This document shows positions 1 through 64,000 of a stretch of DNA of 64,000 bases, piece after piece; within the stretch, counting starts at the first letter, position 1; each line of letters starts with the position of its first letter. The position numbers and the translations under genes are program-made. The stretch is from the NCBI GenBank assembly GCA_029245345.1, contig JAQWPM010000024.1, forward strand, positions 1-64,000. The letters run 5' to 3'. Origin of the DNA: Longimicrobiales bacterium (GTDB lineage Bacteria; Gemmatimonadota; Gemmatimonadetes; Longimicrobiales; Gaopeijiaceae). The notes beneath the pieces were generated by a model. The model was not told the origin of the DNA, did no database searches, and saw nothing but the letters and a program-made list of their open reading frames with translations.

Positions 1-1
1 A

Positions 2-1177
2 CTTGAATTTGTGGCCTTCCTCTTAGGCGGAATCAACTTCATCACGACCACCATGAACAGCCGTGCGCCGGGCATGAAGTGGTATGACATTCCCATTGTG
101 GTCTGGATGATCGTCATCGCGAGCATCCTCTTCATGCTGTCGGTGGGGCCGCTTCTTGCCGGTGCAGTGATGCTACTGTTCGACCAGACGCTGGGGACTG
201 GGTTCTACGATCCGGCCCGGGGCGGTGACCCGATCCTCTGGCAGCATCTCTTCTGGTTCTTCGGTCACCCGGAAGTGTATGTCGTGCTCCTTCCGGCAAT
301 CGGCATCACGGTCGAGGTCATGGCGACCTTCGCCCGGAAGAAGATCTTCGGATACAAGCTGGTTCTGTACACAGCCGTCGCGACGGGTGTACTGAGCTTC
401 TTTGTCTGGGCCCACCATCAGTTCATCGCCGGCATCGACCCGCGCATGGCGAACGTCTTCACGATCACCACGCTTCTGATTTCCGTGCCGATCGCAGAGA
501 TGCTCTTCGTGATGATCGCGACGTTGTACGGAGGTTCGATCAGGTTGACTACCCCGATGCTCTGGGCGCTCGCCTTCATGGCCGAGTTCCTCATTGGAGG
601 CGTGACGGGAATCTTCCTCGGTGCCAGCGGCGCGGATATCTACTTCCACGACACCTATTTCGTTCTGGCGCACTTCCACTACACGTTCTTCCCGATCGCG
701 ATTATCGGATCGTTCTGCGCCTTCACGTATTGGTTCCCGAAGATGTTCGGGAAGATGATGAACGATACCCTGGGCAAGATTCACTTCTGGGGTACGGTCA
801 TTCCGTTCAACTTCATCTTCATCCCGCTTTTCGTGCTCGGGATGGGTGGCCAGCACCGTCGCATCTACAACTATCAGCACTTCCCAGAGCTCGCGTCTGC
901 GGAGATGTACAACCTCCGTGAGATCGCGACCTACGCTCTGTTGGTCATGCTCACCTTCCAGCTGGTCTTCTTCTTCAACTGCATCAAGAGTTGGATGAAC
1001 GGAAAAGCGGCGGGTAGGAACCCATGGCAGTCCAACACATTGGAGTGGACCACCGAATCGCCACCGCCGCACGGCAACTGGCCAGTCGATGAGATGCCGA
1101 ATGTGTACCGGGGCCCGTACGAGTACGCGCATCCGGATCGTGAAGAGGATTACTGGCCCCAGAACGAACCATCCTGA
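2..1177 (+). CDS. ctaD: Cytochrome c oxidase subunit I, 5'-truncated by window edge
   Basis: Catalytic subunit of a haem-copper terminal oxidase. The reading frame is open to the left edge, so the N-terminal part, including the first haem a ligand, is outside the window. Counting from the first in-frame GTG at 11, the CuB histidine and cross-linked tyrosine are in HPEVY (H86, Y90), the CuB His pair is in WAHHQF (H135-H136), and the haem a3 and a ligands are in LAHFHY (H221, H223). Many hydrophobic helices are followed by a soluble Trp/Pro-rich tail. In the helix that carries the K-channel lysine of classic A-type oxidases (TGVKVF), this protein reads IAEMLF, so that lysine is missing. The stop overlaps the next start by one base, and the next genes are other oxidase subunits. 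Subunit II is not in the window. Confidence 0.96.
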   Translation, partial: LEFVAFLLGGINFITTTMNSRAPGMKWYDIPIVVWMIVIASILFMLSVGPLLAGAVMLLFDQTLGTGFYDPARGGDPILWQHLFWFFGHPEVYVVLLPAIGITVEVMATFARKKIFGYKLVLYTAVATGVLSFFVWAHHQFIAGIDPRMANVFTITTLLISVPIAEMLFVMIATLYGGSIRLTTPMLWALAFMAEFLIGGVTGIFLGASGADIYFHDTYFVLAHFHYTFFPIAIIGSFCAFTYWFPKMFGKMMNDTLGKIHFWGTVIPFNFIFIPLFVLGMGGQHRRIYNYQHFPELASAEMYNLREIATYALLVMLTFQLVFFFNCIKSWMNGKAAGRNPWQSNTLEWTTESPPPHGNWPVDEMPNVYRGPYEYAHPDREEDYWPQNEPS

Positions 1178-1746
1178 TGAAACCCATCGCAACTACCCGT
1201 AGCGCGACAGGCGTTCCGACAGGTCGTTTGGCTGTCTGGTGGCTACTCGCCTCAGAAGTCGTGATTTTTGGTGGTCTGCTCGGTGCCTATCTCATGATGA
1301 GATTAGGACATCCCGAGTGGGCAGACGCCGCGATGCACACGAACACATGGATCGGGGCTACCAACACCTTCGTGCTGCTTACGTCCAGCTTTACGGCGGT
1401 GCTTGCGCACCAAGCCGCGGAGAAAGGCGACGGTAAGAAGGCAGCTGGGCTGCTCGTCCTGACGATCGGGGGGGCGCTGACCTTCCTGGCCATCAAGTCG
1501 TTCGAGTGGTACACCGAGATCTCTCACGGCTACACGATCACGGCGAACAACTTTTGGTCGTTTTACTACACGGCTGCGGGCCTGCACGCGCTCCACGTGA
1601 TCGCGGGTGCGATCATCATGGGCTTCGTGGCGTGGGATGCATTTCGTGGAAAAGAGCTGCAACGAGTCGAGTTGATCGGGATCTATTGGCACTTCGTCGA
1701 TGTGGTCTGGATCTTCCTGTTCCCACTTCTCTACATCGCGAAGTAG
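1177..1746 (+). CDS. ctaE: Cytochrome c oxidase subunit III
   Basis: 189-residue integral membrane protein of the haem-copper oxidase subunit III family, which stabilises subunit I and helps proton uptake. Five or so hydrophobic helices are visible. The C-terminal signature YWHFVDVVWIFLFPLLYI-like segment is typical of the family, as is the LHALHV helix near residue 130. It is short compared with the 7-helix form (about 260 residues), matching the 5-helix bacterial version. The start codon shares one base with the ctaD stop, indicating translational coupling. Confidence 0.95.
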   Translation: MKPIATTRSATGVPTGRLAVWWLLASEVVIFGGLLGAYLMMRLGHPEWADAAMHTNTWIGATNTFVLLTSSFTAVLAHQAAEKGDGKKAAGLLVLTIGGALTFLAIKSFEWYTEISHGYTITANNFWSFYYTAAGLHALHVIAGAIIMGFVAWDAFRGKELQRVELIGIYWHFVDVVWIFLFPLLYIAK

Positions 1747-1755
1747 GGGGCCGAT

Positions 1756-2484
1756 ATGTCTGAAGAAAACCAGAACCAAGGTGACGACGGCCAGCACGAT
1801 GGGGGCCACCACGTCAACTACGCAAAGATCTATGTGATCTTGCTGATCCTCTTCGCGATTAGCGTCCTGGGTCCGTTCATTGGCGAGATCACGGGTATCA
1901 CCCTGATCACACTCATCACGGCGTTCGGTATCGCGTTCGTGAAGGCGAATCTCGTCATCCAGAACTTCATGCATCTCCGTTGGGAGAAGAAAATCATGAA
2001 GTGGGTGCTCATGGCCTCGCTGGTGGTCATGGCGCTCTTCGTGGCCGGTGTGGCACCTGACGTGTACAACCACGAAGGGGACAACTGGGAGAATCTGGCT
2101 GCCAAAGCTGCCGTCGCGCGGGGTATTCCCGGCGGTGAACACGACGCGGAAGAAGAACATGAGGAAGAGGAGCCGGCTGCCGAGGTTGTTACCGCTGGCT
2201 TCAACGCTGCGGGCTCGTACGCGATGATCTGCGCATCCTGCCATGGTGCAACCGGTTCCGGTGACGGTGCGGCAGGTGTGCTGCTCGATCCATCGCCGGC
2301 AAACTTTACGGACCCGACTTTCTGGTCGACCCGTGATGACGCGAGCATCAAGACCGCCATTCGTGACGGTGGCGTTGCGGTGGGGGCCTCCGCGCTCATG
2401 GCGCCATGGGGCGCGCTTTATGACGACGAGCAGCTCGACGCGATGGTCGAGTATGTGAAATTGTTCAACCCCGGTGGTGAGTAG
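1756..2484 (+). CDS. Fusion of oxidase subunit IV-like membrane domain and cytochrome c domain
   Basis: 242 residues in two parts. Residues 1-105 have an N-terminal His/Asp-rich tail and three hydrophobic helices resembling prokaryotic cytochrome c oxidase subunit IV. An acidic linker follows (around 128-142, rich in Glu). Residues 150-242 form a class I cytochrome c domain with a single haem-binding CASCH (C159, C162, H163) and a likely distal Met near ALMAPWG. The haem domain would sit on the periplasmic side and could pass electrons to the oxidase. It lies 9 bases after ctaE and 7 bases before the next oxidase gene. Subunit IV and cytochrome c are usually separate genes, so the fusion is notable. 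The fold assignment of the N-terminal half is by helix pattern and position. Confidence 0.85.
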   Translation: MSEENQNQGDDGQHDGGHHVNYAKIYVILLILFAISVLGPFIGEITGITLITLITAFGIAFVKANLVIQNFMHLRWEKKIMKWVLMASLVVMALFVAGVAPDVYNHEGDNWENLAAKAAVARGIPGGEHDAEEEHEEEEPAAEVVTAGFNAAGSYAMICASCHGATGSGDGAAGVLLDPSPANFTDPTFWSTRDDASIKTAIRDGGVAVGASALMAPWGALYDDEQLDAMVEYVKLFNPGGE

Positions 2485-2491
2485 GTCCTAG

Positions 2492-3094
2492 ATGTCCACG
2501 CAGGCAGCCACACTTCCAGTCGAGCAGCGTCCCGACCCAGTTAAGCGTCCCGAGATGATCGCGGATGGTGTATTGGGAATGCTGGTGTTCGTGTTCACAG
2601 AGATCATGCTCTTTGCGGGTATGATTTCGGCACACGCCATCGTGCGGTCCCAGACTGCCGGGCAGATGTGGCCTCCATACGGACAGCCGCGTCTTCCCGT
2701 TGAACAGACCGCCGTCAATACCGCGGCCCTTATCTTGAGCGGTGTCGTGTTGCTCCTGACGCAGTTCGCATACCGAAAGTCCTCTACGCGTGCGATGATG
2801 CCGCTCGTGATCGCGATGCTGCTCGGAGGCTTCTTCGTCTATTCGCAGGGCACGGAGTGGATTGCGTTGCTCAGTGAGGGACTGACCCTCACGTCGAGTG
2901 TGTACGGTAGTTTTTTCTATCTGATCGTGGGTGCGCATGCTCTGCATGCGGTTGCAGCGCTCCTCGGAATGGGATGGGCGACATACGAGTTAAAGGAAGG
3001 ACGCCTGACGGCGGCTCAACTCGGCACTGTTGCGACCTTCTGGTACTTTGTAGTACTGGTGTGGCCGGTCCTTTACCTGAAGGTCTACCTATGA
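2492..3094 (+). CDS. Second cytochrome c oxidase subunit III-like protein
   Basis: 200-residue membrane protein with about five helices. It has the subunit III features FVFTEIMLFAGMISA near residue 35, the GAHALHA helix near residue 150, and the C-terminal FWYFVVLVWPVLYLKVYL segment. It is the second subunit III-family gene of the operon and is clearly diverged from the first. Alternative complex III-linked oxidase clusters often carry two such proteins, so both may belong to one enzyme. Its stop overlaps the next start in an ATGA. Confidence 0.9.
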   Translation: MSTQAATLPVEQRPDPVKRPEMIADGVLGMLVFVFTEIMLFAGMISAHAIVRSQTAGQMWPPYGQPRLPVEQTAVNTAALILSGVVLLLTQFAYRKSSTRAMMPLVIAMLLGGFFVYSQGTEWIALLSEGLTLTSSVYGSFFYLIVGAHALHAVAALLGMGWATYELKEGRLTAAQLGTVATFWYFVVLVWPVLYLKVYL

Positions 3095-3318
3095 ACCGTG
3101 CCTGGATCCCTGTTATCGCCCTAGTTCTGCTGGCTGTCGTTCCCGACGCAGCGGAAGCCTGCGCAGTGTGTTTCGACGCCAAGGACGAGAATCGCCAGGC
3201 CTTCCTGGCCACGACCGCGTTCATGTCCCTACTTCCGCTTAGCATGGTAGCCGGGGCCGGAATGTGGATGCGGAAGCGATCGAAAGAGATTGACCGGGAG
3301 TTGGAAGACCAGGACTAG
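3091..3318 (+). CDS. Small membrane-anchored CxxC protein
   Basis: 75-residue protein starting at the ATG inside the ATGA overlap with the preceding oxidase gene. A signal peptide covers about residues 1-22. A CAVCFD motif (a CxxC pair) follows directly after the likely cleavage site, then one transmembrane helix and a charged cytoplasmic tail ending in acidic residues. The operon position suggests a role in oxidase assembly or metal or thiol handling at the periplasmic face. I do not recognise a named family. Confidence 0.75.
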   Translation: MNRAWIPVIALVLLAVVPDAAEACAVCFDAKDENRQAFLATTAFMSLLPLSMVAGAGMWMRKRSKEIDRELEDQD

Positions 3319-3519
3319 GTCAGCTCTCTGAGCACGCCAGCAGGTTCAGGTCCCGGTCAGTACGGTCCGCAGTTCCATTCGAAGTCCGGTGATGGTGACC
3401 AGCACCCACGCCGGAAGTTCTCCGAGATCCAACGGAAGAAGGGCGCCCTCCGTGACGTCGACGCCCAGGATACAGACGTCCGTTTAAAGGCGATTCTAGC
3501 CTCCATACCCGGAGCGATC

Positions 3520-4092
3520 TTGGGCGGGGCGCTCGGGTACTTCTTGGCGGTCAAGTTCGGCTTCGGTCTATGGATCGTCCCAGTCTGCATCGTGGTGTTT
3601 GGGCTGACGATGACGCTCTCCACCCTGACCATCGTGTATCGGGCCGCCAAAGCCGGTCAGGTGATCTATGCGCCCTCCGGGAACTCCACGCCGAGAAAGA
3701 AGGAGTACTCCTACGCGGAGTCCCTCGGCATGCGTGGGGAGTATGAAGACGCGGTGTCGGCTTATGAGTTGATCATCCTGGAAGAGGATGCGTTGGATCC
3801 GACACCGTACCTTCGGATCGCTCGTATCTATCGTGACAAATTGGAGCGTTTTGAGGATTCAGCTCGCTGGTTCAATCGAGCGCTCCGTGAGTCGACGATG
3901 CGCGTGGGTCTTACCATGCTCACGCGGAAGGAGCTCGTCGAACTCTACCGCACGAAACTGAACCTTCCGCAAAGGGCCGCGCCCATGCTTGCTCGTATCG
4001 CTGAAGAAGCAGCGGGTACGCCGGAGGGAGAATGGGCGTCGGGAGAACTCGCCTTCGTTAAGGAGCAAATGCGCGCGGAGGAAGCCTCCTGA
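3520..4092 (+). CDS. TPR-containing membrane protein, start uncertain
   Basis: About 190 residues: two N-terminal transmembrane helices (residues 1-50), then a helical tetratricopeptide-like region (about 70-185) with repeats around YAESLGMRGEYEDAVSAYE and YLRIARIYRDKLERFEDSA. The coordinate given uses a TTG at 3520, but this is probably not the true N-terminus. The same frame is open back to 3319 and encodes a charged, protein-like stretch (for example RRKFSEIQRKKGALRD) with no ATG, GTG or TTG. A CTG at 3328 is the only plausible upstream start. It lies between the oxidase operon and an exporter gene that starts 2 bases after its stop. Function unknown; scaffolding is possible. Confidence 0.75.
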   Translation: MGGALGYFLAVKFGFGLWIVPVCIVVFGLTMTLSTLTIVYRAAKAGQVIYAPSGNSTPRKKEYSYAESLGMRGEYEDAVSAYELIILEEDALDPTPYLRIARIYRDKLERFEDSARWFNRALRESTMRVGLTMLTRKELVELYRTKLNLPQRAAPMLARIAEEAAGTPEGEWASGELAFVKEQMRAEEAS

Positions 4093-4094
4093 AC

Positions 4095-5420
4095 ATGACG
4101 GAGCAAAAGGACCCGATGAGCGCGGGCTTCTTTGCCAAATTCTACGCGCCTCTCATCGCGACCAGCTTTCTGCTGACCGCGACGAACCCATTGGTGGCGG
4201 CCGCCTTGGCGCGCACCTCGGACCCTGCGGCTTCTCTGGCAGGCTACGGCGTGGCGTTTGCCCTAATAGGAGTGTTGTACGCACCGCTGCTGGTTGTCCA
4301 GCAAGTCACGGCCGCGCGGCTCCTCGAAGGAGGGGATATTCGGCCGGTGAAACGCTTCGCCTACGGGATGGGCGTCATCATGTCCGGTGTGGCCGCGGCG
4401 GTGGCCTTCACGCCTCTTGGGGAGCTGATCCTAGAGGGTGTCGTCGGCGTCCGAGATGGGATTCTAGACGAAGCGATCTCGGCTATGACCGTGTTGTGGC
4501 CGGTCCCTTTCCTGACCGGGGTTCGAGCGTTGCATCAGGGGCGCCTCGTCGCTGGACATCGAACCCACCCCATCGCGACAGCGACCGGTGTTCGGACTGC
4601 GGTCCTGGCCGTTGTCGCGTTCGCTCTGACTACGACCCAGGCAGGTGCGTGGCTGGGTGGTTTAGCCTTTACCGCTGGAATCGTGTTCGAAGCGGGGATC
4701 GTCGCGTTCGCTCATGCCCCGCTTCCTGAGGTTCCAGAGAAGACAGCCACAGAGTCGAAGGGAGAAGATCGACTATTGTCGTTCTCCACGCCGCTCATGC
4801 TGAACGTGATGTTGTGGTGGAGCACACCGTTGATCATCACCTCGTTTCTCGCGCGCACGCCTGAGCCCGACTGCTCGATTGCGGCGTTCACGGTAGTCGA
4901 GGCGGTGGCGTGGTTCCTGACCGCTCCGGTAGGTCAGCTCCAACACGCTTCACTAGCATTGGTGGATTGTCAGGCCGCTCATAACAAGGTCCGGAGATAT
5001 GCAGCGGGGCTGGCCGTGGGGGTGACGGTCCTACTCGTGGTCCTCTCCGTTCCGGCGATCCGTGAGTGGATCTTATGGACGGGCTTTCGGTTGGATCCGT
5101 CTCTACTGGAGCCAGCAGGCCTCGCGTTCCCTGTGGTGGCGCTCTACCCGGTCTTGTACGGGCACCGCCAGTATCATCAAGGACTGTTCGTACGTGCCGG
5201 CTGCACGGGGCTGGTTGGTCGGGGTGCCGTGCTTCGGGTCGTCGTGGTACTCGCAGCTGGCGCGATTCTGCTCGGCCCTATGGGGCCGAACGGTGCACGT
5301 ATGGGCGTCACGATCGCGGTCGTTGGACTCTTGGCGGAAGTCGTCTTCTTGGATCTGATGAGTAGGCGGCGCGCACTGCCTCTACTCGAGAAGATCCGGC
5401 TGGGAGCCGCGGCCGACTAG
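4095..5420 (+). CDS. MOP/MATE-superfamily-like membrane transporter (ANKH-like)
   Basis: 441-residue polytopic membrane protein with about 12 hydrophobic segments in two similar halves. Each half has a similar helix pair: GVRALHQGRLVAGHRT near residue 140 and YGHRQYHQGLFVRAG near residue 355. This repeat and length fit the multidrug/oligosaccharidyl-lipid/polysaccharide exporter superfamily and resemble bacterial ANKH-like proteins. The substrate cannot be told. The start follows the preceding stop by 2 bases, so the two are probably co-transcribed. The stop overlaps the convergent lipoprotein gene by four bases. Confidence 0.65.
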   Translation: MTEQKDPMSAGFFAKFYAPLIATSFLLTATNPLVAAALARTSDPAASLAGYGVAFALIGVLYAPLLVVQQVTAARLLEGGDIRPVKRFAYGMGVIMSGVAAAVAFTPLGELILEGVVGVRDGILDEAISAMTVLWPVPFLTGVRALHQGRLVAGHRTHPIATATGVRTAVLAVVAFALTTTQAGAWLGGLAFTAGIVFEAGIVAFAHAPLPEVPEKTATESKGEDRLLSFSTPLMLNVMLWWSTPLIITSFLARTPEPDCSIAAFTVVEAVAWFLTAPVGQLQHASLALVDCQAAHNKVRRYAAGLAVGVTVLLVVLSVPAIREWILWTGFRLDPSLLEPAGLAFPVVALYPVLYGHRQYHQGLFVRAGCTGLVGRGAVLRVVVVLAAGAILLGPMGPNGARMGVTIAVVGLLAEVVFLDLMSRRRALPLLEKIRLGAAAD

Positions 5421-6070
5421 TTGCCGGTCACGCTCCAGCCGGTGATTCGGATGTCGAGCCGGTGATTCGCTCGTAGCCCCGCGATCCCGTGCGGCCGAGC
5501 CTCGGACACGATCATCGAATGCGCCAACTGGCTATTGATGATGAAGTTGATCTGCCCGTCGGCGGCCTCGATGGTCATCGTGTTCTCGGGCTCGTCGCCC
5601 TCTGCCAAGACCTGCATGACCCCGTCGTGCGGTGTCCAGTCCACGATGGTCTCGGTGATTTCTCCGACCCTGCGCTTTATGAGGTAGTCACCGGTGGGGC
5701 GCACGAGAAAGTACGTGTATTCCAACTCGGGTCCGTCGAGCTCACGCCCGCCTACGAAGACGCCGTAGGCTTCACGGTACCCGAGGGGCGCCCCGTATTG
5801 AGTGAACGTTGCATCGATTCGGAAGTTGCCGCTGTTCACTGAATCGGCGGTGTGATATGCGATGCCCGCGGGTCCCGTCAGGATCCGAACGGCGTCATCC
5901 TCCTCCGTGACCTGAAAGTCGCCGAGGTCACTGCGCTGGCTATCGAGTCGGAACTGGTAGGCGGTTTCGTCCACGACCGTTTCGGCATCGGCTGCCTCCA
6001 CATCGCCTTCACCACATGCCGCGATGACGAGGGCGAGCACGCATGTGCTCCACGTGATCGGACGCCTCAC
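5417..6070 (-). CDS. Lipoprotein, LamG/concanavalin-like beta-sandwich candidate
   Basis: 217-residue protein starting at a GTG that overlaps the stop of the VWA gene upstream (GTGA). It has a short signal peptide with lipobox LVIAACG, so it is probably acylated at the Cys near residue 19. The mature part has alternating polar/hydrophobic strands, with FRIDATFTQYG, YTYFLVRPTGDYLIKRR and MTIEAADGQINFIINSQL segments. This pattern is typical of concanavalin-like or 3-keto-disaccharide hydrolase-like beta sandwiches. No catalytic motif is evident. A role in binding an extracellular ligand is an inference. Confidence 0.6.
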   Translation of the reverse strand: MRRPITWSTCVLALVIAACGEGDVEAADAETVVDETAYQFRLDSQRSDLGDFQVTEEDDAVRILTGPAGIAYHTADSVNSGNFRIDATFTQYGAPLGYREAYGVFVGGRELDGPELEYTYFLVRPTGDYLIKRRVGEITETIVDWTPHDGVMQVLAEGDEPENTMTIEAADGQINFIINSQLAHSMIVSEARPHGIAGLRANHRLDIRITGWSVTGN

Positions 6071-7359
6071 GACATCCTCCGGCGCTTGTTCTTCATGAAG
6101 TCCATCATGATGTGCTGACCTAGTGTCATGGTGTTGGTGAAATACGCCTTCCCGCGAGCGATTTCCGAGACCTTCTGTACGAACTCCACCAAATAGGGGT
6201 CACTTGCCAGCATGAAAGTGTTGATCAGGATGCCGGATTTCCGGCACGCTGCCACTTCCTGAAACGTCTGTGCCAGGATGTTGGGGTCCAGGCCACCCGA
6301 GTTGGTGTAGACCCGCCCGTCCGGGAGCGTCATGGCGCTCGGCTTCCCGTCTGTGATCATGATGATCTGTTTCATGTCCTTCTTTTGTGAGCCCAAGATC
6401 CGCCGCGCGATCTTGAGTCCTTCCGCAGTGTTCGTGTGGAACGGGCCAACCTGAGCCGTCCCGAGTTGAGACAGCGGAATCTCCTGTGCCGTGTCCCCGA
6501 AAGTGACCACTCGGAGCGAATCGCCCGGGAATTGGGTTCGGATCATATGTGACATCGCGAGGGCCACGCGCTTGGCGGGCGCGAACCGGTCTTCACCGTA
6601 CAGCACCATGGAGTGGGAGATGTCGAGCATCAGCACCGTGGCGCACGAGGACCTGTACTCGGCCTGGTGCACCATCAAGTCACCGTAGTTGAGGTTCAAC
6701 GGGACGTTCAGTCCTTCCCGCTCAATGGCGTTCTTGAGGGTCGCGGGAATGTCGAGGTTCATTGAGTCCCCGAACTCGTAGGGCTTCGAAGCGGCCTCTG
6801 CCTCGATACCTGTCGAGAGGTGTGGCGTGTCGTGGGATCCGGCGCTCGCCTTTCCGATGGCTGAGAGTAGGCTTTTGAGAGCTCGATATCCCAGGAAGTC
6901 CATTCCTTTCCCGGTCAGGTTGAATTGCACCTGTTGGGCGGCCTGTTTGGCCTCGTCGATGTTGCCCTGCCCGGTGACGTCGTAGGTCGAGCCGGGGATC
7001 TGGGGACTCCCGGTTTCCAAATTGATGTACCCCTCTTCGACCATCCTCTGCACCAGGTCGTCCAGGAGTTCAGCGACCTGCTTCTGGATCGCCTCGTCGC
7101 CTTGGCCCTCACCGCGTAGCTCGTCGATCATCTCGGGCGTGAGCTGTCCGCCCTCTACGAGGGCTTTGAGGAGCGCGTTCTTGAGCGCATCTGTCGAACT
7201 CTTGTCCTCGTCGCCCGACCAGCCCCAATAGGGGTGATAGTTTGGGCCGCCCGCGAATCCCCCGTCCATCAAGAAGTCGGACAGGTTTTCGAGCAGCGAC
7301 TCGATGTTCAAGGCATCGAGCCATTTGCCCTTGTATTTGGAATAGGTCGTGAAGCGCAT
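6067..7359 (-). CDS. VWA-domain protein with MIDAS motif
   Basis: 430-residue cytosolic protein without signal peptide. The ATG at 7359 is chosen because residues downstream ([13 protein letters not shown]) are protein-like while the open frame further upstream is not. The N-terminal 240 residues are helical and charged. A von Willebrand A domain occupies about 238-430, with MIDAS residues DISHS (246-250), T311 and the TDG Asp (D337). Such proteins normally work with a MoxR/ChlI-type AAA+ ATPase that remodels a target or inserts metal. A suitable ATPase is at 12424-13890, about 5 kb away and not adjacent. The target is unknown. Confidence 0.85.
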
Positions 7360-7412
7360 GATTGCTGGTTTGCGAGTGGCCTCCACACTACGCCCGGCCG
7401 TAGCTTCTCGCC

Positions 7413-8462
7413 ATGAAATTAGAAGCCTGCTCGGCGCTGCTCGCTCACTATGATCGGGTTCAGCGTGATCTCCCATGGAGGGGGGAGACCGATCCTTACC
7501 GAATCCTCGTCTCGGAGGTCATGCTCCAGCAAACGCGGGTCGACACGGTGCTTAGATACTACGACCCGTGGCTCCGGCGGTTCCCGGATGTTGAGACGTT
7601 GGCCGTTGCCGATACAGACGAGGTCCTGAAGGAATGGGAAGGTCTCGGGTATTATCGCCGGGCCCGCAACCTACACGCGGCAGCGCAGGTGGTCCGCGCC
7701 CGAGGTGGCGAGTTTCCGCGCTCGTACGGTGCGTTGTTGAGGCTTCCCGGGGTCGGGGAGTACACCGCCGGGGCTGTTGCGAGTATAGCGTTTCAGGAAC
7801 CCGTCCCGGCTGTAGATGGGAATGTTCGGCGTGTGTTGGCTCGATGGTACGACGAGGAACTGCCGACGGCAGCCTGGCTTCGGGAGAAAGCGACCGCCCT
7901 CGTGCATGTAGAGCGTCCCGGCGATTGGAATCAGTCACTCATGGAACTTGGGGCGACGATTTGTACGCCACGAGCACCGAAGTGTGCGGAGTGCCCAATG
8001 GCGAAATGGTGCGCGGCCAATACCGCTGGGACCCAAGCATTCCGTCCTGCTCCGGCCCGAAAGGCTCGGGCGAAACCGGCGTCCTTCTTGCTCGCCGTCC
8101 TGGAGGCGGATGGTGCCGTGCTACTGACACAAAGGCCGGATGAGGGCCTGTTGGCGGGCATGTGGGCGTTCCCTGAACGGTTACTTGTGGACGCACCGGA
8201 AGACCTCGGGGACCTCGACGCACTAACCGCCGAGGTGGCTGCAACGCTCGGTGCTGAACCGGTTGGGCCCGGTCGTGGCCTACAGACTGTTGGGCACCGT
8301 TTCTCACATATTCACGCTAGGTATAAACCCTGGGTTGTTTCGGTGCGAGCGCCCGTTCTACGGGACGGATATTCGTGGGTACGGCCGGGTCAGATTGATG
8401 GCCTCGCGGTCCCCGTCGCGCAGCGGAAGGTGCTTAGGCAACTGGAGATGGAGCTGGCATGA
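7413..8462 (+). CDS. mutY: A/G-specific adenine DNA glycosylase
   Basis: 349 residues. It removes adenine mispaired with 8-oxoguanine in base excision repair. The catalytic Glu lies in SEVMLQQT (E35), the helix-hairpin-helix is LPGVGEYTAGA (about 111-121) and the conserved Asp is in VDGNV (D135). The [4Fe-4S] loop has C184, C191, C194 and C200 with exact C-x6-C-x2-C-x5-C spacing. The C-terminal third is a Nudix-like domain that recognises 8-oxoG. The start is 53 bases from the divergent VWA start. Its stop overlaps the next gene (ATGA). Confidence 0.96.
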   Translation: MKLEACSALLAHYDRVQRDLPWRGETDPYRILVSEVMLQQTRVDTVLRYYDPWLRRFPDVETLAVADTDEVLKEWEGLGYYRRARNLHAAAQVVRARGGEFPRSYGALLRLPGVGEYTAGAVASIAFQEPVPAVDGNVRRVLARWYDEELPTAAWLREKATALVHVERPGDWNQSLMELGATICTPRAPKCAECPMAKWCAANTAGTQAFRPAPARKARAKPASFLLAVLEADGAVLLTQRPDEGLLAGMWAFPERLLVDAPEDLGDLDALTAEVAATLGAEPVGPGRGLQTVGHRFSHIHARYKPWVVSVRAPVLRDGYSWVRPGQIDGLAVPVAQRKVLRQLEMELA

Positions 8463-9157
8463 AGATCGCCGACATGACTTGGATGCAGGTCGAAAAGTAC
8501 CTCGAGTCGGATGACCGCTGCGTACTGCCCCTTGGTAGTGTCGAACAGCACGCGTATCTGAGTCTTGCTGTGGACGCGATTCTTTCTGAGACCGTCGCAG
8601 TCGACGCGGCCGAACCCACGGGCGTGCCGGTATTTCCGGCTGTGGCCTACGGGCTGACGCCGTATTTCATGGGGTATCCCGGCACGGTCACTCTGACCCC
8701 GGATACGTATGGGCGCGTGCTTCGAGAGATTCTGAATAGTCTGGAGCATCACGGCTTTCGCCGAATCGTTGTAGTGAATGGCCATGGCGGAAACCGGGAC
8801 GGCAGACCCGCGGTGGACGAATGGGCTGGGGAACGTCCCCACGTGTCGCTGCGTTGGCACGACTGGTGGGCCGCGGCAGACACGATGGCTTCCGTGCGTG
8901 CCATCGACTCTGAGGCGTCGCATGCGTCCTGGATGGAGGGCTTCGCGTGGACGCAGGTTGAGGGGGTTGAACCACCTACCGGACACAAGGCGGCCGTCGA
9001 CCTGTCCGACCGTGAGGGCCTCTCGGCTTCACAGCTCCGTGAACGGCTCGGTGATGGTTCGTTCGGCGGCTACTACACGAGGCCGGAGGAGGACCTTCAG
9101 CGCGTCTGGTCCGTTGCGGTAGCCGAAACTCGACAAGTGATTGAGGGGAACTGGTAA
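8459..9157 (+). CDS. Creatininase-family amidohydrolase-like protein
   Basis: 232 residues. Creatininase-family features are present: GSVEQH near residue 27 (metal-binding Glu and His), a following Asp, and NGHGGN near residue 105. Two motifs differ from the family norm. The segment after EQH is one residue shorter and lacks the usual GPHLP, and the usual HAGE motif reads HASW. The enzyme may therefore have a changed metal site or substrate. Members act on creatinine, formylated intermediates or peptide-like amides. The specific substrate here is unknown. It overlaps mutY (ATGA) and shares one base with the following SDR gene. Confidence 0.75.
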   Translation: MKIADMTWMQVEKYLESDDRCVLPLGSVEQHAYLSLAVDAILSETVAVDAAEPTGVPVFPAVAYGLTPYFMGYPGTVTLTPDTYGRVLREILNSLEHHGFRRIVVVNGHGGNRDGRPAVDEWAGERPHVSLRWHDWWAAADTMASVRAIDSEASHASWMEGFAWTQVEGVEPPTGHKAAVDLSDREGLSASQLRERLGDGSFGGYYTRPEEDLQRVWSVAVAETRQVIEGNW

Positions 9158-9915
9158 TGGAGATCGGATTCGCTGGGCAGACAGTTCTTGTTACAGGTGC
9201 CGCGCATGGCTTCGGTCGCGCGATTGCTGGGGCCTTTGGGTCACGCGGCGCCACGGTCTTCGTGTGTGACCTAGAGGCCGACGGACTGACGCAGACCGTC
9301 AATCTGGTGGGGGACAACTGCCACGGTGCTGTGGTCGATGTCAGCGACCGGAAGGCGGTTGGGGAGTGGGTCGGTGCCGCGGCGAGCATGACCGGGCGTA
9401 TCGACGTGCTGGTGAATAATGCCGGGGGCGTGCTCGGGCAGGTCGGTCAGCCGCTGGAGCAGGTCACTACCGAGGAATGGCAGGCGATTCTGGCGGTCAA
9501 TCAAACCGCTTCGTTTTGGACGTCACAGGCGGTCGCGCCACACATGAAGGAAGCCGGTCGCGGACGCATCGTGAACATTTCCAGCGGTGCAGGCCTGGGG
9601 GTGAGTAAGACAGGCATCCAGGCCTATGCGTCTGCCAAGGCCGGACAGATTGGATTGACCCGGCAGCTCGCGCACGAACTCGGGCCGTGGGGCATCACCG
9701 TGAACAATATTGCGCCCGGCTTCGTTCGGTCGAATCCGACCACGGAGCGTCAGTGGGACTCGTACGGTCAGGCCGGCCAGGAAGATCTCATTTCAGAGGT
9801 CGCCTTGAGGCGTTTGGGCACGCCGGCGGATATTGCCCACTCGGTGCTGTTCCTGTCGTCCGAGTACGCCAGCTGGATCACTGGTGCGGTGCTACAGGTG
9901 GACGGCGGGAAGTGA
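9157..9915 (+). CDS. Short-chain dehydrogenase/reductase
   Basis: 252 residues of the classical SDR family, cytosolic, NAD(P)-dependent. The Rossmann motif TGAAHGFG is at about 13-20, NNAG at 87-90, the catalytic Ser near 142-143 and the YxxxK pair is Y157 and K161. The acidic residue after strand 2 (CDLE) suggests preference for NAD(H). The C-terminal LQVDGGK motif is typical. It is translationally coupled to the creatininase-like gene (TAATG), so the two may act on one substrate; that pathway link is an inference. Confidence 0.92.
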   Translation: MEIGFAGQTVLVTGAAHGFGRAIAGAFGSRGATVFVCDLEADGLTQTVNLVGDNCHGAVVDVSDRKAVGEWVGAAASMTGRIDVLVNNAGGVLGQVGQPLEQVTTEEWQAILAVNQTASFWTSQAVAPHMKEAGRGRIVNISSGAGLGVSKTGIQAYASAKAGQIGLTRQLAHELGPWGITVNNIAPGFVRSNPTTERQWDSYGQAGQEDLISEVALRRLGTPADIAHSVLFLSSEYASWITGAVLQVDGGK

Positions 9916-9925
9916 TACTTCCCGC
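9905..9925. terminator. Perfect 9-bp hairpin between convergent genes
   Basis: GCGGGAAGT and ACTTCCCGC pair perfectly around a 3-base loop and include the SDR stop codon. It lies between the convergent SDR and Lrp/AsnC genes, so it could end transcripts from both sides. There is no T-run, so it is not a classical intrinsic terminator. Confidence 0.4.
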
Positions 9926-9934
9926 GGGGCCGCG

Positions 9935-10402
9935 CTAGGCCTCTTCGGAGAGGTCAGGCCAGACCGCCTTCTTTGTCGCACGAAAGAGTAGGGATGTCTC
10001 GACGCGCGCGACCTCAGGGAGGCTGGTGATTGCATCCAGCGTGAAGTCTCTCAGATGGTCCATGTCCTGTGCCACTGCGTGTGCGAGGTAGTCGTTCCTT
10101 CCAGTCAGGTGGTAGAGCGCCACTACCTGGGGCAACCGAATGGCGGTCTCTTCAAAGTGCGCGACGGCTGCGCGTGTATGCCGCTTCAGCTGCACGGAGA
10201 CGAACGCCTGTACACCGATCCCAAAGGCTGCTGGGTCGACCGCGGCATGTGCCCCCATCAGAATTCCGCGGTCGGACAGCCTGCGCACTCTCTCGAGGCA
10301 AGCGGATTGTGAGAGCCCGACGGCTCCGGCCAATTCTTTGTTGCTGGTCCGCGCATCTTCGGCGAGGAGGGTCAGAATGTGTCTGTCGATTCGGTCTGCC
10401 AT
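9935..10402 (-). CDS. Lrp/AsnC-family transcriptional regulator
   Basis: 155 residues. An N-terminal winged helix-turn-helix (about 1-60; DRHILTLLAEDARTSNKELA and SQSACLERVRRL) precedes an alpha/beta RAM ligand-binding domain (about 65-145), where amino acids usually bind. It is transcribed divergently from a PLP trans-sulfuration enzyme over a 154-bp gap. This arrangement is usual for a regulator controlling an amino-acid catabolic gene, so control of the neighbour is likely. Confidence 0.93.
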   Translation of the reverse strand: MADRIDRHILTLLAEDARTSNKELAGAVGLSQSACLERVRRLSDRGILMGAHAAVDPAAFGIGVQAFVSVQLKRHTRAAVAHFEETAIRLPQVVALYHLTGRNDYLAHAVAQDMDHLRDFTLDAITSLPEVARVETSLLFRATKKAVWPDLSEEA

Positions 10403-10556
10403 GGAGACTGAGCCTTGTGGCCGAATAAAATGCGGACAAATACCTATCTCTAAACATAATGCACATAATTACTCCACGATAACGGAATCATATGCCATCG
10501 TCCTGGTCTTTCGATCGGGCGCTACGGATGGCATTGGCTGACATTGGAGGGTTGAT
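10403..10556. promoter_or_regulatory. Divergent promoter region between Lrp-like regulator and PLP lyase
   Basis: This 154-bp intergenic stretch is locally AT-rich around 10425-10495 and must hold both promoters. A CATAAT -10-like hexamer is at 10455-10460 (plus strand). A strong ribosome-binding site GGAGGG (10546-10551) lies 5 bases before the lyase ATG. The regulator operator probably lies in the AT-rich part; no clear Lrp palindrome was identified. Confidence 0.4.
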
Positions 10557-11861
10557 ATGAGGCTCGAGACTCGCGCGGTGAGAGCCGCGCGCGGCCAGGT
10601 TGTAACGGAGTCGCCGTTTGAGAAGGGTCAGCCGCATGTGCCTCTCATCGACCTTTCAACGACGTACACTTTCGAGAGGTCGTCGGCAGTTGCCGAATCA
10701 ATGGACGCGCTGATCGAAGGGGCGGGTGAAGCACCCAACCCGGTTTACGCGCGTTTGCGGAACCCGACCGTTGCCGGCTTCGAGAACGCCCTCGCGGATC
10801 TAGAGAGCGCAGAAGCTGCGGTGGCCTTCGCGAGTGGCATGGCCGCGATCACGGCGATGGTGCTGGCGGCCGGTTCTGAAGCCGCTCCCGACGGGTGGGC
10901 GAGAGGTAGGCACATCGTGGCGATCCGGCCCATCTACGGCGGCACGGATCATCTTCTCGCTACCGGAATACTTGGTACCGAGGTGACGTGGGCAGAGCCG
11001 GACGAGGTCGCCGAATCACTGCGGGAGGACACGTGCCTCGTCCTCCTTGAGACGCCGGCTAACCCGACGCTAGCCATGGTAGACATCGCAGGCGTCGTGT
11101 CCCAGGTGCGAGCGACAGAGAAACGTTTCGGATATCGGATCGCGGTGGCGGTGGACAACACTTTTGCCACCCCGATCCTTCAGCGCCCGCTGGAACTCGG
11201 TGCAGATCTGGTCGTGCACAGCGCCACAAAATTCCTTGGCGGTCATGGGGACGTGATGGGTGGTGTGGTAGCGAGTTCGGAAGATTGGGCGAAGCCGCTT
11301 CGGCAGACCCGCATGATCACGGGCGGCGTACTGCATCCGTTGGCAGGATATCTCCTCCACCGGGGGCTTCAGACTCTCCCGGTCCGCGTCGCTGCACAGC
11401 AGACGTCCGCCGGCATCATCGCTGCGAGACTGGCTGGGCACCCGGAAGTTACCGAGGTCCATTACCCGGGTTTGAACGGTGACCGATCTGAGGAGCGACT
11501 TCTCCGGACACAACAAAAAGGCTCAGGCTCGTTGCTCGCGTTCCGCGTTCGTGGAGGTCGAGAGGCGTCCGAGAGGGTGATGGAGTCCCTCGACTTGATC
11601 TCCCGCGCAGTGTCGCTGGGGTCTGTTGATACCCTCATCCAAGCACCGGCAGCGCTCACGCATCGGGTGGTTGACCCTGAGAGCCGCGAGGCAGCCGGGG
11701 TGCCGGAGGATCTACTGAGACTGTCTGTAGGCCTCGAAGCTGTGGACGACCTCTGGTTCGACCTGCATCAGGCACTCGAACAGGTGCGCCGTGAAAGGCC
11801 GCACTGGGAGTCGTCCATGCCACAGTCCGAATCGGGGATTTCCGAGGGAGTGGGCGCCTAG
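10557..11861 (+). CDS. Trans-sulfuration PLP enzyme (cystathionine gamma-lyase/synthase or methionine gamma-lyase type)
   Basis: 434-residue Cys/Met-metabolism PLP enzyme. It has FASGMAA (91-97, phosphate-binding), the PLP-ring Asp D200 in AVDNTFATP, the Schiff-base lysine K225 in HSATKF, and the C-terminal substrate-carboxylate Arg region LLRLSVGLE. Where methionine gamma-lyase typically has a reactive Cys (YGC), this protein has YGGT, which fits cystathionine lyase/synthase-type enzymes better. Its divergent Lrp/AsnC regulator suggests amino-acid-responsive catabolism. Exact substrate not determined. Confidence 0.88.
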   Translation: MRLETRAVRAARGQVVTESPFEKGQPHVPLIDLSTTYTFERSSAVAESMDALIEGAGEAPNPVYARLRNPTVAGFENALADLESAEAAVAFASGMAAITAMVLAAGSEAAPDGWARGRHIVAIRPIYGGTDHLLATGILGTEVTWAEPDEVAESLREDTCLVLLETPANPTLAMVDIAGVVSQVRATEKRFGYRIAVAVDNTFATPILQRPLELGADLVVHSATKFLGGHGDVMGGVVASSEDWAKPLRQTRMITGGVLHPLAGYLLHRGLQTLPVRVAAQQTSAGIIAARLAGHPEVTEVHYPGLNGDRSEERLLRTQQKGSGSLLAFRVRGGREASERVMESLDLISRAVSLGSVDTLIQAPAALTHRVVDPESREAAGVPEDLLRLSVGLEAVDDLWFDLHQALEQVRRERPHWESSMPQSESGISEGVGA

Positions 11862-12421
11862 TCTAGAGCGGTTGCCCGCTGAACGTCTACGATCCAAGCA
11901 GGCGTGTCGTCGAGGTACATCTTCAAGGCCGGGATTCGGACCTTGTAGAAGCGTGCGTTCAGACCTTGGAAGATCAGGGTCCCAATGATTACGGCGACGT
12001 AAACCAACTGTGTGAGCTCCTGAACTAGCTGGCCGGTATCCGAGCCGAGTAGGTCTGTGAGCTCCGCCATCTGGGGGTCGGGCCTGGCGGTCACGCTGTA
12101 GATGCTCCAAAGGCAGTAGCCGACGATCAGCACCAAGAAGCCGATCTGATTCCGCCACAGGAGTTCGAGTCCCTCGACGTCGAGTGCCCGTACAGCGGTG
12201 CGTCCCTTGAACTCGTTCCGAGCGACCACAGCGAGTCCGACGCCTATGATCAGGCTCGTGAGGCTGAAGAGCCCAAACAGCAAAGAGACACCGGCGAATA
12301 AGCCGATCGACCATCCGTTGAATGCGGCGACCTTCGCGGCCTTCATCACATGTTTGATCTGTTCACCGGCCTCCTGAAGCGCCTTCTGTTCTTCAGGCCC
12401 AATCGGATTGTGGTCGACCAT
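11858..12421 (-). CDS. Hypothetical membrane protein next to ATPase
   Basis: 187 residues, family not recognised. An N-terminal amphipathic, charged segment (1-35) is followed by two closely spaced helices (about 37-70), another helix (about 93-112) and a fourth (about 135-155). It starts 2 bases after the stop of the MoxR/ChlI-type ATPase, so the two are likely one transcription unit and this could be its membrane partner. The stop overlaps the PLP enzyme's stop on the other strand. Confidence 0.65.
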   Translation of the reverse strand: MVDHNPIGPEEQKALQEAGEQIKHVMKAAKVAAFNGWSIGLFAGVSLLFGLFSLTSLIIGVGLAVVARNEFKGRTAVRALDVEGLELLWRNQIGFLVLIVGYCLWSIYSVTARPDPQMAELTDLLGSDTGQLVQELTQLVYVAVIIGTLIFQGLNARFYKVRIPALKMYLDDTPAWIVDVQRATALD

Positions 12422-12423
12422 CG

Positions 12424-13890
12424 CTACAGGTCCAAGCCGCCCATCGGATCGAACCCCTGATAGCCCGGCCCTGGCTCGGGCGAGCGGTGTGGAGCCCGAA
12501 CGTATCCACCGCTGTTGCGGCTGATCCGTCGTTGGGCGACGAGTGCCTCTAGCACGAGTTCACACGCGGCGGCTCGTACTCCGTCACTCACAGCTGTCGG
12601 GGCGAGCCCGACGTTTTCGATCATCTGCAGAAGCCCTGGGACGGTTTCGAACCCTTTGACACACGCGGAGCCCGACGAGTCCTCTCCGATCTGCAATGCG
12701 CCACCGGTCTCGAAGTATTCGACGATGTCGTCTACGTCGGCGCCACCCGCGCGTACATCGAACGTGTGTGAGGACGCCTGTTGAATGAGCTCTCGGGCGA
12801 TCTTGTCCGCGCCGTGGAGCTCGCCCTCGTACTCGAGCTCCAACTTCCCTGTGATGGCCGGCAGTGCAGCATAAAGGTCGGACACGCGCGGGACGGCCAC
12901 GTCTTCACCATGGCGCAGCGCCCGCCGCTCCGCATTCGAAACGATGGTCTCCATCACAGTGATGGGCAGGCGCTGACTCACTCCGCTTCGGTGATCGATG
13001 CGTTTGTCGTCGCGCGCCAGGAAGGCGACCCGTTCGACCGTCTCTTCGAGGAAGTCCGGGATCTCGACACAGGAGTCGGCGCGAGCCAACCATGCTTCCT
13101 GCCGCGTGATGGCGATGCCCGTCTCGAGTTCCTGCGGATAGTGCGTGCGCACCTCGGCGCCGATCCGGTCCTTCAGCGGTGTGATGATCTTTCCGCGGGC
13201 CGTGTAATCCTCCGGATTGGCGGTGAAGACCATCATGACATCGAGCGCCAGACGGACGGGGTACCCCTTCACCTGCACGTCCCCCTCCTGGAGGATGTTG
13301 AAGAGGCCGACCTGGATCTTGCCCGCGAGGTCCGGAAGTTCGTTGATGGCGAAGACACCACGGTTGGCGCGAGGCAGGAGCCCGTAGTGGATCGTCATCT
13401 CGTCGCCCAGAATATGTCCGCCGCGAGCCGCCTTAATGGGATCCACGTCGCCGATCATGTCGGCAATGGTCACGTCCGGAGTGGCGAGTTTCTCCACGTA
13501 TCGGTTGTCGCGTCCTACCCACTCGATGGGCGTCCGGTCCCCATGTTCTTCAATGAGTAGGCGTCCATACTTCGAGATAGGCGCGAGCGGATCATCGTTC
13601 ACCTCGCTGCCTTCGAGGATTGGCACTTCCTCGTCTAGGAGCGTGACGAGCTGACGCAGAATCCGACTCTTCGCTTGGCCTCGCAGACCGAGGAGGATGA
13701 AGTCGTGTCGCGCGAGTACTGCGTTCACGATCTGAGGGACGACGGAGTCTGTGTATCCCTGAATTCCAGGGAAGAGTTCTTCGCCGGAGCGCAGCTTCCG
13801 GACCAGGTTCGACCGCATTTCGTCCTTGGTCGTCCGGGTCTGGTAGTTCTGCGCCTTGAGTTCACCGAGCGTCGTAGCCCGATCGCTCAT
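12424..13890 (-). CDS. MoxR/magnesium-chelatase ChlI-like AAA+ ATPase
   Basis: 488 residues starting at ATG 13890 (MSDRATTLG). The Walker A-like motif is GLRGQAKS (68-75), and the Walker B region VFAINEL (about 179-185) has Asn-Glu instead of Asp-Glu. Sensor-like TANPEDY and GIAITRQEAW segments follow. These features place it in the ChlI/MoxR clade of AAA+ proteins, which couple ATP hydrolysis to remodelling of a partner bound by a VWA protein. The VWA gene at 6067-7359 is a candidate partner. The hypothetical membrane protein follows it in the same unit. Confidence 0.85.
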   Translation of the reverse strand: MSDRATTLGELKAQNYQTRTTKDEMRSNLVRKLRSGEELFPGIQGYTDSVVPQIVNAVLARHDFILLGLRGQAKSRILRQLVTLLDEEVPILEGSEVNDDPLAPISKYGRLLIEEHGDRTPIEWVGRDNRYVEKLATPDVTIADMIGDVDPIKAARGGHILGDEMTIHYGLLPRANRGVFAINELPDLAGKIQVGLFNILQEGDVQVKGYPVRLALDVMMVFTANPEDYTARGKIITPLKDRIGAEVRTHYPQELETGIAITRQEAWLARADSCVEIPDFLEETVERVAFLARDDKRIDHRSGVSQRLPITVMETIVSNAERRALRHGEDVAVPRVSDLYAALPAITGKLELEYEGELHGADKIARELIQQASSHTFDVRAGGADVDDIVEYFETGGALQIGEDSSGSACVKGFETVPGLLQMIENVGLAPTAVSDGVRAAACELVLEALVAQRRISRNSGGYVRAPHRSPEPGPGYQGFDPMGGLDL

Positions 13891-14040
13891 GGAATGCTCC
13901 TGGTCTGTTCGGAGGGTCAAGCGAACACCAACGGTAGATGTATCCCCGCTTCTTGGCGACAGGTCCGTCAGGCCCTCTCCTATACGGTGTGCTCACCGAC
14001 CTCCGTCTTCGCGAGAGTTCCGGGCATCAGGCGCTGGACC

Positions 14041-14077
14041 AGGCGGGTCAGGCCATGGCGGGCTGATCCGCCTTTTT
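14041..14077 (+). terminator. Intrinsic terminator-like hairpin upstream of ETF-QO
   Basis: AGGCGGGTCAGGCC (14041-14054) pairs with GGGCTGATCCGCCT (14060-14073), with one G-T wobble and one mismatch, around a 5-base loop. A T-run to 14077 follows. The orientation is plus-strand. No plus-strand gene ends here: the flanking genes are divergent. It therefore lies in the 5' leader of the ETF-QO gene or ends a short untranslated RNA. Confidence 0.6.
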
Positions 14078-14165
14078 GTTGAGCTGCATTTGTTGCCTTC
14101 ACGGTGGCACGGGCATTTGCGATCTTCCGGTGCTAGCCAGGTATCCTGCTTTCACGGAGCACAGC

Positions 14166-15851
14166 ATGTCCGAGGGCACCAGCGTCCTCCGCACGACCGT
14201 CCGTCCTGCCAACCATCAGCCGCCGCTTCCGCGGGATCGTTTCATTGTCGAGGAGCAGCCAGACGAAGAAGCTGTCCCAATGGACGTGGTATTCGTGGGC
14301 GGCGGACCGGCGGGTCTTGCCGGCGCCATCGAGCTGACTCGGCTCGTCCAGAAGGACAACGAGGACGGCGGCAGCCTCGGAGAGATCGAGATCGGCGTGC
14401 TCGAGAAGGCGGGCACTCTGGGAGAGCACAACCTCTCAGGTGCCGTGGTCAACCCGAGTGCCTTCAAGGAGCTCTTCCCAGAGCTCTCCATGGAGGACTT
14501 CCCGCTCCGGAGGCCGGTCACCAAGGAGTCGGTTTACGTGATGACCGAGTCCAAGGCATTCAGGATCCCGACGCCTCCGACCATGAAGAATCACGGCAAC
14601 TACATCGCTTCGATCAGCGAGATCGTGCGCTGGATGGGTGAGAAGGCCGAGGGATTGGGCATCAACGTCTTCCCGGGCTTCCCGGTGGACTCGCTGCTCG
14701 TGGAAGGTGACAAGGTCATCGGTGTGCGGACCACCCCAGCCGGACTCGATCGAAATGGCGAGCCGTCGGGGGCGGACGCGATGCCGGCCATGGATCTGAC
14801 AGCTCAGGTCACTGTCCTGGCTGAAGGCACACGTGGTCCGCTCTCACAGGCCTGGCTCGATTGGCAGGGGGTGACATCGGAAAATCCCCAGATCTTCGCG
14901 CTTGGTGTGAAGGAGGTATGGGAGGTCAAGAAACCCCTCGACCGGATCATACACACCATGGCGTGGCCGCTCCCGAGCGATGCGTTCGGTGGGTCGTTCA
15001 TGTATCCGCTCTCGGACACCGAGATCGCAGTGGGACTCGTGGTTGGCTTGGACTACCGCGATGGAAGGTTCGATGTCCACAACGAACTCCAACGCATGAA
15101 ACTCCATCCGCTCTTCCGTCAGTATCTCGAAGGCGGAGAGATGGTGGAGTGGGGCGCGAAGACTATCCCAGAGGGCGGTTACTACTCTGTCCCGAAGCGA
15201 CGACATGGCGACGGTGTCATTCTCGTCGGAGATGCCGCGGGCTACGTGGAGGTCTCCTCGCTGAAGGGCATCCACTACGCGATGCACTCGGGAATCATGG
15301 CCGCACGGCAGATTTTCGTGGCGCTAAAGAAGGGTGACACGTCCGAGGCGGCGCTGGCCGGATACACCACTGCCGTCGATCAGAGTGTGATCATGAAGGA
15401 CCTGAAAGAGCGCCGGAACATGCGCCTCGCCTTCAAGGGCGGCTTCTTGTCGGGTGGTGTGAAGGCGACGCTCATGTCGCTGACCAAAGGGGCGCTTCCC
15501 GGTGGCAAGATCTCGATCGAAGAGGATGCTGCTGACACCAAGCGACTCGGAGCTGCTGCCGACAAGGTGGTCCCGGACGGGAAGTTGACTTTTTCGAAGG
15601 TCGATGCCGTCTACAAGTCCGGGAATCAGACCCGGGACGATATTCCGTCGCATCTTCTCGTAGGGGAGGATGTCGATGCGGAGACTGCGGAGATGCTCGA
15701 GCATCTCTGTCCGGCTGGCGTCTATGAGCGGGATGGCGACAAACTCGTCGTGAATGCGCCGAACTGCGTCGACTGCAAGGCGACCGACGTCCTCGGGCCG
15801 CGTTGGACACCTAGGGAGGGTGGAAGTGGGCCGGGCTATCGGAAGATGTAG
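14166..15851 (+). CDS. Electron transfer flavoprotein-ubiquinone oxidoreductase
   Basis: 561 residues. It passes electrons from reduced ETF (fatty-acid and amino-acid oxidation) to the membrane quinone pool. The ATG at 14166 has GGAG 6 bases upstream. FAD-binding VGGGPAG is at 44-50, the second FAD motif is VGDAAGYVEV near 355, and the family C-terminus (CPAGVYE, EGGSGPGY) is present. The [4Fe-4S] cluster normally uses four Cys. Here C515, C534 and C537 are present, but the fourth (NCVHCKTC in typical members) is replaced by Thr540 in NCVDCKAT. The DNA at this point is clean and in frame. ETF subunits are not in the window. Confidence 0.93.
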   Translation: MSEGTSVLRTTVRPANHQPPLPRDRFIVEEQPDEEAVPMDVVFVGGGPAGLAGAIELTRLVQKDNEDGGSLGEIEIGVLEKAGTLGEHNLSGAVVNPSAFKELFPELSMEDFPLRRPVTKESVYVMTESKAFRIPTPPTMKNHGNYIASISEIVRWMGEKAEGLGINVFPGFPVDSLLVEGDKVIGVRTTPAGLDRNGEPSGADAMPAMDLTAQVTVLAEGTRGPLSQAWLDWQGVTSENPQIFALGVKEVWEVKKPLDRIIHTMAWPLPSDAFGGSFMYPLSDTEIAVGLVVGLDYRDGRFDVHNELQRMKLHPLFRQYLEGGEMVEWGAKTIPEGGYYSVPKRRHGDGVILVGDAAGYVEVSSLKGIHYAMHSGIMAARQIFVALKKGDTSEAALAGYTTAVDQSVIMKDLKERRNMRLAFKGGFLSGGVKATLMSLTKGALPGGKISIEEDAADTKRLGAAADKVVPDGKLTFSKVDAVYKSGNQTRDDIPSHLLVGEDVDAETAEMLEHLCPAGVYERDGDKLVVNAPNCVDCKATDVLGPRWTPREGGSGPGYRKM

Positions 15852-15857
15852 GGCGAT

Positions 15858-16649
15858 CTAGCCGATCATCTCTCCGGGCAATTCGGTTTCGACGATCTGC
15901 CCGTCCTGCATCTCCACATAGAAGCTCCTCGCTTCCTCGCGCGTCTTCACGACGCGGCGGACTTCGTTGTCCACGAAGAAGATCCCGGCGTCGTTGTCGC
16001 ACGCGTAGCCAGGCATGAGTTCACCAGATTGAATCAATCGATGGTACGTTGGGCGCCGCACGGCTTCAGAGTCATAGTGCGGGGAGTGGCTACCCTTCAG
16101 GAATCCAAGACACTTGATCTTGGAGACCGCAATGGGGCGAGAGTCGGTCGTGCCCTCTTCGAACCAGCACAACGAGCCGGCGCTGGCACCGCCAAGAACG
16201 ATCCCGCGATCCCAGGCTTCGCGGAGCAGTTCGTCGATGCCTTGGGCACGCCAAACCGCCTGCTGATTGAGGGTGTTGCCGCCTGAGACCACGATTCCGT
16301 CTGCCGAGAGGATCACGTCCTCCCAGCTCCGGTCCATGCTGTAGCTACTGATGTACATGGACTGGGCTGACGGCTCGACGTCCAGTGGCGCACAGTTTTC
16401 GTACCATCGGATCACACTGGAGTCACGGTTCGATGACGCCGTGGGCAAGTAGAGGAGCTTGGGGCGTTCCTTTCCGGTTAGCTCGGCTAGGTACCCGATG
16501 AACTTGGTCCCGAAGCCGCCCCCAGCGATCAGGATCCTTCGCGTGGCGACTTGGTCCGCGGAGAGCCCTTCTGCGGATGCAGGAAGGCCTGTAAGACCGA
16601 GACCTGCTCCTGCGGCGGCGGATGACACCAGGAAGTCCTTTCTGTTCAT
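15858..16649 (-). CDS. Exported peptidase E/cyanophycinase-like (S51 family) protein
   Basis: 263 residues. The N-terminus (NRKDFLV followed by an Ala/Gly-rich hydrophobic stretch to about residue 26) looks like a Tat- or Sec-type signal. The body has the S51 fold markers: GGGFGTKF near 43, VSGGNT near 121 and the nucleophile elbow GGASAGSLCW with S156. Peptidase E cleaves Asp-X dipeptides and cyanophycinase cleaves Asp-Arg polymers. Which applies cannot be told. It is convergent with ETF-QO (6-bp gap). Confidence 0.8.
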   Translation of the reverse strand: MNRKDFLVSSAAAGAGLGLTGLPASAEGLSADQVATRRILIAGGGFGTKFIGYLAELTGKERPKLLYLPTASSNRDSSVIRWYENCAPLDVEPSAQSMYISSYSMDRSWEDVILSADGIVVSGGNTLNQQAVWRAQGIDELLREAWDRGIVLGGASAGSLCWFEEGTTDSRPIAVSKIKCLGFLKGSHSPHYDSEAVRRPTYHRLIQSGELMPGYACDNDAGIFFVDNEVRRVVKTREEARSFYVEMQDGQIVETELPGEMIG

Positions 16650-16759
16650 AGCGCTTGGCTCTCGTGCGGCAGCGTGGGTGGGGTATCGGATACTCTGTCA
16701 GGTCGAGCGGGGTGGCAAGCGGGGGTGTCGACCCTGTCATGCCCGGTTCATCTTCTGGC

Positions 16760-17773
16760 ATGAATCTCGATCCAATCATCGTTTGGGGAGCCGGAGCCAT
16801 GGGCGGCTCCATTGGCGCTTGGCTCATTCGTGCCGGACACGATGTTGTCTTGGTCGACACCGATGCGGCTCACGCCGCAGCGATCCGCGAGAACGGCTTG
16901 AGGATCACGGGTCCGGTCGACGAGTTCACGGTTGAGGCCTACTGCACGGACCCGCTCCGCTTGGACCCCGGGTTCAAGACAGTCCTACTCTGTGTAAAGG
17001 CGCACCATACGTCCGTTGCGCTCAATGTGATTGGGCAATTGCTCCATGAGGACGGCTTCGTCGTCTCAGTTCAGAATGGTCTCAACGAGCGAGGGATCGC
17101 GGGTGCCGTCGGACCGGAGCGGACCGTTGGGTGTTTCGTGAACTTCGGTGCCGACGTTCTCGAGCCAGGCGTGATCATGCGGGGAAACCGTGGCGCGGTG
17201 GTCGTCGGCGAGTTGGACGGAGTCCGCACGGATCGAATCTCCGCAGTGCACGCGCTCTTTCAGGACTTCGATCCGGATGCGGTGCTCACGGAGAACATCT
17301 GGGGCTATCTGTGGGGCAAACTGGCGTACGGCTCCATGCTCTTTGCCACCGCCTTGGCGGATGCTTCAATCGCAGACGTCTTGGAGTCGGCTGCGCACCG
17401 GCCAGGGATCATCGGGTTGGCGAGGGAAGCGATGGCTGTCGCGGCTGCGCGTGGCGTGAAGCCTGAACCCTTCGACGGTTTTGATCCCGGCGCTTTTGGA
17501 CCCGAGGCGAGTGAGGCGGACGCTGATGCCAGCTTGGACCGGCTGGTCTCGTTCAACCGTGGGTCAGCGAAGAGTCACAGCGGCGTGTGGCGCGACTTGG
17601 CTGTCCGGAAACGAAAGACCGAAGTCGACGCGCAAATCGCGCCGATTGCGGAACTAGGCGCAGAGCTGTGTGTGGACACGCCGCTGACGCGGCGACTCGT
17701 GGAACTCATCCACGACGTGGAAGAGGGTCGTCGCAGTCAGAGCTGGGAGACCCTGGGTGCGCTGGCTGGGTAG
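16760..17773 (+). CDS. Ketopantoate reductase-like (PanE/ApbA) oxidoreductase
   Basis: 337 residues from the ATG at 16760; an alternative ATG is at 16739. An N-terminal Rossmann domain has WGAGAMGGSIGAW (9-21), then a C-terminal helical domain with the family helix KLAYGSMLFATALAD and a conserved SHSGVWRDL segment. The family reduces 2-dehydropantoate with NADPH in pantothenate synthesis. Many paralogues act on other 2-keto acids, so the gene name panE is withheld. It is divergent from the peptidase E-like gene. Confidence 0.8.
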   Translation: MNLDPIIVWGAGAMGGSIGAWLIRAGHDVVLVDTDAAHAAAIRENGLRITGPVDEFTVEAYCTDPLRLDPGFKTVLLCVKAHHTSVALNVIGQLLHEDGFVVSVQNGLNERGIAGAVGPERTVGCFVNFGADVLEPGVIMRGNRGAVVVGELDGVRTDRISAVHALFQDFDPDAVLTENIWGYLWGKLAYGSMLFATALADASIADVLESAAHRPGIIGLAREAMAVAAARGVKPEPFDGFDPGAFGPEASEADADASLDRLVSFNRGSAKSHSGVWRDLAVRKRKTEVDAQIAPIAELGAELCVDTPLTRRLVELIHDVEEGRRSQSWETLGALAG

Positions 17774-17796
17774 GGGAGCGCCCACCCTCGCCGTTG

Positions 17797-20187
17797 CTAA
17801 CGTGCCAAGGCGTCGAACGTAGCGTTCTGAATCCGATACTCACGCCACGTGTTGTGGTCGAAGTGCCACCACTCAGCCTCGTATACCGTGAATCCCTCCG
17901 CCTCCATCACACGCCGTAACAATTCACGCTGCCAGCGCTGCTGACTGTTCCCTCCCGGATAGTCAGGGAAGGACCTGGGCGAGAATTCGTCGTACGTGCC
18001 TACCATGTCGACCGGCTCACCGGTCCGCAGGTCGTAGAGGTTGAGGTCGATGGCGGAGCCCCGGTTGTGGCGGGACCCGTTGGCCGGGTTGGCCACGAAG
18101 ATCTTCTCGGACTCTGGTGTCGCATCCCAGAACATCTTGGTCACGTACCACGGGCGGTATCCGTCGTGGAGAAGGAGGCCGTATCCGTATTCCGCGAGTG
18201 CTCGGTGAGCGCGGGCGACAGCCTCAGCGGCTGGTCTCTGGAGAAACAAGCGCTCTTCATCGTAGAAGACAGACGACATGAAGTTGTTCGTAGACGCATA
18301 ACGCATGTCGAGAAGGACGCCCGGTTCGATCGTGCGAACCTCGACTAAGTCGGAGTCGCGGAAGATGCCGGATTCGTCTGGCGGTGAGGCTGCGAGCGCT
18401 TCAGTGCGTAGGTCCGTGACCGGCCGCACCGGGTCGATGCGGAACGTTCCCCCTGCTTCCGTACCGACTTCCCGCCTCTCGAATACAACAGAGGCTGCCT
18501 CGACCGAAGAAGCCCGCCCGCGGGCGCTTCGGGTGAAGACGAGCTGCTCCCCGTGGTACAAACCCCAGTCCGGGAACGCGTATACGTCCTGGGAGATCTC
18601 TGAGAGCGGATAGAGGAAGAACCACTCGATGAGTGCGTAGAGGCGTCCTTCGCGCTCCAAGACGTAGAGCACGTTGTGATCCCATCCGTATTCCCCAATG
18701 AGGCCGTTCCAATGGGCAGGCGGTACCGCCGGCATGCCACTGACGGGCTGTCGCTCGAGTGTGGCTGTCGTTGCTCCGAGCCGAAGGAGGTCATTACCGT
18801 CCGGCAGCAGGCGCATCCCGTAAGAAACGCGGTCGTCCACAACCAGGGTGTCGCCGCGCGCACGCGTCTCCATGATCGCTCCGCCACGTGCGGGCGTGAC
18901 GAACAGTCGGCCATTTCTTTCGTCGAGCTCGAGAGCGGCATCCCCTTCTCCATAGACGCCTTCAAGTTGGAGCGCGAGATCCGGGTCCACCGAGTCCGTT
19001 CCCTGAAGGGGCCCCTCGGGGACCGGCTCACCGCGACTGGCGGCGAGCATGAGTGCGAGAGCCGCGTCTGCGATTCTGCCGGTGACCGTATTGGTCCCGT
19101 CGACCGCGGACACGACTGCCACCCCTAATCCGGCTTCCGGAAGGAAACCGAGTTGCGTCGAGAAGCCATAGATCGCTCCACCGTGGCCGAGCCATCGCTC
19201 ACCGTCCCGCTCATCGACAGCGAATCCGAATCCATACCCGGACGTGGCGCCTGGCTCTGCGAATTGGGGCACCCACATCGCCTCGAGCGTCTCTGTGTCG
19301 AGCACGCGGTCCAGTTCACCGAGCCCGCCTCGGAAGACCGCCGACATGAAACGCGACAGATCCAACACCGTCGAGTACATGCTTCCGGCAGGAGCCATGC
19401 CCAGCTCGAAAGTGGGCGCGGCGAACAGATCACGATCAAAGCCCCACATGTAAGCGTCGGCGAGGTCGTCGACGATATCCGGATCCGGCGTAAACGCACT
19501 CGTCTTCATGCCGAGTGGGTCTAGAACGGACCGTTTCACATAGTCGGCGAAGGGTTCGCCTTGAGTCTTCTCCAGTGTGTACCCGACTACCGCGATTCCA
19601 GCATTCGAATACTTGTTCCGTGCCGTAGGTTCGTAGATCTGAGGCGTCCCAGCCATGCTGAGGACGGTCGTTTCCAGATCTGTGCCGGTATCGTCGAAGT
19701 AGTGGCCTGCGGGAGGCTCTCGGATGATCCCCGCCCGGTGTGACATGAGTTGCCGGAGTGTGATGGGGGTGTCCGTGTTGTTCGTTGGGGTGAACTCGGG
19801 CACGTACTCGTGGATTGGCGCATCGATGTCGATGTCGCCTCGCTCGACGAGCTGCATGATCGCGATGTCCGTGAACATCTTCGATACCGATCCCACTCGA
19901 TACACGGTCTCGGCGGTGGCTGGGACACCTTCAGACTGCTCGCCGAAGCCCGCTGCCCACACGATGTCGTTTCCGTCTACTAGAGCGATCGAGAGGGCGC
20001 GCAGCCCTTTCTGGTCCCGCTCACGCTCGATCATGTCTTCGAGCGCTGACGCGATCGCTTCGTATTCGGGTCGTGCCTCCACTTCGGTGATCGGGATGTT
20101 CCGGACGTCCGCGCAGGCAGCCAGAAGGAACACTGTGCCCATGGTGCTGAGGACAGCGGAGATTCGTGAAAGAGTTGAGGTCGGCAC
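17797..20187 (-). CDS. Fusion lipoprotein: serine beta-lactamase/esterase domain plus VanX-type D-Ala-D-Ala dipeptidase
   Basis: 796 residues. The GTG start at 20187 has GGAGG 6 bases upstream, which decides the start. A signal peptide with lipobox FLLAAC (Cys about 25) leads into a class C beta-lactamase-like domain (about 45-410) with S-x-x-K in GSVSK (S100, K103), Y-x-N in KYSNAG and a C-terminal HGG. A beta-rich linker domain follows (about 410-590). The C-terminal 200 residues are M15D VanX-like, with zinc ligands in SRHNRGSAID and EWWHF and the Arg-containing GYRPW segment. Both halves act on D-Ala peptides in known families, so wall-peptide turnover or D-amino-acid peptide use in the periplasm is a reasonable inference. 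Confidence 0.85.
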   Translation of the reverse strand: MPTSTLSRISAVLSTMGTVFLLAACADVRNIPITEVEARPEYEAIASALEDMIERERDQKGLRALSIALVDGNDIVWAAGFGEQSEGVPATAETVYRVGSVSKMFTDIAIMQLVERGDIDIDAPIHEYVPEFTPTNNTDTPITLRQLMSHRAGIIREPPAGHYFDDTGTDLETTVLSMAGTPQIYEPTARNKYSNAGIAVVGYTLEKTQGEPFADYVKRSVLDPLGMKTSAFTPDPDIVDDLADAYMWGFDRDLFAAPTFELGMAPAGSMYSTVLDLSRFMSAVFRGGLGELDRVLDTETLEAMWVPQFAEPGATSGYGFGFAVDERDGERWLGHGGAIYGFSTQLGFLPEAGLGVAVVSAVDGTNTVTGRIADAALALMLAASRGEPVPEGPLQGTDSVDPDLALQLEGVYGEGDAALELDERNGRLFVTPARGGAIMETRARGDTLVVDDRVSYGMRLLPDGNDLLRLGATTATLERQPVSGMPAVPPAHWNGLIGEYGWDHNVLYVLEREGRLYALIEWFFLYPLSEISQDVYAFPDWGLYHGEQLVFTRSARGRASSVEAASVVFERREVGTEAGGTFRIDPVRPVTDLRTEALAASPPDESGIFRDSDLVEVRTIEPGVLLDMRYASTNNFMSSVFYDEERLFLQRPAAEAVARAHRALAEYGYGLLLHDGYRPWYVTKMFWDATPESEKIFVANPANGSRHNRGSAIDLNLYDLRTGEPVDMVGTYDEFSPRSFPDYPGGNSQQRWQRELLRRVMEAEGFTVYEAEWWHFDHNTWREYRIQNATFDALAR

Positions 20188-20227
20188 TAGGTGCCTCCGT
20201 CGAGGCTGAGTGAGCAGTCCGCCCACT

Positions 20228-20704
20228 CTAAGTCGAGCTGGATTGCCTCGACAGTTCTTCCATCAGTTGTCGAACCGCTCGACGGTTCTTGAGTCGGTAG
20301 AAATTCACATGCGGCGCGTCAGCAATTCGTCGCAGCACCTTGGGCCTGGAGCGCCATCTGTACGAGATGATCCACCAAAGGAATTGCCAGCCGGGAAGCT
20401 GCTCGGCGCAGCCTTCAGGGAAGTCGGGCTGTGTCTGGTCCCAGAAAAGAACGGCTCGTTTGAAGACTCCCCACAGGCAGAGCCAGGTCGGAAAAGCGAG
20501 CACGACGACGACTTGGGCTCGAAGGAGTCGATGATGCAGCGTGCGGCTGTAGTTGCCGTCCATCACCCCATCGAATTCGGTGTCCGGCGTCTCGATCCAA
20601 GCAGGATTCCAAAAGTGCTCGTCCAGAATGGACGAGGGGGAGGAGGGGGTCGGCCATCTCCCTCGCGAGCGTGCGCTTACCGGCCCGCTGCACCCGGCGA
20701 TCAT
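20228..20704 (-). pseudogene. Frameshifted FlaR-like (DNA topology modulation) P-loop kinase gene
   Basis: The reading frame for most of this stretch encodes a clear member of the adenylate-kinase-like FlaR family: LDEHFWNPAW, MDGNYSRTL, then FPTWLCLWGVFKR and RRSRP-like segments, ending VRQLMEEL. The P-loop part is broken. MIAGCSG is in this frame, but the next about 20 residues (AGKRTLAREMAD) are in another frame, and the frame returns at LDEHF. That needs one lost base near 20690 and one extra base near 20625. The family's usual stretch before DGNYSR is also missing, with EFDGV joined directly to MDGNY. The P-loop Ser reads Arg. A sequencing error cannot explain all of these together. Confidence 0.65.
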
Positions 20705-20744
20705 CCATCGCTGTGCGGCGCAAAGGTCGGGCTTGGAGGTCTAC

Positions 20745-21284
20745 TCAGCGCCCGGGGTCATCGATCTCGATGATTTGGCCACCGGGCAGCTCGATACGGG
20801 AGCCGAGTTGGAGCAGGAGCAGGGCAGTGTCCGTGTAGTCCGCGGCTCTAATGATCCGGTCACCTTCCATCTCAATGACGGTCACACCGTTGAGAACGAT
20901 CTCTCGGCCTGTCCCCTCCGGAATGTGGTCGTCGAGTGGGCGGTTCTGGACGGCCGAGAAGACCCATTCCCCCACGGCTCCCGTCAGGGTCAAATGGATC
21001 CGTCCCATGTTCATGTAGACGTCATCGCCCCAGGTGTGCGTGCTCATGACGTATGCGACGATCTCTTGAATGCCCTGGTGACTCTGCTGGTTCGCGAAGT
21101 CGTCATAGGTGGCTTCGGGCCAGAAGATATTGAGCACCGTTGCTGTGTCGGCGTTCGCGATCGCTTGGGCGAGAAGCTGGATCGTCAATTCGCCTTGCGT
21201 GGGGCCAGCGGTTTGTTCGCCAGCGCCCGAGCATGCGGTGGAGCCGGCCAGTACGAGCAGCCCCCATAAACGCCTCATCGTCAT
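20745..21284 (-). CDS. SnoaL-like (NTF2-fold) lipoprotein
   Basis: 179 residues from ATG 21284; ATG 21278 is also possible. The signal peptide has lipobox VLAGSTACS. The mature part resembles SnoaL/NTF2-fold domains: ELTIQLLAQAIANADTATVLNIFWPEATY helix-strand pattern and WGDDVYMNMGRIHLTLTG. Such domains bind small hydrophobic ligands or act as polyketide-cyclase-like enzymes; no catalytic residues are evident here. The next upstream gene carries a similar fused domain at its C-terminus. Confidence 0.65.
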   Translation of the reverse strand: MTMRRLWGLLVLAGSTACSGAGEQTAGPTQGELTIQLLAQAIANADTATVLNIFWPEATYDDFANQQSHQGIQEIVAYVMSTHTWGDDVYMNMGRIHLTLTGAVGEWVFSAVQNRPLDDHIPEGTGREIVLNGVTVIEMEGDRIIRAADYTDTALLLLQLGSRIELPGGQIIEIDDPGR

Positions 21285-21394
21285 GTCGATACTCGCACGA
21301 GATCTCCCGGCCGTTCCAAACGAACTCAGTTCGGCGAATCTAACCTTGAACGAAGTAGCCGGACCCTGACTTCGTACTGCGAGCGTGGGGCGGC

Positions 21395-23224
21395 CTAAGC
21401 CCCGGGCTCGTAGTTCGCGAAGTGCATGTGCACGATCCGATACCCTTCCGGCGTCGGTATCAACACGATCGTCATCGGTCCTCGTCCGGCATCTTCGGGG
21501 GCCTCGCGGTTTCCGAAGTACCACACACCCCCGACAACCGCGGTCGCGCCCAGGTCTTTCATTACGGGCCTTTCCACCCACAACTCGGCCGATGGTTCGG
21601 TGCCTCCTGGAACGAATCCGAATCCGCGGTGGTGTTCGATGACGGCGTCAAAGCCCTCGATCACTCCCTCGAACTCGGACGAGAAGTACGTGAGTCGGTC
21701 GTCTTGGACGAAGAGATCATCGACCCAGTCGAGGTTGTAACTTTGCCACATCGAGACCCACGACTGGAGCATTGCGGCTGGGGTCGACGTGTCCATTTCG
21801 GAGCCACTCGAGGACTCCGCAGCAGTTACTTGAGCAGGCACGAAGTCAGTACGGGTGAAGCGTGCCGCGTTTTTCCATACCTCCCGCACCGTGCGGAGGT
21901 TGCTGATGTCTTCGATTGGGTCGGCATCGAGTAGGACGAAGTTCACGTCCTTACCCGGCTCGAGCGTCCCAATTGCCTCGTCGACACCCAGGGCCCGGGC
22001 TGCCGTTGCGGTCGCCGCGGTGAGGGCTTCGAGAGCGGTGAAGCCCGCGTGAGCAACGAGTTCTTCCAGCTCCTTGTGGAGCGCTGGGAAAGGGTCGTTG
22101 GCAGGAGTGGAAAAATCTGTGCCCGCGACTATATCCACACCCATGGCGTGGGCGCCTCGGACGAGGTCTCGCGCGAAGTCTACGTCGCATTGGGGCGGCG
22201 CGGGATTCCGGCTGCCCCGGCTTTCGCGCAGCAACATGCGCTCATCGAATTCGGTGTACAGCGCGAGCGTGGCATCGAGGATGGTGCCCCGCTGTTTCAT
22301 CTCTTCGAACAACTCGGTGAAGACATTCGCCTCTGCCGAGAGCCTGTCGAAATCCGGCCGCTGATTGTGATGGTATTCACTGGGTGTCTCAGCCATGCCT
22401 TCCCAGGCCAGCCGACACACGTGCGACACCACGTCGACACCTGAACGGACCACATCGATCGGGCGTGTCGGGAAGACCATGGTGTGCGCCCAAACCCTCA
22501 TTCCCTGTCGATGGGCCTCGTAGGTGATCCGGTTCACCTCCTCAGGCTCGAGATTAGCGTAGATCTTGATGCCCTGAGCGTACGTGCCTTTTGCTGCCGC
22601 GACCGTCTCCACGATGTCTGTGTCCGGCGTGACCGCCTGCATCCAAGGGACCTTTCCGGCTACCTCCCCGGCAGCTGAAGCCTGGGGTCGCGGGTCATCG
22701 AAGAACGAGGGCCCAGCCATGAGCGCAGAGTAGTAGATGTCTGGGGACTGGATCTCCCCCAGGCGGGCATCCCTCGCGAGCGAAGCCAGGGCACGTCCAT
22801 CACCTGCCATATCCCGGACAGCGGTTACCCCGGAGTAGAGTAGACGCCGAAGCTCAGCTTCAGCATTCTCGCGGTTCGGGGCGGTCGCCAGATGAATGTG
22901 TGCGTCGATCAACCCCGGCACGACAAAGCCGCCACCAAGATCGACCGAGATCACGTTCGGATCGTTGGCCCACTGCGCCTGAAGCTCGTGGTGCGTTCCG
23001 ACCTCCATAATGGTGTGCCCTCGAATGGAGAGCGCCGCGTCCTTTACAGGTTGCCCGCCCAGGCCGTCGATCAGCGTAAATCCGTGCAAGATTTCGAGCG
23101 GCGCGCCGTCAGATTGCTCTTCCTGCGAAGATGCAGGACTGGTCAGTGCCATCATGACCACGAGTGCGATAGCTGCACGAAAGAGACCCGATGCGGCTAG
23201 ACGAAGGACCTGCGCCGTCCTCAT
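21395..23224 (-). CDS. Exported amidohydrolase with C-terminal SnoaL-like domain
   Basis: 609 residues. A signal peptide (about 1-33) is followed by an imidazolonepropionase-like metal amidohydrolase domain (about 45-455). It has the HxH metal motif in DAHIHLA, a carboxylated-Lys candidate in QGIKIYANL, further His in VWAHTM and SHVCR, and Asp in AGTDFSTP. The last 130 residues (from about 475) form a SnoaL/NTF2-like domain (DWVDDLFVQDDRLTYF, GGVWYFGNRE, MHFANYE). Prolidase-like or cyclic-amide hydrolysis in the periplasm is the likely chemistry. The start overlaps the Nudix gene stop by 4 bases. Confidence 0.85.
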   Translation of the reverse strand: MRTAQVLRLAASGLFRAAIALVVMMALTSPASSQEEQSDGAPLEILHGFTLIDGLGGQPVKDAALSIRGHTIMEVGTHHELQAQWANDPNVISVDLGGGFVVPGLIDAHIHLATAPNRENAEAELRRLLYSGVTAVRDMAGDGRALASLARDARLGEIQSPDIYYSALMAGPSFFDDPRPQASAAGEVAGKVPWMQAVTPDTDIVETVAAAKGTYAQGIKIYANLEPEEVNRITYEAHRQGMRVWAHTMVFPTRPIDVVRSGVDVVSHVCRLAWEGMAETPSEYHHNQRPDFDRLSAEANVFTELFEEMKQRGTILDATLALYTEFDERMLLRESRGSRNPAPPQCDVDFARDLVRGAHAMGVDIVAGTDFSTPANDPFPALHKELEELVAHAGFTALEALTAATATAARALGVDEAIGTLEPGKDVNFVLLDADPIEDISNLRTVREVWKNAARFTRTDFVPAQVTAAESSSGSEMDTSTPAAMLQSWVSMWQSYNLDWVDDLFVQDDRLTYFSSEFEGVIEGFDAVIEHHRGFGFVPGGTEPSAELWVERPVMKDLGATAVVGGVWYFGNREAPEDAGRGPMTIVLIPTPEGYRIVHMHFANYEPGA

Positions 23225-24099
23225 GATCCGATGTCGTCTTCGGCCTGGCTCTCACCGTCCATATCCATTCCGATCCCGGTTGGGGTGATGACCAGGGTTG
23301 GCATGATCGTCCGCACGGATTGTCTCGCTAGGTCACCGAGTGCGTCGTCGGTGGACGCGTGATCTCGAAGCTTCTCCAAGGTCTTGATGGTGGGGAAGAC
23401 CATGGGAAGCGTTCCTTCGTTGTTCCTGAGGAGCGCCGCCTGGGGCGTGATCCACACCGCGTCCGTCATCTCTCTCGGGTCCACGATCGGGAGCGCGCCC
23501 TCGCGTACCTTAGCCGCGAAAAAGCGAGTGTCGTACCGTCGTGGCTCTGGCTTCGGCGTGATCCAGTGGGCTAGATACTCGATGGCTTCTCCATCGATGC
23601 GGCAGCCCATGCGGTCCAGCGTGTCGGCGAATGAGATACGATCTTCCATCAAGTCATCGCGAAGGGCGTTGACGCTCTCGTCTTCTGCTGCGGTGGCGGG
23701 TTCGCCTCCTTCCGTGTCGTGTGCGACCAGGATGCCCGTTTCCTCAAAGGCCTCGCGCAATGCGGCGAGGTAGTACGCGATCGCGGGTGGCGTCACGTCG
23801 TTCAGGTCGAGGCGGTCGGCCGCGCGTGCTTGAGTGAGCCCGTCGATCCGCTGCAGCATTTCATCGGTCCCGTCTGATCCATCCACGCGGCCACCCGGGA
23901 ACACATATGCTCCCGGCACGAAGCCGGCGCTTCTGCTCCGCTTCATCAGGAGGATCTCCATGCCGTGGTCGCCGTCGCGCATGAGTACGATCGTCGCAGC
24001 AGGGCGAGGGGCGACCGGCTCGAACGGCGGGTTCTCGAGGCTCTCTGCGAACTTTTCAGGGAGTCGGTCGAACGGGATGACGGAGTCGGGATCGATCAT
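23221..24099 (-). CDS. Nudix hydrolase (NUDT19-like)
   Basis: 292 residues, cytosolic. The N-terminus RPAATIVLMRDGDHGMEILL leads into a Nudix fold with FPGGRVD and, about 45 residues later, the box AALREAFEETGI. The long insertion between the two parts of the Nudix motif is typical of the NUDT19/RP2-like clade, whose known members hydrolyse coenzyme A derivatives. That substrate is family knowledge, not shown here. It is the first gene of a unit with the amidohydrolase (ATGA overlap). Confidence 0.8.
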   Translation of the reverse strand: MIDPDSVIPFDRLPEKFAESLENPPFEPVAPRPAATIVLMRDGDHGMEILLMKRSRSAGFVPGAYVFPGGRVDGSDGTDEMLQRIDGLTQARAADRLDLNDVTPPAIAYYLAALREAFEETGILVAHDTEGGEPATAAEDESVNALRDDLMEDRISFADTLDRMGCRIDGEAIEYLAHWITPKPEPRRYDTRFFAAKVREGALPIVDPREMTDAVWITPQAALLRNNEGTLPMVFPTIKTLEKLRDHASTDDALGDLARQSVRTIMPTLVITPTGIGMDMDGESQAEDDIGS

Positions 24100-24438
24100 T
24101 GAGAGGTGTCGCCTTCGGAGTCTGTATTAGCCGGATGCGCAGGCCGCGATCGCAGCCCTTAAGAGAACGCGTTTTCTAACCAGCGGCGATGCTTTTGAGC
24201 GTCAGCTCCCAGGATATGAGCGTTCTAGAGCCAATCCAGGTTCTTCACGCGCGCCATTGCAGTCGACTCTCCCTCGAAAGCCCGAGTCGACCGGGAGCAT
24301 TTAGGCGGCGGCTATCGCATATGTAAAGGCGACTCCCATGGCGTCGGGGAATTGGACCGTACGTCTTCCAACGTCAACACGCGATCTGTCTCCCAGGGGT
24401 GTGGTGTCTCGTTCTCCGGAGGGAGCCGGATCACTTCT
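24100..24438. other. Intergenic stretch without a recognisable gene
   Basis: 339 bases between the Nudix gene start and the zincin lipoprotein stop, both on the minus strand. No credible coding frame was seen. A 7-bp inverted repeat (TCGACTC at 24263-24269 and GAGTCGA at 24284-24290) is present without a T-run. The Nudix promoter should lie here. Confidence 0.5.
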
Positions 24439-25356
24439 TTAGCTCGATGGGCACGATGGTGTCCACGCCGACTCGGAGAACCATCGCCCGATCAATTCGT
24501 GAAGTCTCGGGTCATGCTCCAAGAGCTCTTCGCGGGTGTTCACGTGGTTGTGAATGCCCTTCTGCTCGACTTGGTTCGCGCCGAACCACGATTGCACGCC
24601 TTCGGCCCAATATTCCTGGCGGCTCTCGTTGGAGTAGGTGTCGGTCCACAGCCCTTCGCCTCGCGCTTGCCAGAACAGCGCGTCCAGTTCGGCATCGAAG
24701 GCAGGGTCGATCATGGCGATCACCAGCACGTGCAGTGTGTGCGCGAACTCGTGCACGAGAATGCTCTCTCCGGAATAGGAGTCACCGGACGAGCACAGGA
24801 GGTTCTCTTCGCCAACAGTAGTGAGCGGCAGCGCTAGCGTGGCTCCTCGTCCGCGCGCCCGGGAGTCCCAGTCGATATCCGGATCGTCACTAAGGAACTT
24901 GTGCTCAGGGATATCCGTCGTGACCTCATTCTCCGACATGACCGCGATGAACGCCTTCGCTTCGACGAGGAAAGCCCACCATAGCGTGCGGTCTTCGATC
25001 ATGCCTTCGGCGACCTCCACGGCCAACTCGAGCGCGCGATCTTGGACCTCATGAGATCCGACGATCGCGACCTGATTCGTGGCGATGATCTTCCTGTAGA
25101 ACCCGTGCATGGCGTAGATGCCGAGCAGCGACGGGTGGCAGTACGGTCCCTCACACGGCGCGACCACGACGGAGTCCTCTCCGGGTACAAGAACGGAAGG
25201 TGGAGCTGCCGCATCACCATTGCAGCTAAGCGCGAACAGAATCAGCGCCCAGAGGGGTGCCGAGCTGAGGAGCTGCGCGCCGGGTCGGAGGGGTCTGCTG
25301 ACGTGACCGCCGCTTGAGCGGCCTGAGTTGGGGCTAGTGCCCTGCAGCCATCCCAT
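24439..25356 (-). CDS. Putative zinc metallopeptidase lipoprotein (HExxH, lethal-factor-like)
   Basis: 305 residues from ATG 25356, which lies inside the end of the GGT gene (23-base overlap) and follows GAGAAAAG. The signal region WALILFALSCN gives a lipobox Cys. The mature domain has HEFAH (HExxH zinc motif) near residue 216 and a downstream Glu candidate in QEYWAEGVQSWF. This spacing and sequence style fit lethal-factor/Pro-Pro-endopeptidase-like zincins. The arrangement suggests co-transcription with GGT, so peptide degradation at the cell surface is plausible. Confidence 0.65.
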   Translation of the reverse strand: MGWLQGTSPNSGRSSGGHVSRPLRPGAQLLSSAPLWALILFALSCNGDAAAPPSVLVPGEDSVVVAPCEGPYCHPSLLGIYAMHGFYRKIIATNQVAIVGSHEVQDRALELAVEVAEGMIEDRTLWWAFLVEAKAFIAVMSENEVTTDIPEHKFLSDDPDIDWDSRARGRGATLALPLTTVGEENLLCSSGDSYSGESILVHEFAHTLHVLVIAMIDPAFDAELDALFWQARGEGLWTDTYSNESRQEYWAEGVQSWFGANQVEQKGIHNHVNTREELLEHDPRLHELIGRWFSESAWTPSCPSS

Positions 25357-26995
25357 CTTTTCTCGGGTCGGAGGCCGCAGCCCATCCCTTGGGTAGCTTG
25401 AGCACCATCTGGCCGCCACCAAAAGCGACACCCCGCCATTCACGTAGGGTGTGGCCGAGTCCCTCGAGCGAGGCCGTCATTGCGTCGTCGATGTTTTCGA
25501 CCGCGACAGATGTGCCGTTGAAGTGCCGGAAGCGCGCCGCATCGATGGCTTCCTGCGGGTCCATCCCGAACTCGACGACGTTGAGCATGACCTGTACGTG
25601 ACCCTGAGGTTGCATGGCGCCACCCATCACTCCGTAAGACATGTACGGCTCCCCGTCTTTGGTGACGAACGCCGGGATGATGGTGTGGAAAGGCCGCTTG
25701 TTCGGGGCGATCTGGTTGGGGTGGCCTTCTTCCATCGTGAAGCCGGAGCCGCGGTTCTGGAGCATCAGGCCCGTCCCGGGAATGACGGTTCGAGATCCGA
25801 AGTACCCGTAAATCGAGTTGATGAACGAGATCATGTTGCCGTACTGGTCGGCGATTGTGAGATAGATCGTCTCCGAGGCGGTGTACGGCTGGCCCGGCTC
25901 CGGGCGATCCGCTGCATGCATCGGGTCGATCAGTTCGGCACGGCCCGCGAGGTAGGCGTCGTCCAGGAGCGCTTCTGGTTGCACGTCCATGTGGTCTGGA
26001 TCAGCGACGTATCGGGCCAGGTCCGCGTGGGCGAGCTTCTTGGCCTCGATCAGAGTGTGCAGGTACTGGGCACTGTTGTGACCCATCCCGAGCAGATCGT
26101 ACCCCTCGAGCATCTTGAGCATCTGCAGGGCCGCGACCCCCTGACCGGCTGGCGGCAACTCATGAAGGGTGTACCCCTTGTAGTCCACGCTCATGGGCTC
26201 GACCCAGCGGTACTCGTGGTTCCGCAGATCGTCGATGGTGAGGAAACCGCCCAACTCATCCAGCCCCGTGATGATTTGCTGACCGAGTTCACCGCCATAA
26301 AACGTCTCGATGCCGTGTTCGGCGACGCGGCGGAACGTCCGAGCAAGATCTGGATTCCTGAACCAGTCACCCGGCTTCGGAGCCTCGTCGTTGATCAAAA
26401 ACGTGGCGGCTGCCCCGGCGTCACCTCGTAAGCCGTTCACTGTGCCTGCCCAATCCTGCGCGATGATGGGAGAGACCGGGAAGCCTTCGTCGGCAATGCG
26501 GATTGCAGGAGCTAAGGCGTCGGCCAGCGAGATCGTGCCGTGGTGTTCGATCAGGGCGTTCCAGCCAGAGAAGGCACCAGGAACCGTGACCGAGCGCGCT
26601 CCGCTCCCGGGCACTCGTTCAGTGCCGTCGGCAATGAGCTGCGCCAAGTCGATCTTCGAACCGGATCTGCCGCTGGCGTCTAACCCGATCAGGCGGCCTT
26701 CCTCGGCAGACCACAGGATGGCGAACATGTCACCGCCCGCGCCGGTCATGTGTGGTTCGACCACGTTCAGCACCGCCGCCGCAGTCACCGCAGCATCGAT
26801 CGCGTTGCCGCCCGCTTGAAGGACCTCGAGTGCCGCACTGGTGGCTAAGGGATGACTCGTCGCCGCCGTGCCGCGCGGTGAGTAGACCGTGGAGCGTCCC
26901 GAGTTCTTGGCAGGGCTCTGGACCGGACCGTTCAACTGGGCCGCCAGAGGTTGGGCCGCGAGAGCCAGAGCGAGAAGTGCGGTGATGGTGCGCAT
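25334..26995 (-). CDS. ggt: Gamma-glutamyltransferase family protein
   Basis: 553 residues with a signal peptide (1-20). The family splits itself into large and small chains at a Thr that becomes the nucleophile; here the candidate is the Thr of SETIYLTIAD near residue 375. Other family marks are AGGNAIDAAVTAA, GAGGDMFAIL, INSIYGYFGS and YGVMGGAMQPQGH. It degrades glutathione and other gamma-glutamyl compounds in the periplasm. The upstream gap to the MBL gene is 27 bases, so the MBL gene, GGT and zincin gene may be one unit. Confidence 0.92.
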   Translation of the reverse strand: MRTITALLALALAAQPLAAQLNGPVQSPAKNSGRSTVYSPRGTAATSHPLATSAALEVLQAGGNAIDAAVTAAAVLNVVEPHMTGAGGDMFAILWSAEEGRLIGLDASGRSGSKIDLAQLIADGTERVPGSGARSVTVPGAFSGWNALIEHHGTISLADALAPAIRIADEGFPVSPIIAQDWAGTVNGLRGDAGAAATFLINDEAPKPGDWFRNPDLARTFRRVAEHGIETFYGGELGQQIITGLDELGGFLTIDDLRNHEYRWVEPMSVDYKGYTLHELPPAGQGVAALQMLKMLEGYDLLGMGHNSAQYLHTLIEAKKLAHADLARYVADPDHMDVQPEALLDDAYLAGRAELIDPMHAADRPEPGQPYTASETIYLTIADQYGNMISFINSIYGYFGSRTVIPGTGLMLQNRGSGFTMEEGHPNQIAPNKRPFHTIIPAFVTKDGEPYMSYGVMGGAMQPQGHVQVMLNVVEFGMDPQEAIDAARFRHFNGTSVAVENIDDAMTASLEGLGHTLREWRGVAFGGGQMVLKLPKGWAAASDPRKDGMAAGH

Positions 26996-27022
26996 GGGTC
27001 CGCCTTGAGAGTTGCTATGTAG

Positions 27023-27661
27023 TTAAAAAGAATGGGCTTCACCTGCGCGTTCCAATATGAGGACCTCTCCCGAGAAGAGGTCATTGAGCCGCTCAATATG
27101 TTCGAGTGTGCCGTACTTCTCATCCCAGTGAATAGGGATGATCGTCGATGCGCCGCAGGCGTCGCCCGCCCGGGCGGCATCTTCTACGCCCATCGTGTAG
27201 TGGCCGCCGCAGGGGAGAAAAGCCACATCACATCGAATACCGAACATCGATGGGATGAAATCGGTATCTCCGGCGTGGTAGAACGTCGTGCCTCCGATAT
27301 TGAAGACGTACCCCAGCCATCCCTCTTCTGGCGGATGAAATTTGCTGTCGACGTTGTGGGCAGGTACGGCGAGCACGTCGACCTCACCAATCTGGAGCAT
27401 GTCGCCGGGCCGCATGAAATGGTCCGCGTCCGCCAACTGATGTTTCATGCTGGTGGGCGCCACGATCACCGTCTCTGGGGTCCGGACCCTCGCGATGTCA
27501 TCCTCGGAGAAGTTGTCGTAATGAGGATGAGTGAGGAGGACGAAATCAGCCTTTGAGCCGTCCGGTACATGGAGGGGATCCACGTGGATCTCCAGGCCCA
27601 GCTGCTTGATGCAGACAGACGAACCTTGGAACCATGTGATACCGCTGAGCAGTTCGCTCAT
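27023..27661 (-). CDS. MBL-fold metal-dependent hydrolase (UPF0173/UlaG-like)
   Basis: 212 residues starting at ATG 27661 (MSELLSGITWFQG). Metallo-beta-lactamase-fold motifs are LTHPHYDNFS (the HxHxDH region, with Asn in place of the last His), HAGDTD near residue 125 and a late PIHWDEKYG. The sequence resembles L-ascorbate 6-phosphate lactonase-like and UPF0173 proteins. Substrate unknown. It is divergent from lon over a 278-bp gap. Confidence 0.82.
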   Translation of the reverse strand: MSELLSGITWFQGSSVCIKQLGLEIHVDPLHVPDGSKADFVLLTHPHYDNFSEDDIARVRTPETVIVAPTSMKHQLADADHFMRPGDMLQIGEVDVLAVPAHNVDSKFHPPEEGWLGYVFNIGGTTFYHAGDTDFIPSMFGIRCDVAFLPCGGHYTMGVEDAARAGDACGASTIIPIHWDEKYGTLEHIERLNDLFSGEVLILERAGEAHSF

Positions 27662-27808
27662 AGTAGATCCCCGACCGGTGGCGCGGAGAGTAACGAGGTG
27701 CCAACCTAACTCTCGCCGTCTAGGTGAAAAAGTGGCGCGGTACGTATGCCTGTCACCGCCACATTGGCAGGATTTCATGCGGTCCGGGCACGAATAAGGA
27801 GGTTTGGC

Positions 27809-27886
27809 GTGGCAAGAAACCTGCACCAAGCTCCGTACTGCCTCGGCTCGCGGACTCATGCATACGGTCCGGGGAGACGACCCTGA
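27809..27886 (+). CDS. Putative 25-residue leader peptide upstream of lon
   Basis: A GTG-started ORF of 25 codons ending in TGA at 27884-27886, 53 bases before lon. It is preceded by a perfect Shine-Dalgarno AAGGAGG (27796-27802) with 6-base spacing, which is better than that of most genes here. The peptide is basic, begins MARNLHQAPY and has no membrane or known motif. It could be a leader peptide affecting lon expression or a small protein. The ribosome-binding site is the main support. Confidence 0.4.
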   Translation: MARNLHQAPYCLGSRTHAYGPGRRP

Positions 27887-27939
27887 CCGATATAGAAATG
27901 CCTGACGCCAAAGGCGCGGGCGAAGAGAGAGAGGATTCC

Positions 27940-30423
27940 ATGGGCGAGCGTTTCACGCTTCCAGTGCTACCGCTACGGGACACCGTCGTGTACCCGGGCG
28001 TAGCTGTGCCCATTTCGGCTGGTCGACCTGGCACGGTCGAAGCCGTCCAAGCAGCTTTGGACGGAGACCGCCGCATGTTCGCTGTTGCACAACGAGAAAA
28101 CGTCGACGATCCGCTTCCTGAGTACCTGTACAATGTGGGTACCGTGGTCCGGATCATTCAGACTCACCGGGTTCGTGGAGGCGTGCAGCTCCTAGTGCAG
28201 GGCGAAGGCCGTGCGCAGGCGTTGTCGTATCACGACGAGGGTGAGTCGATGATGCACGCGGTGCTCCTAGATATGGAGAGCCAGGAACCCCGCAATGAGG
28301 CGGATCCGGCCTTCCAAGCGCTGGACCGCGAGTTGCGGGACCGCGCCGCGGAGCTGGGTACCCGTCGGGGCGTCCCAGCAGAAGCGTTGAATCAGCTGAT
28401 TCAGGGGGTCGACGAGCCAGGTCCGTTCGCGGATCTGGTGGCGTTCTACCTGGAGCTCGAGACGTCCGACAAACAGGATTTACTCGAAACGCTCGACGAT
28501 GAAGACCGGATGCGTTCTTGCCTCGTCGCGGTGGAGCGTGAACTCGCCCGTATCGACGCTCAAGAAGACATCCAGGCCAAGGTGCAGACCGAGTTGGGTG
28601 AACGTCAGCGCGAGATGCTCCTGCGTGAGCAGCTGAAGGCGATCCAGAAAGAACTGGGTGAAGAAGAGGAGCGCGATGACGTCGAGGAGATGCGAACTCG
28701 CATTGCCGAACTCGATCTCAGCGAAGAACAGCGCACCGAAGTCGATCGTGAACTCAGGCGCCTAGAGCGTACGAGCGCGCAGTCGGCTGAGTATCAAGTC
28801 ATCCGTACGTTTCTGGAGTGGGTCACAGAGCTTCCGTGGAGCGAACGTACAGAGGAGAAGATCGACCTTTCGAAAGCTCAGCAGATTCTGGAAGACGACC
28901 ACCATGGCCTCGAAGATGTGAAGGATCGAATCGTCGAGTTCCTGGCGGTGCGCAAGCTCCAGCTGGATCGTGCCGAAGAAGCGGAGAAAGGTGCCTCAGG
29001 TAATGATGCAGCTGGAAGCGAGCCGCATTCGGGCCGAGGTCCTATTCTACTGTTCGTCGGACCACCTGGTGTGGGTAAGACGTCGATCGCTCAGTCGATC
29101 GCGCGGTCCTTAGGCCGGAAGTACGTGCGCATCTCATTGGGTGGCGCGCGCGACGAAGCGGACATCCGCGGGCATCGGCGCACCTATGTAGGTGCCATGC
29201 CAGGACGGATTATCCAGGGCATGCGTTCGGCGAAGAGCAAAAACCCGGTCTTTCTATTGGACGAAGTCGACAAACTCGGCGTCTCCTTCCAGGGAGACCC
29301 GAGTTCGGCGCTGCTCGAGGTGCTGGATCCCGCCCAGAATTCAACGTTTGTGGATCACTATCTCGGCATCCCGTTCGATCTTTCGGAAGTTCTCTTCATT
29401 GCGACGGCGAACTACCTAGACCGCATTCCAGGCCCGTTGCTCGACCGTATGGAGCGCGTTGACTTCGCCGGGTACACCGAGCGCGAGAAGCTTCAGATCG
29501 CCAAGAAGTACCTGCTGCCACGTCAGCTGAAGGAGAACAGCCTCACTGCGGGCGAACTCCAGATGACGGACAAGGCGGTTCTCAGTGTTGTGCAGAAGTA
29601 CACACGGGAGTCCGGAGTGCGTCAGCTCGAGCGCGAGGTCGGCAAATTCGCGCGGAAGGTGGCGAGGAAAATCGCCGCCGGCACCATGAAGAAGATCAAG
29701 GCGACTGGGGACGACGTTCGCGACCTGCTCGGACGTCCACGCGTGCACCCCGAAACGTTGGCAGCCGAGGATGTAGTCGGCGTTGCTACGGGGATGTTCT
29801 ACACGCCCATGGGTGGTGACATCATGTTCGTGGAAGCGAGCGTGATGCCGGGTGAGGGTACCGGCGGCTTCTTGCTCACTGGTCAGCTTGGCGACGTCAT
29901 GAAGGAGTCCGGTCGGGCGGCACTGTCGTACACGAAGGCACACTGGGAGGGGCTGGGGATTCCTGAGGAGTCATTGAAGGGTCGTGAGATTCACATCCAT
30001 GTCCCGGCAGGAGCGATTCCCAAGGATGGCCCATCAGCGGGTGTCACCATGGCGACCGCACTCGTGTCGGCCGTGTCGGGCAGGAAGGTCCGCCGCGACG
30101 TGTCGATGACTGGTGAGCTCACGCTCACGGGGCGGGTGCTCCCGATTGGTGGAGTCAAAGAGAAGGTGCTCGGTGCGGTTCGGGCGGGGATCAAGCAGAT
30201 CATCGTGCCTATCGACAATGAGGCCGACTTGGACGACATCCCGGATGAGGTGAGGAAGAAGATCACGTTCCACCTCGCTGAGACGCTCGACGACGTGCTG
30301 GCCGTGGCACTTCGCGGCGGCTTGAAGAAGCCTGCGGCGAAGAAGGAGCTGGCTAAGAAGGCTGCGCCGAAAAAGAAGGCGGCCGCGAAGAAGAAGGCAT
30401 CCGGAGGCACCGTTCGGGCTTAG
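27940..30423 (+). CDS. lon: ATP-dependent Lon protease with Lys/Ala-rich C-terminal tail
   Basis: 827 residues from ATG 27940, chosen because GAGAGAGAGGA precedes it; an ATG at 27898 has no comparable site. The order is an N-terminal substrate-binding domain (PVLPLRDTVVYPG), a helical linker, an AAA+ domain with Walker A GPPGVGKT (about 374-381) and Walker B VFLLDEVD, and an S16 protease domain with catalytic Ser in KDGPSAG (about 699) and Lys in GGVKEK (about 742). The Ser-Lys spacing matches E. coli Lon. The last about 30 residues are a Lys/Ala/Pro-rich, histone H1-like tail not usual in Lon, which might bind DNA or polyphosphate. Degrades damaged and regulatory proteins in the cytosol. Confidence 0.96.
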   Translation: MGERFTLPVLPLRDTVVYPGVAVPISAGRPGTVEAVQAALDGDRRMFAVAQRENVDDPLPEYLYNVGTVVRIIQTHRVRGGVQLLVQGEGRAQALSYHDEGESMMHAVLLDMESQEPRNEADPAFQALDRELRDRAAELGTRRGVPAEALNQLIQGVDEPGPFADLVAFYLELETSDKQDLLETLDDEDRMRSCLVAVERELARIDAQEDIQAKVQTELGERQREMLLREQLKAIQKELGEEEERDDVEEMRTRIAELDLSEEQRTEVDRELRRLERTSAQSAEYQVIRTFLEWVTELPWSERTEEKIDLSKAQQILEDDHHGLEDVKDRIVEFLAVRKLQLDRAEEAEKGASGNDAAGSEPHSGRGPILLFVGPPGVGKTSIAQSIARSLGRKYVRISLGGARDEADIRGHRRTYVGAMPGRIIQGMRSAKSKNPVFLLDEVDKLGVSFQGDPSSALLEVLDPAQNSTFVDHYLGIPFDLSEVLFIATANYLDRIPGPLLDRMERVDFAGYTEREKLQIAKKYLLPRQLKENSLTAGELQMTDKAVLSVVQKYTRESGVRQLEREVGKFARKVARKIAAGTMKKIKATGDDVRDLLGRPRVHPETLAAEDVVGVATGMFYTPMGGDIMFVEASVMPGEGTGGFLLTGQLGDVMKESGRAALSYTKAHWEGLGIPEESLKGREIHIHVPAGAIPKDGPSAGVTMATALVSAVSGRKVRRDVSMTGELTLTGRVLPIGGVKEKVLGAVRAGIKQIIVPIDNEADLDDIPDEVRKKITFHLAETLDDVLAVALRGGLKKPAAKKELAKKAAPKKKAAAKKKASGGTVRA

Positions 30424-30448
30424 ATCCCTAAGTCGACCGAAGGTCCAG

Positions 30449-30489
30449 CGGGCCGCTTTACCTTTGGGGGTAGAGCGGCCCGTTTTTTT
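30449..30489 (+). terminator. Intrinsic terminator of lon
   Basis: CGGGCCGCT (30449-30457) pairs perfectly with AGCGGCCCG (30474-30482), with extra TACC/GGTA pairing inside the loop, and a run of seven T follows (30483-30489). It stands 26 bases after the lon stop and just before the convergent selD stop. Confidence 0.93.
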
Positions 30490-30491
30490 AA

Positions 30492-31556
30492 CTAGGCCTC
30501 GACTCTGATCTTCCCGGGTTCACCTTCAGTAACTTCACCGATCACCGCAGTCACAGGTGCCTGTCCGTATAGGTCGGCCATGAGTGGTGCCAATATGTCA
30601 GGCTTCACACACATGAGCATGCCGCCAGACGTCTGCGCGTCGGCGAGCAGCACCCGCTTGATCTCGTCGACCTCGCCAGAGAAGGTCACGTCGGCTGCCA
30701 CGTCTTCCAGATTGCGCTTCGATCCTCCGGAAATATGACCGCCGATAGCGAGCTCTCTCGCACCGTGCATGACAGGGATGTCGCTGGATCGCAGGTTAGC
30801 CGCGGTGCCGGATGCCCTCATCATACCGCGGAGGTGCCCGAGTAGGCCGAAGCCGGTGACGTCTGTGGCCGCGAGCACGCCTCCGTTCACCATGGCCGCC
30901 GCCGCCCCGGCGTTGAGCGTCGCCATGATATCCACAGCGTTCGCGATCACATCATCCGGCGCCTCGCCTTTCTTGATCGCTGTCGCGATCACTCCGGAGC
31001 CGATGGGCTTGGTGAGGACCAGCAAGTCACCGGGCTTCGCGCCGGTGTTGGTCACCATGTGGTTCGGGTCGACTTCTCCGATCGCGACGAGCCCGTACTT
31101 CGGCTCGGCGTCATCGATCGTGTGCCCGCCCAAGGTCGGTATGCCGAGGCCGCGCGTGACATCGCTTCCGCCCCGCAGGATCTCATCAAGGATGCCCTCG
31201 GACAGCAGCGCACGAGGGAAGCCCACCAGGTTGAGCACGAACATGGGCTTCGCCCCCATGGCGTAGATGTCCGACAACGCGTTCGTGGCGGCTATGCGGC
31301 CAAAGTCGTAGGGGTCATCGACTATGGGCGTGAAGAAATCAGCCGTTACGACCAAGGCACGGTCGTCGGTTAACCGATACACAGCAGCATCGTCGCCGGT
31401 CGTATGACCGACGAGGGCGTTCGGATCTTCCACCGGCAGGACGTGACGCAGAACCTGCGCCAACTCGGACATCCCGAGCTTACATGCTCAACCGGCTCCG
31501 TGACTGAGCTGGGACAGCCGAATCTTCGGCCTCTGGTCCCTTGGCTCGTTCGCCAT
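30492..31556 (-). CDS. selD: Selenide, water dikinase containing selenocysteine
   Basis: SelD makes selenophosphate from selenide and ATP, the selenium donor for selenocysteine. The gene starts at ATG 31556, with AGGAG a few bases upstream, and reads through an in-frame TGA (codon 23, 31488-31490). The protein then begins MANEPRD and has HGAGUACK, with Sec23, Cys25 and Lys26 matching the catalytic Cys17, Cys19 and Lys20 of E. coli SelD. Later motifs TADFFTP, LSDIYAMGAKP, GGHTI and ATDVTGFGLLGH are typical. If TGA were a stop, the protein would begin at ATG 31472, without its catalytic centre. Total 354 residues. A hairpin follows the TGA. It is convergent with lon. Confidence 0.94.
31464..31490 (-). 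promoter_or_regulatory. UGA codon and putative bacterial SECIS hairpin of selD
   Basis: Reading the minus strand, TGA (31490-31488) is followed after 9 bases by CTCGG (31478-31474), loop GATGT, then CCGAG (31468-31464). Flanking AA/TT can extend the stem with a bulged G. The loop G is 15 bases after the UGA. Bacterial SECIS elements sit within the coding region just downstream of UGA and present a loop G to SelB. Folding was done by eye. Confidence 0.65.
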
Positions 31557-31702
31557 GGTCTCCTCTCGGGATGGGGGAAGTAAAGTCGAGCGTCCACGAA
31601 GTTGGGGGTGGAAGCCCGTGCTGGGAACCGCTTTCAGGGCAGTTGCCCCAGATAGATACGGCCGCGTTGACGAAATTCGACACATGCCGCGTCCCTTTAT
31701 GT

Positions 31703-32100
31703 ATGAACTCTCCCGTCAACGTTCCTGTCATGGCCGCGCTCTTTATCGCGATCGGATCGGTGCTCTCGCTCGTCGCGGTCGTTTCGATGTACCGCGAGGG
31801 CAGAATCTTGAAACGGCTGCGCGCTAGGCCGCTGAAGCCGGTGACGATCCTCAGTGTCCATTGGGCGCTGTGGTGCTCTACCCGATGATCGCGATCTCTG
31901 GGCTCTTCTTCCCTATCGAGGTCCTCAGTCTTCCGCTGCAGCTTGTGGCCTACTCACTTCCGACAACGAATGCCAGTGCCTTAATGACCGGGATCTGGGA
32001 CGGAGCAGGGTGCGGTGCCCATGGGTGGAACGTGCTTGGTTTGGTCGCAGCCATGGCGTCGTCGCTCGCGTTGTCTGCCAGGGTGTTTCGCTGGGAGTAA
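31703..32100 (+). pseudogene. Internally deleted ABC-2 type transporter permease remnant
   Basis: Two pieces of one permease family are joined out of frame. The first (31703 to about 31860) encodes NVPVMAALFIAIGSVLSL and MYREGRILKRLRARPL, a typical central part of an ABC-2 permease. The second (from 31861) encodes LYPMIAISGLFFPIEVL and ends ALSARVFRWE, a typical C-terminus. About 80-100 residues normally between them are absent, as is the N-terminal half. No ABC ATPase gene adjoins. A dead relic is the best reading. Confidence 0.7.
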
Positions 32101-32154
32101 GGCCGCGGCGGAAACCAACACGGACGGAAGTGTACCCATGGGTCCTGTCACGAT

Positions 32155-33051
32155 GTGTGCCGCGCAATCCACCTTCTGACCCAGCAGAGGCCATTGGCCA
32201 CTCCGACTCTCGACACACGCCAACTCCTCGCGAAGGAGCTGTCTCGGACGGAACCCGAGATGGACCTCGCGCGAGCGTTTCTGTTGGTGGCGAAGGAAGA
32301 GTATCCCCAGCTCTCTGTGGAGCTGTATCTGGCCCGGCTGGATCAACTCGCTGAAGAAGTCAAAGATCGACTCGCTGACGAAACGGCGCCGCTCATTGTT
32401 CTCTCCGAGGTGGTCGATACGCTGTATCGTCGGCGAAAATTCAACGGCAATCGGGAGGCCTACTACGACCCCAGGAATTCGTTTCTCAACGACGTACTCG
32501 ATCGCGGCACGGGGGTCCCGTTGACCTTAGGGGTCGTCCTGCTCGAAGTAGGCTGGCGTCTGGGCCTCCCTCTCGAGGGGGTGAGTTTTCCCGGCCACTT
32601 TCTCATTCGATTCAACGGTGAAGCGATGGACCTGCTGCTCGACCCCTTCGATGGAGGGAAGGCCCGCTTCGAGGACGAAGCGCAGGAACTCCTAGATCGG
32701 GTTTACGGCGGCATGGTCCGCCTCCAAGATGCGTTTATGAAGACGGCCGATCGGCGCAACATGATCGTGCGACTGCTTACAAATTTGAAGGGTGTCTACG
32801 TGAACGTTGGAGACAACAAACGGGCGCTCGCCGCCGTTGAGAGGATCCTCATGGTGACGCCGACGGCGCCCGCGGAGAACAGGACACGTGGTGTGCTTTT
32901 GGCACGGCTGGGTCGGCGCGATGAGGCTGCGGAGCAGCTCGAACGGTATCTCCGGGTTTCCCCTAGCGCCGCAGACTCCCAGACCGTGAGCGCGATGTTG
33001 AAGGATCTCCGGGAAGGCCGAGATCTGTCGAACGACGTGGGGGCCGTATGA
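32155..33051 (+). CDS. SirB1-family transglutaminase-like protein with TPR tail
   Basis: 298 residues. The N-terminal about 190 residues match the SirB1/transglutaminase-like family (EEYPQLSVELYLARLD, YYDPRNSFLNDVL, GVPLTLGVVLLEV, GVSFPGHFLIRF). The C-terminal 90 residues have TPR-like helices (KRALAAVERILMVTP, RDEAAEQLERYLRVSP). The start is uncertain: GTG 32155 is used, with TTG 32194 possible. The gene overlaps the next one in ATGA. Biochemical role of SirB1-type proteins is not established. Confidence 0.8.
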   Translation: MCRAIHLLTQQRPLATPTLDTRQLLAKELSRTEPEMDLARAFLLVAKEEYPQLSVELYLARLDQLAEEVKDRLADETAPLIVLSEVVDTLYRRRKFNGNREAYYDPRNSFLNDVLDRGTGVPLTLGVVLLEVGWRLGLPLEGVSFPGHFLIRFNGEAMDLLLDPFDGGKARFEDEAQELLDRVYGGMVRLQDAFMKTADRRNMIVRLLTNLKGVYVNVGDNKRALAAVERILMVTPTAPAENRTRGVLLARLGRRDEAAEQLERYLRVSPSAADSQTVSAMLKDLREGRDLSNDVGAV

Positions 33052-34148
33052 CGCCGAGCAGCATATGGACAGATATGGAAGCCGCAGGAGGGATCGCCTC
33101 CGACTATCACGGACGCTCTCTCATGCGACACTTCGGAGACCCGGCGGGCGAGTATCAGGCTGCGACGATGAAGGTCGCTGTCTTCGATCGTAGTCATCGA
33201 GCTCGGCTGGCGATCACGGGACGTTCTCCGTCCCAGATGCTGAATGGCATTCTTACGGGGCGGCTACCGTCCGCGCCTGGTGCGGCCGGAGAGGGCGTCA
33301 TAGGCGGGGCTGCCACGTACAGCACCGTCCTGACCCCGAAGGGTAAGATGCTCACTGATTTGTGGGCGATCTCCCAGGGAGACGATGACGCTGAACAGCT
33401 TCTGCTCGATGTCCCGGTCGCGGGGGTCGAGGCACTGATTGAGAATTTCAAGAAATACCTACCACCTCGATTCGCGGCGGTTGCAGACGTGACTCCGGAC
33501 ACGGGGATGATCACAGTGGTTGGCCCGGAGTCAGCTGCGGTCCTGTCGCGACTTGCCCTCGGACTCCGGGTCGGCATTGATGACCTCACCGCGCTCCAAG
33601 AGGGCGAGTGGCGGTCGGCTGGAGAGTCAGCGGTGGATGGACTTCTGGTCATCAAGACCGAAGAGGTCTGGCCTGACGCGTACACGGTCGTGGGTCCAGC
33701 TGAACCCGTGGCCGCGCTCTGGCGCGCTCTGGTTTCGGGGGGTGCTCAGCCCGCGGGCCTCGGCGTCTGGTCCACACTGCGTGTGGAAGGCGGTCGACCC
33801 GTGTTCGGAACCGACATGGATGAGAACACCATTCCGATCGAAGCTGGTATTCACGACAGAGCGATCGATTACCAGAAAGGGTGTTACACAGGGCAGGAGG
33901 TCATCATCCGTATTCGAGACCGCGGTAGGGTGAATCGCCACCTACGCCAACTGCACCTCGGTGATGTACCGACCCCAGCCAAGGGCACCGAACTCCTCTC
34001 TACAGATGGGTCTGAGAAAGCAGTCGGGTGGATCACTTCGGCGGTTCAATCGCCCAAGTATGGCGAGACGCTTGCGTTGGGGTACGTACGAAGGGGCGTG
34101 GAAAGCCTCCTTCTCAACGGAAACGAAATCGGGGTCCCGACCGAGTAG
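33048..34148 (+). CDS. ygfZ: YgfZ/GcvT-like folate-binding protein
   Basis: 366 residues. It has an aminomethyltransferase-like fold with the YgfZ signature KGCYTGQEVI near residue 280, the conserved Cys of which is needed in E. coli YgfZ. The N-terminal AVFDRSHRARLAITG and ENTIPIEAGI segments are typical. YgfZ proteins bind tetrahydrofolate and help maintain or repair Fe-S clusters of enzymes. Clients here could include MutY and ETF-QO (inference). ATG overlaps the SirB1-like stop. Confidence 0.85.
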   Translation: MTPSSIWTDMEAAGGIASDYHGRSLMRHFGDPAGEYQAATMKVAVFDRSHRARLAITGRSPSQMLNGILTGRLPSAPGAAGEGVIGGAATYSTVLTPKGKMLTDLWAISQGDDDAEQLLLDVPVAGVEALIENFKKYLPPRFAAVADVTPDTGMITVVGPESAAVLSRLALGLRVGIDDLTALQEGEWRSAGESAVDGLLVIKTEEVWPDAYTVVGPAEPVAALWRALVSGGAQPAGLGVWSTLRVEGGRPVFGTDMDENTIPIEAGIHDRAIDYQKGCYTGQEVIIRIRDRGRVNRHLRQLHLGDVPTPAKGTELLSTDGSEKAVGWITSAVQSPKYGETLALGYVRRGVESLLLNGNEIGVPTE

Positions 34149-34160
34149 CCGAGACCCCGA
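34129..34160. terminator. Hairpin at the end of the ygfZ-like gene
   Basis: TCGGGGTC (34129-34136) and GACCCCGA (34153-34160) form a perfect 8-bp stem around 16 bases that include the stop codon. It stands between convergent genes and may end both transcripts, but there is no T-run. Confidence 0.35.
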
Positions 34161-34184
34161 ACCATCGTTGCGACGTGGTGCCCT

Positions 34185-34835
34185 CTACATCCCTTCGAGC
34201 TCCGCGAGTGCTGCCAGGATGTCCTCGTTCTCCGGCCGGACCCGGTAGTTCACCTCGGTGAATTTCCAGTGCACGCGGCCCTCCTTGTCGATCACATAGG
34301 CCGTTGGATGCGGAATCGCGCGTCCTTTGCCGTCTTCGCTGTTGAAGAGCCCGTACCGATTGATGATCGTCGCGTCCGGGTCGGACAACAGCGCGAAGTC
34401 GATCATGTAGCCGTCGTTTTCTTCGGCCACCCGATCGACCATCATTTGGAGCATTTCCGGACCGTCTGAAGAAAGTGCGAGGATCTCAGTCCCTTCGCGC
34501 TGTTCCGGGGTCATGAAGTCTTGCAGCTCACCGAGCTGCTTAGCGCAGTAGGGTCACCAGTGGCCTCGGTAGAAGAGCAGCACAACGTTCTTTTCCCCGC
34601 GGAAACTCGAGAGCGTGGCGACCGGCCCGGCCAGTGTATTGGCGGAAAAGTCGGGTGCCATATCCCCGGCTTGGACCCGCTCGAGGTCCACACCGAGTAG
34701 GTCGAGCCCGTCCACGGGGCCCAACACGATTTCCTTCATCTCTTCCACCACGGCTTCGGCTGTCTCATCTGCCACCCCACATCCGCCCATCCCGACAACG
34801 CCCGCTGCGATGAGTGAGAATGCGTAACGTCGCAT
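34185..34835 (-). CDS. Selenocysteine-containing lipoprotein peroxiredoxin (AhpC/TSA family)
   Basis: 216 residues from ATG 34835 (GGAG 6 bases upstream), with an in-frame TGA at 34554-34556 read as selenocysteine 94. Signal peptide lipobox GMGGC (Cys about 19) predicts a membrane-anchored periplasmic protein. The thioredoxin fold follows: GDMAPDFSANTLAG, VVLLFYRGHW, Sec94, Pro, Tyr, Cys97, then KQLGELQDF and, after TGA, an uninterrupted domain (EILALSSDG, FALLSDPDATI, HPTAYVIDKEG). The redox site U-P-Y-C is in the position where relatives have C-P-F-C. Without readthrough, both halves would be unusable. It should reduce peroxides or disulphides at the cell surface. Confidence 0.92.
34523..34556 (-). 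promoter_or_regulatory. UGA codon and SECIS-like hairpin of the peroxiredoxin gene
   Basis: On the minus strand, TGA (34556-34554) is followed after 14 bases by GCAGCTC (34539-34533), a GGT loop (34532-34530) and GAGCTGC (34529-34523): a perfect 7-bp stem. The loop begins 22 bases after the UGA. A short stem with a G-rich (GGU) apical loop at about this distance is the hallmark of bacterial SECIS elements bound by SelB. Confidence 0.8.
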
Positions 34836-35045
34836 TCGGTTCTCCACAGTTGCGTGAGTCCAGCAGTCCATATTCTTCGACACCCTATAGAGTCTTCTTG
34901 CTGAGCGCCAAGCCGTAGGAGTCGGTAGTGGTTCCTCGTGTTTCCGGATTCGTTTGACGGGACCGTACTCGGTCTCGACTTTCCTCAGCCTACATGCATG
35001 CGGTCAATCACGTCGATGGGCCCAGAACATTAAGGAGTGAACCCG

Positions 35046-37859
35046 ATGCCCGGTTCGCGTCTCGTCCGACTTTTCTTCGTCTTTCTTGCTGCCGGTTCGT
35101 CTGTGCCGACCACTGTGGTGGCTCAGGAAGACACTCCAGTCGTCAATCAGTCCGACAATGTTTTGCTTCGGCCTATGGTATGGCGTTCGATCGGCCCCAT
35201 CGGACAGGGCGGACGAGTTGACGACATCGCGGTCCGTTCGGACGATCCGTTCACCTACTATGTGGGCTTTGCCACGGGTGGGCTCTGGAAGACCGTAAAC
35301 AACGGGACGACGTTCGAGCCGATCTTCGACGAATACGAGACGCACTCGGTCGGAGCGCTCGGTATATCCATGTCGGATCCCGACGTGCTTTACGTGGGCA
35401 CTGGAGAGTCGAACAATCGACAAAGTTCTTCCTTCGGCGCGGGCATGTACAAGACAACGAACGGAGGTGAGACCTTCACCTTCGTCGGTCTTCGCGAGAC
35501 CCAGTCGATCTCGCGGGTCATCGTGCATCCCACGGACCCCAACACGGTCTGGGTTGCGGCGAACGGCGCTCTCTTCAGCGCCAGCTCTGAACGCGGCGTG
35601 TTTAAGACGACTGACGGTGGCGCGACATGGGACCATGTGCTGTCCATCGACGAGAACACCGGCGCCACGGACCTCATCATCAAGCCGAACGATCCTGATC
35701 ACCTGATGGCGGCAACCTACCAACGCCGCCGCAGTGCCTGTTGCTTCGTGGGTGGTGGTGAAGGAAGCGGGATCTGGGCTTCTGGTGACGCCGGAGATAC
35801 GTGGAGCAGAGTGGAGGGGAATGGTCTGCCGAACGGCACGATGGGCCGAATCGCACTGGCGACGACCCCCGCGAACCCGGATATGATCTACGCCCAGATC
35901 GAGGTCGCCGCGGACAACGAGCGCGAACTCAACGACGATGAACGTTCGGCTTGGCAGACGCTCATTCGTGAACAGAACCCACCGGACGATCAGCAGTGGA
36001 ACGGGGTGTGGCGCTCTATGGACGGAGGCCAGAGCTGGCAATTCCGCAGCAATGAGAACGGGCGGCCGATGTACTTCAGCCAGATTCGTGTCTCGCCGAC
36101 AGACCCCGAACTTCTCTACACGGTAGACCAGCAGGTCGCGAAGTCCCGTGACGGAGGACGCACGTGGGAGACTCTCACGGGCTTCGGACACGTGGATCAG
36201 CACGCGTTGTGGATCAACCCTGCCAATCACGATCACATCATGATCGGGAACGATGGCTCCATCGACGTCTCTTACGATCAGGGTGAGAACTGGGAGTCGA
36301 TTCGCACGTGGGCTGTAGGCCAGCCCTATCATGCGTCAGTCGATATGCAGCGGCCGTACAACGTTTGCACGGGCCTACAGGACAATGGGACCTGGTGCGG
36401 ACCCAGCTCGGTCCGCGCTGGCAACATCCTGCCCCAAGACTGGTTCAACGCCGGGGGAGGAGATGGCTTCTATACCCAAATCGACCCCACCAACCCGGAC
36501 ATCATCTACTCCGAGTCTCAGAACGGGAACGTGCGGCGCATCAACCTGGCGACCGGTGAGCAGCCGAGCATTCGTCCCCGTGGAACGGGTGGCCGTGGCG
36601 GTGGGGGTCCGAACATTGTCCCGGCGCCTTCAGCCACGGATCAGATCCGCTGGAACTGGAACACGCCCATTCTCCTCTCCCCGCACAATCCGAGCACGGT
36701 CTATGTTGCCGGGAATCGCTTCTTCATCTCCCGTGATCGAGGTGATACATGGACCATGTCAGAGGACCTTTCCAAGAACATCGATCGTGACGAGATCGAC
36801 CTGATGGGTGTGCAGAACGATGTGCCGCGCTGTGCACAGCTCAATCGTGGTATCGAGTGCAACCTCTCCCGCAACGATGGTGTGACGATGTGGAGCGCTG
36901 GTGTCACCGTTGCGGAGTCGCCTATCCAGCCAGGCGTTCTTTGGATGGGCACGGACGACGGCAACATCCAAGTCAGTCAGAACGGTGGCGCGACGTGGAC
37001 CGAGGTGAGCCGCAATCTCCCGGGTGGGACCACGCAGTACTACGTGTCTCGGGTGGAGGCTTCTCATCACGATGTGGCAACGGCCTATGTCTCCATTGAC
37101 GGGCACAAGTCAGGTGACCTCAAACCGTATGTCTACGTGACGCGCGACTACGGGCAGACTTGGCAGGATATCAAGTCCAATCTCCCGGACTTCGGGAATG
37201 TGAATACGATCCGTCAGGATCCGCGCAACGCGAACATTCTATACGCGGGCACCGAGTTCGGCTTCTTCATCTCGGGTGACGACGGGCAAGAATGGCACAG
37301 GTTCATGAACGGCCTGCCGGTTGTCCGGATCGACGATGTGCTGGTGCATCCTAGAGACAACGATCTCGTGCTGTCGACCCATGGCCGGTCCATCTACGTC
37401 ATGGATGACATCACCGCTCTCCAGGATGTTACGACGGAGATTCTCGAAGAGGAGTTTCACCTTTTCGAACCACGTGAGTCGGTCCAGTGGAAGTTGGACC
37501 GACGCTCGAACCGGTCGGTCACGGGTGACAAGAACTGGGAGGGTGAGAACGCACCGGTGGGCTCCGCGATCCACTACTACCTGGAGGACGCTGCAAGCGG
37601 TGACGTCACGATCACGATTACGGATGCCGTGACGGGGGAGGTCTTCCGGTCCATAGAAGGCACCGGTGTTGCCGGCCTGAACCGTGTGCAGTGGGACCTA
37701 CGGAGTAATCCGCCCGAGAACGGTCGTGGCGGCGGTGGCGGCTTCGGCCGGAACCGTGGTCAGCCAGCGACCCCGGGCGTCTACCGCGTGACCGTTTCGG
37801 TGAACGGCGATGACTACACTACGACCGTCCGTGTCCTCGAAGACCTGTGGATGAACTGA
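35046..37859 (+). CDS. Large secreted BNR/sortilin-type repeat protein
   Basis: 937 residues from ATG 35046, with AAGGAG 8 bases upstream; a GTG at 35037 overlaps that site and is less likely. Signal peptide about 1-28 (ends VVAQE). The body is a series of beta-propeller repeats with Asp-box-like motifs such as TTDGGATW, SGDAGDTW, SRDGGRTW, SRDRGDTW, SQNGGATW and TRDYGQTW, spaced through residues 130-760. A Gly-rich stretch and a C-terminal beta-sandwich-like domain follow. Similar proteins are called VPS10, exo-sialidase-like or WD40/BNR proteins, usually without proven activity. Next to an S9 peptidase with only 4 bases between, so a joint role at the cell surface is possible. Confidence 0.85.
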   Translation: MPGSRLVRLFFVFLAAGSSVPTTVVAQEDTPVVNQSDNVLLRPMVWRSIGPIGQGGRVDDIAVRSDDPFTYYVGFATGGLWKTVNNGTTFEPIFDEYETHSVGALGISMSDPDVLYVGTGESNNRQSSSFGAGMYKTTNGGETFTFVGLRETQSISRVIVHPTDPNTVWVAANGALFSASSERGVFKTTDGGATWDHVLSIDENTGATDLIIKPNDPDHLMAATYQRRRSACCFVGGGEGSGIWASGDAGDTWSRVEGNGLPNGTMGRIALATTPANPDMIYAQIEVAADNERELNDDERSAWQTLIREQNPPDDQQWNGVWRSMDGGQSWQFRSNENGRPMYFSQIRVSPTDPELLYTVDQQVAKSRDGGRTWETLTGFGHVDQHALWINPANHDHIMIGNDGSIDVSYDQGENWESIRTWAVGQPYHASVDMQRPYNVCTGLQDNGTWCGPSSVRAGNILPQDWFNAGGGDGFYTQIDPTNPDIIYSESQNGNVRRINLATGEQPSIRPRGTGGRGGGGPNIVPAPSATDQIRWNWNTPILLSPHNPSTVYVAGNRFFISRDRGDTWTMSEDLSKNIDRDEIDLMGVQNDVPRCAQLNRGIECNLSRNDGVTMWSAGVTVAESPIQPGVLWMGTDDGNIQVSQNGGATWTEVSRNLPGGTTQYYVSRVEASHHDVATAYVSIDGHKSGDLKPYVYVTRDYGQTWQDIKSNLPDFGNVNTIRQDPRNANILYAGTEFGFFISGDDGQEWHRFMNGLPVVRIDDVLVHPRDNDLVLSTHGRSIYVMDDITALQDVTTEILEEEFHLFEPRESVQWKLDRRSNRSVTGDKNWEGENAPVGSAIHYYLEDAASGDVTITITDAVTGEVFRSIEGTGVAGLNRVQWDLRSNPPENGRGGGGGFGRNRGQPATPGVYRVTVSVNGDDYTTTVRVLEDLWMN

Positions 37860-37863
37860 TGAC

Positions 37864-39993
37864 ATGATGAGCTTTAAAATGAAGCGATTGGCTCGAGGAC
37901 TCGGTGCGCTAGCCCTCGTCGCGCTCCTTGCGGCGTGTAGCGAGCGATACCCGCCACCGCCGGACGCACGGATTGATCCGGTAGTGGACGTCATCCAGGG
38001 CATCGAGTTCGTCGACAACTACAGATGGCTCGAGGATCAGGAATCGGCGGAGACCCGCTCCTGGATCGACGCTCAAAATGCCTACGCGGAGACCATCGTG
38101 GGGCAGGGGCCCGTCCGTGAGCATCTCCGCGCGATTCTGAGGGATCGCCTCGACGAGGACAACGTCGGTGGGACAAGGAAGATCGGCGACTTCGAGTACT
38201 TCACCATGAGGCGGCAGGGCGAAGAGGTTCCGGTGATCTATCGCAGGCCAGCCCCGGCGGACGACGACGAAGCCGAGGAGCCCACGGTGGATGAGGAGTA
38301 CGAGGTCTTCATGGACCCGGTGGACCTAGATCCCACGTATCGAACGTTGATCGAGATGATGGGTGCGTCACCGGATCAGACGCTGATGCTCTATTCAATC
38401 CGACAGGGCGGCGCGGACGAGTTAGAGATCCGCATCAGAAATCTCGAGACGGGTGAGGACCTTCCCGATTATCTCCCCAACGCTCTATACGGTGGTGTGC
38501 AGTTCGACGAAGAGGGCACGGGCTTCTACTACACGCACAGGTCACGCGTCGATGGGCCGCGCGTCCGCCATCACACGCTGGGTGAGGACTCGTCCGAGGA
38601 CGAGGAAATTTGGGGTGAGGGTTATGGCCCGGAGGTGTTTGCTAGTATGAATCGAGTGGGAGGGGGCCGGTATCGGCTCTATTCGGCGCAACACGGCTGG
38701 GCCCGCAGTGATCACTTTATTCAGACCGGCGATGGCGCGATACGTACCATCGTTGAAGGCGTCCCGGCACACTTTCAAGTCCGCTTTCGGGGCGGTCAGC
38801 TTTTCATCCGGACGGACCATGAAGCATCTAATTTTCGACTCGTTGTAGCCGATCCAGACAACCCGACCCCCGATGCTTGGTCCGAACTGATCCCTGAGAG
38901 CGAGGATCTTCTCGAGAGCTACCAGTTTGTGGGAGACAAGATCGTCGCGATCTACCTGCACGAAGTGGAAAACCGTGTGCGGGTCTTTGAGATGGACGGC
39001 ACGCCCGTTGGTGAGGTCTCCGTACCGGAACAGTCGACCGTCTCTGTCAGAGGCGCAGGTGACGGAAAGGCGACACTCACAGTGGTCGGATACCTGACGC
39101 CTGCCACGGAGTATGAGGTCGATCTGGAGACTTTGGAGGTCGAAATGACGGAGCCTCCGGAAGGTTCTCCAGAGGGATTCGAAGTCACTAAGCTCTGGTT
39201 CACTTCGACTGGGGGTGCACGAGCTCCGGTGTATGTGATGCATCGCGCCGGAATCGCACTCGACGGAAGCCACCCGACAATCTTGAACGGCTACGGTGGT
39301 TTCACATCGAACATCAAGCCGAGCTTCTCGACGACACGCATGGCGTGGCTGGAGATGGGTGGGGTCTACGCGGTGGCAACGCTCCGGGGCGGGACCGAAT
39401 TCGGGGAAGCGTGGCACCAAGACGGCATGCTCGAGAACAAGCAGCACGTCTTCGACGACTTCATCGCCGCCGCGGAGATGCTGATCGACGAAGGGTACAC
39501 GACCCCTGACCATCTCGGCAGCAACGGTGGCAGCAACGGTGGACTGCTCGTGGCTGCTGCGATGACGCAGCGACCGGATCTCTTCCGGGCCGTGTTATGC
39601 ACCTATCCTGATCTGGACATGGTTCGGTTCTATGCATTCCAGGAGACGAACAACATGCCGGCACTGCTCGAATACGGTGATTCTCGTATTCCCGAACACT
39701 TCGACGTGATCCGTCAGTACTCACCCTATCAGGCGGTACGGGACGGGGCCGACTATCCGGCAGTCATGTTGGCTACCGGCGACCTCGACACCCGAGTGCC
39801 ACCGCTGCAAGCCCGACGGATGACTGCGCGACTCCAAGCAGCGACCGCGTCCGGGCTTCCCGTGATCCTCTGGTACGACGCCCGCGGTGGGCATGCGGCA
39901 GGGCGTGGTCGCCCGATGACCCTACGGATCGAGGATACGGCCCGGGAGCTAACCTTTATGGCGCAGCAGCTGGGTCTTGAGGCTCCCAACTAA
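37864..39993 (+). CDS. Prolyl oligopeptidase-family serine peptidase (S9A), lipoprotein
   Basis: 709 residues. Lipobox LLAACS after a signal segment (Cys about 20) predicts outer or periplasmic membrane anchoring. An N-terminal beta-propeller (about 60-420) is followed by the alpha/beta-hydrolase domain (about 440-709). The nucleophile is in NGGSNGGLL, the Asp in GDLDTRVPP and the His in RGGHAAGRGR. S9A enzymes cut after Pro in short peptides. Four bases separate it from the BNR protein, so the two are probably co-transcribed. Confidence 0.95.
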   Translation: MMSFKMKRLARGLGALALVALLAACSERYPPPPDARIDPVVDVIQGIEFVDNYRWLEDQESAETRSWIDAQNAYAETIVGQGPVREHLRAILRDRLDEDNVGGTRKIGDFEYFTMRRQGEEVPVIYRRPAPADDDEAEEPTVDEEYEVFMDPVDLDPTYRTLIEMMGASPDQTLMLYSIRQGGADELEIRIRNLETGEDLPDYLPNALYGGVQFDEEGTGFYYTHRSRVDGPRVRHHTLGEDSSEDEEIWGEGYGPEVFASMNRVGGGRYRLYSAQHGWARSDHFIQTGDGAIRTIVEGVPAHFQVRFRGGQLFIRTDHEASNFRLVVADPDNPTPDAWSELIPESEDLLESYQFVGDKIVAIYLHEVENRVRVFEMDGTPVGEVSVPEQSTVSVRGAGDGKATLTVVGYLTPATEYEVDLETLEVEMTEPPEGSPEGFEVTKLWFTSTGGARAPVYVMHRAGIALDGSHPTILNGYGGFTSNIKPSFSTTRMAWLEMGGVYAVATLRGGTEFGEAWHQDGMLENKQHVFDDFIAAAEMLIDEGYTTPDHLGSNGGSNGGLLVAAAMTQRPDLFRAVLCTYPDLDMVRFYAFQETNNMPALLEYGDSRIPEHFDVIRQYSPYQAVRDGADYPAVMLATGDLDTRVPPLQARRMTARLQAATASGLPVILWYDARGGHAAGRGRPMTLRIEDTARELTFMAQQLGLEAPN

Positions 39994-40976
39994 CGTTTCG
40001 CGAGCAGGTCCGCCACGATCAAACTGCCGTGCTGTCGGCCGTTTTCGATGAAGACCTTGTTGGCGTTGTGACCGGCAGCAATAACCCCCGCGATATAGAG
40101 ACCGGGAGTGTTCGTCTCCATGGTCTCTAAATCGTGATGCGGTTTGCCGGTCTCGTCGTCGATCTCGACGCCGAGACCGCGAAGTGTGGAGTGGTCTGCC
40201 CGCCATCCCGTCATTGCAACGACGAAATCGTTGGAGATCTCGGTTGTGTCGCCTGAAGCATCACTACGGATCACCACTGACGTTGGCTTGATTTCCGTAA
40301 TACGACTGTGCCAGTGCACGCCGATCTCGCCCTTTTCGAGGCGATTGGTGATATCGGGCACGACCCACGGCTTCACCCCGCGATCGATCGTGTCCATGAA
40401 GTGCACAAGCGTGACGCGTGAGCCGTTCCGGTACATCTCGAGTGCCGATTCTACCGCGGAGTTTCCGGCGCCCACGACGAGCACGTCCTGGGCGTAATAT
40501 GCGTACGGTTCGTGGTAGTAGTGGTGGACCTTGTCCAACTCCTCACCGGGTACTTCGAGAAAGTTGGGGTGATGGAAACCACCGGTCGCGAACACAACCG
40601 ATTTGGCACTGAAGATCTCCTGGGTCCCGTCTCGTTTGGACGTGCGTACCGTGAAATCACCTTCGCTTCCTGAGATCTCGTCCACGTTCTGGTACTGACG
40701 GACGTCCACGTCCCAGTGTTCGACAACGCGCCGGTAGTATACGAGCGCCTCACGACGGGTCGGCTTCGACTCGGGGATGGTGAAGGGTACATCTCCCACC
40801 TCGAGCATGAACGCCGTACTAAAGAAGGTCATGTAGTACGGGTAGTTCGTGAGCGACTGGGTGATGCAGCCTCGATCGAAGAGGACACATGACACACCGG
40901 CCTTCTTTGCAGCGGCGCCTACGGCGATGCCGCAGGGGCCAGCGCCGACCACCAAAAGTTCAAGTTTATTGCTCAT
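39990..40976 (-). CDS. YpdA-like (bacillithiol disulphide reductase family) flavoprotein
   Basis: 328 residues from ATG 40976. Two dinucleotide-binding motifs are seen: VVGAGPCGIAVG (FAD, about 8-19) and VVGAGNSAVESAL (NADPH, about 165). FDRGCITQSL and YYMTFFST segments are characteristic of YpdA. In Firmicutes it reduces bacillithiol disulphide, and related proteins occur in bacillithiol-making Bacteroidetes and Gemmatimonadota-like lineages (family knowledge). Whether this organism makes bacillithiol is not shown here. Its stop overlaps the prolyl oligopeptidase stop. Confidence 0.85.
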   Translation of the reverse strand: MSNKLELLVVGAGPCGIAVGAAAKKAGVSCVLFDRGCITQSLTNYPYYMTFFSTAFMLEVGDVPFTIPESKPTRREALVYYRRVVEHWDVDVRQYQNVDEISGSEGDFTVRTSKRDGTQEIFSAKSVVFATGGFHHPNFLEVPGEELDKVHHYYHEPYAYYAQDVLVVGAGNSAVESALEMYRNGSRVTLVHFMDTIDRGVKPWVVPDITNRLEKGEIGVHWHSRITEIKPTSVVIRSDASGDTTEISNDFVVAMTGWRADHSTLRGLGVEIDDETGKPHHDLETMETNTPGLYIAGVIAAGHNANKVFIENGRQHGSLIVADLLAKR

Positions 40977-41105
40977 GCTTGAGACTCTACCTAATCGCCT
41001 GTGCGGGTTCCAGTCACCCGAGCTGGGCCGGGCGATTGCCGTGGGTTGTGCTGCCGCGCACCTTGAAAATTCACGGCGAGAGAACCATCCCGACCTCCAC
41101 GACAT

Positions 41106-41363
41106 ATGACGACTGCTGAGACCGAAGCGCGGAAGGCGCTAAATCGCCTCAGGCGCGCAACCGAGAAAGCAGAGCGAGAGCTCGAGACGCTGACCGGGGC
41201 GCTCCGGCACGCGGAGGGTGGCGATTTTCCTGCGGAGGTTTACGAAGAAGTGGAAGCAGCCGTCCGGCGCGTGCTCGATTTCACCGACGAGGAAGGAGTC
41301 CGGCTGCAGGAGAAGATCCTGCATGCTGGCGGTCTCGAGCCGGGGAGAGTGCGACGTGGGTAA
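41106..41363 (+). CDS. Small predicted coiled-coil protein
   Basis: 85 residues, rich in Arg, Glu and Ala with heptad-like spacing (RKALNRLRRATEKAERELETL), giving a predicted coiled coil from about 5 to 40 and a further helix to 75. No Cys, no signal peptide. It ends 4 bases before the D-aminoacylase-like gene and may share its transcript. Function unknown; gene status is supported only by length, start and position. Confidence 0.5.
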   Translation: MTTAETEARKALNRLRRATEKAERELETLTGALRHAEGGDFPAEVYEEVEAAVRRVLDFTDEEGVRLQEKILHAGGLEPGRVRRG

Positions 41364-41367
41364 GGAC

Positions 41368-43038
41368 ATGAATCGTCGCACCTTCGTGCGAGCGTCGGCC
41401 GTAGCGGGGGCCGGGTCCTTGATTGCTCCCGAGCTCGTGTGCGGCGCGCGACGGGCTGACTTGGTTCTCCGTGGGGCGACAGTGTTCGACGGAACGGGTC
41501 GGGCAGGTCGAGAGGTCGACGTGGGACTCACTGGGGATCGGATCACTGAGATCGGTACGAATGTGGCCGCCGGCTCGAACGAGATCGACCTCCGTGGACT
41601 CGCACTGGCGCCCGGCTTCATCGATGTGCACTCGCACGCGGATATGTCGCTCCTCATCAACAACAACGCCGAGAGCCGCATTCGACAGGGAATCACGCTC
41701 GAAGTTGTAGGACAAGACGGAGGTTCCGTCGGGCCCTGGTCCGACGCGGGGTTCGAAGCCACTCGTGATCGGTACGACCGACAGTATGGAATCGACATCG
41801 ACTTCCGGGATCCGGTCGGCTTTCTCGCTCGAATGGATCGCGAGGGAGCGGCGGTCAACGTTGCTACGATGGTCGGCAACGGTGCATTGCGTGGCTTCGT
41901 GGTCGGCAACGAAGACCGGCCGGCGACGGACGCTGAACTCGCCCGGATGAAGGAGATCCTCAGGGAGCAAATAGCGGGCGGCTGTGTCGGCTTGTCCTCC
42001 GGTCTCGAATATGCGCCGAGCGGATTTGCCGACTCGGCAGAACTCGTCGAACTGGCCACCGTCCTGCGCGGGACGGGCTATCCGTATGCCTCGCACATGA
42101 GGAACGAGGACGACCGGCTGCTTGCCGCGGTTGAGGAAGCGCTCCATGTCGGCCGTCTGGCGGGAGTGCCGGTCCAGATATCGCACCTGAAGGCTCAAGG
42201 CCAACGCAACTACTGGAAAGCAGATGCGGCGCTCCGGCTCATTGAGCAAGCACGGGCGGATGGGGTCGATGTGCACTTCGACCGCTATCCCTACACCGCC
42301 TATTCGACCGGCCTCTCGAATCTATTTCCGTCGTCGTCTCGGTCGGGTGGAAATCAAGCGTTCCTGGCCCGCCTGAGAGATACCGCCACTGCAGGTCGAC
42401 TCGAGGCGCAGGGCCGGGACAAGGTTGCCCTGCTTGGCGATTGGAATTCGGTCCAGATCACCAGCACGAACGAAGCAACATCGTGGGCGCGCGGTCGGCG
42501 AATGGGCGACCTCGCGCAGGAGCGAGGAGTGGAGCCCTATGCTCTGACCCTCGAGTTGCTCGAAGCGAACGGGGGTGGCGTCGGCATGATCGGACATGGA
42601 ATGGGGGAGGAGAATACCGCGAGGATCCTCGCCCACCCGCTCGGCATGATGTGTTCGGATGGGGGTGCATATGCCCCGTATGGCCCGCTCTCGACAGCTT
42701 CTCCGCACCCCAGAGGATACGGTTCTTTTCCTCGGTTGCTCGGCCACTATGTGAGAGACACCTTGGCGCTCACGCTCGAGTCCGCCATCCATAAGGTCAC
42801 GCAGATGCCGGCGCAGAAACTCAAGCTTGACGGACGAGGTGTCATCGAGGTCGGAGCGTTCGCGGATCTAGTCTCGTTCGATCCCGCCACCGTGGCCGAT
42901 CGTGCGACATTTGAGGACCCTCATCAGTACCCGGACGGCATTCCGGTCGTGGTTGTGAATGGAGTGGTGACACTGCGCGACGGTGAACACACGGGCGACC
43001 GTGCTGGGCGCGGAGTGAGGGGTGGTGGAAGCGTGTGA
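41368..43038 (+). CDS. N-acyl-D-amino-acid deacylase-like amidohydrolase
   Basis: 556 residues from ATG 41368. The Tat-like signal is NRRTFVRASAVAGAGSL, so it is probably exported folded. The D-aminoacylase family features are VDVHSHADMSLL (metal His pair), GNGALRGFVVG, GLSSGLEYAPS, YASHMRNED and HLKAQGQRNYWKAD. The C-terminal barrel end has MCSDGGAYAPYG and GAFADLVSFDP. It cleaves N-acyl-D-amino acids or related dipeptides. This matches the D-Ala-peptide interest of the fused VanX protein (inference). Confidence 0.9.
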   Translation: MNRRTFVRASAVAGAGSLIAPELVCGARRADLVLRGATVFDGTGRAGREVDVGLTGDRITEIGTNVAAGSNEIDLRGLALAPGFIDVHSHADMSLLINNNAESRIRQGITLEVVGQDGGSVGPWSDAGFEATRDRYDRQYGIDIDFRDPVGFLARMDREGAAVNVATMVGNGALRGFVVGNEDRPATDAELARMKEILREQIAGGCVGLSSGLEYAPSGFADSAELVELATVLRGTGYPYASHMRNEDDRLLAAVEEALHVGRLAGVPVQISHLKAQGQRNYWKADAALRLIEQARADGVDVHFDRYPYTAYSTGLSNLFPSSSRSGGNQAFLARLRDTATAGRLEAQGRDKVALLGDWNSVQITSTNEATSWARGRRMGDLAQERGVEPYALTLELLEANGGGVGMIGHGMGEENTARILAHPLGMMCSDGGAYAPYGPLSTASPHPRGYGSFPRLLGHYVRDTLALTLESAIHKVTQMPAQKLKLDGRGVIEVGAFADLVSFDPATVADRATFEDPHQYPDGIPVVVVNGVVTLRDGEHTGDRAGRGVRGGGSV

Positions 43039-43071
43039 TGACGCACACAAGGAGGCCGGCTACCGGCTGAT

Positions 43072-46056
43072 GTGATGAAGTCCTTCTTCGACTTCTCTGA
43101 GCGCTTTGGCGCTCGTACCGGCGGCTACCGCGATCTGATGAGCCGCCAGGTCCACCATGTTATGCTCGTGTCGTCACTGTACGAGTCCTTCATCCTCGCC
43201 GAAGATGGCCAGCTCCACGAGCAGGTCCTTAGGAAGTTCATAGAGGCCTCGCCCCGTGAGCCCCCCGCACTGACGCGGGTATCCTCCGGACGGGAGGCGT
43301 TGAAGATCCTCGAGTCGGGTCACCGCCGAGTCGATCTCATTGTCACGAGCCCGGACATCGGGGACATGAGCGCGACGGATCTCGCCCAGTCGGTCACAGA
43401 CGGCGGGTACGACGTCCCGCTCGCCATCCTCGCGTACGATCGCGAGGAGCTACGTGGCATCGAGGAGACCGGAGGGCACCCTAACATCTTGGGGCGCTTC
43501 TTATATCAGGGGGACGCCGGGATCCTGCTGGCGATCGTGCAGTTGGTAGAGGATCGCCTCAATGTAGAGCGCGACACGCGCATTGGGGTGCCTGTGTTCC
43601 TCGTAGTCGAGGACAATGTCCGCTTCTACTCGGCGTTCATGCCGCTGATCTATACGGAGCTGCAGAATCTCTCCGATGCGGTTCAGCTGGAAGCTGGTAA
43701 TCGTGTGCAACAGATTATGCGTGCCCGCGCTCGTCCGAAGGTGCTGCTCGCTACGACGTACGAACGTGCGTTCGATGTTTTCGATCAGTACAAGTCGTCC
43801 ATTATGGGTGTCCTCTCAGACATGCGGTTTCCAAGAAATGGCGTGACCAGCGATACGGCAGGAGAGGACCTGCTGCAGGCGATGCGGGCGCTCGATTCGG
43901 AAGTTCCGGTAGCTCTCCAGTCGTCCCATGAGGGCAACCGGGAGGTCGCTAAGGAACTCGGCGTCGGCTTCATGCTGAAGGGCTCTCCTGACTTCCTTGG
44001 ACAGGTCAGATCCTATCTGTCGTCTCATCTCTTCTTTGGCGATTTCGTCTTCCGGGACAGCTCTGGGGCCGAGATCGAACGTGCGCCCGATTTGAAGAGT
44101 CTGGTGGGACTCCTGAGCACGGTGCCCGGCGACAGCGTCGCGTTCCACGCACGACGGCACGATTTCTCTCGCTGGTTGCGCGCTCGCGGGGAGTTCGGCC
44201 TAGCGGGTAAGCTGCGTCCCAGGGCGGTCGGTGATTTCGAGTCGGTTGAAGAGCTGAGACTGAGCTTGGTCGATGACATCGATCGGTATCGTCGGGAGCG
44301 GAATAGAGGGTCCGTAGTTCCGTTCCGATCGGAGCTGTTCGATGGAGAAGAGGGGCTGGTACAAATCGGGGGTGGGTCTCTCGGGGGTAAAGGGCGTGGG
44401 TTGGCTTTCGCGAGTCGACTCATAGATGAGGTGCGGATCACGGATCGTTTCCCTGGCGTGCGGGTCACCGTGCCCGCCGCCGTCGTTCTAGGCACCGAGG
44501 TGTTCAACCGATTCCTGGACGAGAACGAGCTTCGGGCCTTCGCTCTGCAATGCGAAGACGAAGACCAGATCCGGGCCCGTTTTCTGGCGGCGGAGCTTCC
44601 TGAGGACGTGGTGGAAAAGTTGCATCGAGTGATGGAGGTGGTGCAGACCCCTATCGCGGTGCGTTCGTCGAGCCTGCTTGAGGACTCGCCCCAGCAACCG
44701 CTGGCCGGAGTCTACGGCACGTGGCTCCTACCCAACGATCACGCCGACATCGATGTCCGTCTCGAGCAGTTGCTCGATGCGGTGAAGCGCGTATATGCGA
44801 CCACGTATGCGTCGAACGCTCAGTCGTTCATCGAGGCAAGCCAGTACCGCCTCGAAGAGGAGGCGATGGCCGTAATCATTCAACGCGTGGTGGGGGAAAG
44901 ACATCAGGATCGGTTCTACCCGCATTTCGCAGGTGTCGCACGTTCCCACAACTACTACCCCACGCCTCCAGCTCGCCCAGAAGACGGGATCGCGGCCGTG
45001 GCATTGGGGCTGGGAAAGACCGTCGCTGAGGGTGAGCCGTGCCTTCGCTTTGCGCCGCCCCATCCGGGTCACATTCTCGAACACTCGTCCGTGGAGGACA
45101 TCCTCGAACACTCGCAGCGGGTCTTCTACGGCCTCCAGTTGGGGGAGCCACCCCCGGCCGGCGGCTGGGAGCGTGATGGGCCGATTATCCAGTTCCCCAT
45201 CAAGGTTGCGGTGGAAGATGGAACATTGCTCTCCATCGGGTCGACTTACTCCGCTGAGAACAATGTGGTCTACGACGGGCTGGGTCGGCCGGGGGTCCCG
45301 CTCGTGAGTTTCGCCCCGATTCTTAAACACGGGGTCTTTCCGTTGGCGGAGATCATTCGGGAGCTTCTGATCCTTGGGATGGCGGGCACACGCTCTCCGG
45401 TGGAAATCGAGTTCGCCGTGACGTTACGGACTGGTGAGGACGCGCCCTCGGAACTGGCCTTCCTGCAGTTGAGGCCGCTCGCGGTGACGCGGGAGGAGGG
45501 GGATGTCCGCCTAGGTGACATTGGAGACCGGAGTATAGTCGTGGAGAGCCCGGCGGTTCTGGGTCACGGGCGCATCGACAACCTCCGGGACATCGTGGTG
45601 GTCGACCGTAATCGATTCGACCGAAGTAGGAGTGCCGAGTGCGCCGAAGGAGTGGCTCGAATGAATGCGCGACTCAAGTCCGAGGGTCGTAACTATGCTC
45701 TGATCGGCGTGGGTAGGTGGGGTTCGACTCACCCATGGCTGGGGATTCCTGTAGGGTGGGAGGATATCTCTGGCGCGCGCGTCATCGTAGAGGCTGGCTT
45801 CCGGGATTTCCGCGTCACGCCGTCTCAAGGAACCCACTTCTATCAGAACATCACCTCCCTTGGAATCGGCTTCCTGACCGTCAACGATAGTGTCGACGAA
45901 GGTGTTGTAGAATGGGAGCGGTTAGCGGAACTTCCAGAGGTAGAAAGTGACGGAGTCGTTCGACTTCTGCGTTTTGACGAACCGATCCTGGCTGTAGTCA
46001 ACGGCCGCGAAAGAAAGGGCATTCTGGCTATTCCAAACGCGACTGCGTCGGTCTGA
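43072..46056 (+). CDS. PEP-synthase/PPDK ATP-binding domain protein with N-terminal receiver-like domains
   Basis: 994 residues; start GTG 43072 or ATG 43075. Residues about 25-160 and 170-320 resemble two response-regulator receiver folds (VDLIVTSPDIGDMSATDLA; VPVFLVVEDNVRFY; LSDMRFPRNGVTS). From about 430 the PEP/pyruvate dikinase nucleotide-binding region begins (GGGSLGGKGRGLAFAS near 428-443; PIAVRSSSLLEDS near 527; ATTYASNAQSF). The usual phosphohistidine swivel domain and PEP domain are not recognisable, so it cannot be a complete PEP synthase. A regulatory kinase or phosphotransfer role is inferred. It starts 33 bases after the D-aminoacylase-like gene, with AAGGAGG at 43049-43055 rather far upstream. 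Confidence 0.8.
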   Translation: MMKSFFDFSERFGARTGGYRDLMSRQVHHVMLVSSLYESFILAEDGQLHEQVLRKFIEASPREPPALTRVSSGREALKILESGHRRVDLIVTSPDIGDMSATDLAQSVTDGGYDVPLAILAYDREELRGIEETGGHPNILGRFLYQGDAGILLAIVQLVEDRLNVERDTRIGVPVFLVVEDNVRFYSAFMPLIYTELQNLSDAVQLEAGNRVQQIMRARARPKVLLATTYERAFDVFDQYKSSIMGVLSDMRFPRNGVTSDTAGEDLLQAMRALDSEVPVALQSSHEGNREVAKELGVGFMLKGSPDFLGQVRSYLSSHLFFGDFVFRDSSGAEIERAPDLKSLVGLLSTVPGDSVAFHARRHDFSRWLRARGEFGLAGKLRPRAVGDFESVEELRLSLVDDIDRYRRERNRGSVVPFRSELFDGEEGLVQIGGGSLGGKGRGLAFASRLIDEVRITDRFPGVRVTVPAAVVLGTEVFNRFLDENELRAFALQCEDEDQIRARFLAAELPEDVVEKLHRVMEVVQTPIAVRSSSLLEDSPQQPLAGVYGTWLLPNDHADIDVRLEQLLDAVKRVYATTYASNAQSFIEASQYRLEEEAMAVIIQRVVGERHQDRFYPHFAGVARSHNYYPTPPARPEDGIAAVALGLGKTVAEGEPCLRFAPPHPGHILEHSSVEDILEHSQRVFYGLQLGEPPPAGGWERDGPIIQFPIKVAVEDGTLLSIGSTYSAENNVVYDGLGRPGVPLVSFAPILKHGVFPLAEIIRELLILGMAGTRSPVEIEFAVTLRTGEDAPSELAFLQLRPLAVTREEGDVRLGDIGDRSIVVESPAVLGHGRIDNLRDIVVVDRNRFDRSRSAECAEGVARMNARLKSEGRNYALIGVGRWGSTHPWLGIPVGWEDISGARVIVEAGFRDFRVTPSQGTHFYQNITSLGIGFLTVNDSVDEGVVEWERLAELPEVESDGVVRLLRFDEPILAVVNGRERKGILAIPNATASV

Positions 46057-46091
46057 GCCGAACTCCGCAAAGTCCCTCCCCGACATTCTGA

Positions 46092-47486
<1,395 letters not shown>

Positions 47487-47500
47487 AGGCGGGTGCTGTT

Positions 47501-47661
47501 TGGTGCCGAAGGCGCCGGAGTACCTCTCTCTTCGCGGTCGCTGCGCCTAGCTGCCTGTTGTGCGTGGCGACCTGGGTGCCGCTTGCTTAGCGGGGTCGGG
47601 TCGGCCGAGTCCCCTACCCTGATATCGCTGCTAGAGAGGCACTCCGGCGCCGTCAGCGCCA
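47501..47661. repeat. 161-bp element with 29-bp imperfect terminal inverted repeats
   Basis: Positions 47501-47529 and 47633-47661 are inverted copies matching at 25 of 29 bases, with an uninterrupted 11-bp core (GGCGCCGGAGT / ACTCCGGCGCC). The 103-base centre is GC-rich and shows no gene. It fills most of the gap between convergent gdhA and the DUF5916 gene. It could be a MITE-like or REP-like repeat, or a long hairpin ending both transcripts. Confidence 0.6.
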
Positions 47662-47703
47662 AATAGGTGGGGCCGGCCTCGTTCTTCGGGGTGTTACCTG
47701 GAA

Positions 47704-49980
47704 CTAGAACCGATAGGTGTAGTTCAACTTGATCGACCCGCCACGCGACAGCGTGATCAGATCTGGGTTGTCCAAGATCCCCGCGCTCAGATTCTGCCAG
47801 TTGTGCGTGTACACGAGGTAGATGTCGTTCCCTGGCTTCACGATCCAACGCAGTCGCGCGAAGAGACCCAAGAGTTGACTCTGGTCGTCGTACTGGAACT
47901 GCGACGTTGCCGATACCCAAGGCGTTGGGTTCCACTGCGTTTCGAGTTCGTAGACGTTGGCGCTGAAGTCCCCCTGCGGGAGCTCGACGGCGTTGTACTG
48001 CACATTGAGTGAGGTGCTGATTCCGGGGTTTGGTCGGAGGGTCGCTCTGGCGAAAATGCTCTTCCGATCACCGTTCCAGAATCCGCTCCATCCGCCGCCA
48101 CCAAAGAGTGAGATCTTCCGTTTGGACGCAGTGCTGCCCCGGATGGAATACTCCCAGTTCGTATACTCACCCTGCGGGATCTGGATGCCGTCGCTGATCT
48201 GGAAATTGTAGTCTAGGAACTCGTAGACGCGCTTCACGTTGACATCGAAGTTGTCGCCGCTCTCGAAGTCGACGCCGAGCACGTTGAAGTCCCACTCGCG
48301 TTCCTCGAGAATGCCGGTCCCAAGCTCGGTCAGGTTTCTGAACTGAACTGAGAAATCCAGTTTCCGGATCCAGTCGATATCAGGACGCGGGGAGAACCCG
48401 ATCCGTGGTTCGATACGCCGAAAGTCGTTGCGAGCCACGAAACCGAGCGTCGGCCGGTAGTCGTCGCCGAATTCGCGGTACGAGAGGTGGCCCGTGTATC
48501 TGTCGTTCGGAAAGTTGATTCGGAATCCTCGAGCGGAGAGGTCTCCTGTCGTGAGATCCTGGGTCGGGTCCGGATTCGAGTTCCAGACGAAGAACGCCTC
48601 CATATCCGCGTTCTTGCCGGTCCCCATGAAGTCGCGGGTGTTCAGTGACATGTCCACACCGGCCGTGTGCCCGATCTCCGGAACGAAGCCCGTAGCATCC
48701 GGCGAAGCTGAACGTCGTGTATAGATGGCCCCGATTGTCGACTGCTCCCAGAATGGCTGGCGCACTCGTGCTACGGTGAACTGTTCCGACGGGAGCAAGA
48801 CGTCCATCTGGTCGTCTTCGTCGAAGAACGTTGCTTGGCCCGTCCCGACTTGGAAGAAGCCGACTTCGGTGCCGCCAACCTGGCCCGTCACGCGCGTCCC
48901 GTATTGGATCGGGACCTGCTGTCCGGACGAGATGCCGATGTTCCGTGAGAAGAATGGATCCGGTCCACTTCGCGGCGCGAACGAGAAGATCCCTGAGCCT
49001 TCCAGGAAGAAGCCGCGGCGTTCAGGAAATCGAAGCGAGAATCGCGTGAGGTTCACACGTCGGTTGTCACTTTCTACTTCTGCGAAATCGGTGTTGATGG
49101 AGAGTGAGGCCCTGAGGCTCGAGGTCACCGAGTAGTTCAAATCGAGCGACATGTCGCGAGGGTATATCGTCGGATCCGTGTTCGTCGGGATGTTCTTCCA
49201 GCCCGCGATTGCGGACGGCACGGCTTCAAGCCCGATGCCCTGAGACATGCCCTCAAGTCCGGCCAAAGTTCCAGCGAACACCGGGCGTTGCAGTCCCTCG
49301 GTACGCCGCCAGCCACGCCACATGATCTCTTCGTTGTCACGCTTGATGGTGCGCTGGAAGTTGATGCCCCACTCGTCCGACTCGGGATCGAAGTTGAGGG
49401 TTTGGAAGGGGATCTCGATCTCGAGCGACCAGCCGTCTGGGCGGATAAACGTCCGGACGTCCCAGATGCCGTCCCAGGCCCGACCACCACCACCACCGCC
49501 GAAACCGCCGCGGCCGCCGCCACCACCCGTGAGCAGAGCGTCGCTGAGTACGCCGGCAGGATTGGTTTCGAAGAAATACCCCGTCCGTCCGTCCTTGAAC
49601 GTGTCCAAGATCCACATGAAACGATCGTCTGTGCTCAAGTAGCCGTCGCGCTGTTTTTGGTGCGCGAGGATACCCTCGGGATCGTCATACATGACGGCGC
49701 CGATGTAGAGCCGGTCGGAGTCGTACGCGACCCATATCTCCGTATCACGGGAGGGCGTTCCTCCTTCAACGGGCTCTGTCTGCGTGAAGTCCCGGATCGG
49801 CACAGCCTGTGACCACACGTCTTCCGTGATGCGGCCGTCCAACTCGATCGTCTGACCGTCGGGAATTCGGTAGGCCTGAAGGGCGGGACCATCGTCTTGT
49901 GCAGCCGAGGCGATAGGTAGCATGAAGGCTGCCAGCGCAAAGAAAGACATCGGCACGGCGATGTGCGCCGGTCGACTCAT
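47704..49980 (-). CDS. DUF5916-type outer-membrane beta-barrel with CBM9-like N-terminus
   Basis: 758 residues from ATG 49980 (GGAG 9 bases upstream; ATG 49995 also possible). Signal peptide ends near SAAQ. A carbohydrate-binding-9-like sandwich (about 35-230; DGRITEDVWSQA, YDSDRLYIG, FETNPAGV, GWSLEIEIPF) contains a Gly-rich insertion. The rest alternates amphipathic strands (SRNIGISSGQQVPIQYGTRV and similar) and ends with NYTYRF, the C-terminal Phe of outer-membrane barrels. Ligand unknown; an outer-membrane uptake or surface role is inferred. Confidence 0.85.
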   Translation of the reverse strand: MSRPAHIAVPMSFFALAAFMLPIASAAQDDGPALQAYRIPDGQTIELDGRITEDVWSQAVPIRDFTQTEPVEGGTPSRDTEIWVAYDSDRLYIGAVMYDDPEGILAHQKQRDGYLSTDDRFMWILDTFKDGRTGYFFETNPAGVLSDALLTGGGGGRGGFGGGGGGRAWDGIWDVRTFIRPDGWSLEIEIPFQTLNFDPESDEWGINFQRTIKRDNEEIMWRGWRRTEGLQRPVFAGTLAGLEGMSQGIGLEAVPSAIAGWKNIPTNTDPTIYPRDMSLDLNYSVTSSLRASLSINTDFAEVESDNRRVNLTRFSLRFPERRGFFLEGSGIFSFAPRSGPDPFFSRNIGISSGQQVPIQYGTRVTGQVGGTEVGFFQVGTGQATFFDEDDQMDVLLPSEQFTVARVRQPFWEQSTIGAIYTRRSASPDATGFVPEIGHTAGVDMSLNTRDFMGTGKNADMEAFFVWNSNPDPTQDLTTGDLSARGFRINFPNDRYTGHLSYREFGDDYRPTLGFVARNDFRRIEPRIGFSPRPDIDWIRKLDFSVQFRNLTELGTGILEEREWDFNVLGVDFESGDNFDVNVKRVYEFLDYNFQISDGIQIPQGEYTNWEYSIRGSTASKRKISLFGGGGWSGFWNGDRKSIFARATLRPNPGISTSLNVQYNAVELPQGDFSANVYELETQWNPTPWVSATSQFQYDDQSQLLGLFARLRWIVKPGNDIYLVYTHNWQNLSAGILDNPDLITLSRGGSIKLNYTYRF

Positions 49981-50110
49981 ATTGTTTCGCTCCATTTACG
50001 ATTCACCCGGGGAGCCAGGCGGTACCCAGGGACATAACCGAGACACATTCCGCCTCCGGTATGTTGGTGTTCTCAACGGCGGGCTCTTCGGGAAACGGTA
50101 CATTGTACGA

Positions 50111-51217
50111 ATGATTTTAGAAGAGAGGGACCAAACTGCATTCCACTCCCTTGCGGCGCGGCTCGAGGTGCTATTTGGCCGGGCCCCGGACCAGGCGTGG
50201 ACTGACGAGGAGTTCGGGGCTTTGGCCCTCGAGGTCTTCGAAGTGCAGTTCACCTCGAATGTGGTGTACCGGGGCTTCTGCGAGGGCCGGGGGGTCACCA
50301 GTGCTTCTGTCGACGACTGGAGAGAGATTCCGGCAGTTCCGACCCGCGCTTTCAAGCATCTGGATCTCCTGTCCGCATCGCCTGCCGAGGCGACGTTCCA
50401 GACGAGCGGAACCACGTCCGACCTGGGGCTTCGCGGCCGACATCTGATTCCCAGGGTGTCACTGTATGAGGCCTCCCTACTCCCATGTTTTTCAGCGCAT
50501 CTCATGCCGGAAGGGAAGTCGCTCCGTTTTATCTCGTTGATTCCTGACCCGGAGGATGCACGGGGCTCGTCGCTATCCTACATGGTGGGCGCCGCCGCGA
50601 GGCGCTTCGCGAGCCGGACCGACTACGTCGTGGACGGGTCCGGGGTGGTCGACCATGGGGTCCTCGCGGCCGCACTCGCGGACGCGCAGGCCGCCGCGGA
50701 AGCTGTTTTGATGCTCGGGACCGCCTTCGCTTTTATGAACGTGATGGAGCATTCGGATGTCTGCCTTGGACCGCTCCCACAAGGAAGCCGCATCATGGAG
50801 ACGGGGGGCTTCAAGGGTCGCGGGCGCGCAGTTCCGCGGGACGAGCTGTACGAGGCGATGTCACGAGCGACATCGGTGCCTGTCGAGCGTATCGTCAACG
50901 AGTACGGCATGACGGAATTGTTGTCCCAGCTGTACGAGCCGGTCCTGACCGGTGAATCGCTGGGATGCGGTCACATAGCGCCGCCTTGGCTCCAAGTGCG
51001 CGCCGTCGACCCGACCACCCTCCGTGAGCTGCCGGAAGGCGAGGCTGGTCTTCTGACCTTCTTTGATCTCGCGAATGCCGGGTCCGTCGCTCACATCCTC
51101 ACGGAGGACTTCGGGGCCGTTCGGGACGGCCGTGTGTTCCTGGAGGGCCGAGCTGCTGGAGCAGAGCCTCGGGGTTGTTCCAGGGCCATGGATGAGCTGA
51201 TGGCGGTGGCGCGGTGA
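50111..51217 (+). CDS. LuxE-like acyl-protein synthetase
   Basis: 368 residues from ATG 50111. LuxE-family features include the acyl-adenylate TSGTTSD loop (near 98), RFISLIPDPED, METGGFKGRGR and the NEYGMTELLSQ segment typical of adenylating enzymes. LuxE activates fatty acids with ATP and passes the acyl group to LuxC. Here the LuxC-like gene follows with a GTGA overlap. No luciferase gene is present, so the pair probably makes an aldehyde or acyl intermediate for another pathway. Confidence 0.88.
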   Translation: MILEERDQTAFHSLAARLEVLFGRAPDQAWTDEEFGALALEVFEVQFTSNVVYRGFCEGRGVTSASVDDWREIPAVPTRAFKHLDLLSASPAEATFQTSGTTSDLGLRGRHLIPRVSLYEASLLPCFSAHLMPEGKSLRFISLIPDPEDARGSSLSYMVGAAARRFASRTDYVVDGSGVVDHGVLAAALADAQAAAEAVLMLGTAFAFMNVMEHSDVCLGPLPQGSRIMETGGFKGRGRAVPRDELYEAMSRATSVPVERIVNEYGMTELLSQLYEPVLTGESLGCGHIAPPWLQVRAVDPTTLRELPEGEAGLLTFFDLANAGSVAHILTEDFGAVRDGRVFLEGRAAGAEPRGCSRAMDELMAVAR

Positions 51218-52632
51218 GTCGGCCGTTCTCAGCTTGGGCACTGCCTTCGTCGGTCCAGGCGGCCGTGCTGTCCACCGTCTCGCTCGACGGCGGACGAGGT
51301 GCGGGAGAAGACGGAGACATCCGGGTCGAGTACCCTGCGGGAGCGCCGGACTGGATTGCGAGTGTCGTGGATGCCCTCGAAGTCTCTCGCTCGAGTTTGG
51401 TGCGGCGTTCGGCTGAAGGGATCGCGGAACTTCTTGGTGCTGTCGGATTTCGTTTTATGAGCCCCGGCGACCCCATCCGCGAGGAAGCTCTCAGGTTGTT
51501 GCCTGGTACCGCAGGTGTCTCGGCCGAGATGGCTGAGACGATTCTGGACGGCATGGCTGCCGACTGGACCCCGGCTCGTCTCGCTGCGTTGCTTGGGGAG
51601 GAGTTCGGCGCGCCCGGGATGCTGGACGAGTTCACCGAGGGCAGGGGGCAGCGGTCGATGCCGGTCGGCCCTCGCCTCACCGCCCAGTTCGTGAGTGGGA
51701 GCGTCCCAGGAGTGAGTGTGAACGCTTTAATCCGAGCGCTTCTGGTGAAGAGCCCCACGCTCGTGAAGCCTGGGCTTGGGGACGTCGTGCTCCCTGTGCT
51801 GTTCGTCCGTGCCCTGCGGGAGGCCGATGCGGCTCTCGCAGACGCGGTCGCAGTTGTGTATTGGCCGGGGGGCAGCGTTTCGAGCGAGGACATCGTGCTC
51901 GGTCGGGCTGAGATGGTCACCGCATATGGAGGAGACGACACGGTGGCAGCACTGCGTGCTCGTGTTCCGGTTTCGACCCGCTTCCGGGCGTACCATCACC
52001 GGACAAGTATTGGGGTTGTGGGCCGGGGGGCACTTGGGCCCGCTGCCGTGTCGACTACGACGGACGACCTAGCGCGTGCGGTAGCCGTCTTCGATCAGAG
52101 AGGCTGTGTTTCGCCGCAGGTCGTGTTCGTCGAAGAGGGCGGCGAGATGAGTCCGGCGGCGTTTGCCGATGCGCTTGCGGTCTCATTCGAAGCACTCGAG
52201 GACGACCTTCCCGGAGGAGCACTCGATGCCGCTGAGGCCTCAACACTGCAACAGTTGAGGGGCACAGCAGAGATGATGCGTGCGGCAGGCTCGGGGGTGG
52301 AGTGCACCCACGGAGGTACCGCTTCTTGGACCGTGATCTTCGATCCGGACGCCCAGTTGTCCTCGGCGTGCGTGGGGCGCGTCGTCCGTGTCCGCCCGAT
52401 TTTGTCGGCACAGGACCTGCCTGCCCTTCTCGAGCCCGTAGCCGCTCACCTTCAAACGGTGGGTGTCGCCGGGTTAGGCGAGAAGCTGGACGGTTTGGCA
52501 GAACGACTCGGGCGCTTGGGCGCCTCGAGGGTGGTACCCTTCGCTCAGGTGCCGTTTCCGCCTGCATGGTGGCACCACGATGGGGGCGGTCCTCTCAGGG
52601 ACCTTGTTCGCTACATCGATCTCAGTAGTTAG
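51214..52632 (+). CDS. LuxC-like acyl-CoA/acyl-protein reductase
   Basis: 472 residues starting at GTG 51214 (overlap GTGA). It resembles LuxC: GSVPGVSVNALIRALLVKSP, then the likely nucleophile Cys in FDQRGCVSPQVVF (near 295) and the aldehyde-dehydrogenase-like fold. LuxC reduces the activated acyl group to an aldehyde with NADPH. Coupling to LuxE supports a two-gene fatty-acid reductase without luciferase. The final product is unknown. Confidence 0.86.
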   Translation: MSRPFSAWALPSSVQAAVLSTVSLDGGRGAGEDGDIRVEYPAGAPDWIASVVDALEVSRSSLVRRSAEGIAELLGAVGFRFMSPGDPIREEALRLLPGTAGVSAEMAETILDGMAADWTPARLAALLGEEFGAPGMLDEFTEGRGQRSMPVGPRLTAQFVSGSVPGVSVNALIRALLVKSPTLVKPGLGDVVLPVLFVRALREADAALADAVAVVYWPGGSVSSEDIVLGRAEMVTAYGGDDTVAALRARVPVSTRFRAYHHRTSIGVVGRGALGPAAVSTTTDDLARAVAVFDQRGCVSPQVVFVEEGGEMSPAAFADALAVSFEALEDDLPGGALDAAEASTLQQLRGTAEMMRAAGSGVECTHGGTASWTVIFDPDAQLSSACVGRVVRVRPILSAQDLPALLEPVAAHLQTVGVAGLGEKLDGLAERLGRLGASRVVPFAQVPFPPAWWHHDGGGPLRDLVRYIDLSS

Positions 52633-52643
52633 AACTGCTGGAT

Positions 52644-52841
52644 CTAGTCTTGATCGTCGGGCTGTTGTTCGGCGCGCCAGATAACCATCTGACGACCACC
52701 CTTTGGATTTTCCTCGACCCGGACCGTGAGGGAATTGCCCTCGTCGATGCCGAGATCCTCCCGCATGTTCTGCGGGATCGTAACACGCCCACCGACGCCG
52801 ACTGAAACGTCTGTGTAGTAGAGTGTCCGATAGATGGCCAT
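52644..52841 (-). CDS. AbrB/SpoVT-type DNA-binding protein
   Basis: 65 residues. The swapped-hairpin AbrB fold is seen in DVSVGVGGRVTIPQNMREDLGI followed by GNSLTVRV. A strong ribosome-binding site AGGAGG lies 4 bases before the ATG. Such proteins act as small transcription factors or as antitoxins, but no toxin gene adjoins, so a regulator is more likely. It is convergent with the LuxC-like gene (11-bp gap). Confidence 0.88.
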   Translation of the reverse strand: MAIYRTLYYTDVSVGVGGRVTIPQNMREDLGIDEGNSLTVRVEENPKGGRQMVIWRAEQQPDDQD

Positions 52842-53007
52842 TCAGCCTCCTGTGTAGCGATATAGAGCCGAATAAGGTAAGCAAAGTACGCGCTCTTTTG
52901 TACGGATGTCCGGATGGTGAAGACACTTGCACCGAATTCCGTAGTGCGGGAGTACCTTATTGGAGCTGTAATGGCATGGTTTCTCCCCTTTTTACAGAGC
53001 GTACTGC

Positions 53008-53967
53008 ATGAGCGACAACGGATACGCCATTCGGCTCGAGGGCGTCACAAAACGCTTCGGGAAGCACACGGCAGTGTCTGGATTCGATTTTGAGGTGCCC
53101 CGTGGGGTCATCTGCGGCCTACTTGGGCCGAACGGATCCGGTAAGACGACCAGCATTCGCATGATCATGGGAATCCTGAACCCAGATGAGGGCTCGGTAA
53201 GCTTGTTTGGTGAAGATCCAGATAAGACTCGTCGGGAAAAGGTCGGGTACCTGCCGGAGGAGCGCGGCATCTACAAGAAGATGAGGGTCATCGAGTTGTT
53301 GACCTTCTTCGCTGAGATCCGCGGTGTGAAAAGGTCGGAGGGCCGCAAGAAGGCTGGTGTCTGGCTCGAGCGACTTGGCCTCAGCGCGTGGGGTGACAAG
53401 AGAGCCGACGATCTGTCCAAGGGTATGCAGCAGAAAGTCCAGTTCATTGGGACGGTTCTGCACGATCCGGAACTGCTGATTCTGGACGAGCCCTTCAGTG
53501 GACTCGATCCCATCAACCAAGATGTGCTCGAGGAGATCGTGCGGGACTTTCATGCGAAGGGGACCACGATCCTATTCTCCACGCACCTCATGCATCAAGC
53601 CGAACAGCTTTGCGAACGCGTCTGCCTCATCTCGAACGCTAAGAAAGTGCTCGACGCCGACCTGAAGGCTCTGAAGGCCTCAGAAAGGAAAGGCATCGTA
53701 GCCGTTGAGTTCGAGGGCCCCGACGATTGGATCAGGGGCCCTGAAGTCGATCACACGGAAGAGATCGACAACGGCTTGCACCTCATTCTCAGGGATGGGG
53801 CGGATTATCAGGCGATCCTGAAACGTGGCGTCGACTCGGAGGCTCGCATTCTTCGCTTCGATCTGGTCGAGCCAAAGCTCCACGAGATCTTTGTACGTCA
53901 CGCGGGTGCTGGCTCGGTCGGAGACGCTGGAATGCCGGCAGGTGCTCACCCGGGAGGTGTGTCATGA
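53008..53967 (+). CDS. ABC transporter ATP-binding protein (NatA-like)
   Basis: 319 residues. Walker A is GPNGSGKT (about 35-42), the ABC signature is LSKGMQQK (about 138-145), Walker B is LLILDEPFSGLDP (about 155-167) and the H-loop is in STHLMHQ. A C-terminal extension (220-319) resembles NatA-type sodium exporters. It overlaps the permease gene (ATGA), giving an ATPase-permease pair for export of sodium or another substrate. Confidence 0.92.
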   Translation: MSDNGYAIRLEGVTKRFGKHTAVSGFDFEVPRGVICGLLGPNGSGKTTSIRMIMGILNPDEGSVSLFGEDPDKTRREKVGYLPEERGIYKKMRVIELLTFFAEIRGVKRSEGRKKAGVWLERLGLSAWGDKRADDLSKGMQQKVQFIGTVLHDPELLILDEPFSGLDPINQDVLEEIVRDFHAKGTTILFSTHLMHQAEQLCERVCLISNAKKVLDADLKALKASERKGIVAVEFEGPDDWIRGPEVDHTEEIDNGLHLILRDGADYQAILKRGVDSEARILRFDLVEPKLHEIFVRHAGAGSVGDAGMPAGAHPGGVS

Positions 53968-55208
53968 GCAACGTCTGGGCAGTGATTCGGCGCGAGTACT
54001 TACAACGCGTCCGCTCCAAGTGGTTCGTCATTGCGACGATTGGTGGCCCGATCTTCATGATCGGGATCACCGTGCTCCCTGCGTATTTTATGGTGCAAAA
54101 CGAGAGCGACTCTCGGATCGTCGCCATCGTAGATGGCACTGGCGTTTTGTACGACCGAGTCGCCCCGCGCTTCGAGGCGGCTGGGTACGACGTGCGGGAG
54201 GAAGAGTGGAATGTCGACATCCAGACGGAGCTCCGCCAACGCACCACGGAGGGTGACCTCGGCGGTTTCCTGATGATGGACGATCTGACTCTCGAGACGG
54301 GTGACGCCACGTTCTACGTAACGGACCGGCCGTCATCCATCCGAAGCCTCTCGCTGCAAAGCGCGGTGACTCGGTCGGCGCTCGAGTATCAGCTCACCCA
54401 GCGGGGCGTCGACGCAGACGTGATGCTGCAGGGTGGTGGGCTGAACATCGAGATGCTGTCGGATGAGGGGGCCAATGAGAACGAGCCTGCATTTTTTGTG
54501 GCATACATCGGCGCGTTCTTCCTCTATATGGTCATCCTTCTCTATTCGGTCGCGGTTATGCGCGCGACGCTCGAAGAAAAAACCAACCGGGTCGTCGAGG
54601 TCATCATCTCATCGATGAAGCCGTGGCACCTCATGCTCGGGAAGATCGTCGGCGTGGGTGCGGTGGGCCTTACTCAGATGGCAGTTTGGCTCGCATCGGG
54701 GGCGTTGCTTGCCGGGGCGGGGATTCCTGCCTTAGTGGCGGCTCGACCGGAAATGGTAGGGCTGGAGAGCATCAAGGAGGTTCTCCCAGGGCTCGGAATG
54801 CTGGGGCTCTTCCTGTGCTTCTTCATTCTCGGCTTCTTCATGTTCTCCGGGCTGTATGCGGCGGTTGGCGCCATGTGCAACTCAGATGAAGAAGCTCAAC
54901 AGGCGCAGTTCCCAGTGATCATGTTGCTGATCGTCCCCATCATTTTCGTGATGCAGGTCATTCAGGATCCCATGTCGACGCTCGCCACGACGTTGTCGCT
55001 GATCCCGATCTTCTCGCCGATTCTCATGTGGGCGCGAGTGGCCGGCGGCGGCGTACCCGCGTGGCAGGTCGGTCTGTCCTTTGTCCTGATGACGATCACG
55101 GTTTTCGCGATTGCTTGGTTGGCCGGCCGAATCTACAAGGTCGGCATTCTGATGGCAGGAAAGCGGCCGACGCTGCCCGAACTGTGGCGTTGGGTCAGAG
55201 AAGCGTAG
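53964..55208 (+). CDS. ABC-2 type transporter permease (NatB-like)
   Basis: 414 residues. One N-terminal helix (about 22-45) precedes a periplasmic domain (about 50-170), then about five helices (from 178 to 400) with VMRATLEEKTNRVVEVIISSMKPWHLMLGKIVGVG, a signature of NatB/YhaP-like permeases. The start overlaps the ATPase stop. Substrate not determined from sequence. Confidence 0.9.
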   Translation: MSNVWAVIRREYLQRVRSKWFVIATIGGPIFMIGITVLPAYFMVQNESDSRIVAIVDGTGVLYDRVAPRFEAAGYDVREEEWNVDIQTELRQRTTEGDLGGFLMMDDLTLETGDATFYVTDRPSSIRSLSLQSAVTRSALEYQLTQRGVDADVMLQGGGLNIEMLSDEGANENEPAFFVAYIGAFFLYMVILLYSVAVMRATLEEKTNRVVEVIISSMKPWHLMLGKIVGVGAVGLTQMAVWLASGALLAGAGIPALVAARPEMVGLESIKEVLPGLGMLGLFLCFFILGFFMFSGLYAAVGAMCNSDEEAQQAQFPVIMLLIVPIIFVMQVIQDPMSTLATTLSLIPIFSPILMWARVAGGGVPAWQVGLSFVLMTITVFAIAWLAGRIYKVGILMAGKRPTLPELWRWVREA

Positions 55209-55245
55209 GGCCGGCGCTGCATCCGTCCTTGCCGATCTAGCGGGA

Positions 55246-55719
55246 TCAGTCGCGTGCGTTAGCCGGGTCTTGAACCGTCGCCCAGACGGTTTGGGACCCG
55301 GCTTTCGCGAATAACAAAGTCACCTCGACGGAGTCTCCCACGGCTAAGGCGGAAGTGAGGCCCTCCAGCATTCCGTGCAATCCTCCAGGTGCCAACGAAA
55401 CGGTAGATCCGACGGGGATCACCAGATACTCGATTGGCGACATGCGCATCATACCGCCCTCAATGGCCATCTCGTGCAGGGAGGATTCTTCAGCCGCTGG
55501 TGAGGAGATGGAGATCAGCGTGTCGGGCATCGAGCCAGGATTTGCGACGTCTGCGTAGAGCGCGGTTCGCTCGGGACTCGACGGGGCCAGCACTCGTGCC
55601 GCGGTGACTTCAACGTCACGAGGTGCTAGGGGCGCTCCACCTACTGGGCCCTCTGGCTCAGCATCACCGCACGCGGCGACGGCCACCAGCAGGGCAGCGG
55701 TCAGGCTCCGTCTTGCCAC
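55246..55719 (-). CDS. Copper chaperone PCuAC-type lipoprotein
   Basis: 157 residues. Lipobox VAVAACG after a short signal. The PCuAC copper site is seen: His and Met in SLHEMAIEGGMMRM and GLHGML about 40 residues later (H(M)x10M... pattern). It loads Cu(I) onto the CuA site of cytochrome oxidase with SCO. Its start lies inside the end of the SCO gene, so both are co-expressed. Confidence 0.92.
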   Translation of the reverse strand: MARRSLTAALLVAVAACGDAEPEGPVGGAPLAPRDVEVTAARVLAPSSPERTALYADVANPGSMPDTLISISSPAAEESSLHEMAIEGGMMRMSPIEYLVIPVGSTVSLAPGGLHGMLEGLTSALAVGDSVEVTLLFAKAGSQTVWATVQDPANARD

Positions 55720-56336
55720 CAGGCTTGGCTCAGCACGGTGAGGTCTTGGGCGATCTGTTCAGGTGTCGTCTCATGGCCCAGACCGAAACGCCCTAAGCGC
55801 TCGGGGGTGAACACGAAGAGCGACGCTGGGTGTGGGACCTCGTAGAAGCCTTCTGCCGGGATCTCGTACGGCGGCATGACAAACCCCAGTCCTTCCAGCG
55901 TCTGATCCAACTGCTCCTGGGTGCCCGTTACGCCCACGAAGGCAGGGTCGAACGTGCTAAGCCATTCCTTCACGCGACCCGGGTCGTCGCGGTTCGCATC
56001 GAGCGAGACGAACAGCACACCGACGTGGGACCGTATCTCAGGCTCGAGCAGGCTCACGGCCCGGGCAACACTTGCCATTGTGATCGGGCAGATGTCTGGG
56101 CAGCTCGTGTATCCGAAGAAGAGGACAGTGATTTGATCGCGCGTATCGAGCCGGAGGTCGAATGCCTCGCCGTCCTGGTCGGTCAGCGTCACCGCAGGCA
56201 TGTCGTAGGGCTGTATGAACTGCGTTGCGGACATCTGGTTCGCGGCGCGTTCGATGGGGTTGCTGGATCCGCCACACGCTGTTGACGCGAACAGGGATAG
56301 TGCCGCGAGGACAGGATGAGGTCTCATCATGATCAC
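55701..56336 (-). CDS. SCO1/SenC-family copper assembly protein
   Basis: 211 residues. Signal/lipobox ASTACGG, then a thioredoxin fold with the copper motif TSCPDICP (CxxxC) and the distal His in VPHPASLFVF. SCO proteins deliver copper to, or reduce, the CuA site of oxidase subunit II. Start ATG 56336 (further ATG at 56333 and 56327). It follows a small hypothetical gene by 14 bases. Confidence 0.94.
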   Translation of the reverse strand: MIMMRPHPVLAALSLFASTACGGSSNPIERAANQMSATQFIQPYDMPAVTLTDQDGEAFDLRLDTRDQITVLFFGYTSCPDICPITMASVARAVSLLEPEIRSHVGVLFVSLDANRDDPGRVKEWLSTFDPAFVGVTGTQEQLDQTLEGLGFVMPPYEIPAEGFYEVPHPASLFVFTPERLGRFGLGHETTPEQIAQDLTVLSQAWWQDGA

Positions 56337-56350
56337 AGGAGTCCCGGCAG

Positions 56351-56647
56351 CTAGGCGGCCGAACCGTCGGGGAGTGCTGACCGGAGAAGGCCTTCGAGCG
56401 ACCGTTCGTCGAAGCGCCGGGCCTTCGCCACGGCTTCCTCGTAGCTCTCTTCGATGATGATCACAGTCGTGCGGGGCTTGGGATCCTCGAAATCAGTGGA
56501 ATCAGCCGGGTCGAAGCGGACTCGGCCGCGATAGACGTTCGGTCGGTGGGGGTCGTCGTCGAACTCGAGGTAGGCGTCCCATATACGACCCGCGTGCGCG
56601 ATTGTCGCGATGTGGAGGCCGGGGGCAGGACTTTGACTGTTCGTCAT
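56351..56647 (-). CDS. Conserved-looking small hypothetical protein
   Basis: 98 residues from ATG 56647. Compact, mostly beta/alpha content (HIATIAHAGRIWDAYLEF, YRGRVRFDPAD, TTVIIIEESYEEAVAKARRF). No signal, no Cys, no recognised motif. It lies 31 bases after the TgpA-like gene and 14 before the SCO gene within one leftward unit. Function unknown. Confidence 0.6.
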   Translation of the reverse strand: MTNSQSPAPGLHIATIAHAGRIWDAYLEFDDDPHRPNVYRGRVRFDPADSTDFEDPKPRTTVIIIEESYEEAVAKARRFDERSLEGLLRSALPDGSAA

Positions 56648-56678
56648 GCTTGGACGATACAGAAGGAAGAGGTTCCAG

Positions 56679-58691
56679 TCACGCTCTCGCCTTAAGCGTC
56701 TTTCTCGCCACACCCAGCGCTTCGTGCACTTCGCGGAGGTCGGACTCACTGAGGACCTCGCGCCCGTACCGGGATCGTAGGTACAGGTCGACGATTCGCT
56801 CCGCTGCCCGAGCCGCAGAGGACCGTTCTTCTCGGACGCGTGCCACCAAGGCCAAGGGCGTCAGCCCCGGCGTGATCGAGAGTCCCGCTCGCGCGCAGTT
56901 TTCGCGCAATGCGATGTACGCCTTGGTCTCGGGCGGCATGGGCGGCCCGCCACCGCGCGCCCAGAAGTACCCGCCCACGAGCAACGCTACCAGAAGCAGG
57001 GCACCTAGCGGATTGGTCCTCGTGTCCTCACCTGTGCTGGCAGATGCGGGGTCTTCACGTTCGCCGAACAGATTCGCCCACTGAGCGAGAAGCTCCGACT
57101 GGTCTTCAACGCTGTAGTCCAGGACCCACTTGCTCCAGCGGTGCTGAAGGCCGTCGAAGAAGATGCGGCCTGGCCAGAACATGTTCAGGCCTTCGCTCGA
57201 GCCGGCGCCAGCGGGGGTAGGGTCAAACGTCACCCACCCGAAGTCCGGAAACCAAACCTCGACCCATGAGTGAGCAGAATTCTGCGTCACGACGAGGTAG
57301 TCTCCGAACTGACTCCAGTTGCCTCCCAGGAAGCCATTCACGTTCCGCGCCTGAATACCGAGCGTGCGGAGCATGATCGTCATGGCTGAGCTGAAGTACT
57401 CGCAGTGTCCTGCCTGCCGGTCGAAGAGGAAGTGTTCGAGCGTCGCCTCGCGGGCCGTGGCCGGAAGATCTCGTGTGTACGTGAATGTCTGCAGCCAGCG
57501 CTGAACGGCCATGGCCTTGTCATAGCGGTTGTCGATACCCGCGGTCAGCGAATCGGCCAGTGCCGCGATGCGGGGATCGATCGAGTTGGGCGTCTGCAGG
57601 AAGAAGCGACTGCTCGGCGCGTAGCCGCTCCGTTCGATGCGCAGGGAATCCGCAGGTGGGCTGCTCGTGAGCGAGAGTGCGGTGTAGACGGGTGGGCCGG
57701 AGCCCCAGTACACCCAGTCGCCGGAGTTGTCCTCCAAGGCCTGGACACCGTTGTCCGAGTCGATGTGGAGAGCGGGGGGGAGCGCGAACAGCACACGCAC
57801 GTCGAGTGGTGCGCCGAAAATTCTCTGCTCGATCGTTTCGTTCGGCCACCGTCTTCGGTACCAGGTACGTGGGGCAGAGGATGGCGGTATTCGCCCTGAT
57901 CGTGTCCAACGGACTCCGTCGAATCGATCGTACGAACGGCCACGCCATCTCAGGTCGGATAGCTGTTCGGGTTCGCCGTTCGGGAACTCCACGCGGAGGA
58001 CAATTTCCGGATTGGCGAGAATCGTGGACCCGAACTGACCCAAGGATATCTCGTCGCTGAACCCCGCAATCGAGGTGGCGAGTGTCTCGCCGCGCCCAGC
58101 CCAGCCTTGTGATACGCGGGGGACCGAGACGAACACGACCAGCGACACGAGCAAGATGACGCCGGCCAGAACCCCAGTTGTGATGATGAGGTCTCGATCC
58201 AGGGGGACCTCTCGGACGTTGTGCTCCTCCGCTTTCCTGCGAAGGTGCCCGACCATGAGTGCGAGCGTCGAGAGGCCCACGTAGGTGATGAATGCCACCA
58301 AGAAAAGGATCCCGGGTCGATATGCCGTGGACGCGAGGATCAGCGCGAAGGACAATGCGTACAGTCGGATGTCGTTGGGTGCGTCGAGCGAGCGCAACGC
58401 CTCTGCCGTCATGAGGAGGAGCAGAAGGTCAACGACCGGGATGACGACGTCGTCCTGAATGACGAAGACATGGATGAGGGCGCGAACGACGAGGAGCGTG
58501 GCCAATGGGAGCCAGATTTTCTCCATTCGGTCCGAGAGACCTGTGTCCGGGTGCCAAAACAGTGCGGTCCCCAAGGCGATGAGCGCGAGAAATGCGGACA
58601 GGGGCTCGAAACCAGCGCCGCCGGCGAACGCTACCAGGCCGGTCAGGCTCATGAGCACTGCGAGGCGGCGGTGGAGGAGGCGGAGGCTCAT
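56679..58691 (-). CDS. TgpA-like membrane transglutaminase
   Basis: 670 residues. The N-terminal part has about six or seven transmembrane helices (about 1-200), then a large periplasmic domain with the transglutaminase-like Cys-His-Asp triad: GHCEYFSSAM, NSAHSWVEV and FDPTPAG. One more helix is near 590, followed by a cytoplasmic DUF4129-like tail. The operon MoxR-DUF58-TgpA is a conserved set. Its substrate is unknown. It overlaps the DUF58 gene by 4 bases. Confidence 0.9.
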   Translation of the reverse strand: MSLRLLHRRLAVLMSLTGLVAFAGGAGFEPLSAFLALIALGTALFWHPDTGLSDRMEKIWLPLATLLVVRALIHVFVIQDDVVIPVVDLLLLLMTAEALRSLDAPNDIRLYALSFALILASTAYRPGILFLVAFITYVGLSTLALMVGHLRRKAEEHNVREVPLDRDLIITTGVLAGVILLVSLVVFVSVPRVSQGWAGRGETLATSIAGFSDEISLGQFGSTILANPEIVLRVEFPNGEPEQLSDLRWRGRSYDRFDGVRWTRSGRIPPSSAPRTWYRRRWPNETIEQRIFGAPLDVRVLFALPPALHIDSDNGVQALEDNSGDWVYWGSGPPVYTALSLTSSPPADSLRIERSGYAPSSRFFLQTPNSIDPRIAALADSLTAGIDNRYDKAMAVQRWLQTFTYTRDLPATAREATLEHFLFDRQAGHCEYFSSAMTIMLRTLGIQARNVNGFLGGNWSQFGDYLVVTQNSAHSWVEVWFPDFGWVTFDPTPAGAGSSEGLNMFWPGRIFFDGLQHRWSKWVLDYSVEDQSELLAQWANLFGEREDPASASTGEDTRTNPLGALLLVALLVGGYFWARGGGPPMPPETKAYIALRENCARAGLSITPGLTPLALVARVREERSSAARAAERIVDLYLRSRYGREVLSESDLREVHEALGVARKTLKARA

Positions 58692-59866
58692 GCGGCTTCG
58701 TCCTCGATCTCCGGTTCATCGAGCTGGGCCTCTCGACCCACGGCGATGACGTCACCGAACCCGGGTGCGCCATCCACTGAAACCAGGATGCAGGTTGTCG
58801 GATCTACGGGAGGAGACGGTAGGTGCTCGTCCACGCCGAAGTCGACTCGAGCTAGCGCGTCGAGTACACGTTCGAGTTGGCCGTGCCCCTCGCCGGGGTC
58901 GATCACTGCATCTGGAGTGACCAGTGCGAAGGGCCGGGCTTCCGCTACTGCGCTCGCAGCGAGCGATGCGGCGACTTCTACCGCGACTTCCGCGGCATCC
59001 CCCGGTTCCGCTCTTGTGTCCAGACAAATCCAACGCGTCTCAGCACCGTCACGCTCGTATTCACGGATCACGGGTTCAGCCGACCGTGCGAACGCCTTCC
59101 AGTTCATGTCCTTGGGGTCGTCGCCGGGCCTGTAGGGCCGCAGCGTGCGGTACTCACCCCGATGGCCTAAAGCGCCCTTCGCAGAGGCCCCCATGCGCGG
59201 CACTTTTCCACCGTCCGGGGACGGAGCCCGAACGTTCCGGTCCGACCTGGGCCATACCACGACTTCTCCGGGCAGGTCGATGTCCCGTTGCTTGAGGAAC
59301 ATCCCAAACGGAAAACACGTCGACAGCGTAATGGCCCGGAGAGGGTAAATGCCCCTGCGGACGAAGCTGTTGGTAGAACGCGCTTCAGCAGATCCCTTAG
59401 CGGCAACGTGGGCGAGGAAGGCACTTTCGGGCAGTCCCGCCTCATGGATTTCGACGGCGAGACTCGGCAGTCGAGTTTTGATGTTGTGGACGTGGTACTT
59501 GAGCCGCATTGGCTGACCCACCGTCACTGCGTGCGGAGTGACACGTTGAAAGCGTAGGCCGGAGATTGCCTTCTCGGACAGCCACCCGCTTACGACGATA
59601 AAGCCAAGCATGGAACCGAGCAGCAAGTAAAGAAGGTTGTTGCCGGTGTTCATGGCGGCGAAGCCGACTGCGAAGGTCCCGACCGTGAAGACGAAGCCTC
59701 CTGACGTAAAGCTGATTCGCCTCCAAGAGCGGATCCGACGCCAGACGCCGCGAGGCCACACCAAGGGCGTGACCAGCCGCGTCACGATGGAGCGCGCGCC
59801 TACGGCCTCACGCCCGGAAGCGGAGCCGGACGTGTTCGAGCGGCCGCGGAGGGCCGCTCGGCTCAA
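58688..59866 (-). CDS. DUF58 domain protein
   Basis: 392 residues. Two N-terminal helices (about 50-95), then a beta-rich part and a VWA-like DUF58 domain with the hallmark GEYRTLRPYRPGDDPKDMNWKAFARS. DUF58 proteins are the partner of MoxR ATPases. It overlaps both neighbours (4 bases each), so all three are co-translated. Confidence 0.93.
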   Translation of the reverse strand: MSRAALRGRSNTSGSASGREAVGARSIVTRLVTPLVWPRGVWRRIRSWRRISFTSGGFVFTVGTFAVGFAAMNTGNNLLYLLLGSMLGFIVVSGWLSEKAISGLRFQRVTPHAVTVGQPMRLKYHVHNIKTRLPSLAVEIHEAGLPESAFLAHVAAKGSAEARSTNSFVRRGIYPLRAITLSTCFPFGMFLKQRDIDLPGEVVVWPRSDRNVRAPSPDGGKVPRMGASAKGALGHRGEYRTLRPYRPGDDPKDMNWKAFARSAEPVIREYERDGAETRWICLDTRAEPGDAAEVAVEVAASLAASAVAEARPFALVTPDAVIDPGEGHGQLERVLDALARVDFGVDEHLPSPPVDPTTCILVSVDGAPGFGDVIAVGREAQLDEPEIEDEAA

Positions 59867-60846
59867 ACTGGAGCCTCGATCTCGTCGAGAATCGACTCAA
59901 GGATGCGTGCGGCCTGTTCGTGCGAATTGAGGGTGGATACCGTGGAGCCCGTCGGTATGATTCGATGTGCGAGCACCGGGATCACGAGGTCACGGACGTC
60001 GTCTGGGATCAGGTAGGTACGGCCCTGAGTGAGTGCGAAGGCTCGCGCGGCCCTGAACAGGGCGATGTTGCCGCGGGGGCTGACACCCATCCGGAGCTGC
60101 GGTGAGGTTCTCGTCCGCTCGACGATGCTCATCAGGTAATCGAGGATGGCCTCGTCGACCTCCACATCTTCGACTCGCGCTTGGAGTTGCAAGACCTGCG
60201 AAGGTGACAGCACCGTCCGGAGTCGCTCGAAGACCGGCGTGGTGGCAGCCGATTCCGTCAGGATCCGTTTTTCGGCCTCGATGTCCGGATACCCGATCGT
60301 GATGCGCATCAGGAAGCGGTCGAGCTGACTTTCTGGAAGCGGATAGGTGCCGTGATGTTCGAGCGGGTTCTGTGTCGCGATCACTAAGAAGGGGCGAGGC
60401 AGCTCGTACGTGTGGTCGTCGATGGTGACGCTGCCCTCCTGCATCGCTTCCAGCAGACCGCTTTGCGTACGCGGGGGCGCACGATTGATCTCGTCGGCGA
60501 GCACCACGCTTGTGAAGATGGGGCCCCGGCGAGTGTTGAATTCTGCCGTCTTCGGGTTGAAGACCGAGACGCCGAGGACATCAGATGGCAGTAGGTCCGA
60601 CGTGAACTGTATACGGCGGAAGCCCACGCCCAGCGTCTTGGCGAGCGCGTGAGCCAGCGTGGTTTTTCCCACACCGGGCACGTCCTCGAAGAGAATGTGT
60701 CCCCGGGCTAAAAGGGCAGCCAGCGCGAGCTGAATGACTTCCTTCTTTCCGTGGAACACGGTCTCGACCTCCCGAACCAAGTGGTCCAGAAGCTCTAGCG
60801 AAGGCTTCGATTCGCGGGTGGGCGCGGCCGTGGTTGTTTCAGGCAT
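59863..60846 (-). CDS. MoxR-family AAA+ ATPase
   Basis: 327 residues from ATG 60846. Walker A is GVGKTTLA, Walker B is VVLADEINRAPPRTQSGLLEAMQE, sensor 1 is IATQNPLEHHGTYPLPESQLDRF and the C-terminal part has RTRTSPQLRMGVSPRG. This is classic MoxR. It heads the leftward unit with DUF58 and TgpA-like genes. A chaperone-like role for envelope proteins is the family expectation. Confidence 0.95.
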   Translation of the reverse strand: MPETTTAAPTRESKPSLELLDHLVREVETVFHGKKEVIQLALAALLARGHILFEDVPGVGKTTLAHALAKTLGVGFRRIQFTSDLLPSDVLGVSVFNPKTAEFNTRRGPIFTSVVLADEINRAPPRTQSGLLEAMQEGSVTIDDHTYELPRPFLVIATQNPLEHHGTYPLPESQLDRFLMRITIGYPDIEAEKRILTESAATTPVFERLRTVLSPSQVLQLQARVEDVEVDEAILDYLMSIVERTRTSPQLRMGVSPRGNIALFRAARAFALTQGRTYLIPDDVRDLVIPVLAHRIIPTGSTVSTLNSHEQAARILESILDEIEAPV

Positions 60847-61114
60847 GGGAGAGTTCAGAGAGAGCTCCGGTTCCCTACCGTTTTCATGGATTGGAGTCCA
60901 GGTCGGCCGAAGTGCAAAAGTATAACACCGGCGCGGATAAAAAGGATTCTGTGGGGGGGCTGGTCGCCTTGACCCCACCATGGGCGTACAGGTAGTTTCA
61001 GGCCGAAATTTCAGGGCTTGTTCCAAGCTGTCACAGAGTGTCAGATCTAGGAAAAAGCTCCTTCCTGCGCCTCCTCACTGGCGCACTGCTTCGTGCAGGA
61101 GCAAGGCTTCGTAC

Positions 61115-61717
61115 ATGAGAAAGCATTGGCTCATCGGCGGGTTCGCGGGCGTTCTAGCGCTCTCCGGCCTCGCGTTCGTCCAAGGTGGCGGCGCAGGAGT
61201 CGATAGTCCGACCACACTCTCGGACTTCCAACCCATCGCGTTTCCGCATAACCAGCATGCCGGCAGTGAGCCGGGGCAGAACAACATGGACTGCCAGTTC
61301 TGCCATTTCTCGGCAGAGCGCTCGGTTGATGCGGGAATTCCTTCGGTCTCCAGCTGCTGGGGCTGCCATCAGGCCATCCCCGGGACTAACAACCCACAGG
61401 AAGTCGCGAAGATCAAAGACTACCTGGACGCAGGCGAGCCCATTCCGTGGGTTCGGATCTACAAGATCTCGGACCACGCACACTTCCCGCACATGAGACA
61501 CGTGAATGCCGGTCTCCAGTGCCAGGAGTGCCACGGCGAAGTCCAGACGATGGAAGTGCTCGAGCCTCAGCGCACAGGCCTCCCTGCAGTCTTCTTGGGG
61601 CAGGACCGGGTTTGGGGCGGCGACAACATGGGATGGTGCATCGATTGCCACAGACAGCCGGATGAAGAAACCGGTGTCCAGCAGGCATCGACGGACTGTG
61701 CCGTCTGCCACTACTGA
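61115..61717 (+). CDS. actA: Pentahaem cytochrome c subunit of alternative complex III
   Basis: 200 residues from ATG 61115. One N-terminal hydrophobic anchor (about 5-22) is followed by five CxxCH haem motifs (CQFCH, CWGCH, CQECH, CIDCH, CAVCH). This matches ActA of alternative complex III, which carries five c-type haems and feeds electrons toward the oxidase. The next gene is actB-like. A 268-bp gap separates it from the divergent moxR start; a TATAAC at 60921 could be a -10, but no -35 at a proper distance was seen. Confidence 0.94.
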   Translation: MRKHWLIGGFAGVLALSGLAFVQGGGAGVDSPTTLSDFQPIAFPHNQHAGSEPGQNNMDCQFCHFSAERSVDAGIPSVSSCWGCHQAIPGTNNPQEVAKIKDYLDAGEPIPWVRIYKISDHAHFPHMRHVNAGLQCQECHGEVQTMEVLEPQRTGLPAVFLGQDRVWGGDNMGWCIDCHRQPDEETGVQQASTDCAVCHY

Positions 61718-61731
61718 GGCTGAAAACAACT

Positions 61732-64000
61732 ATGACTGACGGCATCAAACGGCGGGATTTTCTCAAGGTGCTCGGTGTTTCGAGCGCTGGTGTTGCAGCT
61801 TCTGGTTGCTCCACGAGCGAAGTCGAGAAACTCCTTCCTTACGTAGTAGCTCCTGAAGAGATCACGCCGGGCGTCTCGACGTGGTACACCACCGTGTGTG
61901 GCAGCTGCTCCGCGCAGTGCGGCATGTGGGTGCGTACACGAGAGGGCAAGGCGGTAAAGGTCGAGGGCAACCCGAACCACCCGGTATCCGCCGGTGGTCT
62001 CTGCTCCCGCGGCCACGCTTCGCTCCAGCATCTTTATAACCCGGACCGCCTTGCTGGCCCGATGATCCGCGAAGGTGAAAACCTTCGTCAGGGCACGTGG
62101 GCCGAAGCCGAACAGCTCTTGGCGGCGAAGCTCCGCGCTGCGGGCAACGCCATGTACATCGGGGGCAACACCGGCCCCAGCATGAACCGCCTGATTGACG
62201 AGTTTGTGTCCGCCGTAGGTGGTACACGTGTCGAGTACGACGCGGTTTCCGACGCGGCGCTTCAGGAAGCTGCCCGCATGGCCTACGGCTCCAGCGCGCT
62301 TCCGCGCTACGACATCGAGAACGCTCGCCTGCTCGTGTCGTTCGGCAACGACTTCATTGAGTCCGGCTCGTCCCCGGTGGCCCATAACAAGGGCCTCTCA
62401 AAGATGAGTGCGGTGGACGATCATCAGTCCAAAGGACGCTTCGTCTATCTCGGAGCGCGACTGTCCACGACCGGCCTCAACGCCGACGAGTGGATCCCGA
62501 TCGTTCCGGGCACGGAGGCAGCCGTCGCGCTTGGCATGGCTTCGGTCATTGTTGGGGATGCTTCTGATGCGGGTCCGTACGCGGACGTGCTTCGCTCCTA
62601 CACGCCGACCACGGCTGCTTCAGTCGCTGGAGTCAGTGAGGACGCGATTCGTGAGTTGGCCGAGCGCTTCGTGGCTGATGGCCCAACGCTCGCCATGGGC
62701 CCAGGTGCTGGTGCCAACCATCGCGGCGCTACAGCAGCGCACATCGCGGTGATGATCCTGAACCACGTCGCGGGCAACGTGGGCCGCACGGTCCATTACG
62801 ATGCTGGAGTGACGGCTGCGGCGAGTTCCTACGCGGACATGGAGTCTGCGGTGAGCACGATGGCTGCCGGCCAAGTCGGAGTGGCCATCGTACATGGAGC
62901 CAACCCGGCATACACGATGCCTTCCGCGTCTGGCTTCGCAGAGGCCTTTGCACAGGTCGGCTTCAAGGTCTCCTTCGCCTCGGCGATGGACGAAACGGCC
63001 GCGATGGCCGACCTGATCATGCCGGATCGCCACTTCATGGAGGCTTGGGGGGACTCGATGCCTCGCAATGGAGTCATGGCGATTCAGCAGCCGGTCATGC
63101 AGCCTGTGCCGCACTTCGACTCCAAGCAGACTGGGGATGTGCTGCTCGCAGTCGCGAACCAGCTGGGCAACGGCCTGGGCTCTGCGACGTTCTTCGAATA
63201 CCTCCGGTCTGGTCACATGGAGATGCACGACGCCTCCATGGGCGACTTCGAGACCCTGTGGGCTGACGCGCTCCGCACGGGTGCGGTCGAGCACGATATG
63301 GCGATGGGCATGGCGACGGGTAGCGACATGGCCCTGCAAGCGCCGGACGCCGCGTTGAGCTTCGATCCCCCGCCGATGGACAGCGGTGGTGACTTGATGT
63401 TGATGGTGCATCCGTCGCCGCGGTTCGGTGCGGGTGAGTTCTCGAACAGCCCGTGGATGCAGGAACTCCCTGATCCGGTCTCCAAGATCACGTGGCACTC
63501 CTGGCTCGAAATGAACCCACACACCGCGGAACAGCGCGGCATTCGTGAGGGTGACATCGTCTCGGTCGCTTCGGGCAACGGTTCGGTGGACGTGCCGGTA
63601 TGGCTCTACCCGGGCATCCGGGAGGACGCCGTCGCACTCGCGATGGGTGGCGGTCATACCGATATGGGCCGCTGGGCCACCGGAAACGGCGTCAACGTGA
63701 TGGACCTCCTGCCCTCCGAGTCGGAGCAGGTGTCCGGAGCTCAGGTGACACTCGTCACCTCGGTGACCGTGACTCCGACGGGCGAACGTCGCCGGATCGC
63801 AACGATTGAAGGGTCGAGCGATCAGCATGATCGCCCGATCGCGCCGGCGGTTGCACTCGCCGACCTCGGGCACGCCGAAGAGGGCGACCATGAGGATGAC
63901 GGGCACGGACCGCTCATGGAGCTGCAAGGTGTTGGTGGATTTGTGCCGGTCGACGCAAACGGCGGTACGCCTGAGGCGTTCCCGCTGGCCGGTACGGATC
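61732..64000 (+). CDS. actB: Alternative complex III ActB-like molybdopterin/Fe-S subunit, cut by window end
   Basis: About 756 residues are visible; the frame is open to the right edge. It starts with a Tat-like signal (KRRDFLKVLGVSSAGVAAS, with Cys following). Four Cys for a [4Fe-4S] cluster are seen: CGSC-SAQC then GGLCSRG. The body is a molybdopterin-oxidoreductase-like domain (YIGGNTGPSMNRL, FGNDFIES, VHPSPRF). In ActB the domain lacks molybdenum cofactor in known cases, and a ferredoxin-like domain follows downstream; that part is outside the window. The complex oxidises menaquinol and passes electrons to ActA. Confidence 0.93.
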   Translation, partial: MTDGIKRRDFLKVLGVSSAGVAASGCSTSEVEKLLPYVVAPEEITPGVSTWYTTVCGSCSAQCGMWVRTREGKAVKVEGNPNHPVSAGGLCSRGHASLQHLYNPDRLAGPMIREGENLRQGTWAEAEQLLAAKLRAAGNAMYIGGNTGPSMNRLIDEFVSAVGGTRVEYDAVSDAALQEAARMAYGSSALPRYDIENARLLVSFGNDFIESGSSPVAHNKGLSKMSAVDDHQSKGRFVYLGARLSTTGLNADEWIPIVPGTEAAVALGMASVIVGDASDAGPYADVLRSYTPTTAASVAGVSEDAIRELAERFVADGPTLAMGPGAGANHRGATAAHIAVMILNHVAGNVGRTVHYDAGVTAAASSYADMESAVSTMAAGQVGVAIVHGANPAYTMPSASGFAEAFAQVGFKVSFASAMDETAAMADLIMPDRHFMEAWGDSMPRNGVMAIQQPVMQPVPHFDSKQTGDVLLAVANQLGNGLGSATFFEYLRSGHMEMHDASMGDFETLWADALRTGAVEHDMAMGMATGSDMALQAPDAALSFDPPPMDSGGDLMLMVHPSPRFGAGEFSNSPWMQELPDPVSKITWHSWLEMNPHTAEQRGIREGDIVSVASGNGSVDVPVWLYPGIREDAVALAMGGGHTDMGRWATGNGVNVMDLLPSESEQVSGAQVTLVTSVTVTPTGERRRIATIEGSSDQHDRPIAPAVALADLGHAEEGDHEDDGHGPLMELQGVGGFVPVDANGGTPEAFPLAGTD

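Follow-up and report, generated by a model that had tools for sequence, protein, structure and literature searches.

A predicted envelope selenoprotein of the UxxC peroxiredoxin-like family in Gemmatimonadota

Results

The window analyzed in this study is a stretch of 64,000 nucleotides from contig JAQWPM010000024.1 of a Longimicrobiales bacterium. On its minus strand, positions 34185-34835 were found to contain a gene of 216 codons plus TAG for a peroxiredoxin-like (Prx-like) selenoprotein of the UxxC type. The gene starts with an ATG at 34835 and ends with the TAG at 34187-34185, and between them lies a single in-frame UGA, in the context FYRGHW-U-PYC, with no second stop. The product matches the AhpC-TSA profile (PF00578) with 97 bits, compared to a gathering threshold of 26. 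The UGA (34554-34556, minus) is codon 94, and each of the phylum's 97 Sec copies has selenocysteine (Sec) in this column. Its partner, Cys97 (34545-34547, minus), is the sole cysteine C-terminal to Sec, as is the case in 93 of the 97 copies. The N-terminus (34779-34835, minus) comprises a signal peptide and a lipobox (..VVGMGG-C19) with methionine at the -3 position, and the match to the PROSITE-type pattern predicts a lipid anchor. A first-pass annotation had described this locus as a 216-residue AhpC/TSA-like frame that is intact except for one TGA, with U94, a W-U-P-Y-C motif and a lipobox at Cys19. Re-reading of the frame bore out all of these points, coordinates included, and added the strand, which had been omitted.

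The genome holding this gene (3.79 Mb, 98% complete) encodes tRNA-Sec (65.1 bits), SelB (306/335 bits) and SelA (549 bits), each above its curated cut-off, as well as SelD. The machinery for selenoprotein synthesis is thus complete, and none of selA, selB and selC, whose possible absence had been raised in the first-pass annotation, is missing. The selenophosphate synthetase gene selD (30492-31556, minus; TIGR00476, 382 bits, cut-off 125) is located 2.6 kb from the Prx-like gene. It has a Sec UGA of its own at the usual site (31490-31488, minus; HGAG-U-ACK), with a 7-bp hairpin with a GAUGU loop downstream. Gene calling with translation table 11 would begin selD past this UGA, at 31472.

The proximity of selD to the Prx-like gene is also observed in six related genomes. 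Nevertheless, selD, ygfZ and the sortilin-type neighbours were rejected as functional partners, as the order selD-ygfZ-Prx does not extend beyond the closest genomes, having been lost in others; it is best put down to shared descent and provides no evidence of partnership. Another candidate UGA-containing gene in the window, at 10140-11861, was dropped because the segment ahead of its UGA is not protein-like. A gene for a YpdA-family putative bacillithiol disulfide reductase (39990-41105, minus; TIGR04018, 412 bits, above cut-off) lies near the Prx-like gene, in this genome as in three related ones, which hints at the use of bacillithiol in this lineage.

With regard to Sec insertion, the UGA is followed by a hairpin, GCAGCUC-GGU-GAGCUGC (34523-34539, minus), which spans nucleotides 15-31 past UGA94. 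Its 7-bp stem starts at nucleotide 15, and its GGU loop, at +22 to +24, opens with G. The perfect hairpin noted in the first pass was confirmed, and folding of the 48 nt downstream of the UGA gives it as the minimum-energy structure. It has the properties given for a bacterial SECIS element in the accessible part of PMC1088965, namely a hairpin just past the UGA with a G in a small apical loop. An equally good hairpin at an allowed distance was found after 10 of the 1900 TGAs on both strands of the window (0.5%) and in 1.5% of synonymous recodings of the Prx-like gene. Among the homologues, the 97 Sec genes of the phylum all have a rule-fitting hairpin, versus 2 of 13 Cys homologues, and the Cys orthologues have none.

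When the phylum copies were shuffled synonymously, about half of the draws still contained a rule-fitting hairpin, because the codons for QLxEL are near-palindromic; codon freezing and covariation were therefore examined. Across 94 orthologues the stem codons were found to be frozen (CAG 94/94, CTC 92/94, GAG 90/90, CTG 94/94), with free variation outside the stem, at the leucine codons -8, +13 and +14 and at the third base of the loop glycine codon. In a set of 50 diverse sequences the stem was paired in 91% of cells, with changes on both sides at four pairs, and its covariation score was 0.211 versus 0.101 after shuffling, a value reached by none of 500 shuffles. Sliding the stem by one to three bases destroyed the covariation, leaving the true score far above the slid controls. 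The outer pair, which lies in variable residues, changes in a compensatory manner (GC, UA, AU, CG). Scored against synonymous shuffles, global folding energy gave no distinction between Sec and Cys genes (mean z about 0); the position-specific hairpin, codon freezing and covariation do tell them apart. Rfam, which to our knowledge has no curated general model of bacterial SECIS elements, returned no match for the hairpin at gathering thresholds and is uninformative here. The frozen stem codons, the covariation and the loss of the hairpin in the Cys orthologues thus sustain the bacterial SECIS reading of the first pass, and a SECIS function of the 34539-34523 hairpin is strongly supported. Within this one protein family two SECIS registers were observed in the 3-51 nt after the UGA: the most enriched loop centre is at +19 in Sec genes of the same motif from other phyla (all-bacteria set, L088-L207) and at +23 in Gemmatimonadota.

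A homologue was found in 71 of the order's 154 genomes. An in-frame TGA is present in every copy in which the site is covered, and in all 70 order-level copies that were read its position is the same. In a sample of 395 genomes of the phylum, the UGA form is present in 85 of the 88 genomes carrying the family and a Cys orthologue in the other three, as counted by hand from the phylum search table. The other stop-free matches were fragments or true peroxiredoxins; three of these four were read (L235, L236 and L238), and each has threonine at the site. An exact search for the Cys motif FYRGxWCPxC retrieved 4 of 390 genomes. Altogether, the same UGA was found in more than 200 homologues. The three Cys genomes all belong to one genus, g71. 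The strongest match to SelB there is at about 1e-48, a level that other translation GTPases reach as well; judged from these matches, the genus has no SelB. According to the search tables, SelB is found at about 1e-82 or better in 84 of the 85 UGA genomes. The exception, G040, combines the Sec form with a SelB match that is weak, and no match was seen in three metagenome-assembled genomes (MAGs) from other phyla; incompleteness of these four assemblies is perhaps the reason.

Since the all-bacteria set was gathered with a UGA-only pattern, Sec:Cys ratios are not readable from it, and a protein-based search in Acidobacteriota, the phylum of G430, was added for Sec/Cys sampling. Seven Acidobacteriota copies (L278, L280, L281, L283 and L291-L293) have Cys instead of Sec and are scattered among Sec rows. 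Trees were built with the Sec/Cys site masked; they are unrooted and have many weak branches. The three g71 Cys orthologues group as a single clade within Sec rows and still do so with the protein-based Acidobacteriota sample as outgroup, and at least six Sec/Cys changes are needed on the tree. Two unusual copies were encountered. L087 (G014:C308), a second copy, has UPFS for UPYC, so that Sec and the hairpin are kept and the resolving Cys is replaced by Ser. L199, on a contig labelled Gammaproteobacteria (SB0675_bin_31), scores like the Gemmatimonadota copies, and its bin is probably mislabelled or mixed.

The PROSITE-type lipobox was detected in 22 of the 70 order-level copies, including the nearest relatives, which supports the earlier, pattern-based prediction of an extracytoplasmic lipoprotein at Cys19. 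By inspection, most of the other copies in the order start with what looks like a cleavable signal peptide or with a membrane anchor. Given that most copies have an export signal of some kind, export appears to be common to the family, with the lipid anchor as one of several apparent solutions, and the first-pass description of the envelope as an unusual place for such a protein was overstated. A Sec-containing lipoprotein also has a precedent in the NiFeSe hydrogenase of Desulfovibrio. As for neighbours elsewhere, a TlpA/ResA-like gene (L269:8960-9505) directly follows the Sec gene in G165, and DsbD-like and thioredoxin-like genes (L222:1464-3950 and 4569-5162) flank the Cys gene in G211. In these two genomes, one with the Sec and one with the Cys form, the neighbours are weakly suggestive of an envelope reducing relay.

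The structural model of the protein, like the profile match, corresponds to a peroxiredoxin fold (pLDDT 89), and the closest solved folds are those of AhpE, Bcp/PrxQ and Prx6. A helix begins at residue 95, so that Sec94 is found at its N-terminal end and its first turn contains Cys97. Four columns distinguish the active site from that of the true peroxiredoxins of the phylum (L235, L236 and L238), which have P, T, C and R where the Prx-like protein has R90, U94, C97 and P177. R90 and U94 are present in 97 of 97 copies and P177 in 96 of 97; R200 is conserved as well. Sec94 therefore stands at the threonine of PxxxTxxC, and a near-invariant proline at the position of the catalytic arginine, which resembles the situation in thioredoxin/TlpA proteins. 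The proline, threonine/serine and arginine of the peroxiredoxin catalytic set (PxxxTxxC/U) are not found as a set in the 97 copies, and the peroxidatic position is occupied by Cys97, three residues after Sec, and not by Sec as in TxxU proteins. The proposal of a Sec peroxiredoxin thus stands as far as Sec insertion is concerned and fails for the placement of Sec at the peroxidatic Cys. Likewise, the suggested comparison of the U94 protein with peroxiredoxins recovered the fold and the domain, but not the catalytic residues. No NCBIfam model reaches its cut-off, and the best named sequence models, thiol peroxidases, are far below theirs. BLASTP aligned WUPYC on the WCxxC of a TlpA-like protein. 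In the alignment with this TlpA/ResA-like protein, Sec94 coincides with the leading Cys of CxxC, and Pro177 with the proline that is cis in TlpA/ResA.

Discussion

This study identified a gene that combines a PF00578 domain, a UxxC motif and a bacterial SECIS hairpin, the features of the Prx-like UxxC selenoprotein family, with an in-frame UGA at a conserved redox position where some homologues have Cys. We consider it very likely that it encodes an exported Prx-like selenoprotein working through a Sec94-Cys97 pair. The assignment of UGA94 to Sec follows from the presence of the Sec machinery, the UGA in the same column throughout, the frozen and covarying stem, and the occurrence of Cys where SelB is absent. 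That ribosomes would insert Sec at UGA94 by means of SelB, tRNA-Sec and the 34539-34523 hairpin is strongly supported by these comparisons. On the basis of the alignment and the model, the nucleophile would be Sec94, located at the N-terminal end of the first active-site helix, Cys97 would resolve the selenenylsulfide, and Pro177 would be the equivalent of the cis-proline. The protein would most likely be an envelope thiol:disulfide oxidoreductase acting as a reductant of disulfides or oxidised small molecules, and it might be re-reduced by a thioredoxin-like or DsbD-type relay in the envelope, as the neighbours in G165 and G211 faintly suggest.

Standard annotation would terminate the gene at the UGA, and a true stop would leave a pseudogene or a truncated product of 93 residues. 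This is extremely improbable in view of the UGA in more than 200 homologues, the conserved protein beyond it, the complete machinery, the frozen and covarying stem, and the replacement by Cys where SelB is missing. The open frame, and nothing else that was found, would also fit decoding of the UGA as another amino acid such as Trp or Cys, through a reassigned code or readthrough. We attach next to no weight to this reading, as tRNA-Sec and SelB are present, the SelB-less relatives have Cys and not Trp, and selD in the same window has a UGA at a known Sec site. The hairpin could in principle be a by-product of the conserved peptide QLGEL rather than an RNA signal, in line with its survival in about half of the synonymous shuffles, which the near-palindromic codons explain, and with a global folding energy no lower than that of shuffles. 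However, the freezing is confined to the stem codons, the outer pair changes compensatorily in variable residues, and the Cys orthologues have lost the hairpin, which makes this explanation very improbable.

A more substantial alternative concerns the activity: a functional selenoprotein could mainly reduce peroxides, with attack by Sec94, resolution by Cys97 and electrons from an envelope thioredoxin-like protein. The peroxiredoxin fold, the peroxidase activity of the solved neighbours AhpE, Bcp/PrxQ and Prx6, and the thiol peroxidases at the top of the named models, even if far under their cut-offs, are consistent with this. In contrast, nearly all copies have other residues in place of the helpers Pro, Thr and Arg, with a near-invariant proline at the arginine position, and we regard peroxide reduction as the main activity as unlikely. 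Of the two activities, we consider the oxidoreductase reading the more probable one.

With regard to evolution, the simplest reading is that Sec was replaced by Cys in genus g71 together with the loss of SelB, the direction of change being suggested and not proven by the trees. As a rule, Cys homologues far outnumber Sec forms, and here the UxxC selenoprotein stays Sec in nearly all carriers of the phylum. In the available portion of PMC13188914, Sec/Cys changes are termed rare, with FdhA and SelD as the main documented cases. As a broader proposal, which we advance tentatively, the protein may be an envelope selenoenzyme in which a peroxiredoxin scaffold carries out thioredoxin-type chemistry (Sec-x-x-Cys plus cis-proline), with Sec near-fixed among the carriers of the phylum, ancestral and preferred, and Cys only where SelB was lost. 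The combination of SelB loss, Cys replacement and hairpin decay is a natural experiment that renders the question of why selenocysteine is kept testable with matched Sec and Cys enzymes. The family thereby offers unusually clear-cut evidence on the retention and loss of selenoprotein genes. Many such genes are prone to being split at the UGA by annotation pipelines.

The UxxC Prx-like family was described from the Sargasso Sea in 2005, has its counterpart in the GOS study as Prx-like 1 and is listed in 2026 as predicted with high confidence, according to the accessible portions of PMC1088965, PMC2398784 and PMC13188914. In the first and last of these portions, true Sec-peroxiredoxins are TxxU proteins and UxxC Prx-like proteins a separate family. 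As far as these portions and that of PMC9312934 extend, the described family resembles the present protein in its PF00578 domain, its UxxC rather than TxxU motif and its bacterial SECIS; this phylum, a lipoprotein form and a phylum-wide near-absence of Cys homologues do not appear in them. In the literature searched, no paper on the family in Gemmatimonadota was found.

Among other known systems, the Sec-peroxiredoxin PrxU shares the peroxiredoxin fold, the AhpC/TSA domain and a Sec in the active-site region. In PrxU, however, Sec is at the peroxidatic position after Thr, whereas in the Prx-like protein Sec replaces the Thr and Cys occupies the peroxidatic column, and the PrxU model scores 38 bits on it against a cut-off of 270. 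Peroxiredoxin-like proteins with FYRGxWCPYC (PRX_like2 type), found on plasmids, most of them from Proteobacteria, have the same motif and about 30% identity over the domain, but they are Cys forms, mostly lack the hairpin and cover about 67% of the query. AhpE of Mycobacterium tuberculosis, a 1-Cys peroxiredoxin, is the nearest solved fold (TM 0.88 on the target), and it has the P, T, C, R set in place of R, U, C, P. The membrane-anchored thiol:disulfide oxidoreductases TlpA/ResA correspond in CxxC to UxxC, in the cis-proline to P177 and in their envelope location, but identity is only 27% and the ResA model gives 52 bits against a cut-off of 170. Compared with these systems, three features are new here: the Sec form is nearly fixed in a phylum, it occurs as a predicted lipoprotein, and its exchange for Cys coincides with the loss of SelB.
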